Shown in pieces: positions 1 to 43,952 of a stretch of DNA of 43,952 nt. Each line of letters opens with the position of its first letter. The stretch's first letter is position 1. Made by a program: the position numbers and the translations under genes. The notes below the pieces were generated by a model. That model saw nothing but the letters and a program-made list of their open reading frames with translations, was not told where the DNA came from and searched no databases. The DNA comes from an uncultured Flavobacteriales bacterium (GTDB lineage Bacteria; Bacteroidota; Bacteroidia; Flavobacteriales_D; Parvicellaceae), in contig CAJWDP010000025.1 in assembly GCA_913030835.1 (NCBI GenBank), positions 1 to 43,952 of the forward strand, read 5' to 3'.

Positions 1-312
1 AGGCTTCATTTCTGAATATCTATCTTTTTTTACATACAAAATACCTGAAGTAGGATTCGGATAAAAATTACCGAAATAAGCATTTTCCTCCACACCGGTT
101 AACACCAATGGTGCTAATGGCTGTTGAAATCCGGATACAACCCAATGGTTTGATGACCTAAAATTGTCGACCGAGTAATAGGACGAATTAATACCATCCA
201 TAGTCGTAGGGTAAACAGCTGAATAACAGCTAATTTTCGACCGTTCAATCGACTGACAAATGGTAATGAATGGTATCACAATTAATACCAAGAGACATAC
301 TAGAATTCGCAT
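1..312 (-). CDS. Small T9SS-sorted secreted protein (partial, C-terminus off the left edge)
   Basis: Reading the minus strand from an ATG at 312 gives 104 open codons running off the window. Residues 1-20 form a hydrophobic signal peptide (MRILVCLLVLIVIPFITICQ). About 50 residues follow with no domain I recognise, including the phrase WVVSGFQQPLAPL. Then comes a type A type IX secretion sorting domain that starts near residue 74 and shows the hallmark NFYPNPTSGILYV. In this family the tail directs export across the outer membrane by the Por/Gld machinery and is usually cleaved, with the cargo anchored or released. Only about 55 residues separate the signal peptide from the tail, which is very short for a cargo. 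The gene is divergent from glyA across 158 bases. The sorting domain call is firm; the function of the mature part is unknown. Confidence 0.8.
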   Translation of the reverse strand, partial: MRILVCLLVLIVIPFITICQSIERSKISCYSAVYPTTMDGINSSYYSVDNFRSSNHWVVSGFQQPLAPLVLTGVEENAYFGNFYPNPTSGILYVKKDRYSEMKP

Positions 313-417
313 ATAAACATTCAAAAAATAGCTAAAACGAAGATAGCCAATTTTAAAGAAACGTTCCACTTTTTAGTACAAACAGTCATATTTATGGGAC
401 TAAAAGACAATTTATTG

Positions 418-447
418 TTGCGCTCTGCTTACGGACGCATATATTTG
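418..447 (+). promoter_or_regulatory. Bacteroidota-type promoter for glyA
   Basis: A TTG at 418-420 is followed after 19 bases by TATATTTG at 440-447. This fits the TTG-N17-23-TAnnTTTG consensus known for the Bacteroidota primary sigma factor. Transcription would begin around 452-454, leaving a leader of about 17 bases before the ATG at 471. Both boxes and the spacing match, so this is one of the two best promoters in the window. Confidence 0.65.
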
Positions 448-470
448 CATTTCACAACAAAACAGATTCC

Positions 471-1739
471 ATGTTAGATCATACAGTTTTTGACCTCATC
501 CAAAAAGAAAAAAAGAGACAAACGGAAGGCGTAGAGCTCATCGCGTCGGAAAATTTCGTGAGTGATCAGGTAATGGAGGCTATGGGATCCGTATTGACCA
601 ACAAATACGCTGAGGGACTTCCGGGAAAGAGATATTACGGCGGATGTGAAGTTGTCGACGAGGTTGAACAATTGGCAATTGATCGATTGAAAGAGCTATT
701 CGGTGCTTCTTGGGCCAATGTGCAGCCACATTCAGGTGCTCAAGCGAATGCCGCTGTTATGCTTGCCTGTCTGAAACCGGGAGATCCCATTTTAGGATTT
801 GACCTAAATCATGGCGGACATTTGACACATGGGTCTGTTGTGAATTTTTCGGGAAAGTTGTATAACCCTGCCTTTTATGGAGTAGAAAAAGAAACAGGCA
901 CTATTAATTACAACAAAGTAAAAGAAATTGCAAAACAGCACCAACCGAAAATGATCATTTGCGGAGCATCTGCTTATTCAAGAGACTGGGATTATGAATC
1001 TCTAAGGAGCATTGCTGATGGCATTGGTGCCATTCTCCTCGCGGATATTTCACACCCGTCCGGGCTAATTGCTTCTAAGTTATTAAATGACCCCTTACCC
1101 CACTGTCATATCGTGACATCTACGACTCACAAGACATTGAGAGGCCCAAGGGGTGGAATAATCATGATGGGGCAAGACTTCGAAAATCCATGGGGAATTC
1201 AACTAAAGAGCGGAAAGATTCGCTCCATGTCGTCTATGTTGGACTCTGGTGTATTTCCCGGTACACAAGGTGGCCCTTTAGAACACATTATTGCTGCAAA
1301 AGCAGTCGCATTCGGTGAAGCACTAACTTCTGAATACAGGGCGTATTGCGAGAATGTGATCGCAAATGCGAAGGTAATGGCTGATGAATTTATGAACAGA
1401 GGTTATGAAGTAATCTCAGGAGGAACAGACAATCACTCCATGCTGATTGATCTTCGGTCGAAAGGCGTCAATGGAAAAGAAGCTGAAAATGCTTTGGTGA
1501 AAGCAGATATCACAGTCAATAAGAACATGGTTCCATTTGATACGGAAACTCCATTTGTCACTTCGGGAATCAGAGTTGGAACAGCTGCACTCACAACAAG
1601 AGGATTTGAGCAAAACGAAATACCATTGTTGGTCGATTTAATTGACCGCATCATTGATAACACAGAGGACGAAAATGAGATCGCTCAAGTGAAAGGTGAA
1701 ATAAATCAGCTTATGATTGATCGACCATTATTCAAATAA
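471..1739 (+). CDS. glyA: Serine hydroxymethyltransferase
   Basis: This PLP enzyme interconverts serine and glycine while charging tetrahydrofolate with a one-carbon unit, in the cytoplasm. The 422-residue protein has the usual bacterial length. Visible family blocks are [10 protein letters not shown] near residue 22, [15 protein letters not shown] near 44, [11 protein letters not shown] near 83, and the PLP-lysine motif [12 protein letters not shown] with the Schiff-base lysine at residue 221. The C-terminal block with [14 protein letters not shown] is also intact. The ATG at 471 lies just behind a good TTG/TAnnTTTG promoter. The MBOAT gene begins 3 bases after the stop, so glyA probably heads a transcript that includes the acylation pair, although the two have no obvious functional link. 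Confidence 0.97.
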
Positions 1740-1742
1740 GCG

Positions 1743-3200
1743 ATGCTTTTCAATTCTGCTCCATTTTTTGTTTTCTTACCCATCGTATTTGCACTTTTTT
1801 GGGCACTAAAGAATCAACTGAAATGGCAGAATTTACTGATCCTTATAGCGAGCTACGTCTTTTATGGATGGTGGGATTGGAGATTTCTGATACTGATTGT
1901 TATCAGCACGATTAACGATTACTTTCTTGGTAACGCAATACATAAAACTGAGAATCAAAAGAAACGAAAGCTATACCTGATTCTTAGTATTATAAGTAAT
2001 CTTGGCATTCTAGGTTGGTTTAAGTATTGTGATTTTTTCATAGAAAACGCGATTCAATTAATTGAATCAATTGGGTTACAAGCAAACATTTCCACCTTGG
2101 AAATTGCCATCCCGGTTGGCATCAGTTTTTACACATTCCAAACAATGAGCTATACGATCGATATTTATCGAAAAAAGATGAATGCTGAAAAAGATGTCAT
2201 TGCTTTCGGTGCATTTGTAGCTTTTTTTCCGCAATTAGTTGCAGGACCTATTGAACGTGCAACGAATCTACTGCCTCAGTTCAATAAAAAAAAATCCTTC
2301 GATTTTGCAATTGCAATTGATGGTTTAAAGCAAGCCCTGTGGGGCTTTTTCAAGAAAATTGTAATTGCTGATCATTGTGCCATCTACGTAGACAAAATAT
2401 TTGGCACCCCTGACTTTCCAGTGGAGTATGCTGAATTACCGGGCAGTGTTTTATTGATGGGTAGTATTTACTTTGCCTTTCAAATTTATGCTGATTTTTC
2501 AGGTTATTCGGACATTGCAATTGGCACTGCTAAGCTTTTTGGATTCAATCTTATGAGAAACTTCAACTTCCCCTATTTCTCAAGGGATATAGCCGAATTC
2601 TGGAGACGATGGCACATTTCATTATCCACATGGTTCAGGGATTACCTCTATATCCCTCTTGGTGGCAGCAGGGGAAACAAATGGAAACAATTTCGAAACG
2701 TAATGGTAATTTTTGTGGTAAGCGGATTTTGGCACGGAGCAAATTGGACGTTTATTGCATGGGGTGCGTTAAATGCTGTTTACTTTCTGCCACTGCTTTT
2801 CTTGAATTTGAATAGAAAAAATCTGGATAATGAAATTTCCAATTCACTTTTACCCAGTTTGAAAGTGATGCTTTCCATTTTGATCACTTTTATTCTAACC
2901 TGTCTTGCCTGGGTATTTTTTAGATCCGCTTCAATAGGAGATGCTTTTGTATACCTATCGGAAATTTTCAAACTTGATTTTATTCCTGACAATCTCTACT
3001 ATCTCCATCCCCTATTGATTTCTCAGCTTGCCTTCTTTATCGCGTTGGAATGGTGGAACAGAAATAATACGCACCCATTTGAGTTCAAGAGGAAATGCCA
3101 CAAATCCATTCGTTGGAGCATTTACTACGCATTTATCATCATAATTTTATTCTCTGCTAACTACCATGAGTCCTCAGATTTTATTTACTTCCAATTCTAA
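1743..3200 (+). CDS. MBOAT family membrane O-acyltransferase (AlgI-like)
   Basis: This 485-residue polytopic inner-membrane protein has the AlgI/DltB-type MBOAT layout. An N-terminal helix contains FYGWWDWRFL. The central part has VGISFYTFQTMSYTID and FFPQLVAGPIERA. The catalytic region carries FRDYLYIPLGGSRGN followed by VSGFWHGANW, with the conserved active-site histidine at residue 331. AlgI-type enzymes pass acyl groups, commonly acetyl, across the membrane to an exported polymer, working with a periplasmic SGNH-fold partner. The next gene, which starts on the base after this stop codon, encodes just such a protein. The substrate is not readable from sequence; an exopolysaccharide or another glycan is most likely. 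Family certain, substrate inferred. Confidence 0.92.
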   Translation: MLFNSAPFFVFLPIVFALFWALKNQLKWQNLLILIASYVFYGWWDWRFLILIVISTINDYFLGNAIHKTENQKKRKLYLILSIISNLGILGWFKYCDFFIENAIQLIESIGLQANISTLEIAIPVGISFYTFQTMSYTIDIYRKKMNAEKDVIAFGAFVAFFPQLVAGPIERATNLLPQFNKKKSFDFAIAIDGLKQALWGFFKKIVIADHCAIYVDKIFGTPDFPVEYAELPGSVLLMGSIYFAFQIYADFSGYSDIAIGTAKLFGFNLMRNFNFPYFSRDIAEFWRRWHISLSTWFRDYLYIPLGGSRGNKWKQFRNVMVIFVVSGFWHGANWTFIAWGALNAVYFLPLLFLNLNRKNLDNEISNSLLPSLKVMLSILITFILTCLAWVFFRSASIGDAFVYLSEIFKLDFIPDNLYYLHPLLISQLAFFIALEWWNRNNTHPFEFKRKCHKSIRWSIYYAFIIIILFSANYHESSDFIYFQF

Positions 3201-4175
3201 GTGAAACGTTTTCTGCAACATATCTCCATTTTTGCTGGTATCGGTATCCTCCTCTTAAACGGAATTGGTTACGTCTTGGATCAATACTATGGGAAATTGA
3301 ACAATCAGTTTGTGGATCACAAGGCGAACTGGATCTTCAAAAAAAACGGAGAAAATTTGGACTACGCGGTCTTAGGTGCATCAAGAGCGTACAATGTAAT
3401 CGACATAAATACCATTGATCTAACTGCAGGACTGACCGGGTTAAATCTAGGTGAACGAGGAGCAGGCTACGCTGAGTGTTATATCCTTTTGGAACATTTT
3501 CTTCGTAAGAATTCTACCAAGTTACTTGTCCTCAGCCTTGATTATCCGAGTTTAAAATCAGTCGAATCCTATTCATACCCTTTCAAAGAATATGCCTTTT
3601 TGCCTCAATTTGAAGAAGATTCTATTGAATTTGTTTTTCAAGATGTTCTACCCCCCCATAAGTTTTGGATGTACAAGTTTGTTAAAGCGTCAAAGTACAT
3701 GGAGTTCAATTCAAAATATCCATTTTATGATAACCTGATCCATTTCGGAATTGAGCAAGAATATCAAAAAATTGAACAATCAAAAGGATCAAAACTGGTC
3801 AATAAAAATCAACGAGTAGAAGGTTTCAATACTCAAGACATGGAAGAAATTACCGGAAAAGTGCAGTTCAATAAGTTGGACCTAAGATATTTGAGGAAAA
3901 TTATCCAGCTATGTAAGTCAAACGATATTGAATTGCTTTGTTATTCAGCTCCATTATATAAGGATTTATACTTCGCCAGAGGGTATGAAAACATAAACAA
4001 TCAAATCGATTCGTTAGCTGCATCTTGGGACTTTGAATGGAATGATTACAGTTTTATACCTTTAAGTCAACAAGAGGAATACTTTGCAGATAACTCCCAT
4101 CTGAATCAAGCAGGTGCTAAAATTTTCTCCAAGCAACTAGCACGAACGATTTCTGAAAAGCTTAAAGCAAATTGA
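3201..4175 (+). CDS. Membrane-anchored SGNH-like protein, probable acyltransferase partner
   Basis: The gene starts at a GTG immediately behind the MBOAT stop, so translation is probably coupled. The 324-residue product has one N-terminal membrane anchor or uncleaved signal (about residues 7-25) and a periplasmic domain. The sequence LGASRAYN places a candidate nucleophile at Ser61, and DNSHLNQAG near the C-terminus supplies the Asp297-x-x-His300 pair. Together these fit an SGNH/GDSL-type catalytic triad of the DltD/AlgX/AlgJ kind. In the known systems such a protein takes acyl groups delivered by the MBOAT partner and transfers them to the polymer. Overall similarity to named families is weak by eye, so the call rests on the motif pair and the neighbour. 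Its last 39 bases overlap the convergent HTTM-like gene. Confidence 0.72.
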   Translation: MKRFLQHISIFAGIGILLLNGIGYVLDQYYGKLNNQFVDHKANWIFKKNGENLDYAVLGASRAYNVIDINTIDLTAGLTGLNLGERGAGYAECYILLEHFLRKNSTKLLVLSLDYPSLKSVESYSYPFKEYAFLPQFEEDSIEFVFQDVLPPHKFWMYKFVKASKYMEFNSKYPFYDNLIHFGIEQEYQKIEQSKGSKLVNKNQRVEGFNTQDMEEITGKVQFNKLDLRYLRKIIQLCKSNDIELLCYSAPLYKDLYFARGYENINNQIDSLAASWDFEWNDYSFIPLSQQEEYFADNSHLNQAGAKIFSKQLARTISEKLKAN

Positions 4176-4985
4176 TTCATCAAAAACTGCATAAGCTGCT
4201 ATCATTGCCAATCCAAAATCCAATAGTCCCAAACCAATCGCTATAAATGCATGTATGCATAATCCTAAGATTAATATCCACTTCCGAGTTGCTCTTAACC
4301 AGATCAATATTGGAAACAATAACTGAAAAGCAAGAAGGAAGTAGGTCATAAAAATGAAAACAAAATTGGATTCATCAATCAGTTGATTCATAATCGGCAA
4401 CGAATACTCCTCGAGCATAAGTGAATGCCATATAGCTGAACCTTCCATCCACGAATCCCCCAATAATTTGTACAGAGCAGAAACGAAATAGACCATACAC
4501 ACCTGAATCTGAATGGCCAATACAGCTCCTTTATTTAATGCGTTTGACCAGTTGCCTGCTTTTGTTTCTCGTTCATTTATAAAGCCAAGAAAAAACAAAA
4601 CGATCAGCATCAAGTGATGTCCACCTGAATTCAATAGATACGTTGAATTGACCAGATTCGCAGCTGCAAAAAATGCAATAAATGTAAAAGTCCTTTTGTA
4701 AGAAGTCAAAATGGCTCCTATTAAGCAGATAACAAGTACAGTCATTATTGTGATCGCCAAACCAATCCCTCCTTCGTCCAACCCATTCAGCAAATAATTA
4801 CTAAGTCCTCTTTGATTTAATGGAGGTGAAATTTTCTGTGGTCCATAGCATATATCCAACATAAAGCAGCGCTGAAAGACATCTACGACGAAAAACAACA
4901 AAACACCCCATCGTAAAACCTGAATACTCCTTTGTTTGACAAAGGGAAGATTAAAGTGATCGAATATGCTTTTGAAACTTGTCAA
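4137..4985 (-). CDS. HTTM-like (vitamin K-dependent carboxylase-related) membrane protein
   Basis: This polytopic protein of 282 residues has about seven predicted membrane helices. The central block QIQVCMVYFVSALYKLLG followed by SWMEGSAIWHSL, and a late helix containing HAFIAIGLGLLDFGLAM, resemble the HTTM domain shared with vitamin K-dependent gamma-carboxylases and bacterial relatives. The bacterial members have no established reaction. The start is a TTG whose last bases overlap the stop of the upstream gene (TTGA), and no in-frame ATG exists before the first helices, so the non-ATG start is probably real. Its 3' end runs 39 bases into the convergent SGNH gene. Family call moderate, function unknown. 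Confidence 0.65.
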   Translation of the reverse strand: MTSFKSIFDHFNLPFVKQRSIQVLRWGVLLFFVVDVFQRCFMLDICYGPQKISPPLNQRGLSNYLLNGLDEGGIGLAITIMTVLVICLIGAILTSYKRTFTFIAFFAAANLVNSTYLLNSGGHHLMLIVLFFLGFINERETKAGNWSNALNKGAVLAIQIQVCMVYFVSALYKLLGDSWMEGSAIWHSLMLEEYSLPIMNQLIDESNFVFIFMTYFLLAFQLLFPILIWLRATRKWILILGLCIHAFIAIGLGLLDFGLAMIAAYAVFDESICFKLFRNRSC

Positions 4986-5479
4986 AATACTACTTGCTTT
5001 TCGTCTCCCGTTATTATTGAATTCATTGTAATTCTAAGCTCAATGAATTCATCTTCACCCATGCCGGTCATCGATTTGGTCATGTTTTTTAATGCGTCCT
5101 GATACCCATGAGCTGAAGGGTCATTCTGACTCATCTCCCAAACTGCTTTGCGTGTAACATTGCAAATTGCCCTTATTATTCTACCGTGGTGGCTTACCCG
5201 CAAAGAATAGTGTTTATTCTTATAGTAATCCGATAATTCAATCCATTGTCTATCCTGACTTTGGCGATAAGCTATCGAGACATTATATTCCGGCAGTTCC
5301 GGTGCAAAAAGACTCCACCCCTGATGAAAAAACGGCTTCATGTAATTACCTGAAACATTTTTCAGAACGACTGAATTGAACTCCTCAGGAGCAACATAAA
5401 AGTAGGTCATAGAAAAATGGAACAGTAAGAAAGTTACAATCAACAGACCTTTTACATATGATTTATTTTTCTGTCCCAA
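4982..5479 (-). CDS. Small membrane-anchored protein paired with the HTTM-like gene (DUF5819-like)
   Basis: The 165-residue product has a single N-terminal hydrophobic segment (about residues 9-27) and then a soluble, presumably periplasmic, domain. The region YMKPFFHQGWSLFAPELPEYN resembles small proteins classed as DUF5819, which I recall being encoded next to HTTM proteins; this needs a profile search. The start used here is TTG at 5479 because it is the only one that retains the hydrophobic segment; the first in-frame ATG (codon 24) would remove most of it. The TTGA overlap with the following gene implies a two-protein unit. No catalytic motif is visible. Confidence 0.55.
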   Translation of the reverse strand: MGQKNKSYVKGLLIVTFLLFHFSMTYFYVAPEEFNSVVLKNVSGNYMKPFFHQGWSLFAPELPEYNVSIAYRQSQDRQWIELSDYYKNKHYSLRVSHHGRIIRAICNVTRKAVWEMSQNDPSAHGYQDALKNMTKSMTGMGEDEFIELRITMNSIITGDEKQVVF

Positions 5480-5528
5480 GCAGTCGCAATTTATTGAAAA
5501 AAAGAAACTATTGCATTGAGTTAGTACT

Positions 5529-5536
5529 TACATTTG
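5529..5536 (+). promoter_or_regulatory. TAnnTTTG (-7) box abutting the fumarylacetoacetase start
   Basis: TACATTTG ends one base before the ATG at 5537. No TTG lies at the normal 17-23 base spacing; the nearest is at 5511-5513, 15 bases upstream of the box. If the box is real, the transcript would begin a few bases inside the first ATG, which would favour the second in-frame ATG at 5552 as the translation start. Confidence 0.4.
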
Positions 5537-6811
5537 ATGAAAATTAAAGACATGATCAGAGCAAATGAAGCAAGCAGGAAATCCTGGGTATTTGTGCCGG
5601 AAAACTCAGATTTTTCAATTCAGAATTTACCCTTTGGAATATTCTCTGCAGGTCTCGGCGGAAAAAAAGTCGGAGTAGCTATAGGCAATCAAATTTTGGA
5701 CCTGAGTGCAGTGGAACAACTGGGTAAATTGAACGGCCTCGGGTTTGATCATTCCGACTTTGCCAGTAGTTCTTTGAATAATATGATGCGCAAAGGGAAA
5801 GAAGCAGTCAGAGAATTGAGAAATGTAATTTCAGACTTATTATTGGAAGGAAGTGAAATGGAAGAGCATGCACAATCCATTTTGGTCGATCAGCTCAAAG
5901 CAACCATGCATCTTCCTATTGAAATTGGTGATTATACCGATTTCTATTCAAGTGAGCAGCATGCTTTCAATGTGGGATGTATGTTCAGAGATCCAAATAA
6001 TGCGCTACTTCCCAATTGGAAACATATTCCCGTAGGCTATCATGGTAGAGCGTCATCAATTATCAATTCAGGCACACCTATTCACAGGCCGAAAGGACAA
6101 CAAAAACCTAATGATACTGAACCACCTGTATTCGGGCCTTGCAAATTGTTGGACTTTGAGCTGGAAATGGCCTTTGTAACATTCGAGGGCAAAGCACTTG
6201 GCGATTCCATTTCAACTGCGGAAGCTACGGACTATATTTTTGGACTTTGTTTGTTCAACGATTGGTCGGCCCGAGACATCCAAAAGTGGGAATATGTGCC
6301 ATTAGGACCATTTCTAGCTAAGAATTTTGCTTCTTCTATGTCGCCATGGATCGTCACATTGGATGCTTTAGAACCTTTTAGAGTAGCAGGACCGCTGCAG
6401 GACCCGGCCGTTCTCCCCTATCTTGAATATGAAGGGGATCATCATCTAGACATAGCTTTAGAAGTAGCAATAAAACCGCAGCAAGCGGAAGAGTCTGTTG
6501 TTTGCCATTCCAACTACAAACACATGTATTGGAATATGGTACAACAACTTGCCCACCATACAATTAACGGTTGTGATATTCATGCAGGAGACGTATTGGC
6601 TTCCGGGACAATTTCCGGTCCTGAGGAAGGACAGTTCGGATCCATGCTTGAAATTAGCTGGAAAGGAACAAAACCATTTCAGATGAAAGATGGCTCAGAA
6701 CGTAAGTTTATATTGGATGGAGATACCGTCATTATGAGAGGCCATGGAATCAAGGATGGAGTGCGTGTAGGATTTGGAGAGGTAAAAACTACGGTTCTGC
6801 CCGCCAAATAA
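5537..6811 (+). CDS. fahA: Fumarylacetoacetase
   Basis: This enzyme hydrolyses 4-fumarylacetoacetate to fumarate and acetoacetate, the last step of tyrosine and homogentisate breakdown. The sequence is nearly co-linear with eukaryotic FAH: an N-terminal SH3-like part (NSDFSIQNLPFGIFSAG), then DYTDFYSSEQHAFNVG with the metal-binding aspartate and catalytic histidine, the YHGRASSIINSG loop, the acidic ligand stretch FELEMAFV, and NDWSARDIQKWEYVPLGPFL. The length, 424 residues from ATG 5537, is typical. A TTG directly before this ATG could add one residue, and an ATG at 5552 gives an N-terminus closer to known members. No other tyrosine-degradation gene (hmgA, hppD, maiA) lies in the window. Confidence 0.96.
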   Translation: MKIKDMIRANEASRKSWVFVPENSDFSIQNLPFGIFSAGLGGKKVGVAIGNQILDLSAVEQLGKLNGLGFDHSDFASSSLNNMMRKGKEAVRELRNVISDLLLEGSEMEEHAQSILVDQLKATMHLPIEIGDYTDFYSSEQHAFNVGCMFRDPNNALLPNWKHIPVGYHGRASSIINSGTPIHRPKGQQKPNDTEPPVFGPCKLLDFELEMAFVTFEGKALGDSISTAEATDYIFGLCLFNDWSARDIQKWEYVPLGPFLAKNFASSMSPWIVTLDALEPFRVAGPLQDPAVLPYLEYEGDHHLDIALEVAIKPQQAEESVVCHSNYKHMYWNMVQQLAHHTINGCDIHAGDVLASGTISGPEEGQFGSMLEISWKGTKPFQMKDGSERKFILDGDTVIMRGHGIKDGVRVGFGEVKTTVLPAK

Positions 6812-6934
6812 TGCATCAGGTTTTATGATTTGCATACAATTGATTCATTTTAACTGAATACTGAATAATTTCATCGTTTCTTCGAATACGTTTTCTTGGA
6901 CTTTTCTATATTTAATTTCATATAGTAAACATCT

Positions 6935-9145
6935 ATGAAAATAGATACGGATAGAGAAAACAAAGATATTTTGAATGCATACAGAGGGCTGTTGCGTTCA
7001 ATTACAGTAGAGAGGTCCAAAGAAGACACTAAATTCATCCGAAAAGCATTTGATGTTGCCGTAGAGGCGCACAAGGATATGCGAAGAAAATCGGGTGAAC
7101 CGTATATTTTTCATCCGATTGCCGTTGCCCGAATCTGTGCAGAAGAAATTGGCTTGGGCCCGAAAGCAATAGCCTGTGCGCTGTTACACGACACTGTTGA
7201 AGACACCGAAATTGGACTTAATGACATTGAGAACTTGTTTGGCAATCAATGCCGAATCATAATAAATGGTCTCACTAAGATTTCAGGTGTGTTCGATTTG
7301 CACACATCTCAGCAGGCAGAGAATTTTCGTAAAATGATTCTAACGCTTCCCGAAGACGTTCGGGTTATCCTGATCAAACTAGCGGACCGCTTGCACAATA
7401 TGCGAACGTTGGATTCGATGAGAAAAGATAAACAGCTCAAGATCGCATCTGAAACACAATTTCTTTATGCACCTCTCGCGCATCGTCTTGGGCTGTATGC
7501 AATTAAGACTGAGCTGGAAGATTTGTCCCTGAAATACACCGACACGGATTCGTATTCAACGATCAACAATAAACTTGAAAAAACAAAGGATATCCGAACT
7601 CGTTTCATTCGGAAATTTAGCTCTCCAATAAAGAACACATTGGATCATGCGGGTTTGAAGTGCGAAATAAAAGGAAGACAGAAATCAATCTATTCGATTT
7701 GGAATAAGATGCAAAAAAAAGCAATCAATTTTGAAGAGGTTTACGATGTTTTTGCCATCCGTGTGATTATTGATACTCCTTTAGAATCTGAAAAAGCAGA
7801 TTGCTGGAAAGCTTATTCCATTGTAACCGACTATTACAAGCCCAACCCCGAACGCTTAAGGGATTGGATTTCTCATCCCAAGCAAAACGGATACGAATCC
7901 CTGCATACTACAGTAATGAGTCCCACAGGAAAATGGGTGGAAGTTCAAATCAGAACGAAACGGATGGACGAAATTGCAGAAAAAGGATTGGCCGCTCATT
8001 GGAAATACAAATCGAGCAATGAGAAAGACGGCATGCTCAACAGCTGGGTGGACAAAATAAGAGAGGTTCTGGAAAATAGAGATGCCGACGCTCTGGAGTT
8101 CATCGATGATTTTAAGCTTTCTTTATTTGCTGAAGAAATATTTGTTTTTACGCCAAACGGAGACCTAAAAAGACTGCCCGTTAAAGCTACTGCTCTCGAT
8201 TTTGCTTTTGAAATACATACTCAGGTCGGGGCATCCTGCATCGGAGCCAAAGTGAATCACAAATTGGTGCCACTCAGCCATGAGCTGAAAAGTGGAGATC
8301 AAGTGGAGATCGTTACTTCTACGAAGCAATCACCGAAAGAAGATTGGTTGAATTATGTGGTTACCTCCAAAGCGAAATCCAAAATAAAAAGCAGTTTAAA
8401 AGAAGAGAAAAAGATTGCAGCACTGGACGGAAAAGAAATTTTGGAGCGAAAGTTAAAAACCTTGAAAGTAGCTTTTAGCGAAGACAACCTGAACGAGTTA
8501 ACAAAACTGTACGGGTTCAAAGAGCATACAGAAATGTATTATCAAATAGCTAAGGACAAGGTCGACCTTTCAAAGATAAAAGAGATTATCGTGAAAGGCG
8601 GGAAATTAAAACACGGTTCCATAACAGCATCAATAAAAGGGAGCCTGTCAACACTCGTTAGTACATTCAAGAAAAAAACAGATGAGCTCATTATTGGTGA
8701 AAATGACAAACTGGACTATAAATTTGCACCCTGCTGCAATCCGATACCCGGCGATGACATCTTTGGCTTCATTACAATTAACGATGGTATAAAAATTCAC
8801 AGGAATAAGTGTCCGAATGCACGCCAGCTGATGGCCAATTATGCCTATCGTATCATTCGTGCAAGTTGGAGAGGTCAAGAATATGAAGAGTTCCTGACAG
8901 GTATGGTTTTTACCGGAATTGATGATGTTGGATTGGTGAACAAAATAACCAATATCATCTCTGCAGACCTGAATGTAAACATGAAGTCCATTTCATTCGA
9001 TTCACATGACGGAATTTTCGAAGGAAGAGTAATGGCGTATGTCAGGGATACTGAGCATTTAGACAATTTAATGAATACATTACTCGAAGTTGATGGAATC
9101 AATTCCATCGAGCGAATTGATCATGAAGAAGAGCAGCAAAAATAA
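6935..9145 (+). CDS. Bifunctional (p)ppGpp synthetase/hydrolase (Rel/SpoT)
   Basis: The 736-residue protein has the complete long RSH layout. The hydrolase HD domain comes first, with His60, the His85-Asp86 pair and Glu89-Asp90 in LLHDTVED. Next is the synthetase domain, with GRQKSIYSIWNKM and DVFAIRVI near residue 240-275 and NGYESLHTTV near 320. A TGS domain follows (about 400-460), then a cysteine-containing domain (FAPCCNPIPGDD near 600) and a C-terminal ACT domain (about 660-730). Both active sites look intact, so the protein should make and degrade the stringent-response alarmone; bacteria of this phylum usually have one such enzyme. The 124 bases upstream contain no convincing consensus promoter. 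Confidence 0.96.
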   Translation: MKIDTDRENKDILNAYRGLLRSITVERSKEDTKFIRKAFDVAVEAHKDMRRKSGEPYIFHPIAVARICAEEIGLGPKAIACALLHDTVEDTEIGLNDIENLFGNQCRIIINGLTKISGVFDLHTSQQAENFRKMILTLPEDVRVILIKLADRLHNMRTLDSMRKDKQLKIASETQFLYAPLAHRLGLYAIKTELEDLSLKYTDTDSYSTINNKLEKTKDIRTRFIRKFSSPIKNTLDHAGLKCEIKGRQKSIYSIWNKMQKKAINFEEVYDVFAIRVIIDTPLESEKADCWKAYSIVTDYYKPNPERLRDWISHPKQNGYESLHTTVMSPTGKWVEVQIRTKRMDEIAEKGLAAHWKYKSSNEKDGMLNSWVDKIREVLENRDADALEFIDDFKLSLFAEEIFVFTPNGDLKRLPVKATALDFAFEIHTQVGASCIGAKVNHKLVPLSHELKSGDQVEIVTSTKQSPKEDWLNYVVTSKAKSKIKSSLKEEKKIAALDGKEILERKLKTLKVAFSEDNLNELTKLYGFKEHTEMYYQIAKDKVDLSKIKEIIVKGGKLKHGSITASIKGSLSTLVSTFKKKTDELIIGENDKLDYKFAPCCNPIPGDDIFGFITINDGIKIHRNKCPNARQLMANYAYRIIRASWRGQEYEEFLTGMVFTGIDDVGLVNKITNIISADLNVNMKSISFDSHDGIFEGRVMAYVRDTEHLDNLMNTLLEVDGINSIERIDHEEEQQK

Positions 9146-9193
9146 TTATCAACAAAAGTGCAATTATAGTGCGCTGCGTCGATGATTAATTCC

Positions 9194-9201
9194 TACTTTT
9201 G
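9194..9201 (+). promoter_or_regulatory. TAnnTTTG (-7) box before the Fur-family gene
   Basis: TACTTTTG lies 17 bases upstream of the ATG at 9219. The predicted transcription start is about 9206-9208, leaving a leader of roughly a dozen bases. No TTG is present at standard spacing, so only half of the promoter consensus is supported. It would drive the fur-STAS-purA transcript. Confidence 0.4.
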
Positions 9202-9218
9202 ACTTTTAATACTTGGCT

Positions 9219-9659
9219 ATGGCCGAAGAAACGGTGCAAGAAAAAGTTGAAGAGGTTTTTGCTCAGTATCTGGAAGAGAATGGGCACAGAAAAACACCTG
9301 AGCGTTTTGCAATCTTGAAAGAAATTTATTGCTACAATGGTCATTTTGACATTGAGACATTGTACATTAAAATGAAAGCCCAGAATTATCGTGTTTCGCG
9401 TGCTACGCTTTACAACACGATTGACCTGCTGCAAGATTGTAACTTGGTAGTAAAACACCAGTTCGGTTCCAATTTGGCGTATTTTGAAAAGTCATATGCA
9501 TCGAAGCAACATGATCACATCATATGCACGGATACGGGTGAAGTCATTGAATTTTGCGACCCACGAATTCAAGGGATCAAAGACACGCTGGAGGAAATAT
9601 TCAACATTAATATCTCTCACCATTCACTGTACATTTACGCCACGAAAGAAGACAACTAA
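9219..9659 (+). CDS. Fur-family metal-responsive transcriptional regulator
   Basis: The 146-residue protein has the Fur winged-helix domain ([16 protein letters not shown], then [15 protein letters not shown] as the recognition helix) followed by a dimerisation domain with the metal-binding HDHIIC stretch. Members sense iron, zinc, manganese or peroxide and repress or activate metal-homeostasis genes. The usual structural-zinc CxxC after HDH is degenerate here: the motif reads CTDT, so the second cysteine is missing, and no distal CxxC is present. This argues against a canonical Cys4 zinc site. I place the start at ATG 9219; a TTG at 9213 would add two residues. The metal specificity cannot be read from the sequence. 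The STAS gene begins 8 bases downstream. Confidence 0.9.
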
Positions 9660-9667
9660 AGGCCATT

Positions 9668-10027
9668 ATGAGTATAGAATTTACGAAGCAAATAGAAAAT
9701 GATATTGCCGTTATTAAACTGGTTGGGAAAATCATCGAAAATCAAGATGGTGATGGCCTGCTTGATCAAGTTGATGAATGCACCGCGAACGGGACAAATA
9801 ACTTCATCTTGAATCTAAAACGGTTGGATTACATCAACAGTTCGGGATTGAATACGTTCATCAGCATTCTTACAAAATCTAGAAATGCCGGTGGAGATAC
9901 AATTCTTTGCGGCATCAATGAAAAAGTGTCTAAACTATTTTTGATTACCAAATTGAATACACTTTTTACAATAGTCGATAATGAGCAAGATGCTCAAAAT
10001 ATATTTAGCAAAAAATTAAACATATGA
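9668..10027 (+). CDS. STAS-domain protein (anti-anti-sigma factor-like)
   Basis: The 119-residue single-domain protein has the SpoIIAA/RsbV-type STAS fold signature: an N-terminal beta strand (IAVIKLVGKI), NFILNLKRLDYIN, and the switch loop NSSGL at residues 57-61. In SpoIIAA-type proteins a serine in this DSSG loop is phosphorylated by an HPK-like anti-sigma kinase. Here the aspartate before the serines is replaced by asparagine. No anti-sigma kinase or PP2C phosphatase is encoded nearby. The gene sits between the fur-type gene (8-base gap) and purA (4-base overlap), so it is probably made as part of that operon. Its partner is unknown. Confidence 0.85.
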   Translation: MSIEFTKQIENDIAVIKLVGKIIENQDGDGLLDQVDECTANGTNNFILNLKRLDYINSSGLNTFISILTKSRNAGGDTILCGINEKVSKLFLITKLNTLFTIVDNEQDAQNIFSKKLNI

Positions 10028-11310
10028 CAGGCACCGATGTTCTACTAGGCTTGCAATGGGGAGATGAAGGTAAAGGAAAAGTAGTCGATGTCCTCACCCC
10101 TCACTACGACATTATAGCTCGATTCCAGGGCGGACCAAACGCAGGTCATACTTTGGAATTCAATAATATAAAACACGTTTTGCATACCATTCCGTCAGGG
10201 ATTTTCAGAGAAGGGACCATGAACTTAATTGGTAATGGCGTTGTAATCGACCCGGTTATCTTTAAAAAGGAAATTGAAAACCTTAAACAGTTCGACCTTA
10301 ATATTAAAGAATTACTTAGGGTATCGAAAAAAACCCACTTGATCCTACCAACACACAGAATTCTGGATGCGGCTTCGGAACAAGCAAAAGGAAAAAAGAA
10401 AATTGGCTCCACCCTAAAAGGAATTGGTCCTACGTATATGGATAAAACAGGAAGGAACGGACTAAGAGTAGGAGATATTTACACGTCCAACTTTAAACAA
10501 CGTTATGACCTGCTAGTTGAAAAGCACAAGGCCATGCTTGCTCGATTTGATTTCGATTATGATCTATCAGAATACGAAGAAGCGTGGTTTGAAGCAATCG
10601 AAGTTCTTAAGGAAATTCCCGCTGTAGACAGCGAGCATTATGTAGATCAAGCTCAAAAAGAGGGAAAGAAAATTCTGGCAGAAGGAGCTCAGGGAACACT
10701 CCTTGATATTGATTTTGGAACCTATCCTTACGTAACATCTTCAAATACGATTACAGCAGGAACCTGCACGGGACTTGGGATTGCACCAAATAAAATCAAC
10801 GATGTTATTGGTATTTTCAAAGCGTACTGTACTCGGGTGGGAAGCGGTCCTTTCCCTACGGAATTGCACGATGAAACCGGAGAAGAAATGCGCAAAGAAG
10901 GCCACGAATTTGGGGCGACAACTGGACGACCCAGAAGATGTGGATGGATTGATCTGCCTGCATTAAAATATGCGATTATGATCAATGGAGTGACCAAACT
11001 GGCCATGATGAAAGCAGACGTATTAAGTATATTTGAATCTATTCAAGTTTGCACCCATTATGATTACCAGGGAGAATTAATCGACTTCCTTCCATATGAT
11101 CTTGAAGACCCTAGTCTGAAACCTGTTTATAAAGAGCTTCCTGGTTGGAAAGACATTGACCTAACGGGTATGAATTCAATGAATGAAATACCCGAAAATC
11201 TAAATAATTACATTGAATTTCTTGAAAAGGAGTTGAATACTCCGATCACGATCGTATCGGTCGGCCCGAACAGGAACCAAACAATATTGCGAGAAGAAAT
11301 ATTGGCTTAA
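10024..11310 (+). CDS. purA: Adenylosuccinate synthetase
   Basis: This cytoplasmic enzyme joins IMP and aspartate using GTP, the first committed step to AMP. The 428-residue protein has the expected length. It opens with the GTP-binding loop GLQWGDEGKGKVVD and continues with FQGGPNAGHTL, IGPTYMDKTGRNGLR, the GAQGTLLDIDFGTYPYVTSS block and TTGRPRRCGW, all diagnostic. The start overlaps the STAS stop by four bases (ATGA), implying translational coupling. The OstA-like gene begins 11 bases after the stop. Confidence 0.97.
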   Translation: MTGTDVLLGLQWGDEGKGKVVDVLTPHYDIIARFQGGPNAGHTLEFNNIKHVLHTIPSGIFREGTMNLIGNGVVIDPVIFKKEIENLKQFDLNIKELLRVSKKTHLILPTHRILDAASEQAKGKKKIGSTLKGIGPTYMDKTGRNGLRVGDIYTSNFKQRYDLLVEKHKAMLARFDFDYDLSEYEEAWFEAIEVLKEIPAVDSEHYVDQAQKEGKKILAEGAQGTLLDIDFGTYPYVTSSNTITAGTCTGLGIAPNKINDVIGIFKAYCTRVGSGPFPTELHDETGEEMRKEGHEFGATTGRPRRCGWIDLPALKYAIMINGVTKLAMMKADVLSIFESIQVCTHYDYQGELIDFLPYDLEDPSLKPVYKELPGWKDIDLTGMNSMNEIPENLNNYIEFLEKELNTPITIVSVGPNRNQTILREEILA

Positions 11311-11321
11311 GCAATATTCTT

Positions 11322-12878
11322 TTGAACTCTTCGTATTATTGTGCTGTGTGTAATTGCAGAATTTCGTTAAAAGACATTTCAATAACGACGCTGTTCGTTG
11401 TGATCGGTTTTTTTTCATTTTCCCAGAACACAAACGAACAAATCAAAAGCAATCGCATTCAAATTGTCAACGCTGAGCGCCTAATAAAATCAAAAAATAG
11501 CTCTGCACAAAAATTTATCGGAAATGTTGAGCTCAAGCATCAGGAAGTAAAGCTTTTTTGTGACAGTGCATTCTTATACCTCGATTCCAATAGTCTGGAT
11601 GCATTCGGAAAAGTTAAAATACTGCAAGGAGACTCTTTGGCCATGTACGGAGACACTCTTCACTACAGTGGTAATAGCAAGCTTGCAACAATGCAAGGTA
11701 ACGTGAACCTAACCGATCGGAACTTATCGCTTTCTACAACTTCAATGACGTACAATTTGAGAGATTCCGTGGGCCATTACACTTCCGGCGCTACCATTAC
11801 AAGCACAGAAAATTCCAACGTACTGACAAGTAAGATCGGATTATACTTCGTCGGTAGTCAGGTGTTTGAATTCCAGGATTCTGTTGAATTGTCTAATCCG
11901 GAGTACACCATGACGAGTGATACATTGACGTATCAAACGGCAACAGAAACGGCTATTTTCTCCGGACCAACATTTATCCGTGCAGATTCAAATTTAATTT
12001 ATACTGAAAATGGATGGTATGATACAAAGAACAACCTAGCGTCCTTTCAGGAGAATTCTTATTTGGAGGCAGACGGGCAGGTGCTTACCGGTGATAGCTT
12101 GTTCTATGACCGAAATTTGGGATTTGGAGAAGTCTTCAATAACATGCAAATAAGAGATACAGCAAACACTTTTGTCATTCAAGGGAATTATGGTTGGCAC
12201 AACGAAAAACAGGAACAATCACTGATAACGGATAGCTTATTATTGATTCAGATCTTCGAAAATGACTCCCTCTTTTTACATGCAGACACAGCTGTGATCA
12301 ATATTGATTCAACGGATGGAAAAATAATTCAGGCGTTTCACGATGTCAAGTTCTTTAAAAGTGATCTTCAGGGTGCAGCAGATTCCATGTTAATTACACA
12401 GTCCAACTCTACCATCAATATGTACGAGAATCCCATACTATGGTCAGATGAAAACCAATTGTTTGCAGACTTTATTAGTATAAAAAGTGATTCCAACACC
12501 ATCAGGTCAATGCTACTGGACAATAATGCTTTTCTCATCTCGGTTGCAGACACCTTTGGATTTAACCAAGTTAAAGGAAGGATTATGAATGCGTATTTTT
12601 CAAATCAAAAATTGAAACGTTTGGAAGTAGTTGGGAATGCCCAAAGTGTTTATTATGTTGGTGAAGAAGAAAAAACACCAATAGGAATGAATCATGCTGT
12701 CTGCAGTAACATGACTCTCGTAATTGACGAGAATAAAGTAGATCAGATCACATTCAGGGAAAAACCGGAGGCTGTATTGTATCCGATGGACGATATTAAT
12801 CCCAAAATACGATTGTTAGTTGGCTTTCGCTGGGAAGAGGATCTTCGACCAAAACAATTAACTGACATTTTTCGGTAA
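11322..12878 (+). CDS. OstA-like protein (LptA/LptD N-terminal beta-jellyroll repeats)
   Basis: The 518-residue protein has an N-terminal signal (about residues 18-34, ending near FFSFSQ) and then repeated beta-strand units such as LDAFGKVKILQGDSLAMYGDTLHYSG and MTSDTLTYQTATETAIFSGPTFI. This is the OstA/LptA jellyroll pattern that forms the periplasmic bridge for lipopolysaccharide transport, and Bacteroidota commonly encode such a long OstA-like protein apart from LptD. No barrel domain is present. The start is a TTG at 11322; a GTG at 11346 is an alternative, and no ATG precedes the signal segment. It follows purA by 11 bases and precedes the GT39 gene by 3, so all three are likely co-transcribed. 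Confidence 0.85.
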   Translation: MNSSYYCAVCNCRISLKDISITTLFVVIGFFSFSQNTNEQIKSNRIQIVNAERLIKSKNSSAQKFIGNVELKHQEVKLFCDSAFLYLDSNSLDAFGKVKILQGDSLAMYGDTLHYSGNSKLATMQGNVNLTDRNLSLSTTSMTYNLRDSVGHYTSGATITSTENSNVLTSKIGLYFVGSQVFEFQDSVELSNPEYTMTSDTLTYQTATETAIFSGPTFIRADSNLIYTENGWYDTKNNLASFQENSYLEADGQVLTGDSLFYDRNLGFGEVFNNMQIRDTANTFVIQGNYGWHNEKQEQSLITDSLLLIQIFENDSLFLHADTAVINIDSTDGKIIQAFHDVKFFKSDLQGAADSMLITQSNSTINMYENPILWSDENQLFADFISIKSDSNTIRSMLLDNNAFLISVADTFGFNQVKGRIMNAYFSNQKLKRLEVVGNAQSVYYVGEEEKTPIGMNHAVCSNMTLVIDENKVDQITFREKPEAVLYPMDDINPKIRLLVGFRWEEDLRPKQLTDIFR

Positions 12879-12881
12879 GCA

Positions 12882-14546
12882 ATGAATACGCAAGGTCAAT
12901 TAAAGTATGCCTATTGGATCGTTCTGGTTTTAACTTCCATAACCTACCTAGCGGGTATAAACTTACCAATAGCCGGTGTTGATGCCTCACAATATGCTTC
13001 CATTAGTATGGAAATGTCAGACAGCGGAAATTATCTTGAAGTACTGCACCGAGGCAGGGACTATCTCGATAAGCCTCCTCTACTATTTTGGCTGTCCTCG
13101 GTCTCTTTTAGCATTTTCGGATTGGAGAACTGGGCGTACAGACTGCCCTCACTGCTCTTTATTTATTTGGGCATCTATTCGACTCTTCGTTTAGGAAAAT
13201 TATTGTATGACAAATCTGTGGGCTATATTGCTGCAATACTATTTGCCACAACCCAAGCAATATTTGTGATCTCTCACGATGTTCGAACGGATACCATTCT
13301 TGTAAGCTCCGTTATTTTTTCGGTTTGGTGTATCGTTGAATTTCTCGAAAAAGACAAAAAAAAGTATTTGATTCTTGGATTTATTGGCATTGCAATTGCT
13401 ATGCTCAGTAAAGGACCTGTAGGGTTAATGGTCCCGGTTCTTGCATTAACAACCCACTTTGTAATCAAGAAACAATGGAAGAATTTCATAAGATGGGAAT
13501 GGCTTTTGGGACTTGCGATCGTTGCTATTTTCATCAGCCCTATGGTGTATGGCCTTTACCATCAATTTGATGCACAACCTGATAAAATAACATCACTATC
13601 CAGCGGTAAAATGGTCACAGGTATAAGTGGAGTGAAATTTTACTTCTGGGATCAGAGCTTCGGTAGGATTACGGGAGAAAGTGAATGGAACAATGGTGCA
13701 CCGTGGTATTTCTTTTTTGGGACTTTTAGCTGGTCGTTCTTGCCATGGACAATAATAGCCTTGCTTGCACTATGGCACCGAATTAATAATGTAATTAAAA
13801 CTGCGAAAGTGGATGAATTTTACACGCTCGGTGCAATTGTACTTCCCTTCATTGGTTTGTCGTTGTCCAAATTCAAGCTCGATCATTACATTTTTATCAT
13901 CTATCCGTTTGTTGCCATAATATGTGGCAACTACTTGATTCAGATAATGAAACAAAACAGAATCATACCAATCGCTGTGATTCAGACATTCATCTGCTGT
14001 TTATTTGTAATTGCTACACTACTGATCGGAATTTATGTATTCATCGACACGGATTTTATTTTTCCACTCACGATTGCGGGAATTTCAATACTTGTTGTAG
14101 CGATGATCATTAAGAGAAAATCCATAACAGCGATCGTATTGATATCCGCAGTTTCAGCGGCGATTTTCAATGTTTTCATGAAAGATCATTTCTACCGTAG
14201 CTTGTCCGAATACGATGGTCAATATATTGCCGCTCAAATCACTTTAAAAAACAATATTCCGCCTGAAAATCAGCACGTAATAGATATTTCACCACACTGC
14301 TATGATTTTTACACGCATTCTATTTCAAAATACAGAGGAAGCTTAGGAAAAATCAATAAAGATTTGCTTGGAGGAACAAGTATGCTCTTGAAACAGAAAG
14401 ATTTTGATGCACTCGACTTAAATTACCTCGAAGCTAAGCAAGTATTCAAGCTTAAAGATCATTCACCCACTCAGCTTACTTTTGACTTTTTAAATTCAAC
14501 AACCAGAGACGAATCACTGGAATACCTGTATCTGGTCATTTTTTAA
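12882..14546 (+). CDS. GT39-type (ArnT/PMT-like) integral-membrane glycosyltransferase
   Basis: This multi-pass membrane protein of 554 residues has the GT-C fold signature of dolichyl- or undecaprenyl-phosphate-sugar transferases. The first periplasmic loop contains the acidic GVDASQYASISMEM, followed by RGRDYLDKPPLLFWLS and LENWAYRLPSLLF, as in ArnT. About eleven to twelve hydrophobic segments follow. Such enzymes move a sugar from a lipid carrier to lipid A, a glycan or a protein on the outer face of the inner membrane. Placement directly behind the OstA-like gene suggests a lipopolysaccharide substrate, but this is inference. The last four bases overlap the convergent gene. Confidence 0.88.
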   Translation: MNTQGQLKYAYWIVLVLTSITYLAGINLPIAGVDASQYASISMEMSDSGNYLEVLHRGRDYLDKPPLLFWLSSVSFSIFGLENWAYRLPSLLFIYLGIYSTLRLGKLLYDKSVGYIAAILFATTQAIFVISHDVRTDTILVSSVIFSVWCIVEFLEKDKKKYLILGFIGIAIAMLSKGPVGLMVPVLALTTHFVIKKQWKNFIRWEWLLGLAIVAIFISPMVYGLYHQFDAQPDKITSLSSGKMVTGISGVKFYFWDQSFGRITGESEWNNGAPWYFFFGTFSWSFLPWTIIALLALWHRINNVIKTAKVDEFYTLGAIVLPFIGLSLSKFKLDHYIFIIYPFVAIICGNYLIQIMKQNRIIPIAVIQTFICCLFVIATLLIGIYVFIDTDFIFPLTIAGISILVVAMIIKRKSITAIVLISAVSAAIFNVFMKDHFYRSLSEYDGQYIAAQITLKNNIPPENQHVIDISPHCYDFYTHSISKYRGSLGKINKDLLGGTSMLLKQKDFDALDLNYLEAKQVFKLKDHSPTQLTFDFLNSTTRDESLEYLYLVIF

Positions 14547-15025
14547 AAGAATCGGTCCAGCCATGAAGAAGAAGCCGACACTTCCCATGCAGCAACAAAT
14601 TCTTCTTTTGAACCCACCAGATTATTATAAAAGACCGTTTCAGCTTTAATGCTACCGGAATTAATTCCGTCAGCAACATTTGACATTTCGACAAAATTTA
14701 ACTCCTCCAACCCTTGAAAAGCCAATAGTAACCTGTCCATAAGTTGAATGTGCAAATCGACTTCAAGTTGTTTAACCAAATTCACCTGAGCATCCTGCGC
14801 CCTTCCGCACATAGACGGTTCATCAGTAAAAGCAGCGATTCGAATAAAATGACCTTTGAGCACGTCTATTGACCCCTCTACCGGAATACCATGACTTTCC
14901 CAATTCATTAAGAATTCATCCCCAAATTGATTGATTCTGGACTCCATTTCCGAAGTAATGAATGAATTGGTTTGGTACATCCAAACCTTCGCTTCAAGAG
15001 GTAATTTATCAAAAGCAACCTTCAT
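14543..15025 (-). CDS. Conserved protein of unknown function (often labelled 'ABC transporter ATPase')
   Basis: The protein is 160 residues, soluble, without signal peptide or membrane segment. I recognise it as a small family widespread in Bacteroidota; relatives begin with a similar LPxxAxVWxYQxxxxxT pattern (here LPLEAKVWMYQTNSFIT). Database entries often call them ABC transporter ATPases, but no Walker A, Walker B or ABC signature is present, so that label appears to be wrong. A CGRAQDAQVN stretch and a DLHIQLMDRLLLAFQGLEE helix are notable. The gene follows the CCG-domain Fe-S protein by 2 bases, so it is very likely co-expressed with the Fe-S pair. Function unknown. Confidence 0.75.
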   Translation of the reverse strand: MKVAFDKLPLEAKVWMYQTNSFITSEMESRINQFGDEFLMNWESHGIPVEGSIDVLKGHFIRIAAFTDEPSMCGRAQDAQVNLVKQLEVDLHIQLMDRLLLAFQGLEELNFVEMSNVADGINSGSIKAETVFYNNLVGSKEEFVAAWEVSASSSWLDRFF

Positions 15026-15027
15026 AA

Positions 15028-15822
15028 TTACAGATCTGCAGCTTGCGCAATTAGCTCCGCAATATCTAGTGTTTGAATTTCTCCCTCTTTATTAAAATTC
15101 TTTACTCCGTCAGTCATCATCGTATTGCAGAAAGGGCATCCAGTTGCAATAACATCAGGTCTTGTCTCCAATGCATCTTCGGTTCGCTCAATGTTCACTT
15201 CTTTGTTCCCTGCTTCAGCCTCTTTGAACATCTGCGCTCCACCTGCCCCGCAGCAAAGTCCTTTGGTTCTACAGCGCTTCATTTCAACCAGCTCAGCATC
15301 TAGACGACTTAAAATTTCTCTTGGGGCTTCGTACACATTGTTCGCCCTACCCAAATAACAGGGATCATGAAACGTAATCCGTTTTCCTTTAAACTGGCCT
15401 CCCCCCTGCACTGCAAGTTTACCTGAGTTGATAAGGTCTTGTATGAGCTGCGAATGATGAATTACTTCGTAGGTTCCTCCCAATTCAGGATATTCATTTT
15501 TCAATGTATTGAAACAATGGGGACAGGCAGTTACAATCTTCTTTACATCATAGCCATTTAGCAACTGGATGTTTTGAAACGCCTGCATTTGAAATAAAAA
15601 CTCATTTCCTGCCCGCTTAGCAGGGTCTCCTGAACACGTTTCTTCGGTGCCTAGCACAGCATAGCTTACTTCACATTTGTTGAGTATTTGCACTACTGCT
15701 TTTGTGATCTTTTTCGCTCGATCGTCAAAGCTACCTGCACATCCTACCCAGAATAGAATTTCTGCGCTGTTTCCGGAAGCAGCCAGCTCCTGCATGGTCG
15801 GTACTTTGATTTTTTCTGACAT
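15028..15822 (-). CDS. CCG-domain (HdrB/LutA-type) Fe-S oxidoreductase subunit
   Basis: The 264-residue soluble protein has two cysteine-rich CCG domains, as in the B subunit of heterodisulfide reductase, GlpC and LutA. The N-terminal half carries WVGCAGSFDDRA and EETCSGDPAKRAGN. The C-terminal half carries TFHDPCYLGR and the CCGAGGAQMF signature. These cysteine clusters bind an unusual 4Fe-4S centre or link redox partners. It follows the membrane-bound ferredoxin-type protein by 5 bases on the same strand, and the two probably form one membrane electron-transfer complex. The substrate or quinone partner is not identified. Confidence 0.88.
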   Translation of the reverse strand: MSEKIKVPTMQELAASGNSAEILFWVGCAGSFDDRAKKITKAVVQILNKCEVSYAVLGTEETCSGDPAKRAGNEFLFQMQAFQNIQLLNGYDVKKIVTACPHCFNTLKNEYPELGGTYEVIHHSQLIQDLINSGKLAVQGGGQFKGKRITFHDPCYLGRANNVYEAPREILSRLDAELVEMKRCRTKGLCCGAGGAQMFKEAEAGNKEVNIERTEDALETRPDVIATGCPFCNTMMTDGVKNFNKEGEIQTLDIAELIAQAADL

Positions 15823-15827
15823 AGTAT

Positions 15828-17153
15828 TTAGTGTTCTTCAGTTGCCCAATTCAATCGATCCATAGGAGAAAACTGCCATGGAGCGCCGTTGTTTTCAATA
15901 TTGGTGAACATCGTTGTCAATTCACTTGGCGCCTTCGATTCTTCCATAACGAGATACCTCCTTAAATCAATGATGATGGATAATGGGTCAATATTGACAG
16001 GACATTCTTCTACACAAGCGTTACAAGAAGTGCAGGCCCAAACCTCTTCCTCCGAAATATAGTCCCCCAATAGTGATTTCCCATCATCGTGGTCTTTTCC
16101 GTTTTTTCGTTTGTTTCTCCCGACTTCCTCCATACGATCCCGGGTATCCATCATAATTTTTCGTGGAGATAATTTCTTACCGGTTTGATTTGCAGGACAA
16201 GAAGAGGTACACCGACCGCATTCGGTACAGGTATATGCATCCAATAAATTTTTCCATGACAGGTCCGTAATGTCCTTGGCACCAAATCGTGTAGGTGCAG
16301 CATCAGAAGCGTCCGGAGCCGGAGCTGCATAAGGATCTGCAGAAGGATCGAACATCAATTCGACCTCCTTTTTCACCGACTCCATATTCGTGAACTTTCC
16401 CTTTTCTTGCAGGTTGGAATAAAATACATTAGGGAATGCCAAAATGATGTGGAAGTGTTTTGAGATCGGCAGATAATTCAAAAACACGAATACCATGCAA
16501 ATGTGGCCCCACCAGCCTATTTGCTCTATCAAGTGCAGGGTTTCCACACTCATCCCTCCAAATAATACAGGGCCAATTCTACTTGATATTGCAAATCCAT
16601 AAGTTCCCTTACCATCCTGAATATGCAGCACCTCGTCGGCCCCATTCATCATAAAAATGAAGCAGATCAATAGTATTTCAAAATACAGAATAAGATTACC
16701 ATCCAACTTCGGCCAACCGGTCATTTCAGACATGGTAAACCGCGGTATTTTAAGCAAATTACGACGCGCAAGAAATGCCAGAGTGGCTACAAACGCCAAA
16801 ACAGACAATACCTCAATCAAACTAATAGAAAACGTGTATAACACACCCAAATCTGCTTGAAATGCACGATGCGAACCGGTAATACCATCTGCAAATATTT
16901 CTATTAGCTCAATTTGCGTAAAGAGAAATGCCGCATAAATGCACAAATGAAGCAATGCTGGAATGGGGCGTTTGAACATTTTTTTCTGACCAAAAGCGAC
17001 CAACAACGTTGTTTTCAGTCGGGCGCCCAAACTACCCGAACGGTCCACGTCAACACCAAGATGAATATTTTTTCTGATCCGAACACAATTAAACGTGAAC
17101 AGGCCTAATCCTAAAAAAGACAATGCAATGAAACTTAATTCACCAATTCCCAT
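15828..17153 (-). CDS. Membrane-bound Fe-S protein with two 4Fe-4S motifs (HdrE/NarI-like plus ferredoxin domain)
   Basis: The 441-residue protein combines an N-terminal membrane domain of about six helices with a cytoplasmic ferredoxin domain. The membrane part resembles the NarI/HdrE cytochrome b-like subunit and contains histidines within helices (for example LLHLCIYAAFLF, and HICMVFVFLNYLPISKH) that could bind heme. The ferredoxin part has CTECGRCTSSCPANQTG near residue 303 and CTSCNACVEECPVN near 370, each with four cysteines and therefore suited to a 4Fe-4S cluster. The following CCG-domain gene supplies the missing catalytic half of an HdrDE-like unit. It likely exchanges electrons between the quinone pool and an unknown cytoplasmic partner. 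Confidence 0.87.
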   Translation of the reverse strand: MGIGELSFIALSFLGLGLFTFNCVRIRKNIHLGVDVDRSGSLGARLKTTLLVAFGQKKMFKRPIPALLHLCIYAAFLFTQIELIEIFADGITGSHRAFQADLGVLYTFSISLIEVLSVLAFVATLAFLARRNLLKIPRFTMSEMTGWPKLDGNLILYFEILLICFIFMMNGADEVLHIQDGKGTYGFAISSRIGPVLFGGMSVETLHLIEQIGWWGHICMVFVFLNYLPISKHFHIILAFPNVFYSNLQEKGKFTNMESVKKEVELMFDPSADPYAAPAPDASDAAPTRFGAKDITDLSWKNLLDAYTCTECGRCTSSCPANQTGKKLSPRKIMMDTRDRMEEVGRNKRKNGKDHDDGKSLLGDYISEEEVWACTSCNACVEECPVNIDPLSIIIDLRRYLVMEESKAPSELTTMFTNIENNGAPWQFSPMDRLNWATEEH

Positions 17154-17156
17154 TTC

Positions 17157-18188
17157 TTATTTCCATTTATTCATTAACGTATCCCTTTTGACAAACTGAC
17201 GAAGTGCTCTTTCGTTTCTGGAGTCCAATCTAAGGCCTTTGTCTCTGCTTCCAAATACTGCAAACTGAAGATACCGATTTGGATGATCCTGTATGTTTTC
17301 AACCAAGGTTGTTGCCTGATCGAGCATCAGGTTTACGTTGTTGTACATGGTACTGTCATTCAGTAACTGACTCAACGTACCGTCCCCATTGTTGATCGCA
17401 TCCAATACCATATTTACCTGTGCTATTGCATTTTGAGCCTCACCAACTGTTCCTGCAAAATCAACCATAGCCAAACTGTCGGTAATCATCTCAGCGTTAG
17501 CAATGACATTCGTAATGGCTTCATTGCTCTTTTTCAAATTATCCGTAATACTTGCGACATTTGAAAAAATAATGGACACTCTGGATGATTGTCTGGCTAT
17601 CAGTGTGTCGAGTCTGTTTGACATCGATTCAAAAGAACCAATCGCATTTCTAAGGCCGACAAAACTCTCGTTCAGATTACCCGTATTTTCTCCAATAATC
17701 GTTTTGACGGTTTCCACCGTGGTATCGATTGTTGCAATAAGCTCTTCCGTTTTGAGTTTCAAAGGCAACAGCTGTTCGTTCACCATGTCATTCAGATCCG
17801 TCTGAGACTGAGCCAGAATAAAATCCCCACTTTCCAGCATTCTACTGTCCGAACCGAGTCGGAGATCGATGGATTTATTACCTAAAATGTCTGATGCTAA
17901 AATGGCTACAGAATTACTTGGGACATTTATAGATGGATCCTCAATAATGAATGTTACATCAATCAAACTCGGATCGTCCTCGTTGATCGAAAGGTTTGTC
18001 ACCACCCCAACCTGGTATCCACTTATTTTTATCGGACTCGCATTAACCAACCCTTCCACACTCTGATAGGTCGTGTGAAAAGAACGGTTATTCGATAACA
18101 GATTCTCACCTTTCAGATAAAAAAATCCAAAGATTAGCGCTCCAACCGCGGTTATAGCTACAATGCCAATTAATAATTCTCGTTTCAC
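17157..18188 (-). CDS. MlaD/MCE-domain lipid transport protein
   Basis: The 343-residue protein has one N-terminal membrane anchor (about residues 5-25), a single MCE domain (about 36-115, including VNASPIKISGYQVGVV and ILASDILGNKSIDL), and a long helical C-terminal region rich in hydrophobic heptads. MCE proteins form hexameric rings that carry phospholipids between the inner and outer membranes. The start is a GTG overlapping the amidase stop (GTGA), so it is translationally coupled to the amidase. No MlaE permease or MlaF ATPase gene is present in this window and these must be elsewhere. Confidence 0.9.
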   Translation of the reverse strand: MKRELLIGIVAITAVGALIFGFFYLKGENLLSNNRSFHTTYQSVEGLVNASPIKISGYQVGVVTNLSINEDDPSLIDVTFIIEDPSINVPSNSVAILASDILGNKSIDLRLGSDSRMLESGDFILAQSQTDLNDMVNEQLLPLKLKTEELIATIDTTVETVKTIIGENTGNLNESFVGLRNAIGSFESMSNRLDTLIARQSSRVSIIFSNVASITDNLKKSNEAITNVIANAEMITDSLAMVDFAGTVGEAQNAIAQVNMVLDAINNGDGTLSQLLNDSTMYNNVNLMLDQATTLVENIQDHPNRYLQFAVFGSRDKGLRLDSRNERALRQFVKRDTLMNKWK

Positions 18189-19375
18189 TGTGAATTTTCT
18201 TTAGTTCTCCTTACCCCTTCTTGAACGGTAATTTTTTCTCCATTGTAATAGGCAACGATAAAAGCTGAATCAAACCCGATATTCCTTACATCTTTTTGCC
18301 TTGATTTAGCTTCTTCAAAGGTAAAAAAGTTTCCTACAGTATATTTATATATCCCGTTTAACTGATGCTGCTCTACATCATTTAGTCCTTTAAAATTAGC
18401 TGCGATTGTAGGTATGGAAACGGATGAAGCGGAAATTTGCACTTTAAAAACAACTTGTTCTTTGTTCTCCGGCACCACCTTTACTTCCGGTTTTTCTTCA
18501 TGAACAATTTCTTTTACCTGTTCTTTTTGCTCTTCTTTTTCTGAAATTGAATGGTTCACACCATCGATCTGGTCTTTGTATTTCTTGAATCCAATGTAAA
18601 TGCTCTTGGCTAATTCGTCCTGGCCGATTGCACTAGACAGATATTTTTCTTCCTGAGCGTTCGACAAAAAACCCAACTCAATTAAGATGGCGGGCATTGT
18701 AGTGCGATACAGCACCATGAATCCTGCCTGCTTAACTCCACGATCAAATCGTTTGGCGTCATGGACAAAGCTACTTTGAACAGAATTGGCAAAGTTCAGG
18801 CTCTGGTCCAAATACGCATTTTGTCGCATAGCCAACCCGATGTACGCATCCGGATCTTTTGGGTCAAAGTCCTGGTATTTCGAACCATGATCATCTTCCA
18901 TTAAAATTGAAGAGTTTTCTTTTTTCGCTATTTCAAGAGCCGCTGCAGATTTGTGGAGTCCCAACACCCATACTTCTGCACCGGCCGCCTTCTTATTCAC
19001 AGCTGCATTTGCATGTATAGAGACAAATACGTCTGCACTTATAGAATTGGCTTTCTTTGCCCGTTCCGCTAGCCCAATGAACACATCGGTAAAGCGAGTA
19101 TACACCACTTCAATGTTGGGATGTTTTTCTTTTAGCATGTTGCCAAATTTCAATGCGACAGAAAGCGCAACGTCTTTTTCATACGTCTTATTGACCCCGA
19201 TCGCTCCCGGATCTTTCCCTCCATGACCGGGGTCGATCACCACCGTTCTGATTCCAATATTTTCTTGAGACCAGCACGTCCCAAGGGAAACAATTATCAC
19301 AAGAAAAAGCGAAAAAATACGTTTCTTCGCATACAGTATAATCGAGCTATAGCCGTTGGATGTAAACCCTTTCAT
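18185..19375 (-). CDS. N-acetylmuramoyl-L-alanine amidase (Amidase_3)
   Basis: This zinc amidase cleaves the bond between MurNAc and the peptide stem in peptidoglycan. Motifs in order are VVIDPGHGGKDPGA (first zinc histidine), NKTYEKDVALSVAL (zinc glutamate), VFVSIHANA (second histidine) and AILIELGFLSN (catalytic glutamate). A lysine/glutamate-rich linker follows, and the C-terminus (VVFKVQISAS ... YKYTVGNFFTFEEA) looks like a SPOR-type septal peptidoglycan-binding domain. I chose the ATG at 19375, giving 396 residues, because it leaves a signal peptide ending near LGTCWSQ and has an A-rich leader. An ATG at 19411 is possible. A longer reading frame to 19498 starts upstream of the likely promoter and is rejected. 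Confidence 0.92.
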   Translation of the reverse strand: MKGFTSNGYSSIILYAKKRIFSLFLVIIVSLGTCWSQENIGIRTVVIDPGHGGKDPGAIGVNKTYEKDVALSVALKFGNMLKEKHPNIEVVYTRFTDVFIGLAERAKKANSISADVFVSIHANAAVNKKAAGAEVWVLGLHKSAAALEIAKKENSSILMEDDHGSKYQDFDPKDPDAYIGLAMRQNAYLDQSLNFANSVQSSFVHDAKRFDRGVKQAGFMVLYRTTMPAILIELGFLSNAQEEKYLSSAIGQDELAKSIYIGFKKYKDQIDGVNHSISEKEEQKEQVKEIVHEEKPEVKVVPENKEQVVFKVQISASSVSIPTIAANFKGLNDVEQHQLNGIYKYTVGNFFTFEEAKSRQKDVRNIGFDSAFIVAYYNGEKITVQEGVRRTKENSQ

Positions 19376-19382
19376 ATCTTTT
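19356..19382 (+). promoter_or_regulatory. Weak candidate promoter for the LptD-like gene
   Basis: A TTG at 19356-19358 is followed after 16 bases by TATCTTTT at 19375-19382, which matches seven of eight positions of TAnnTTTG if the final G is ignored. The spacing is one base short of the usual range. Transcription would begin around 19387-19389, just before the GTG and TTG candidate starts at 19392 and 19395. Low confidence. Confidence 0.2.
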
Positions 19383-19391
19383 TTCTTCAAG

Positions 19392-21992
19392 GTGTTGTAC
19401 GTATCTAGCATAAAGCGTACCAACAAAAGTAACTTCGTTAACCGTAAAACAAACGGAGGCTTTCTTGTACTTATCCTTGTAATGCTGTTGATAATCAATT
19501 CTTCCTATTCTCAAACGTCAGAGCTGGATTCTAATCAAGTGGACACTGTTGCAGTGAATTTTGATGCTCCTGTAGAATATAACGCAGAAGACTCGATGAT
19601 ATTTGATATTCCCTTGCAACAGGTTTATTTGTTCGGGAAGGCGCACGTCACATATGGTGAAATCCAATTGGACGCAGACTACATCGAATTCAATTTTGAC
19701 ACAAAAACTGCACTAGCAAAATACACACTGGATTCTGTCGGAAAAAAAATCGGAAAACCTCTGTTTATTGAGAGTGGAGACCAATACGAAATGGATAGTA
19801 TTCGTTATAATTTTGACACAAAAAAAGGAATTATATACAACGTTCGAACAGAACAAGCGGAAGGATTTCTGACTTCAGAGGTAGTAAAGAAACAACCCAA
19901 CGATCACGTCCATGTGTCCAAAGGAAAATATACCACCTGTGACCTTGAGGACCCCCACTTTTATTTCAAACTTAGCAAAGCAATCGTCATACCAGATGAC
20001 AAAATTGTATCAGGACCATTGAACTTGTGGATTGCGGATATACCAACTCCTTTAGGGCTTCCATTCGGTTATTTTCCGAATAAAAAAGGAGGAACAAATG
20101 GGATTGTTATTCCCACCTATGGCAATTCTCCTAGCCTCGGTTATTTTCTACAAGGCCTTGGCTATTATCACCATTTTGGTGGTAAATTTGACACACAGCT
20201 GTTGGGAGACATTTACTCCAGAGGAAGCTGGGGACTTAGAAACATCACCCGTTACAAAAAGCGGTATAAATTCAATGGAACATTTAATGTTCAGTATTCG
20301 AATTTGCGAATTTCTGAGCCTGAGTTTCCGGATTACTCAAAGACTTCCCAATTTTTCATTCGCTGGTCTCACAATCAGGATCCGAAAGCTACACCGGGAT
20401 CTCGGTTTACGGCAAATGTAAACCTTGGATCAATCAACAATTTTGAAAACAATTTCAATAGTACAAGCATCGACTATTTATCCAACACATTTAACTCCAA
20501 TGTTCGATGGAGCAAAACATTCAACAATTCGCCATTTACAATGAGTGTCAATCTGCGGCATACGCAAAATACACTAACCGAAATTGTCTCTGTTACATTG
20601 CCGGAAGCCAATATCAATCAAAACAGGATTTACCCTTTAAGAAACATCGGTAGATCAAAAAACAAATTCATCAGAAACCTGACCCAAAATACCGGATTCA
20701 GCCAAAGCTTCGACATCAAAAATGACATCAGCGACTCAGCAAAGAATTTTGCACTGAACAACATTCCGGAACTCACAGAAAACATGAGAAATGGAATGAG
20801 ACACAACGCTAATCTCAACACTTCGGTCAAGCTGGGCCCATTCACCTTGAATCCTGCGGCGAGATACACCGGAAGATACTATTTGCAGTACCTTCAGAAA
20901 ACATATAATGCTTCCGACACTACAGTGACCACAGACACAATCAATAGTCCTAGAGGCGCCCATGAAGCAAGCTTCAGTGCAAATTTGAGCACAAAAATTT
21001 ACGGCATGTATGGATTTGCCGGATTCTTAAAGGGAAAAAGAGATGCCGAGATCAGACACGTTTTGACTCCAAACGTCAATTTTACCTACACACCGAATTT
21101 CAGCACCGACATCGAAGGGAATTTCGGTCCAGAGGGATCAATTGCAACATATTCTCCTTTTGACATCGGGATTTATGGAAAACCAAGCAATACGGAGAGC
21201 GGTGTCGTTTCATTCAGCCTAATCAATGGAATCGACATGAAATTCTGGGATCAGAAAGACACCACAGAGCTGGAAAATAGAAAGAAGAAGAAAGTTAAGC
21301 TCATTGAAAATTTTGTGCTCAGCTCCTCATACGACTTTATGCGAGACTCAATGAACTTATCCAACATTTCATTGACCGGAAGAACCAAGCTTTTTAAGGC
21401 ACTAAACTTAAACTTCAAAGCATTCCTTGACCCCTATTTTTATGACGAAGGAACCAGAATCAATACGTTTCGCGTTAATCAAGATGGCAGGTTGGGAACG
21501 ATTATTTCTACCAATCTTGCACTTGGGTATAATCTAAGAAGCAAGAAGAAGTCAGGCACCAAAAATCTTGATAATGTTTCTGAAGATCAGCAAAGTCAAT
21601 TTGAGTCACTGTCCGATGCCTATGTTGACTTCACCATCCCTTGGCAAATGAATATTTCTTATAACGTTTCAACCTTTCGGTCTGCTATCAACACAGAGGA
21701 TGATACCACGACAATTTCCCAAACCATGCGCTTAAGTGGGGACATTGGACTAACCAAGAAATGGAGAATTGGAATTAATACAGGTTTTGATTTTAGAACC
21801 AAGGAATTCAATTATACCACGGTTTCCATTTATCGCGACATGCATTGTTGGGAAGGTCAATTCAATTGGATTCCGTTTGGAGCAAGAAAAAGCTTTACGC
21901 TTACCATTAACGTAAAAGCTGCCATTTTAAAAGACCTCCGAATTCAGCGAAAAAGAGCCTGGTATGATAATGCATTCGGAGAAGGCCTCTAA
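19392..21992 (+). CDS. lptD: LptD-like outer-membrane LPS assembly protein
   Basis: The 866-residue protein fits the Bacteroidota LptD family. It has a signal segment (FLVLILVMLLIINSSYSQ), then an OstA-type jellyroll (about residues 40-170, for example YLFGKAHVTYGEIQLDADYIEFNFD), a conserved junction (GPLNLWIADIPTPLGLPFGYFP), and a long stretch of alternating strands ending in a beta-barrel. The family inserts lipopolysaccharide into the outer leaflet. The start is uncertain: no ATG precedes the signal peptide, and the first in-frame ATG, at 19482, lies within it. The candidates are GTG 19392 and TTG 19395; a TTG at 19356 would also extend the frame. The start lies between the two candidate starts of the divergent amidase, so the 5' ends of the two genes overlap or nearly overlap. 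Confidence 0.88.
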   Translation: MLYVSSIKRTNKSNFVNRKTNGGFLVLILVMLLIINSSYSQTSELDSNQVDTVAVNFDAPVEYNAEDSMIFDIPLQQVYLFGKAHVTYGEIQLDADYIEFNFDTKTALAKYTLDSVGKKIGKPLFIESGDQYEMDSIRYNFDTKKGIIYNVRTEQAEGFLTSEVVKKQPNDHVHVSKGKYTTCDLEDPHFYFKLSKAIVIPDDKIVSGPLNLWIADIPTPLGLPFGYFPNKKGGTNGIVIPTYGNSPSLGYFLQGLGYYHHFGGKFDTQLLGDIYSRGSWGLRNITRYKKRYKFNGTFNVQYSNLRISEPEFPDYSKTSQFFIRWSHNQDPKATPGSRFTANVNLGSINNFENNFNSTSIDYLSNTFNSNVRWSKTFNNSPFTMSVNLRHTQNTLTEIVSVTLPEANINQNRIYPLRNIGRSKNKFIRNLTQNTGFSQSFDIKNDISDSAKNFALNNIPELTENMRNGMRHNANLNTSVKLGPFTLNPAARYTGRYYLQYLQKTYNASDTTVTTDTINSPRGAHEASFSANLSTKIYGMYGFAGFLKGKRDAEIRHVLTPNVNFTYTPNFSTDIEGNFGPEGSIATYSPFDIGIYGKPSNTESGVVSFSLINGIDMKFWDQKDTTELENRKKKKVKLIENFVLSSSYDFMRDSMNLSNISLTGRTKLFKALNLNFKAFLDPYFYDEGTRINTFRVNQDGRLGTIISTNLALGYNLRSKKKSGTKNLDNVSEDQQSQFESLSDAYVDFTIPWQMNISYNVSTFRSAINTEDDTTTISQTMRLSGDIGLTKKWRIGINTGFDFRTKEFNYTTVSIYRDMHCWEGQFNWIPFGARKSFTLTINVKAAILKDLRIQRKRAWYDNAFGEGL
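19424..19452 (-). promoter_or_regulatory. Bacteroidota-type promoter for the amidase-MCE-FeS operon
   Basis: On the minus strand a TTG (19452-19450) is followed after 18 bases by TACTTTTG (19431-19424). Spacing and both boxes match the TTG-N17-23-TAnnTTTG consensus. Transcription would begin near 19417-19419, which supports an amidase start at 19411 or 19375 rather than farther upstream. The promoter lies inside the first 25 codons of the LptD-like gene. Confidence 0.6.
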
Positions 21993-22027
21993 TTCCCTGC
22001 TTCGGTAAAATAACCGACTTATATTGT

Positions 22028-22035
22028 TACATTTG
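22028..22035 (+). promoter_or_regulatory. TAnnTTTG (-7) box before slyD-like gene
   Basis: TACATTTG ends five bases before the ATG at 22040. The predicted transcription start falls at about the ATG, so the message would be leaderless or nearly so. No TTG at standard spacing was found. Confidence 0.35.
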
Positions 22036-22039
22036 CCGC

Positions 22040-22534
22040 ATGAAAATTGCACAAGATACTGTAGTCACCATGCATTATGTTCTTAAGAACGACAATGGAG
22101 ACATTATTGACCAATCGAATGAAGATAGCGGACCTCTTTCCATTTTACAGGGTCACGGTAATATAATTCCGGGATTGGAAGAAGAACTATTTGGAAAGAT
22201 AAAAGGCGAATCATTCTCGGCTACTGTCGAACCCACTAAAGGTTATGGAGAATACAATGAGCACATGGTACAGATCGTACCGCTTAGTGGCTTCCGATCC
22301 GATGACGAAAACGAAAAACTCGAAACCGGAATGCAGGTGGAGGTAGAAACCAACCAGGGGCGTGCAGTTGCACTTGTAACCAATATAGAAGGCGAAGAGG
22401 TAACACTCGATCTAAATCATCCATTAGCCGGAGAAACATTGAATTTCGAGATAGAAATTGTCGATGTGCGAGCAGCTGAAGAGGATGAAATTTCACACGG
22501 TCACGCTCACGGACCCCATGGTCATCACCACTAA
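22040..22534 (+). CDS. SlyD-type FKBP peptidyl-prolyl isomerase
   Basis: The 164-residue cytoplasmic protein has the SlyD layout: an FKBP half (TVVTMHYVLKNDNGDIIDQS, GHGNIIPGLEEELFGKIKGE), the insert-in-flap chaperone domain in the middle (about residues 75-125), the return strand LNHPLAGETLNFEIEIVDV, and a histidine-rich tail HGHAHGPHGHHH. These enzymes isomerise proline peptide bonds, act as folding chaperones and bind nickel or other metals through the tail. It lies behind the LptD-like gene and in front of ridA, 31 bases away. Confidence 0.93.
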   Translation: MKIAQDTVVTMHYVLKNDNGDIIDQSNEDSGPLSILQGHGNIIPGLEEELFGKIKGESFSATVEPTKGYGEYNEHMVQIVPLSGFRSDDENEKLETGMQVEVETNQGRAVALVTNIEGEEVTLDLNHPLAGETLNFEIEIVDVRAAEEDEISHGHAHGPHGHHH

Positions 22535-22565
22535 TTACTGGAATTTTCGAAATCATTCCATTCCG

Positions 22566-22961
22566 ATGAAAAAGAAAATTATTCAAACAAAGGAAGCTCC
22601 GGCACCAATTGGCCCATACAATCAGGCGGTTATTTGCAACGGGTTACTTTTTATGAGCGGTCAAATTGCAATCGACCCCAACACCGGGGAACTAGTGCTG
22701 GACACCGTCATAGATGAAACAACATTGGTGATGAACAACATTAAAGCAATTTTAGCAACCGCCGGTTGTGGTTTTGATGATGTAATTAAATGCAGCATCT
22801 TTCTTTCAGACATGAATAATTTCAATGCCGTAAATGAAGTATACGGCTCTTATTTTACATCTAATTTTCCCGCACGTGAGTGTGTAGAGGTCAGTGTGTT
22901 ACCAAAAAACGTAAATGTAGAAATCTCGGTTATTGCTGCTCTTCCCGAGCATAATCAGTAA
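22566..22961 (+). CDS. ridA: RidA family enamine/imine deaminase
   Basis: The 131-residue protein is typical of RidA (YjgF/YER057c/UK114). It shows APAPIGPYNQAV, LLFMSGQIAIDP, the central VMNNIKAILATAGCGFDDV helix, and PARECVEVSVLPKNVNVEIS with the conserved active-site arginine. RidA hydrolyses reactive 2-aminoacrylate and related enamines made by PLP enzymes. An open frame extends back to 22458 inside the slyD-like gene, but the family N-terminus matches ATG 22566. The last 32 bases overlap the convergent membrane-protein gene. Confidence 0.94.
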   Translation: MKKKIIQTKEAPAPIGPYNQAVICNGLLFMSGQIAIDPNTGELVLDTVIDETTLVMNNIKAILATAGCGFDDVIKCSIFLSDMNNFNAVNEVYGSYFTSNFPARECVEVSVLPKNVNVEISVIAALPEHNQ

Positions 22962-23424
22962 TCTCTTTTTCCTCTGCCTGAGCCCCTTTTTTCTCCATTT
23001 TCCCTAAGTGAACGGCAAAAAGTCCTACACAAAGAGCACTAAATCCAAGCGACTCGAGAGGGAAATCAAATCCTTTAAACCAAGGAAATATGATACAAGC
23101 CACACATGCAATAGTATACAATAGCACACCGACCCTCTTCATCCTATAGATTAAAGCAATGGAAATCAAACTAAATAAGTGAAAACTTGCATATGGAAAA
23201 AAAAACGTGCTACCCATTTCTCTAAACTCCTCGTAGCCTTCAAATCTCGAAGAATCTGCAGGGGCATACGTTGCAAAACAACCTAAAGCAATCATCAATA
23301 CTAAAATAAGGGTGCTCCAAGAAAACAATAAGTAACAAGTCCATTGGAGCAACTTATTCGGATCCTCCTTGCCAAAGACCCTTCTCTTAAACCATTGTAT
23401 TTTAACATCATCCTGAAAACCCAT
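22930..23424 (-). CDS. Uncharacterised four-helix membrane protein
   Basis: The 164-residue protein has four hydrophobic segments (about residues 30-50, 75-95, 98-114 and 118-138), a charged N-terminus (KIQWFKRRVFGKEDPNK) and a glutamate-rich C-terminal tail. I do not recognise a family or any catalytic residue. It is the last gene of a minus-strand cluster after the M61 peptidase and a similar-sized membrane protein, with a 9-base gap to the latter. The two may form a pair, but they are not obviously homologous to each other. Its 3' end overlaps ridA by 32 bases. Confidence 0.7.
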   Translation of the reverse strand: MGFQDDVKIQWFKRRVFGKEDPNKLLQWTCYLLFSWSTLILVLMIALGCFATYAPADSSRFEGYEEFREMGSTFFFPYASFHLFSLISIALIYRMKRVGVLLYTIACVACIIFPWFKGFDFPLESLGFSALCVGLFAVHLGKMEKKGAQAEEKEITDYAREEQQ

Positions 23425-23433
23425 ACTACTTTA

Positions 23434-23952
23434 TTAGCCGACCGTTGGTTTTTTCTGCATATTCTTCCTTTGAATGCCCCACATGATGACAAACAGTAGC
23501 ATTATAAAAAGATCTCCGTATCCCAGCACGCGAAACAATGGATAAAAATCAAGCCCAATCATATAGATAGGAATGAGCATATAAGCTAATTGGCACACAG
23601 CATAGATCTCAAAACCTATTTTTATTCGATAAAATAAAAAGGCCACGCCTAACAATATCGGTAAGTTGATCAGTCCAATAATTAAAAACAATCTGGCTAT
23701 TTTCTTTAACCCAAGAGGAGTGGTATCTACCCCCTGTTTATCCCACTCCACAATGTTTTGCTCATATAATTCTTTGGCTGGATTTCCTTCTTCAAACTCC
23801 TCGTTTACATACGTTTCAATTCCCATGTAGTAGCTCAGATCAGAAACAGCTGAAAACACGAACCCCAGCATGCTCAGAATTCCAAGGATAATGATCGGTC
23901 TTGAAGCTACCTTGGAGCTTTTCTTTGCGTTATTTTTTAATTGTTTAGCCAC
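23434..23952 (-). CDS. Uncharacterised four-helix membrane protein
   Basis: The 172-residue protein begins at a GTG that lies within the end of the M61 peptidase gene (16-base overlap), so its translation is probably coupled to it. It has a lysine-rich N-terminus (AKQLKNNAKKSSK), then hydrophobic segments at about residues 19-37, 86-106, 112-133 and 142-160. An acidic, extra-helical loop (YVNEEFEEGNPAKELYEQN) separates the first and second. No family is recognised and no active-site motif is visible. Neighbourhood suggests a membrane function alongside the peptidase, which is only a guess. Confidence 0.7.
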   Translation of the reverse strand: MAKQLKNNAKKSSKVASRPIIILGILSMLGFVFSAVSDLSYYMGIETYVNEEFEEGNPAKELYEQNIVEWDKQGVDTTPLGLKKIARLFLIIGLINLPILLGVAFLFYRIKIGFEIYAVCQLAYMLIPIYMIGLDFYPLFRVLGYGDLFIMLLFVIMWGIQRKNMQKKPTVG

Positions 23953-25646
23953 AGCTCGAAATTTTGTGATTGTTCATCCGATTTGGTCTTAAGATTTCGT
24001 ATTCGACATTTTTTAAACCCATTTGCATAATCGGGCGAAATCATAGCTGTTCGACATTGACCGTTTCGAATCAATCCAATCTCCAATTTATCTCTACCAA
24101 AATAAGATAACCAATCATCGAGATCATTATTAAGTGCAAAACCATTCACCGAAACAAGCTTATCGTTGCGAATGATATCGGACTGGTAAGCATCTGAATC
24201 GAGTGCAACGTCAGATACGATAAATCCATTTTCTGCATAATTACCTTTCAATCCAATCCTCCTTGTCCAGGAAGTCGAGTCCACCACTTCCACCTCTAAA
24301 CCCAACACATTCAGGCTTTCTTCAATTTCAGCTATATAATCCGACGGGGTTTCTACCAATTCAAAATAGGGTGCCATATCGCATTCTGCCACTTCCGATA
24401 AAGTTTGTACGTAATCTTCCCTCGAATACCCTTTTCCAGCACAGGCCAATTCAACATACATTCTTTTCATTACCTCACTCAATCCGTAATTTGAATTCGA
24501 AGATTTGATCAATGCTACATCAAGGATAAAAGAAAAAAGACACCCTTCCGTATAAATGGATGTTTTCCTGTCCGGCACCCCAGGGGTGTATCCATCCAAC
24601 CAGGTATCAAACGAGCTATCCGCAACAGACATGTTAAATCGTCCACCATTATGGATATGTCGATCTAAATAAGTTTCAAGTTCTTTAAAGTACTGTGTTT
24701 CATCAATTACACCTGAGGCAAACAACAGCTTATCTCCCATGTAGGTAGTAACGCCTTCATAAACATATCCTAATCGCGAGTAATTTTCACGAGTATAATC
24801 ATAGGGGTACATGTCATCAGGACGCAACGTTTTTACATTCCAAACATGATATAGTTCGTGACTCGACACACCAAGGAAATCTATGTATCGCTTGCTCATC
24901 AAATCATATCCGGGCCCAATTAAACATACCGTGGATGATTGATGTTCCACTCCATGATACGACCTGTATGGCGTTATCTGAAACAGAAAATGAAATTGTT
25001 TTCTTGGAAATGTACCGAAGCGATCAATTTGCTCATTTGCAAACCGTTCAAAATCCATTTGAATTTTTGCCCAATTTGGTTTGATCTCCCCTTGAAACCA
25101 AATATGAAATTCAATTCCTTGCACATCAAATTGTTCGTGCTGAAGAGTTGGGCTTGCAATAAATGGTGAATCCGCTAATTCGTGAAAATCATTGGTTCTG
25201 AACGTGAAATCATCTATCCTCTCCATACCGGTAGCCACTTCATAAGGATAAGGCACATCCACATGCACTACACACTCCTGATCCATCTTATTCGGACAAT
25301 ACAAACAACAATTTACCGGATTGACATACATTTGATCGTAGCTCAAATAAGTAGAGCCAGCATTCAGCTCCGCGGAATAGTACGTATATTCAATCACAAC
25401 CTCCTGAACCTTTTCGACACGAATCTCCCAGATATCTTTCGACAGTTTAGTAAATTTCAACTCCTGTCCATCCTGATCCATAACCTGAAACTGTTGAATG
25501 TTCTTTGCGAAATTTGCAAGCTCATAACGTCCCGGTCTCCACGCGGGAAGTTGAACCAACAATCGTTCTTCATTCACCTTATCAATTACAACTTGAACAG
25601 TTAGAATATGGCTTTCTGAATTTTTCGCTGAAAATGTATATTTCAT
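23937..25646 (-). CDS. M61 family metallopeptidase with PDZ domain
   Basis: The 569-residue protein fits the M61 (glycyl aminopeptidase-like) family. The N-terminal part is a beta-rich domain (QLPAWRPGRYELANFAKNI near residue 33). The catalytic domain has the zinc motif HELYH at residues 263-267 followed by NVKTLRPDDM and, downstream, YVYEGVTTYMGD with the third zinc-ligand glutamate. A PDZ domain lies near residues 470-540 (GFIVSDVALDSDAYQSD ... KLVSVNGFAL). No signal peptide is visible, so the protein appears cytoplasmic. Expected activity is aminopeptidase-like with a preference for glycine or alanine; this is known for the family, not shown here. Confidence 0.93.
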   Translation of the reverse strand: MKYTFSAKNSESHILTVQVVIDKVNEERLLVQLPAWRPGRYELANFAKNIQQFQVMDQDGQELKFTKLSKDIWEIRVEKVQEVVIEYTYYSAELNAGSTYLSYDQMYVNPVNCCLYCPNKMDQECVVHVDVPYPYEVATGMERIDDFTFRTNDFHELADSPFIASPTLQHEQFDVQGIEFHIWFQGEIKPNWAKIQMDFERFANEQIDRFGTFPRKQFHFLFQITPYRSYHGVEHQSSTVCLIGPGYDLMSKRYIDFLGVSSHELYHVWNVKTLRPDDMYPYDYTRENYSRLGYVYEGVTTYMGDKLLFASGVIDETQYFKELETYLDRHIHNGGRFNMSVADSSFDTWLDGYTPGVPDRKTSIYTEGCLFSFILDVALIKSSNSNYGLSEVMKRMYVELACAGKGYSREDYVQTLSEVAECDMAPYFELVETPSDYIAEIEESLNVLGLEVEVVDSTSWTRRIGLKGNYAENGFIVSDVALDSDAYQSDIIRNDKLVSVNGFALNNDLDDWLSYFGRDKLEIGLIRNGQCRTAMISPDYANGFKKCRIRNLKTKSDEQSQNFELWLNN

Positions 25647-25714
25647 AATGAATCAATTGGCGGATAAACTTAGCCAATTTTCAGTTCTTTCTAATCAAAG
25701 TTTTCTTAAATTCG

Positions 25715-25730
25715 CCTCACTTAAATGAGG
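25715..25730 (+). promoter_or_regulatory. Small inverted repeat covering the lpd ribosome-binding region
   Basis: CCTCA, a six-base loop CTTAAA, and TGAGG form a five-pair stem ending five bases before the lpd ATG. The right arm contains the purine-rich GAGG that would act as ribosome-binding site. The stem is short and could be chance, but it would place the binding site in a hairpin. Confidence 0.25.
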
Positions 25731-25735
25731 AAAAT

Positions 25736-27124
25736 ATGAGTTACGATCTAATTGTTGTAGGAAGTGGTCCTGGTGGTTATGTGGCTGCAATCAGAGCCTC
25801 ACAGCTTGGTTTAAAAACAGCTGTAATCGAAAAGGAATCTTTGGGTGGAATCTGTTTGAACTGGGGGTGCATACCAACGAAAGCTTTGCTGAAAAGCGCA
25901 AATGTATTTGACTACATCAATCATGCAGCTGACTATGGCATAACGGTAAAGGATGCAACTGCAGACTTCAATAATGTGGTAAAGAGAAGTCGTGATGTAG
26001 CCAGTGGAATGAGCAATGGTGTTCAGTTCTTGATGAAAAAGAATAAGATTGATGTAATCATGGGAACCGGAAAAATAAAGCCGGGTAAAAAAGTAGATGT
26101 TACTGACGAAAAAGGAAGCACAAAAGAATACAGTGCAAAAAACATCATTCTTGCAACAGGCGCGAGATCCAGACAGTTAAAAAATCTTCCGCAGGACGGT
26201 AAAAAGATCATAGGATACAGAGATGCATTGGTGCTTCCAAAACTACCTAAGTCTATGTTGGTGGTTGGCTCGGGTGCCATCGGTGTCGAATTCGCCTACT
26301 TCTACAATGCGATGGGCGTTGACGTAACTATCGTTGAATATTTGCCTCGGATTGTTCCGGTCGAAGACAAGGAAGTATCCAAGCAATTGGAAAGATCCTT
26401 TAAAAAGCAGGGAATAAAAGTAATGACGGAAGCTTCGGTCGAATCCGTAGATACTACAGGAAAATCATGCAAAGCATTGGTAAAAACCAAAAAAGGAGAA
26501 GAAACCATAGAAGCAGAAATCGTTCTTTCCGCCGTAGGTATTGAAGCTAATCTGGAAAACATTGGACTAGAAGATGTTGGAATTGTTACGGATAAAGGAA
26601 AAATACTGGTAAATGACTTCTATCAAACCAATATGCCCGGATATTATGCCATTGGGGATATCACTCCAGGACCTGCTTTAGCTCATGTTGCTTCTGCTGA
26701 GGGAATAATCTGCGTTGAAAAAATTGCGGGACACAATCCCGAAACACTGGATTATGGAAATGTGCCGGGATGTACCTATTGCTCGCCTGAAGTTGCATCA
26801 GTAGGAATGACGGAAGAGGCTGCCAAAGAAGCCGGTTACGATGTGAAAGTTGGAAAATTCCCATTTTCAGCTTCCGGAAAGGCATCTGCAGCCGGCCATA
26901 AAGATGGGTTTATCAAACTTATCTTCGACGGCAAATACGGGGAACTTCTTGGTGGGCATATGATAGGCGCTAATGTAACGGAAATGATTGCCGAAATCGT
27001 AGCGGTGAGGAAACTGGAGACTACAGGAATGGAGCTAATCAAAACAGTACATCCTCATCCTACCATGAGTGAAGCAGTAATGGAGGCAGCTGCAGCAGCT
27101 TACGACGAAGTCATTCATATGTAA
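25736..27124 (+). CDS. lpdA: Dihydrolipoyl dehydrogenase (E3)
   Basis: This FAD enzyme reoxidises the lipoyl groups of pyruvate and 2-oxoglutarate dehydrogenase and the glycine cleavage system. The 462-residue protein has the FAD loop VVGSGPGGYVAA, the redox-active pair Cys40/Cys45 in GGICLNWGCIPTKA, the NAD-binding loop VVGSGAIGVEFAYFY near residue 180, the second FAD motif YAIGDITPGPALAHVA and the dimer-interface HPHPTMSE near the C-terminus. A stand-alone gene with no E1 or E2 beside it suggests a shared E3. It is convergent with dacB, with 31 bases between the stop codons. Confidence 0.97.
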   Translation: MSYDLIVVGSGPGGYVAAIRASQLGLKTAVIEKESLGGICLNWGCIPTKALLKSANVFDYINHAADYGITVKDATADFNNVVKRSRDVASGMSNGVQFLMKKNKIDVIMGTGKIKPGKKVDVTDEKGSTKEYSAKNIILATGARSRQLKNLPQDGKKIIGYRDALVLPKLPKSMLVVGSGAIGVEFAYFYNAMGVDVTIVEYLPRIVPVEDKEVSKQLERSFKKQGIKVMTEASVESVDTTGKSCKALVKTKKGEETIEAEIVLSAVGIEANLENIGLEDVGIVTDKGKILVNDFYQTNMPGYYAIGDITPGPALAHVASAEGIICVEKIAGHNPETLDYGNVPGCTYCSPEVASVGMTEEAAKEAGYDVKVGKFPFSASGKASAAGHKDGFIKLIFDGKYGELLGGHMIGANVTEMIAEIVAVRKLETTGMELIKTVHPHPTMSEAVMEAAAAAYDEVIHM

Positions 27125-27155
27125 TCGGTCGATCTCATTCGAATTTAGGACCCGA

Positions 27156-28646
27156 TCAATGTTCATATTGAGACAAGGCCACCATGACTTTCTCAATCTT
27201 TTGTTTTAAGATTTTATGAGAACAGGAATGGTTATTGACGATGATTGCAAAGGCTAGATTCCGATCTTTTTTTGTAGTTACATAACCGGCGTAACTTTTC
27301 ACCCGGCTCATTGTTCCACTCTTTGCTCGAACTTTTCCATGTGCTGAAGTGCCAACACACATAGTTTTCAGCGTACCTGTTTTTCCGGCGACTGGCAAAG
27401 AACTTTTAAACGATTTAGAGTACTTGCTATGATGCATGATTCCTAAGACATCCACAAGATGTTTGGCAGAGATTGTATTGTGCCTGGAGAGACCACTACC
27501 ATCATGGATATTCATACCTAGAGTCTCAACTCCCTGAGCTGCCCAATACTTTGAAATTGCCGCTGCCCCATTAAAATTACTGCCTTGATTATACCTAGAT
27601 TTTCCAACTGCTCGAAGTAAATGTTCTGCAAAAAGATTCACGCTTAGCAAATTGGTCCAATACACAATTTTGGAAAGACTCGGGGACCTCATTGAATGGA
27701 ATCGCACTCTCTTTTTATCTAGTGAAACACCCTTCTGCCTCAACAGGCGAATTGTTGTTGGAGATCCATGGATTGAAAAGCCAGAATCGATGAGGTTCCA
27801 ATTAAAATCCCAAGCCACTTGGTATGCGGGGTCGGGAATAGATCCTTTCACTTCAAATCCTATTTTTTTCTTCGGAATCTTTCCTTCGACAATTTTGAAG
27901 TCATTGTACGGTGCTCCAAAAATATACGCCTGATCACTCCTAATATTTGCGGATATAACCCTGTTATCAACCACAAGGTTCGGAACATATGGCCTGATGC
28001 ACTCAACAACGGTGGAATCTCCATTATTCTGCCCTGAATCAAAAGACAAATGGTACGTATTGTCATAAACGGTTAAACCACATGGGCCTGCACCATAATA
28101 ATTCGCAATATCACCCCAAACCCATGTAGAAGGAACCATGTCGTCTGTCATCCAGGTTGCATCCGCGATTACGGAACCCGTAATTGAATCAATTCCCAAT
28201 TCTCTGGTTGCTTGAAGCCACTCGCTCAAAAAGCTACTTGATTCCTTAAAATATTTTGAACCTAAGGTTGGATCTCCTCCACCCTTTACGTACAAATTGC
28301 CATGCAGTATTCGGGATGCAGAATCGATTTTTCCATCGTATTCAAGGTGAGTTTCAAACGTGTAATACGACCCCAATATTTGAATAGCCGCTGCCGTGGT
28401 TACCAACTTCATGGTGGACGCAGGCACCAAGGATCTATTTCCATTCATGTTTGCAATCACTTGATTAGAATCAACATCCATCACAAAAAAGCTAATTGAT
28501 GCATGTTTTAAAGACTCAGCATTCATAATTGATTCAACAGAACTTTGAATGGCATTATCAAACTCTTCGACATGCTGAGCATAGCAATTGCCATAAACGA
28601 TCAAAAAGAAAACGACCCATGTCCTCATGCGGTTAAAACTAAACAT
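27156..28646 (-). CDS. dacB: D-alanyl-D-alanine carboxypeptidase/endopeptidase (PBP4, S13 family)
   Basis: The 496-residue secreted protein has a signal peptide ending near NCYAQ and the class C penicillin-binding motifs in order: PASTMKLVT with catalytic Ser77 and Lys80, HDGSGLSRHN near residue 385, and KTGT at 422-425. A long insertion between the first and second motifs is typical of the S13 family. It trims or cleaves peptide cross-links in peptidoglycan in the periplasm. An ATG at 28628 would also keep the signal peptide. It is divergent from asnB, with 52 bases between. Confidence 0.93.
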   Translation of the reverse strand: MFSFNRMRTWVVFFLIVYGNCYAQHVEEFDNAIQSSVESIMNAESLKHASISFFVMDVDSNQVIANMNGNRSLVPASTMKLVTTAAAIQILGSYYTFETHLEYDGKIDSASRILHGNLYVKGGGDPTLGSKYFKESSSFLSEWLQATRELGIDSITGSVIADATWMTDDMVPSTWVWGDIANYYGAGPCGLTVYDNTYHLSFDSGQNNGDSTVVECIRPYVPNLVVDNRVISANIRSDQAYIFGAPYNDFKIVEGKIPKKKIGFEVKGSIPDPAYQVAWDFNWNLIDSGFSIHGSPTTIRLLRQKGVSLDKKRVRFHSMRSPSLSKIVYWTNLLSVNLFAEHLLRAVGKSRYNQGSNFNGAAAISKYWAAQGVETLGMNIHDGSGLSRHNTISAKHLVDVLGIMHHSKYSKSFKSSLPVAGKTGTLKTMCVGTSAHGKVRAKSGTMSRVKSYAGYVTTKKDRNLAFAIIVNNHSCSHKILKQKIEKVMVALSQYEH

Positions 28647-28698
28647 ATTTTGTCAGTCGTTGGACTGTAGCATTTATCTTTAGACAAATTTCAGTCCA

Positions 28699-30546
28699 AT
28701 GTGCGGAATCACAGGAATTATTGGTAAAAAGAAGTTGAGTTCAGCTCTACTAGGAAAAGTAGCTGAAGCTTGTGATTCAATTCGGCACCGAGGTCCTGAC
28801 AGTCAGGGTAACTTTGGCAATGATTACTGGGCTCTGGGCCATACCCGACTGAGCGTAATTGACACTTCATCCGCTGCAAACCAGCCAATGAGTATCAACA
28901 ATGGAAAATTAGTGATTGTATATAATGGTGAAATTTACAATCACAATGAAATAAGAAGTGACCTGATCAAGAAAGGGATTTCATTCAACACTTCCTCTGA
29001 TACAGAGACTTTGCTTCAAGCCTACTCGGTCTATGGCAAGAATGTACTACACATGCTGAATGGCTTCTTCGCATTTTGCATCTACGATCAATTGGAAAAT
29101 GAATTTTTTATTGCCCGAGACAGATTCGGAATAAAACCGTTGCACTATTCAATACAGGAAGACTATTTTGTGTTCGCTTCAGAAATTAAGTCTCTCTTAA
29201 AGTTTCCCATAAATAGGGAATTGAATTACCATGCGTTGGGCACCTATTTGCAATTGTCCTACATACCCGCTCCAAACAGCATTTACAAAAGTGTTCAAAA
29301 ATTATTACCGGGTCAAAGTATCAGTATTCGTGCTGATGGCGAACTAAAATTTGAAAATTATTATTCCATTAAAAAAAGAATCAGGCCAAATCAATTGGAT
29401 TTTGATTCAGCTGCATCCCAAGTAAAGCAACTAACCATGGAATCTGTTGAGCGAAGATTGATTTCTGACGTGCCTTTAGGATCGTTTCTCAGTGGGGGTG
29501 TTGATTCATCTATCATTGCGTATTGTGCAAATCAATACAAGCCGGTTGACACCTTTACCATATCGTTTAAAAACGAACCGATGTATGATGAATCGCACTA
29601 CGCAAGGATGGTTTCAAAGCACATCAAATCCAATCACCATGAATTTGAAATAACCAACACAGAGCTATTGGAGATTCAGTCAGAATCACAAAAAAATATG
29701 GATGAACCCTTTGCCGACTCCTCATCTATTGCTTTTGGCGCATTAGCCAAATTCACTAAAAATCATGTTACCGTTGCACTTTCAGGAGACGGAGCGGACG
29801 AACTATTTTCTGGTTATAATAAGCATGCGGCCTTATTTATGAGCATGCAAGGAGGTCTAAAACATAAAGCGATTCAAAAAGCCAGCCCTCTCTTTCGGCT
29901 CATTAAGGAAGGACGAGATTCTAAAACAACAAATTTAGCCAGAAAAGTAAAAAAATACGCGGATGGTTCAGAGCTAAGTCTTAACGATCGATATTTCTAT
30001 TGGGCAAAATTTACTTCCGCTGAAATGGCAAAAGGGTTACTGAAAAATTTCCAGGAAATCGACCAGAACTATCTTATGTCAGAAGTAAATGACTTCAACG
30101 ACATACTCTACAACGACTTCAATTTGGTACTGCAAAACGACATGTTGAAAAAGGTAGATTCCATGAGTATGTTAAATAGCCTTGAGGTGCGAACTCCATT
30201 TCTAGATCATCAGCTGGTTGAATATGTTTTCAGCCTTCCATCAGCGTTCAAAATCAATTCCAACGGCAGTAAATTATTACTTAAAGAAGCATTTCGTAAA
30301 GAGCTGCCGCCAGAGATTTTTGCTCGTAAGAAACATGGCTTTGAAGTTCCATTAGTGAAATGGTTCAAAGGACCACTACAAACGAATCTGAATAACTTAT
30401 TGTTGGATAGGGATCGAATCGAAGAGCAAGGAATATTTCAATTTGATGCAATATCCTCACTTTTCAAGCAAAATTTATCTCAGAATCAAGATACAATTTG
30501 GGCTTTGTTGCAATTTCAATTGTGGTATTATCGGCATAACCAGTAG
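28699..30546 (+). CDS. asnB: Asparagine synthase (glutamine-hydrolysing)
   Basis: The 615-residue protein begins MCGITGIIG, so the N-terminal cysteine nucleophile of the class II glutaminase domain is exposed after methionine removal. It continues with RHRGPDSQG and YNGEIYNHNEIR, then the synthetase domain with the PP-loop FLSGGVDSSII near residue 265 and ALSGDGADELFSGYN. The C-terminal part has RTPFLDHQLVEYVFSLP. It could simply make asparagine. Members of this family inside polysaccharide loci sometimes amidate sugars or act on glycan precursors, and the genes that follow make such a role possible here. Confidence 0.93.
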   Translation: MCGITGIIGKKKLSSALLGKVAEACDSIRHRGPDSQGNFGNDYWALGHTRLSVIDTSSAANQPMSINNGKLVIVYNGEIYNHNEIRSDLIKKGISFNTSSDTETLLQAYSVYGKNVLHMLNGFFAFCIYDQLENEFFIARDRFGIKPLHYSIQEDYFVFASEIKSLLKFPINRELNYHALGTYLQLSYIPAPNSIYKSVQKLLPGQSISIRADGELKFENYYSIKKRIRPNQLDFDSAASQVKQLTMESVERRLISDVPLGSFLSGGVDSSIIAYCANQYKPVDTFTISFKNEPMYDESHYARMVSKHIKSNHHEFEITNTELLEIQSESQKNMDEPFADSSSIAFGALAKFTKNHVTVALSGDGADELFSGYNKHAALFMSMQGGLKHKAIQKASPLFRLIKEGRDSKTTNLARKVKKYADGSELSLNDRYFYWAKFTSAEMAKGLLKNFQEIDQNYLMSEVNDFNDILYNDFNLVLQNDMLKKVDSMSMLNSLEVRTPFLDHQLVEYVFSLPSAFKINSNGSKLLLKEAFRKELPPEIFARKKHGFEVPLVKWFKGPLQTNLNNLLLDRDRIEEQGIFQFDAISSLFKQNLSQNQDTIWALLQFQLWYYRHNQ

Positions 30547-30596
30547 TTCTGTTGAAAGAAATAGTTGGTGCAATCATCTTCGTAAGATAGTATTGA

Positions 30597-30604
30597 TAAA
30601 TTTG
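30597..30604 (+). promoter_or_regulatory. TAnnTTTG (-7) box before the GT4 gene
   Basis: TAAATTTG lies 20 bases upstream of the TTG start at 30625, within the 78-base gap after asnB. No TTG at standard spacing is present. It suggests that the glycosyltransferase can be transcribed independently of asnB. Confidence 0.35.
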
Positions 30605-30624
30605 GCTATTAAATAGTTAGCACT

Positions 30625-31815
30625 TTGCCAAAAATATTAAGAATAGTGAATCGATTTAATTTAGGTGGACCCGCATACTCCATTGCGTACCTTACTAAGT
30701 ATCTTGATTCCAAATTCGAAATAAAATTGATCGGGGGTAAAAGAGACGACTTTGAAGAGTCAAGCGAATTTATTCTTGAAATGCTTGATGTTGAATATAC
30801 GGTGCTGGAAAACATGAAACGGTCAATTAACATCAGAAGAGATCTACGATCGTACAAGGAAATTAAAAATATCATTGCAGAATTCAAACCAGATATCGTT
30901 CATACGCATGCGGCCAAAGCAGGCGCTATCGGCAGACTAGCGGCTCACCGCATGAATGTGCCAGTCGTGGTGCATACATTTCATGGCCATGTTTTCCATT
31001 CCTATTTCGGGAAGTTGAAGACTTCATTTTACAAGAGATTGGAACGTTATCTCGCAAAAAAATCTTCAGGCATTATTACACTGAGTAAAGCACAACATAA
31101 CGAGATTTGCAATTTGCATAGTATATGTCCTGAAAACAAAGCTTTTATTGTTCCTCTTGGACTCAATTTAGATCGATTTCAACAAGATAACGCAAGTAAA
31201 CGATCGGAGTTTAGGCAGGAATGGAGCATTGATGAAGACACCATTTTAATCGGCATTGTTGGAAGAGTTGTACCCATAAAAAACCATGTTTTTTTTCTCG
31301 AAGCAATGAAACGATTAAAATCACAAACAGAAAAGCGGGTCATTGGAATGATCGTAGGTGATGGAGATATGACAGAGGAGATGATCAATCGATCTAAAGA
31401 GATGGGGCTATCCGTTTCCTGCCCAAAAGAAAATGTAGACAAACCGGATGTTATTTTTACGTCTTGGATCACATCAATTGACAAAGTCAATGCGAGTTTA
31501 GATATTATGTGTCTCACCTCTCTTAATGAAGGAACTCCCGTGAGTTTAATCGAGGCACAGGCCTGCTCCCTTCCTATTGTTTCAACAAATGTAGGGGGCG
31601 TTGAAGACATTGTAATCGATGGCGTTTCAGGTCATCTGGTTGACAATCAAGATATAGATCAATTCGTTGGTCACCTGATTGAACTGGTTGAATCGAAGGC
31701 GAAGAGAGAGTCAATGGGAGTGGCTGGTAAAAAGCATGTTTTTGATAAGCATCACTATACACAGGCATGCCAAAGAATGGAAAAAATTTATCTCCAATTG
31801 TTGAATGCAAAATAA
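30625..31815 (+). CDS. GT4-family glycosyltransferase
   Basis: The 396-residue protein has a GT-B fold. The N-terminal domain contains NRFNLGGPAYSIAYL, DIVHTHAAKAGAIGRLAA and VVHTFHGHVFHSYF. The C-terminal nucleotide-sugar domain has GIVGRVVPIKNHVFFLEA and the acceptor-site region SLNEGTPVSLIEAQACSLPIVSTNVGG, which carries the E-x7-E pattern. It should transfer a sugar from a nucleotide donor to a lipid-linked glycan at the cytoplasmic face. The start is a TTG at 30625, since no ATG precedes the first strand. It is the only cytosolic GT-B transferase in this polysaccharide locus, so the repeat-unit pathway is not complete in the window. Confidence 0.92.
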   Translation: MPKILRIVNRFNLGGPAYSIAYLTKYLDSKFEIKLIGGKRDDFEESSEFILEMLDVEYTVLENMKRSINIRRDLRSYKEIKNIIAEFKPDIVHTHAAKAGAIGRLAAHRMNVPVVVHTFHGHVFHSYFGKLKTSFYKRLERYLAKKSSGIITLSKAQHNEICNLHSICPENKAFIVPLGLNLDRFQQDNASKRSEFRQEWSIDEDTILIGIVGRVVPIKNHVFFLEAMKRLKSQTEKRVIGMIVGDGDMTEEMINRSKEMGLSVSCPKENVDKPDVIFTSWITSIDKVNASLDIMCLTSLNEGTPVSLIEAQACSLPIVSTNVGGVEDIVIDGVSGHLVDNQDIDQFVGHLIELVESKAKRESMGVAGKKHVFDKHHYTQACQRMEKIYLQLLNAK

Positions 31816-31830
31816 TCTGTAAAATTTATT

Positions 31831-31838
31831 TAACTTTG
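31831..31838 (+). promoter_or_regulatory. TAnnTTTG (-7) box before the polysaccharide export genes
   Basis: TAACTTTG lies 21 bases upstream of the ATG at 31860-31862 region (start at 31859-31861). A TTG at 31801-31803 is 27 bases away, longer than usual. The likely transcript would cover the Wza-like, Wzc-like and following genes. Confidence 0.4.
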
Positions 31839-31858
31839 CAACTCAAAGTACTTTTAAA

Positions 31859-32650
31859 ATGAAAAACGGTATACTATATTTTTTATTCGCTTTAGCCACA
31901 ATTATATGCATGTCGAGCTGTGGAATCAATTCTAACTTTATGTTGAAAACTCCAAGGGATTTTCAGTTTGACAGCATTCCGATGGCACCCAAGGTAGACT
32001 ATGTAATTGCTCCAAATGATCTTTTCAGTTTCCGATTATTTGCAAATGATGGTTTCAAAGTGATCGATCTTGCTGCGGGGACAAACGCCGAAGGTACAAA
32101 TAACGTTGGGGGTAATCGTGTCATTGGCCAATCGTTCATCTCCTATTTGGTGCGGCAAGATGGTAAAGCCCGTTTACCCATGCTCGGGGATGTTCGGATT
32201 GCTGGTTTAACCAAATTAGAGGCTGAGATGAATTTAGAAGAAGCATACGCCAAGTATTACGTTAACCCATACGTTCAGATACAAATTCAAAACCAAAGAG
32301 TTTTTGTATTCCCAGGAAATGGAGCTGATGCTCAGGTTATAGAATTGCAAAACAACAACACAACTTTGCTCGAAGCAATTGCAAGAGCCGGAGGAATTGC
32401 TGAACGAGGGAGAGCAAAACGTGTCAAGATTATTCGACAAACCAAGGAGGGAAAGGATGTCTATCAAATCAATCTTTCTACCATTGGGGAAGGGCTTAAA
32501 TATACAAGCATGATTATGCAGGCCAATGACATCGTTTATGTTGAGCCCGTGCCTGAAATTTCTCAAGGCGTATTGAACGAAGTTACTCCGATTGTCGCTT
32601 TGCTCTCGAGTGCGTTTGTTATTTATTTGACGATCAATCAACTCAAATAA
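31859..32650 (+). CDS. Wza-like polysaccharide export outer-membrane lipoprotein
   Basis: The 263-residue protein has a lipoprotein signal with lipobox MSSC and the modified cysteine at residue 21. A polysaccharide export (Poly_export) domain follows with the start YVIAPNDLFSFRLFAND, VRQDGKARLPMLGDVRIAGLTKLEAEMNL, and a SLBB-type repeat (about residues 150-220, EAIARAGGIAERGRAKRVKIIRQ). The C-terminus is a hydrophobic helix (VTPIVALLSSAFVIYLTINQ), comparable to the Wza outer-membrane helix. It should form the outer-membrane exit channel of a capsule or exopolysaccharide. The Wzc-like gene starts 6 bases downstream. Confidence 0.92.
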   Translation: MKNGILYFLFALATIICMSSCGINSNFMLKTPRDFQFDSIPMAPKVDYVIAPNDLFSFRLFANDGFKVIDLAAGTNAEGTNNVGGNRVIGQSFISYLVRQDGKARLPMLGDVRIAGLTKLEAEMNLEEAYAKYYVNPYVQIQIQNQRVFVFPGNGADAQVIELQNNNTTLLEAIARAGGIAERGRAKRVKIIRQTKEGKDVYQINLSTIGEGLKYTSMIMQANDIVYVEPVPEISQGVLNEVTPIVALLSSAFVIYLTINQLK

Positions 32651-32656
32651 GTCCGC

Positions 32657-35116
32657 ATGATTGAGGAAGAAATAAGTAAACGGAACGACAGTTTCGAACG
32701 TTACCGGGAACGATTAACCAATTTCAGCAGCGAATTTGAAATTGGGCTTTTCCTGTATTTAACAAGGCAAATCTGGGTTTGGATGCTTCTCATTGTAATT
32801 GTCTGTTTCGGTCTGGGTTTTTTATACATACGATACACCCCGCCTCAATATAAAGCAAAAGCACTCATACAACGAACTTCGCAAGATAATGCCAGAAGGA
32901 TTCTGAACGTTAAGAATCCTTTGCAAGAAGATGAAACACTCACAGGAGATGTAGAGCTGCTGCGATCACCCTTGCTAATGGAGAAAACAGTAGCAAGTTT
33001 ACCGCTCCAAATACGCTATTTTCTCGAAGGAAAAATCTTAAAACACGAAAAATACAATGGGTCGCTATTTTTAGTAGAGGATTTTCAATTGCTCAATTCC
33101 AGTTTGGTTAATGTGCCCATTTATGTACTCTTGAAACCTGATAAAACAATTCACCTGAAGTACACGGTGGATGAAGAAACATTTGAGTTCAACGAATCAT
33201 TAAACGAATCTTTTTCAACGGAACATTTCATTTGTTCGATTCAAATTTCTGATTTGAATCGCTTTTACGCTCAACAAAACGATGGGGAATTCTACTTTCT
33301 ATACAGCGACTTGGAAAAGTTGGCCAGTGAGTTTTCTGCCATGCTGGAAGTGAGTATTGCCAATTCGAATGCCAATACCATTGGTCTCAGCTTTACCCAT
33401 CCAAATCAGGTGCTAACAAAAGATGTACTTGGTGCACTGATCGAGAATTTTGATCAATTCGACAGTATTAAGCGAAGCGAAAGCTCCAATAGAATTGTGG
33501 AGTTCATTGCTATGCAAAAAGACTCGGTATCCAAGAAACTCAAAGAATCCGAAAGAATGCTAAAGGATTTCAAGGACACCAATAAAATAAGGCAAGTTGA
33601 GGGGATGACTGATTCGTATCTGAGCAGAATAGAAGAAATGGAGAGCGAGCTCGTTAAATTGGATGTTGATGAGGAAATCCTCAACGAGATCGCAACCGTC
33701 ATAACCGACAATCCTTTGGAATTGGATATTTACAATGTTTTACCCATTCTAATTGGGTCGGAGTTCGAAAGCAATTTATACACTTTAATTTCCGTGCTTC
33801 ACAAAAAATTAATGCTGTATGAAGATCTGATCTCAGAAAGAACAGCGGATCATGAAGAAATAAAGAAAATCAGATCTCAGATAGATGTTCAAACCAAGCT
33901 CATATCTGAAGGAATTAAGTCGCTGTTAAACAAAACGATGACTCGAAAGGAAACATTAACCGGTAAACTGAACAAAATTGAGTCCAAATTCTACAATCTT
34001 CCTGAAAAAGAACTTGAATATGGTAGGCTAGATCGAATTTTCAACATCAACGATAAGTACTACACACTTCTTCTAGAGAAACAAACAGAATACGCGCTCA
34101 CCAGAGTTGGAATTACTTCTAATACAAATATGCTAAGCCCGCCTAAGATTCCGGAGTACCAAGATAGCCCGAGTAAAAAAATTGTTCTGGCAATCGCCGT
34201 AATTGCGAGCATCTTATTGTGTGTACTAATTTCTATATTCCGTTACCTTGCCCACAATGAAATTACATCGCTAAATGAAATAAGCAGCATTTCAAATGCT
34301 TCCGTTTCTATCCTGGGTATGATTCCCGTTTATAAAAACAAAATTCCTGTTTCTCAAATGATCATCAATCAAAATCCCAAATCTATGATTGCTGAATCAT
34401 TTCGATCCATAAGAACGAATATGGAGTTTGTTTCTTCAAGTTCTGAAAAAACAAAAGTTATTGGTGTAACTTCAACGGTATCAGGGGAAGGAAAAACATT
34501 CGTAGCAATCAATCTCGCCGGTATCATTGCCTTTTCTAATAAGAAAGTAATCGTGCTTGACCTAGATATGAGGAAACCCAAAATTCATCTTGGATTTGGA
34601 GTGGAAAACGTTCGGGGAATGAGCACTTTGTTGATCGGTAAAGAAAAAATCAACAATTGTATCAATACGTCTGAATTGCCCGGACTAGATTTTATTACGG
34701 CAGGACCGATTCCACCCAACCCATCAGAGTTAATTATAAATGGGGAACTTGAAAAGATCATAAGTGAGCTCAAAAAAACATACCATACTATTGTTGTTGA
34801 CAATCCACCCGTTGGGCTGGTTACAGATGGTATAAGCGTTATTAAAAAAGCAGATATTCCAATCTATATCTTCCGTGCGAATTACTCAAAAAAGAACTAC
34901 GTGCAGAATTTGGATCGTTTAATGAATGAACACAAAATATACAAACTATCGGCTGTACTTAACGGAGTGGATACCAGTAGAAAAAGATATGGGTACAATT
35001 ATGGTTACGGATATGGTTACGGGTATGGATATGGGTATGGTTATGGCAACAGCTATTACGAGGAAGGGAATTCAAAAAAATCTACCTTTATAAAGAGGAT
35101 ATTTCGAAAAAAATGA
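32657..35116 (+). CDS. Wzc-like chain-length regulator fused to BY-type tyrosine kinase
   Basis: The 819-residue inner-membrane protein has the Wzc architecture. A Wzz domain is framed by membrane helices at about residues 36-57 and 508-530, with a long periplasmic part containing coiled coils (about 270-460) and a GNVR-like region before the second helix. The cytoplasmic kinase carries Walker A STVSGEGKTF (GKT at 612-614), Walker A' VIVLDLDMRKPK and Walker B VVDNPP. Autophosphorylation of C-terminal tyrosines controls polymer export. The tail at residues 778-801 is unusual: 12 tyrosines in 24 residues, mostly alternating with glycine, followed by a basic end. It overlaps rfbC by four bases. 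Confidence 0.93.
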   Translation: MIEEEISKRNDSFERYRERLTNFSSEFEIGLFLYLTRQIWVWMLLIVIVCFGLGFLYIRYTPPQYKAKALIQRTSQDNARRILNVKNPLQEDETLTGDVELLRSPLLMEKTVASLPLQIRYFLEGKILKHEKYNGSLFLVEDFQLLNSSLVNVPIYVLLKPDKTIHLKYTVDEETFEFNESLNESFSTEHFICSIQISDLNRFYAQQNDGEFYFLYSDLEKLASEFSAMLEVSIANSNANTIGLSFTHPNQVLTKDVLGALIENFDQFDSIKRSESSNRIVEFIAMQKDSVSKKLKESERMLKDFKDTNKIRQVEGMTDSYLSRIEEMESELVKLDVDEEILNEIATVITDNPLELDIYNVLPILIGSEFESNLYTLISVLHKKLMLYEDLISERTADHEEIKKIRSQIDVQTKLISEGIKSLLNKTMTRKETLTGKLNKIESKFYNLPEKELEYGRLDRIFNINDKYYTLLLEKQTEYALTRVGITSNTNMLSPPKIPEYQDSPSKKIVLAIAVIASILLCVLISIFRYLAHNEITSLNEISSISNASVSILGMIPVYKNKIPVSQMIINQNPKSMIAESFRSIRTNMEFVSSSSEKTKVIGVTSTVSGEGKTFVAINLAGIIAFSNKKVIVLDLDMRKPKIHLGFGVENVRGMSTLLIGKEKINNCINTSELPGLDFITAGPIPPNPSELIINGELEKIISELKKTYHTIVVDNPPVGLVTDGISVIKKADIPIYIFRANYSKKNYVQNLDRLMNEHKIYKLSAVLNGVDTSRKRYGYNYGYGYGYGYGYGYGYGNSYYEEGNSKKSTFIKRIFRKK
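34988..35059 (+). repeat. Tyr-Gly dipeptide-coding tandem repeat in the Wzc-like tail
   Basis: A run of TAT/TAC codons alternating with GGN codons, 72 bases long, encodes 12 tyrosines within 24 residues. Codons vary (TAT or TAC; GGT, GGA, GGG, GGC), so the repeat is kept at the protein level and is not a perfect DNA repeat, although hexamer slippage is still possible. Confidence 0.9.
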
Positions 35117-35658
35117 AAGTAACTGAAACCCCAATTTCAAATCTACTTATTGTTGACCCTCAAGTATTTGAAGATGACAGAGGGTATTTTTTCGAATCGT
35201 TCAATGAACGAAAGTTTTCGGAAATTCTAGGAATAGATATAAAATTCGTTCAAGACAATGAATCTTTTTCGTCTGAAGGAGTCGTGAGAGGTCTTCATTT
35301 TCAAAACCCTCCTTTTGCACAAGGTAAACTGGTTCGCGTAATCCATGGTTCTGCATTGGACGTAGTTGTTGACATTCGTAAAAAGTCCGAAACTTACGGA
35401 ATGCACTATTCAGTTGAATTGAGCTCGACTAACAAACGAATGTTATGGATACCCCCAGGCTTTGCCCACGGCTTTTTATCAAAGGAAAACAACACCATAT
35501 TTTCATACAAATGCACAGACTTTTACAATCCAGAATCGGAAGCAAGCATTTTGTGGAATGATCCTGACCTAAATATTAACTGGGAAGTAGATGATCCAAT
35601 AGTATCAAATAAGGACAATAATGCACCAAGATTTAGTACCTTTGTGAGTCAGTTTTAA
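35113..35658 (+). CDS. rfbC: dTDP-4-dehydrorhamnose 3,5-epimerase
   Basis: The 181-residue protein has the RmlC cupin fold: DDRGYFFESFNERKFSEI, FVQDNESFSSEGVVRGLHFQ with the catalytic histidine in RGLHFQ, QGKLVRVIHGSALDVVVDIR and the IPPGFAHGFLS signature. It isomerises dTDP-4-keto-6-deoxyglucose on the path to dTDP-L-rhamnose. The start overlaps the Wzc-like stop (ATGA). RfbA, RfbB and RfbD are not present in the window, so the rest of the pathway must be elsewhere or the enzyme may serve another deoxysugar. Confidence 0.95.
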   Translation: MKVTETPISNLLIVDPQVFEDDRGYFFESFNERKFSEILGIDIKFVQDNESFSSEGVVRGLHFQNPPFAQGKLVRVIHGSALDVVVDIRKKSETYGMHYSVELSSTNKRMLWIPPGFAHGFLSKENNTIFSYKCTDFYNPESEASILWNDPDLNINWEVDDPIVSNKDNNAPRFSTFVSQF

Positions 35659-35661
35659 CCC

Positions 35662-36756
35662 ATGTACGACTCAGAGTATTTATTTTTCATCTACACCATA
35701 TTCCTTGGTGTCATTATACTCTTTTCGCTAGTGTTTAACACTATTTTACTCAAGTTTGCTACAAATCTGGGAATCCGTGATCAAGACGAAACCACTATTA
35801 GGTGGAGTAGCGTAGTTAAACCTGCTCTTGGAGGAATCTCTTTCTACCTTGGGTTTCTCATCGCGGCAACCTGCTACGGGATATTCTTCGATCAGGAGAA
35901 TGTATTTAAAGATCGTGGTGCACTTGGTTTGATTACGGCGACTGCTCTGGCGTTCATTATGGGGCTTGCAGACGATGCGTACAATACTAAACCCTGGCTT
36001 AAATTTTTTACTCAAACGTTTTGCGGATTAATATTGGTTGCCTCAGGGAATTTCATCCAAATATTTGATCAGGATATTTTAAACTACACGTTGACCATAG
36101 TTTGGGTAATCGGGATGATGAATTCAATCAACATGCTTGATAACATGGACTCCATAACAAGTGTTGTTTCAATTTTCATCATTATTATTTGCATCGTAGT
36201 ACTCATGCTTAACGAAGCTTATACTCACCATAATTTTATATTGATGCTCGGGGTTGTGGGAAGTTTGATTGGATTTTTATTTTACAACTGGAATCCATCC
36301 AAAATGTTCATGGGTGATGCCGGTAGTCAGTTTTTGGGGGTGTTTTTAGCGGCTATAAGCATCAAATATCTCTGGAATCATCAAAGCGCCAACCCTCTTA
36401 TCGTTCCCAGCGTTCAACAACAAATTTGTCTTGTATTCACTACATTTTTACTGCCCATTAGTGACACCACAATTGTTGTAATAAACAGGATCAGCAAAAA
36501 GAAATCACCCTTTATAGGAGGTAAAGACCACACAACACATCATTTGTCTTATCTGGGTCTATCCGACAGTCAGGTGGGTTTTGTCCTGATTGGAATTTCC
36601 ACAATCTCACTTCTTCTGATTGTTGGGGCGGTAAGATTCATAGCTGAATGGCAACCCATCCATACGACACTTTATCTTGGTTATTGTCTAGTGGTATTTG
36701 CGACCTTGTTTCTGATGACCAAAATTTCAAAATTTTCAAAAAATGAAACGAAATAA
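35662..36756 (+). CDS. WecA/TagO-like undecaprenyl-phosphate GlcNAc-1-phosphate transferase
   Basis: The 364-residue polytopic protein belongs to the MraY/WecA family. Visible motifs are VKPALGGISFYLGF in the first loops, GLADDAYNTKPWLKFFTQ with the metal-binding aspartates, NMLDNMDSITSVV, the FNW-type KMFMGDAGSQFLG and the histidine motif GGKDHTTHHLSYLGL. It starts lipid-linked glycan synthesis by moving a sugar-1-phosphate, usually GlcNAc-1-P, to undecaprenyl phosphate at the inner membrane. Position next to the Wza/Wzc genes makes it the likely priming enzyme of this polysaccharide. It ends 14 bases inside the lytic transglycosylase gene. Confidence 0.94.
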   Translation: MYDSEYLFFIYTIFLGVIILFSLVFNTILLKFATNLGIRDQDETTIRWSSVVKPALGGISFYLGFLIAATCYGIFFDQENVFKDRGALGLITATALAFIMGLADDAYNTKPWLKFFTQTFCGLILVASGNFIQIFDQDILNYTLTIVWVIGMMNSINMLDNMDSITSVVSIFIIIICIVVLMLNEAYTHHNFILMLGVVGSLIGFLFYNWNPSKMFMGDAGSQFLGVFLAAISIKYLWNHQSANPLIVPSVQQQICLVFTTFLLPISDTTIVVINRISKKKSPFIGGKDHTTHHLSYLGLSDSQVGFVLIGISTISLLLIVGAVRFIAEWQPIHTTLYLGYCLVVFATLFLMTKISKFSKNETK

Positions 36757-37744
36757 TCTTGTCTTTTCTCTATTACTCGGATTTGGGCTTTTTGGAATTT
36801 TAACACTGCTTCTTAGCAATATGCCTGATGCGCCAAACGATTTCAAAAACGAAGAAACCAAAAATTTAAAAAGACAAAAAAAGCAAGATAACTACAGAGA
36901 ATTTGTAAGGGACAATTACCGCGTATACGCAATGCAAATGCCGGATTCGATTTCGTTTGCCGGTGAAAAAGTACCACTTGACAATGTGGACGTTCATGAT
37001 CGTTTGGACCGTGAATTTCACGTGAATACGTACTGGCACTCTCAGACATTTCTTTTCCATAAACGAAGTGGGAGGTGGTTTCCCATCATTCAGAAAATTC
37101 TTGAAGCCGAGGGTGTCCCTGATGACTTTAAATATCTATGCCTCATAGAAAGTGGATTGGATAATGTTGTTTCTCCTGCAGGCGCAGCAGGTTTCTGGCA
37201 GATTATGAAAAAAACAGGAATAGATTATCAGCTTCAAATCGATGACCAAGTAGATGAACGCTACCATCTTGAAAAATCGACAAAGGCCGCATGCCAATAC
37301 CTAAAAATTGCGAAAAAAAAATTCGGAAGCTGGACTCTTGCTGCAGCATCTTATAATATGGGTAAAGCAGGCTTACAAAAACGGTTGACGGAACAAAAAG
37401 TCGAGAGTTACTTTGATCTTCATTTAAACAATGAGACCTCAAGATATGTCATGAGAATAATTGCCGCTAAATACATTCTGTCTGAGTCAGAATATTATGG
37501 GTTCAGGCTACGAAACGAAGACCTATACCAGCCCTATGATGTGAAAAAGGTGAAAATTGAATCAACCATAGAAAGCCTTGCAGAATATGCGGCAAAAGAA
37601 AATACCAACTACAGAACTTTGAAAGTCCTAAACCCCTGGTTAAGACGAAAAAGTCTGATCGTAAAGCCCGGATCTAGCTACGAAATTTTACTTCCGTTGA
37701 ACGGATCAAAGCTCAAAGAAAGAATTGTGGAGGATAAAGAATGA
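36743..37744 (+). CDS. MltD-like lytic transglycosylase
   Basis: The 333-residue protein has an N-terminal membrane anchor or signal (about residues 5-24, no lipobox), a GH23 lytic transglycosylase domain, and a short C-terminal LysM-like part (about residues 270-325). The catalytic region shows LCLIESGLDNVVSPAGAAGFWQIM, where the glutamate of IESG is the general acid, followed by AACQYLKIAKKKFGSW and AAASYNMGKAGL. It cleaves peptidoglycan glycan strands to 1,6-anhydro products in the periplasm. Within a polysaccharide locus it may open the wall for the export channel. It overlaps the upstream gene by 14 bases and uvrA by four. Confidence 0.92.
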   Translation: MKRNNLVFSLLLGFGLFGILTLLLSNMPDAPNDFKNEETKNLKRQKKQDNYREFVRDNYRVYAMQMPDSISFAGEKVPLDNVDVHDRLDREFHVNTYWHSQTFLFHKRSGRWFPIIQKILEAEGVPDDFKYLCLIESGLDNVVSPAGAAGFWQIMKKTGIDYQLQIDDQVDERYHLEKSTKAACQYLKIAKKKFGSWTLAAASYNMGKAGLQKRLTEQKVESYFDLHLNNETSRYVMRIIAAKYILSESEYYGFRLRNEDLYQPYDVKKVKIESTIESLAEYAAKENTNYRTLKVLNPWLRRKSLIVKPGSSYEILLPLNGSKLKERIVEDKE

Positions 37745-40575
37745 TGGATCTCGAACACGAGCAAACAATAGAAGTTTTTGGTGCAAAAGCACACAACCTA
37801 AAGAACATCAATGTGAGTATTCCGAGGAACAAGTTGGTTGTTGTTACCGGCCTAAGCGGAAGCGGAAAGTCTTCACTTGCATTTGACACCATCTACGCCG
37901 AAGGTCAGAGAAGATATCTTGAAACATATTCTTCATACATCCGACAATTTTTGGGTGGAATGGAGCGTCCTGAAGTAGATAAAATAACTGGTTTAAGTCC
38001 CGTAATTGCTATAGAACAAAAAACAGTAAGCAAAAACCCTCGTTCAACCGTTGGCACCATCACCGAATTATATGACTTCCTAAGGTTGCTTTACTCAAGA
38101 GTATCTACGGCCTATTCCTTCGAAACCGGAAAACCAATGGTTCGATACAGTAGAAAACAGATTGTGAAGCTCATTCAGGAGGAAATGGAGGGACGCAAAA
38201 TTGTTGTGCTAGCTCCTTTGGTTTCTGGAAGAAAGGGGCACTACAGGGAGCTTTTCGAGCAATATAGAAAGCAGGGATTTTTGAGAATGAGGGTTGACGG
38301 TGAAATTGTAGATCTAACTCCCGACATGAGACTGGATCGCTACAAAGTGCACGACATTGATCTCGTAGTCGACCGCACCAGAGCGAACCGAGATAATGCC
38401 AAAAGACTTTCAGAAAGCGTAGAATCTGCTCTGAAATACGGGAAAGGAAACCTGATTGTTGTTGATTATGAATCCCAGGAGAGCAAACACTTTAGCAGGT
38501 TCCTTATGTGCCCTGACTCTGGTATATCTTACCGGGAACCCGAGCCAAATTTATTTTCCTTCAATTCACCTTATGGTGCATGCCCAAAATGCAGTGGTTT
38601 AGGTAAAATTTCGCAGGTGGAATTAAAAAAGATCATCCCTAACCGAGAAAAATCTCTAGCCACCGGGGCCATTCTTCCATTGGAGAAAAATGGTCATAAC
38701 TGGATTAAAAAACAAATTGAATCCCTGATCATAAGCCACGGCTATACAAGTACAACAAATTTCAGCTCATTTGAAGAGGAGTTAATCGATAAAATTCTGA
38801 ATGGAACCAACGAATACCTGAAAATCATTGGTAATAACGGAATAAATGAAGTCTCTACATCATTCGAAGGTTTGGCAAATTACCTTATTCGACACTCATC
38901 GAACAACGAATCAAAAAGCAGCAAAAAATGGGCAAATTCATTCATGAACAAAATAGATTGTCCGGAGTGTGAAGGAAACAGGCTGCGAAAAGAAAGTTTG
39001 TATTTCAAAATTGGCAATAAAAACATCTCTGAACTTGCCAGAATGGACCTTTCGGGATTAAATGACTGGCTTCAGAACGTCAACGATCACTTGGACAGTA
39101 AAAATCAATTTATTGGAAAAGAAATCATCAAGGAATTGAAAAGTCGACTGAACTTTCTATTGGACGTTGGACTAAATTATCTATCTCTCAATAGAAGTGC
39201 CCGAAGTCTTTCCGGAGGCGAAGCACAGCGAATCAGACTGGCAACTCAGATTGGATCTGAATTAACCGGAGTACTGTACATTCTTGATGAACCTAGTATT
39301 GGTTTGCATCAAAGAGACAACATGAGGCTCATTGATTCCCTTAAAAAACTAAAAGAAGGAGGCAACTCAGTTATTGTCGTTGAACACGATAAAGAGATAA
39401 TGGAAAAGGCAGACTGGATTGTAGATATTGGGCCAGGAGCAGGAATAAATGGAGGAGAGATCATTTCATCTGCACCTTTTAAGGAACTAACATCAACGGA
39501 ATCAATCACAGCTAAATACCTGAAAAAAGAACTAGAGATCAAGTTACCACAAAGTCGCAGAAAAGGGTCTGGTGATTCACTTATACTGAAAGGCGCAAAT
39601 GGCAACAACTTACAAAATGTCACGATTCATATCCCACTCCAGAAACTTGTCTGCATAACAGGAGTTTCGGGTTCCGGCAAATCGACCTTGATCAATCAAA
39701 CTCTGCATCCCATACTGAGTAAATTTTTCTATAGAAGTGTAAAAGTACCAATGGCCTATGAATCCATCGAAGGAATAGAGCATATTGACAAGGTGATTGA
39801 AATCGACCAAAGTCCAATAGGAAGAACACCAAGGTCCAACCCGGCTACATATACAGGTGTATTTACCGATATCCGAGAACTTTTTACTTCTTTGCCTGAA
39901 TCGAAAATAAGAGGATACAAACCCGGAAGGTTTTCATTTAATGTAAAAGGAGGCAGGTGTGAAAACTGCAAAGGAGCTGGGGTCCGAACAATTGAAATGA
40001 ATTTTTTACCAGATGTTTACGTCTCATGCGAATCATGTTTCGGCCTCAGGTACAATAGAGAAACATTAGAGGTAAGGTACAAGGGAAATTCAATCAGTGA
40101 TGTACTGAACATGACGATCAACAAAGCCGTTGACTTTTTCCAACAAATTCCACACATTCATCAAAAACTGGCTACCTTAAAATCAGTTGGTCTGGGATAC
40201 GTTTGCCTTGGTCAATCTTCTACAACACTTTCAGGAGGAGAAGCTCAACGTGTGAAGCTATCATCCGAACTTGCAAAGAAAGAAACAGGCAACACCCTTT
40301 ATATCCTAGATGAACCCACAACGGGACTTCATTTTGAAGACATCAAGCAACTTCTTTTGGTTCTGAATCAATTGGTGGACAATGGAAATACAGTAGTGAT
40401 CATTGAGCACAATATGGACATCATAAAAATGGCTGACCATATTGTTGACCTCGGGCCTGAAGGCGGCAAAAATGGGGGCAAAATCATAGCAGAAGGGACT
40501 CCCGAAGAAATCATTAGGAACAAGAATAGTTTCACAGCTGCGTTTCTAAAAGAAGAATTACAACAAAATTCATAA
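37741..40575 (+). CDS. uvrA: Excinuclease ABC subunit A
   Basis: UvrA recognises bulky DNA damage and loads UvrB in nucleotide excision repair. The 944-residue protein has two ABC ATPase modules. The first has Walker A VTGLSGSGKSSL, signature RSLSGGEAQRIRL and Walker B LYILDEPSIGLHQ. The second has ITGVSGSGKSTL, LSGGEAQRVKL and LYILDEPTTGLH. Zinc-binding cysteine sets appear as CPKCSGLG, CPECEGNRLRKES and CENCKGAG paired with CESCFGL. Length and order are normal. The ATG overlaps the lytic transglycosylase stop (ATGA), so this housekeeping gene appears to be read as the last member of the envelope operon. Confidence 0.98.
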   Translation: MMDLEHEQTIEVFGAKAHNLKNINVSIPRNKLVVVTGLSGSGKSSLAFDTIYAEGQRRYLETYSSYIRQFLGGMERPEVDKITGLSPVIAIEQKTVSKNPRSTVGTITELYDFLRLLYSRVSTAYSFETGKPMVRYSRKQIVKLIQEEMEGRKIVVLAPLVSGRKGHYRELFEQYRKQGFLRMRVDGEIVDLTPDMRLDRYKVHDIDLVVDRTRANRDNAKRLSESVESALKYGKGNLIVVDYESQESKHFSRFLMCPDSGISYREPEPNLFSFNSPYGACPKCSGLGKISQVELKKIIPNREKSLATGAILPLEKNGHNWIKKQIESLIISHGYTSTTNFSSFEEELIDKILNGTNEYLKIIGNNGINEVSTSFEGLANYLIRHSSNNESKSSKKWANSFMNKIDCPECEGNRLRKESLYFKIGNKNISELARMDLSGLNDWLQNVNDHLDSKNQFIGKEIIKELKSRLNFLLDVGLNYLSLNRSARSLSGGEAQRIRLATQIGSELTGVLYILDEPSIGLHQRDNMRLIDSLKKLKEGGNSVIVVEHDKEIMEKADWIVDIGPGAGINGGEIISSAPFKELTSTESITAKYLKKELEIKLPQSRRKGSGDSLILKGANGNNLQNVTIHIPLQKLVCITGVSGSGKSTLINQTLHPILSKFFYRSVKVPMAYESIEGIEHIDKVIEIDQSPIGRTPRSNPATYTGVFTDIRELFTSLPESKIRGYKPGRFSFNVKGGRCENCKGAGVRTIEMNFLPDVYVSCESCFGLRYNRETLEVRYKGNSISDVLNMTINKAVDFFQQIPHIHQKLATLKSVGLGYVCLGQSSTTLSGGEAQRVKLSSELAKKETGNTLYILDEPTTGLHFEDIKQLLLVLNQLVDNGNTVVIIEHNMDIIKMADHIVDLGPEGGKNGGKIIAEGTPEEIIRNKNSFTAAFLKEELQQNS

Positions 40576-40601
40576 TATAATCGTTTATCAAAACAAAGTG
40601 T

Positions 40602-41321
40602 ATGGCAAAGGAAATGGACGACAAGAAAAGACTGCAGGAAGCATTTAAACAGAAGGATTGGAACGAAATCAAAACGAACGACAGCTGGGCCGTATTCAAG
40701 ATTATGTCTGAATTCGTAGAAGGCTATGAGCGTCTTGCCAAAATGGGGCCCTGCGTTTCTATATTCGGATCAGCACGCACCAAGCCAAACAATCCCTACT
40801 ACAAAACTGCAGAAGAATTGGCATTTCAGCTTACCCAAAACGGATATGGAGTAATTACGGGAGGTGGTCCTGGCATAATGGAGGCAGGCAACAAAGGTGC
40901 ACAGAGAGGCGGCGGCATTTCCGTTGGTCTGAATATCGATTTGCCTTTCGAGCAAGAAGCAAATCCATTTATAGACAACGACAAACTGTTAAATTTCCAG
41001 TATTTTTTCCCCCGAAAAGTTATGTTCGTAAAATATGCTCAAGGATTTATTGTTCTTCCCGGAGGCTTTGGCACATTGGATGAGCTATTTGAAGCAATTA
41101 CACTCATACAAACTAAAAAAATAGGAAAATTCCCAATCATACTTCTTGGTAAAAGCTATTGGAATGGTCTCATAGATTGGATTAAGGAGGTCATGCTTGG
41201 TCAAGAGGCCAACATAAGTAAAAAGGATCTGAATCTGCTTAAAATCGTCGATTCTCCAGAAGAGGCCGTTTTTGAAATCAATAAATTTTACAAGAAATAT
41301 AGCCACAAGCCCAATTTCTAG
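40602..41321 (+). CDS. LOG-family Rossmann-fold protein (TIGR00730 type)
   Basis: The 239-residue cytoplasmic protein has the LOG family nucleotide-binding core: VSIFGSARTKPNNPYY, VITGGGPGIMEAGNKGA and the signature LPGGFGTLDELFEAIT. LOG proteins are cytokinin riboside 5'-monophosphate phosphoribohydrolases in plants and some bacteria, and many bacterial members release a base from a nucleotide monophosphate. An N-terminal helical extension of about 48 residues precedes the core. The gene begins 26 bases after uvrA. The exact substrate cannot be told from sequence. Confidence 0.92.
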   Translation: MAKEMDDKKRLQEAFKQKDWNEIKTNDSWAVFKIMSEFVEGYERLAKMGPCVSIFGSARTKPNNPYYKTAEELAFQLTQNGYGVITGGGPGIMEAGNKGAQRGGGISVGLNIDLPFEQEANPFIDNDKLLNFQYFFPRKVMFVKYAQGFIVLPGGFGTLDELFEAITLIQTKKIGKFPIILLGKSYWNGLIDWIKEVMLGQEANISKKDLNLLKIVDSPEEAVFEINKFYKKYSHKPNF

Positions 41322-41413
41322 TATCAAGTTAAAATTTACCATTCAAAATTTTATCTTAGATTTAAGCAATGCATGAATATCAACAACACGTTGACCAAAA
41401 TTCTTATTTCGTT

Positions 41414-42754
41414 ATGCTAAAAATAACCCTGACCTCCATATCGATTATTCTTATTTCGTATCTAAATAACAGCGTATATGCTCAATACGGATTTGACGAC
41501 GACTATTCCGGAAAAACAGATCTATTGTCCGTTGGAGGTGGAATCGGTGTACTCTCTTTTATGGGTGACCTTTCAAAAGACAATAAACTGACCAAATACA
41601 CCAACATTAAAACCGGAATAGCATTAAGTGCGGAAAAGAGATTTGGCTCTGTATTTGGAGCACAGCTAAATGGCATGTTCGGTTCAATTGCCTACAATGA
41701 AATTTCAAGAGACGTAACTAAAAATAGAAATTTTGAATCCAGCTTATTTACCGTTTCACTGAATGCGATGGTGAATTTGGACAATGATGTTATTCTGAAG
41801 CGAAACTCCACTTTTTCACCCTATTTTGGATTGGGTGTAGGCATGACAAAATTCGACCCTTTTGGGGATCAAAAAGATGCAAACGGAACTACGTACCACT
41901 TTTGGGAAGACGGAAGCATACGAGATCAGGCGGAAGGGAGCTCCGGAGCCAGCTCAGCCAACATTATATTCAGAGATTACAGCTATGAAACACAGCTTGT
42001 AGATTCAGTAACTAACTACAAACGAAGTGCTCTTTTCATACCGCTAACTTTTGGTTTGAAATGGAAATTTAGCCCTAAAGTTCAAGCGAGAATTTATGCT
42101 TCATATAATTTGGTTCAGAGCGATTGGATGGATAACGTCGCAGAAAATAACAACAACGACAAGTTTCTATACACCGCATTTTCGATTCATTACACAATAA
42201 AGAAAAAAGATCCTGATAAAATATCATACAGAGATATAGACATCAAAGCCATGGACAATTCAGATTCAGACGGGGACGGTGTGAAGGATATTAATGACTA
42301 CTGCCAGGGAACACCAAAAGGAATAAAAGTAACCGAAAAAGGATGTCCTTTAGATTCTGACAATGATGGAATAGCAGACTATTTAGACAAAGAACCTAAG
42401 TCTGAAGCCGGCGCTTTAGTCGACGAAAACGGTGTTACACTTTCAGATGATATGATCACTAATAGATATACTGATTATCAGGATAGTATAATTGAGGAGC
42501 GCGTTGTGGTAATCTCGGATGCGTCGTCGGTTGACGAACTTCAAAGTATTGAAACAAAAATTCAAAACAGAATCAATGAGTCGCGAAAATCTCAAAGCAA
42601 TATTCCGGAACATTTAGTAGACGCTGATGCCAACCAGGATGGATTTATTTCCGCAAATGAAATTTCTTTGGTCATTGATGGATTTTTTGAAGGAACCAAT
42701 GATTTCACCGTTCAAGCAATTCATGATTTAATCAATTACTTCTTTGAACAGTAA
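41414..42754 (+). CDS. Outer-membrane beta-barrel protein with TSP3 repeats and C-terminal EF-hand
   Basis: I chose ATG 41414 (446 residues) because it gives a clean signal peptide ending near NNSVYAQ; an ATG at 41369 adds 15 hydrophilic residues. After the signal, about 240 residues of alternating strands (VGGGIGVLSFMGDLS, FSPYFGLGVGMTKFD, YKRSALFIPLTFGLKWKF, RIYASYNLVQSDW) look like an eight-stranded barrel. Then come two thrombospondin type-3 calcium repeats (DSDGDGVKDINDYCQGTP and DSDNDGIADYLDKEP, about residues 283-330). The C-terminal region ends with a canonical EF-hand loop at residues 405-416, with Asp405, Asn407, Asp409, Gly410, Ile412 and Glu416. No OmpA peptidoglycan-binding domain is present, although TSP3 repeats often precede one. 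Confidence 0.82.
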   Translation: MLKITLTSISIILISYLNNSVYAQYGFDDDYSGKTDLLSVGGGIGVLSFMGDLSKDNKLTKYTNIKTGIALSAEKRFGSVFGAQLNGMFGSIAYNEISRDVTKNRNFESSLFTVSLNAMVNLDNDVILKRNSTFSPYFGLGVGMTKFDPFGDQKDANGTTYHFWEDGSIRDQAEGSSGASSANIIFRDYSYETQLVDSVTNYKRSALFIPLTFGLKWKFSPKVQARIYASYNLVQSDWMDNVAENNNNDKFLYTAFSIHYTIKKKDPDKISYRDIDIKAMDNSDSDGDGVKDINDYCQGTPKGIKVTEKGCPLDSDNDGIADYLDKEPKSEAGALVDENGVTLSDDMITNRYTDYQDSIIEERVVVISDASSVDELQSIETKIQNRINESRKSQSNIPEHLVDADANQDGFISANEISLVIDGFFEGTNDFTVQAIHDLINYFFEQ

Positions 42755-42780
42755 GCACCCTTTCTGACTAGAATTGTAGT

Positions 42781-42821
42781 TCCCTATCTATGATAGGGAT
42801 GATCTTTTCAATCATCATTTT
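42781..42821. terminator. Two adjacent hairpins between the barrel gene and the next gene, possible terminator
   Basis: TCCCTATC and GATAGGGA form a perfect eight-pair stem with a three-base loop (42781-42799). Immediately after, GATGAT and ATCATC (42798-42803 and 42811-42816) can form a second stem that is followed by ATTTT. The first stem is followed by TGATCTTTT. Placed 27 bases after a stop codon, they may end transcription or separate the expression of the two genes, but the T-tracts are weak. Confidence 0.4.
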
Positions 42822-42880
42822 CCACAAATATCTGTTTGTAAACAAACTGAGCACACCTTTACACGCCCAAGACTATCAGA

Positions 42881-42888
42881 TAGATTTG
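42881..42888 (+). promoter_or_regulatory. TAnnTTTG (-7) box before the right-edge gene
   Basis: TAGATTTG lies 39 bases upstream of the ATG at 42928, in the 173-base intergenic region downstream of the hairpins. No TTG at standard spacing is present. The order hairpin then promoter box supports separate transcription of the right-edge gene. Confidence 0.35.
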
Positions 42889-42927
42889 TTAGTAGTGAGA
42901 ATTACTAGTTAATCAAATCGACAAAAT

Positions 42928-43952
42928 ATGCTGAAGTCTGCGTTACTATTAATCAACATAATCGGATTCATTTTATTCCCATTCCTTTATATACAAGATG
43001 TTTCTGTCGATCACAAACTTCCTAGCCAAATTAATGCTGGAGACGATGTTATTGTTGAATTAGTATTGAGCAAACCCAACGTCTCTGGGCCAGCCAGACT
43101 TAAGCTGGATTTCTCCAATGCTCCAAACCTAACAGCAACGGAATTGGAAAGTGCAGGAGCATCCTTTACGTTCAAAGATAACGCTGCGTTATTCATTTGG
43201 TATTCCATCCCTGCCGACGAAGCGATCTCTTTGAAATACAAACTGTCTGCTGCAGAGGGGACCTCAGGCGCCCAGTCTATCTTAGGTTCTTTCAGTTTTG
43301 TTGATGGAAACGATAGAAGAAAAGTTGAAATACCGGTTTCCGTTATTGACATTAAAGGAGAAGAATTATCTTCCAATACGAACGATGAAGTAGTTGTAAT
43401 AGATTCAAATGAGGGAGCGGATTCCACAGAGAATATTCCGACTGTCACAGCGTCAAGAACAATTGAGGCGAGTGAAGATGATTTCTTAGTGACAGTGAAC
43501 ATAGATAAAAGCAATGGAGAAGGATTTGCAAGACTAAAAGAAGTAGTTCCGAATGGATTTTCAGCTGAAAGTGTTGACGCAGCCGGAGCTGTCTTTAGCT
43601 ACAAAGATAACATTGCAAAATTTTTGTGGTCCAGTATTTCCACTGATAATCCTGTAGTTGTTTCTTACAAACTTATACCTGAAGAGCCAACAGAACGAGG
43701 CACTTATGCCGTAGAGGGGTCATTCTCCGCAGAGTTTATGGTGGTTGATGACGTTCCAATCAAGGCCGCTGTCCCCATGACGTCCTTTATCTTCGAAAAA
43801 GGAAGCCTTGCATCAAACGAAAGCACAGATACTACTACAGACAATACTACTACAGACAATACTACTACAGACAATACTACTACAGACAATACGACTACAG
43901 ACAATACGACTACAGACAATACGACTACCGACAACACAACTTCGGACAATAC
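42928..43952 (+). CDS. Secreted or anchored protein with duplicated domain and TTTDN repeat (partial, runs off the right edge)
   Basis: The frame opens at ATG 42928 and stays open to the window end (341 codons). Residues 4-21 are hydrophobic (signal or anchor). Two related domains of about 100 residues follow, at about 37-136 and 180-283. They align through ARLKLDFSNAPNLTATELES with ARLKEVVPNGFSAESVDAAG, FTFKDNAALFIWYSI with FSYKDNIAKFLWSSI, and the closing strands. A polar linker (residues 142-175) separates them. From residue 302 the protein becomes a run of TTTDN pentapeptides. I recall similar GFARL...W domains in Bacteroidota envelope proteins but cannot name a family. The real C-terminal domain is outside the window. 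Minus-strand frames here are shadows of this gene. Confidence 0.82.
   Translation, partial: MLKSALLLINIIGFILFPFLYIQDVSVDHKLPSQINAGDDVIVELVLSKPNVSGPARLKLDFSNAPNLTATELESAGASFTFKDNAALFIWYSIPADEAISLKYKLSAAEGTSGAQSILGSFSFVDGNDRRKVEIPVSVIDIKGEELSSNTNDEVVVIDSNEGADSTENIPTVTASRTIEASEDDFLVTVNIDKSNGEGFARLKEVVPNGFSAESVDAAGAVFSYKDNIAKFLWSSISTDNPVVVSYKLIPEEPTERGTYAVEGSFSAEFMVVDDVPIKAAVPMTSFIFEKGSLASNESTDTTTDNTTTDNTTTDNTTTDNTTTDNTTTDNTTTDNTTSDN
43831..43952 (+). repeat. 15-base in-frame tandem repeat encoding TTTDN
   Basis: Eight units of 15 bases fit between 43831 and 43950, each encoding Thr-Thr-Thr-Asp-Asn, with the last reading Thr-Thr-Ser-Asp-Asn, and the array continues off the edge. Units 1-4 are identical (ACTACTACAGACAAT), units 5-6 differ only by ACG for the first codon, and units 7-8 carry further changes. 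The gradient suggests recent duplication of the upstream units. Because the unit is a multiple of three, slippage changes protein length and not frame. Confidence 0.92.

Follow-up and report, generated by a model that had tools for sequence, protein, structure and literature searches.

What kind of protein is encoded by the gene that runs off the right-hand end of this DNA, and what is the threonine-rich repeat at its broken end doing there? The window (the whole stretch of 43,952 nucleotides that was analyzed) ends within a plus-strand open reading frame, 42928..43952, which starts with an ATG at 42928 and reaches the edge after 341 codons without a stop. A sequence-only reading had described a tandemly duplicated domain followed by an array of TTTDN units. 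We have followed the gene beyond the edge, collected its relatives, and asked how its parts are built and where in the cell they would lie.

Probable Continuation of the Gene beyond the Window

Because the window spans the whole of one contig (C25 of the genome G000, 3.14 Mb in 86 contigs), the gene is cut at an assembly end. When the DNA of this region was compared with its own genome, the matches were C25 itself and two overlapping stretches in the first 225 bases of contig C28. A degenerate pattern for the array gave 19 matches in the same genome, all of them forward: 6 lie where C25 ends on the right and 13 where C28 begins on the left. A control pattern gave none. The part of the gene assigned to C28 occupies bases 2-538 of that contig, outside the window, and consists of 15 further units, a domain of ~100 residues, and a stop codon ending at 538, so that the terminal domain predicted to lie just beyond the window is indeed found there. 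This domain is 84% identical to the last domain of an intact relative, L034 (the same sequence as L005), a gene of 426 residues from the same-genus genome G002. The intact gene has the domain order of C25 and C28 taken together, with four degenerate units in its array, and is 65% identical to the N-terminal part of the window protein; G001, the other same-genus genome, gave no match to that part. On the strength of these comparisons of sequence, we take the sequences on C25 and C28 to belong to a single gene, split between the contigs.

In three other genomes the gene is again interrupted close to or at the end of a contig: G005 (C7/C6), G012 (C109/C281), and G019 (C104). In G005 and G012 the C-terminal part is located on a different contig, and at locus L006 the reading passes into foreign-looking sequence.

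A Conserved Family in Bacteroidota

The protein is an envelope protein of bacteria that is conserved but carries no name, and its relatives in Bacteroidota have a common order of N-terminal helix, two Ig-like domains, spacer, and SPOR domain. Its N-terminal part was matched in 29 of 40 related genomes. At the 28 loci L005-L032, the C-terminal domain lies in the same reading frame in 24 (21 with the exact motif and 3 with a variant recognized by eye) and in a shifted frame in L011, and the reading of L006, L008, and L023 reaches the contig end first. A scan of species genomes gave 388 stretches encoding relatives, the best 80 of which were kept, mostly from Flavobacteriales or other Bacteroidota, with Perlabentimonas gracilis as a named strain among them. 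An ORF was recovered by the C-terminal motif at 58 of these 80 loci, the other 22 failing the motif or the ORF rule. Fifty-two of the 58 were aligned with the window protein (53 members), and the same 52 served as the set of relatives below; those left out were L080 and L089, where the start was chosen late, and L091, L101, L108, and L112, which were judged similar to others. In the phylum sample the family profile matched 23 of 296 genomes, over its whole length only in G000, where it is split, and G032, the remaining matches falling in the C-terminal part (20) or the second Ig part (1). In the order sample 222 of 245 genomes matched at E 0.001, many, among the matches listed, by the C-terminal part only.

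Two Ig-like Domains from an Old Duplication

When the window protein is aligned with itself, half against half, the score is 143, where 500 shuffles average 29.7 (SD 5.7, maximum 57) (z ∼20), which bears out the duplication that had been placed at about residues 37-136 and 180-283. The AlphaFold model of L034 (mean pLDDT 85.8, pTM 0.42) has a helix at residues 2-20, two β-sandwiches, and a folded C terminus, with low confidence at 148-163 and 294-331. The sandwiches set the boundaries of the copies at about residues 26-143 (43003..43356, plus strand) and, for the homologous second domain, about residues 173-289 (43444..43794, plus strand). Both resemble many Ig-like domains in the PDB (best Z 13.2 over 118 residues, rmsd 2.5), with adhesin and pilin domains among the best matches, a likeness that tells little of their function. 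In a midpoint-rooted tree the two copies separate fully, for 106 of 106 sequences with a support of 0.645, so the duplication predates these proteins. An apparent third copy was seen by eye in L027. Besides the SPOR matches given below, Pfam gave the 53 members weak Ig-like names (bMG10 in 18, DUF11 in 14) and, for them and the window piece, no single family covering the whole protein; NCBIfam and PHROGs gave no match for the intact L034.

The C-terminal Domain Is SPOR-like

Because Ig-like matches filled the fold search with the whole L034 model, the C-terminal domain was modeled separately and used as a query of its own. Its model (pLDDT 90.5) has strands at 6-15, 34-39, 42-50, and 72-77 and helices at 21-28 and 53-62, giving the four-stranded sheet with two flanking helices of the RNP-type fold expected of a SPOR domain, and an extra C-terminal helix at 84-91. 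Foldseek ranked the SPOR domain of CwlC first (E 0.011, probability 1.00) and DedD third (E 0.042), with no match reaching E 0.001. In VIA-align all Z values were below 8, the top row (Z 7.8, rmsd 4.0) being an unrelated exported protein, followed among SPOR domains by CwlC (Z 7.5, 75 residues, rmsd 2.7), RlpA (6.0), DamX (5.6), and DedD (4.7); RNA-binding proteins appear from Z 4.6 down, with the FtsN SPOR domain at 3.5 among the RRM rows.

Two other proteins of this genome carry the same kind of domain. By hhalign, the domain aligns with repeats 2 and 3 of the barrel-SPOR protein encoded downstream at probabilities of 97.7 and 98.3% and with repeat 1 at only 11.9%, in comparisons where the neighbor's side was an alignment of two sequences only; repeat 2 is itself recognized as SPOR by Pfam at 8.9e-10. 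A probability of 98.1% was obtained with the C terminus of an Amidase_3 protein in the window (18185..19498, minus strand, E 1.8e-52), which at about 18197-18463 bears the same SPOR-like subtype and is a candidate maker of the ligand; Pfam itself makes no SPOR call on that C terminus. For the family, Pfam SPOR (PF05036) matched 4 of the 53 members at E 0.1, L113 alone (23.1 bits) lying above the gathering score of 21 bits, with no match to the C28 piece at E 1 and none to L034. Searches of PDB sequences turned up RRM proteins only; with the profile of the domain these were chains of RNA-binding protein 8A (E 0.0013) and a fly homologue, and SPOR entries were absent up to E 10.

The glutamine of a VQ motif is invariant in all 52 aligned rows, and through the VQxxA motif and its place on strand 1, rather than by superposition, we equate it with the conserved strand 1 glutamine of SPOR domains, Gln-270 of RlpA, which contacts the glycan (PMC6895207). 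The family has its own subtype of the domain, with a long conserved tail (GPFVTAYNxGeRITVQEAL). Because the predicted fold, the presence of SPOR domains among the best PDB matches, the invariant glutamine, and the occurrence of the same domain on the amidase of the window agree, we regard the domain, with good confidence, as SPOR-like and predict that it binds peptidoglycan.

The Repeat Array Lies in a Variable Spacer

Between the second Ig-like domain and the window edge lies a low-complexity spacer (43795..43952, plus strand), disordered in the L034 model at residues 294-331 of that protein, which agrees with the view of the array as an extended linker. It holds eight 15-base units of the TTTDN type (43831..43950, plus strand; TRF score 192) ahead of those on C28. 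Comparison of the units showed that 1 to 4 are identical in DNA, as had been noticed from the letters alone, that 5 and 6 are identical to each other, and that unit 8 reads TTSDN. In the 52 relatives, drawn from the best 80 of 388 stretches, the linker before the SPOR domain measures 34-114 residues and the spacer between the Ig-like domains 8-118, with folded domains of 114-123 (first Ig), 112-120 (second Ig), and 92-95 residues (SPOR). The composition of the linker also varies, being often rich in Glu, Pro, Ala, or Lys. TRF found tandem arrays in the linker of 7 of the 52 relatives, in the inter-Ig spacer of 5, in the second Ig-like domain of 1, and in none for the first Ig-like domain, the SPOR domain, or the helix, several of these arrays being short and close to the score threshold. 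The clearest arrays have units of EETA (21.8 copies), of a TNPV type, and of a QE type. Within the genus g2, G011 has ∼21 EETA units and G018 has units of an AEEVV type, and G003 has ∼8 EETA units that are out of frame, with the reading frames broken.

Judged from these sequences, different arrays seem to have arisen independently in the linker, as is expected of a spacer that tolerates changes of sequence, and the repeat stretch has the look of a flexible linker that changes fast and joins folded parts. The suggestion of a length-variable protein is sustained in so far as repeat content differs between species, from the four degenerate units in G002 to the arrays of genus g2. A second short tandem repeat in the window (34986-35046) encodes a stretch rich in Gly and Tyr close to the C terminus of an 819-residue protein (32657-35116), which looks like a polysaccharide-export tyrosine kinase.

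The array had also been thought possibly glycosylated. In Bacteroidota O-glycosylation, as described in PMC12871550, the target Ser or Thr nearly always has an Asp before it. This pair occurs once in the array, at its start (Asp-301-Thr-302), and is absent from all later units on C25 and C28; because the rule holds at the array start only, glycosylation of the array is unlikely.

The N-terminal Helix and the Location of the Protein

Residues 2-20 (42931..42987, plus strand; helical in the L034 model, where the numbering is the same) form a hydrophobic segment that may be a signal anchor or a signal peptide. None of the 53 members has a Cys in its first 40 residues, so a lipoprotein is unlikely. 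In 28 of 53, small residues usable by signal peptidase stand at a possible cleavage site, and the helix may therefore be removed. Permissively counted, a Q-rule-like site (PMC10653852) occurs in 9 of 53 members of the Ig-SPOR family (6 of 53 by a strict count), whereas the two barrel neighbors have one in 31 of 34 and in 50 of 58 cases; start codons were allowed within 45 residues for the neighbors and within 20 for the family; a lytic transglycosylase neighbor, taken as a further comparison, has 1 in 19. The rarity of Q-rule-like sites in the family favors an uncleaved anchor without settling the matter, given the 28 members with residues usable by the peptidase. Most likely, this is an envelope protein anchored in the inner membrane and gripping the cell wall. 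A surface location is not supported, because the C-terminal domain is of the peptidoglycan-binding type; the proposed stalk survives, probably as a periplasmic spacer rather than as a glycosylated structure at the surface.

Gene Neighborhood

Upstream lies a gene for a PorG-like barrel with TSP3-like repeats (41369..42754, plus strand), a homologue of which precedes the family gene at 31 of 78 loci. A barrel-SPOR gene follows at 57 of the 69 loci with enough flank, uvrA lies upstream at 43 of 58, and a TIGR00730 gene does so at 45 of 73, all among the best 80 of 388 stretches; the gene-order strings were disturbed by long antisense ORFs, and the neighbors were therefore taken from a separate count. 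The genome's own two barrels score 42 and 48 bits against PorG (NCBIfam NF052316), below its cut-off of 130 bits, and a PorG above the cut-off (158 bits) lies on contig C4. From gene order, a shared role of the Ig-SPOR protein and its barrel neighbors is plausible.

L094 has two adjacent copies of the Ig-SPOR gene, both of full-length size (444 and 434 residues), with a barrel-SPOR gene after them, and at L055 and L099 a tandem pair of barrel-TSP3-like genes lies upstream. The next genes on C28 (BatA-like and pyrC-like) were considered as a family feature and discarded, each being found at 0 of 59 loci. Elsewhere in the genome (L132; C5, 6147-12782, minus strand), a protein of 2211 residues has SPOR-like repeats near its C terminus and a weak PorE/CHU_0125-like stretch and is encoded near a PorP/SprF gene, and similar very long domain-bearing ORFs occur in other genomes of the order.

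Discussion

Computation gives the domain order, the predicted fold, the family, the array, and the variability of the spacer between species. These are best explained, with a probability of roughly three in four, by a periplasmic SPOR-domain protein that consists of a helix anchor, two Ig-like domains, a length-tolerant spacer bearing the array, and a glycan-binding SPOR domain. The N-terminal helix would probably hold the protein in the inner membrane, with the two Ig-like domains in the periplasm, followed by the disordered spacer with its TTTDN units. The SPOR domain is predicted to bind the glycan strands of peptidoglycan, and its likeliest targets would be strands stripped of peptides by amidases such as that at 18185-19498, perhaps at the division septum. 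By its presumed mutational process the array would lengthen or shorten by 15-base units with the frame kept and so alter the reach between the Ig-like domains and the wall. The job of the Ig pair is perhaps to bind partners, which might include the neighboring PorG-like barrels.

This layout has precedents. SPOR proteins mostly have a small SPOR domain linked by a disordered or low-complexity region to an N-terminal membrane anchor (PMC6895207), and the periplasmic part of DedD is a disordered region and then SPOR (PMC7642682). The bitopic FtsN, DedD, and DamX of Escherichia coli share with the present protein an N-terminal membrane segment, which is probable here, a disordered or low-complexity region, and a C-terminal SPOR domain (PMC7642682, PMC6895207), and DamX and DedD are among the VIA-align matches of the modeled domain, FtsN weakly so. 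Unlike them, the protein here has two Ig-like domains before the spacer, a tandem array within it, and a SPOR domain with a long conserved tail. The closest precedent found is ARP (tp0433) of Treponema pallidum, which combines a SPOR domain at the C terminus with tandem repeats that differ in unit number from strain to strain (PMC9531955). The likeness is one of description, and ARP differs in its 60-base acidic repeats, its phylum, and the lack of an Ig pair in the description consulted. Amidases of the CwlC type also end in a peptidoglycan-binding SPOR domain, that of CwlC being the first Foldseek match, and the Amidase_3 protein of the window bears the same subtype as the C28 piece; however, an enzyme replaces the Ig-like domains in such proteins, which are not anchor proteins. 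In the literature searched, we found no paper on this Ig-Ig-spacer-SPOR protein and no description of its combined features, in which a SPOR domain of this subtype goes together, in many Bacteroidota, with an old pair of Ig-like copies and spacers that bear arrays.

Several other explanations have to be set against this reading. The last 23 bases of C25 recur in C28 at 203-225, shortly before the array ends there, the two contigs have a 53-base stretch in common, and C28 begins with an irregular TTVS. The recurrence may be an overlap, a repeat inside the array, or a sign of two alleles, and the apparent length of the array or the link between the contigs could then be in part a product of assembly, through overlapping ends or two array alleles. 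We think this improbable, given that the array is clean and in frame on each contig alone (8 and 15 units), that L005 carries the gene intact in the same genus with a short degenerate array, and that the ∼21 units of a different repeat in G011 lie inside one contig. The RRM protein found by the PDB profile search and the RRM rows close behind the SPOR rows in VIA-align would fit a C-terminal domain that has some other RNP/RRM-like fold and binds a ligand other than peptidoglycan. That interpretation is very unlikely, since SPOR domains are themselves of the RNP type (PMC6895207) and the domain is common to an amidase and a SPOR protein recognized by Pfam. A surface protein with the Thr-rich array as a glycosylated stalk, as earlier envisaged, draws on the Thr/Asp/Asn-rich repeat and on the adhesin and pilin domains among the Ig-like matches; we regard it as highly unlikely with a SPOR-like domain at the C terminus, no Asp-Ser/Thr past the first residue pair of the array, and relatives whose linkers are often rich in Glu, Pro, Ala, or Lys instead.

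Two further proposals concern the job of the protein rather than its build. It might assist the type IX secretion system or another trans-envelope complex as an accessory component, the Ig-like domains docking on the PorG-like outer-membrane barrels of neighboring genes and the SPOR domain fixing the assembly to the wall, a reading compatible with the anchored periplasmic protein preferred here that would give it a job other than cell division. The barrel genes on either side, the weak matches of both own barrels to PorG, and the 2211-residue C5 protein adjoining a PorP/SprF gene point this way, but both barrels fall far short of the PorG cut-off, reached elsewhere on C4, gene order is neighborhood and not contact, and uvrA and the TIGR00730 gene are frequent neighbors too, without such a role. 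On balance we hold a part in secretion to be possible but doubtful. More speculative, and in our view unlikely, is a wall-tether module in which the inner-membrane Ig-Ig-spacer-SPOR protein and the adjacent outer-membrane barrel-SPOR proteins together keep membranes and wall at a fixed distance, the spacer being a hypervariable ruler tuned by slippage to match the width of the periplasm.

Taking the anchored periplasmic SPOR protein as the preferred reading gives a definite architecture, and a role that can be tested, to an envelope protein that carries no name and has relatives in many genomes of Bacteroidota. Arrays such as the TTTDN array are an example of how a gene comes to be split at a contig end. 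The family also offers a natural set of spacers, varied in length and chemistry and joining the same conserved domains, which would allow one to ask how strongly length matters in envelope proteins that bind the wall.
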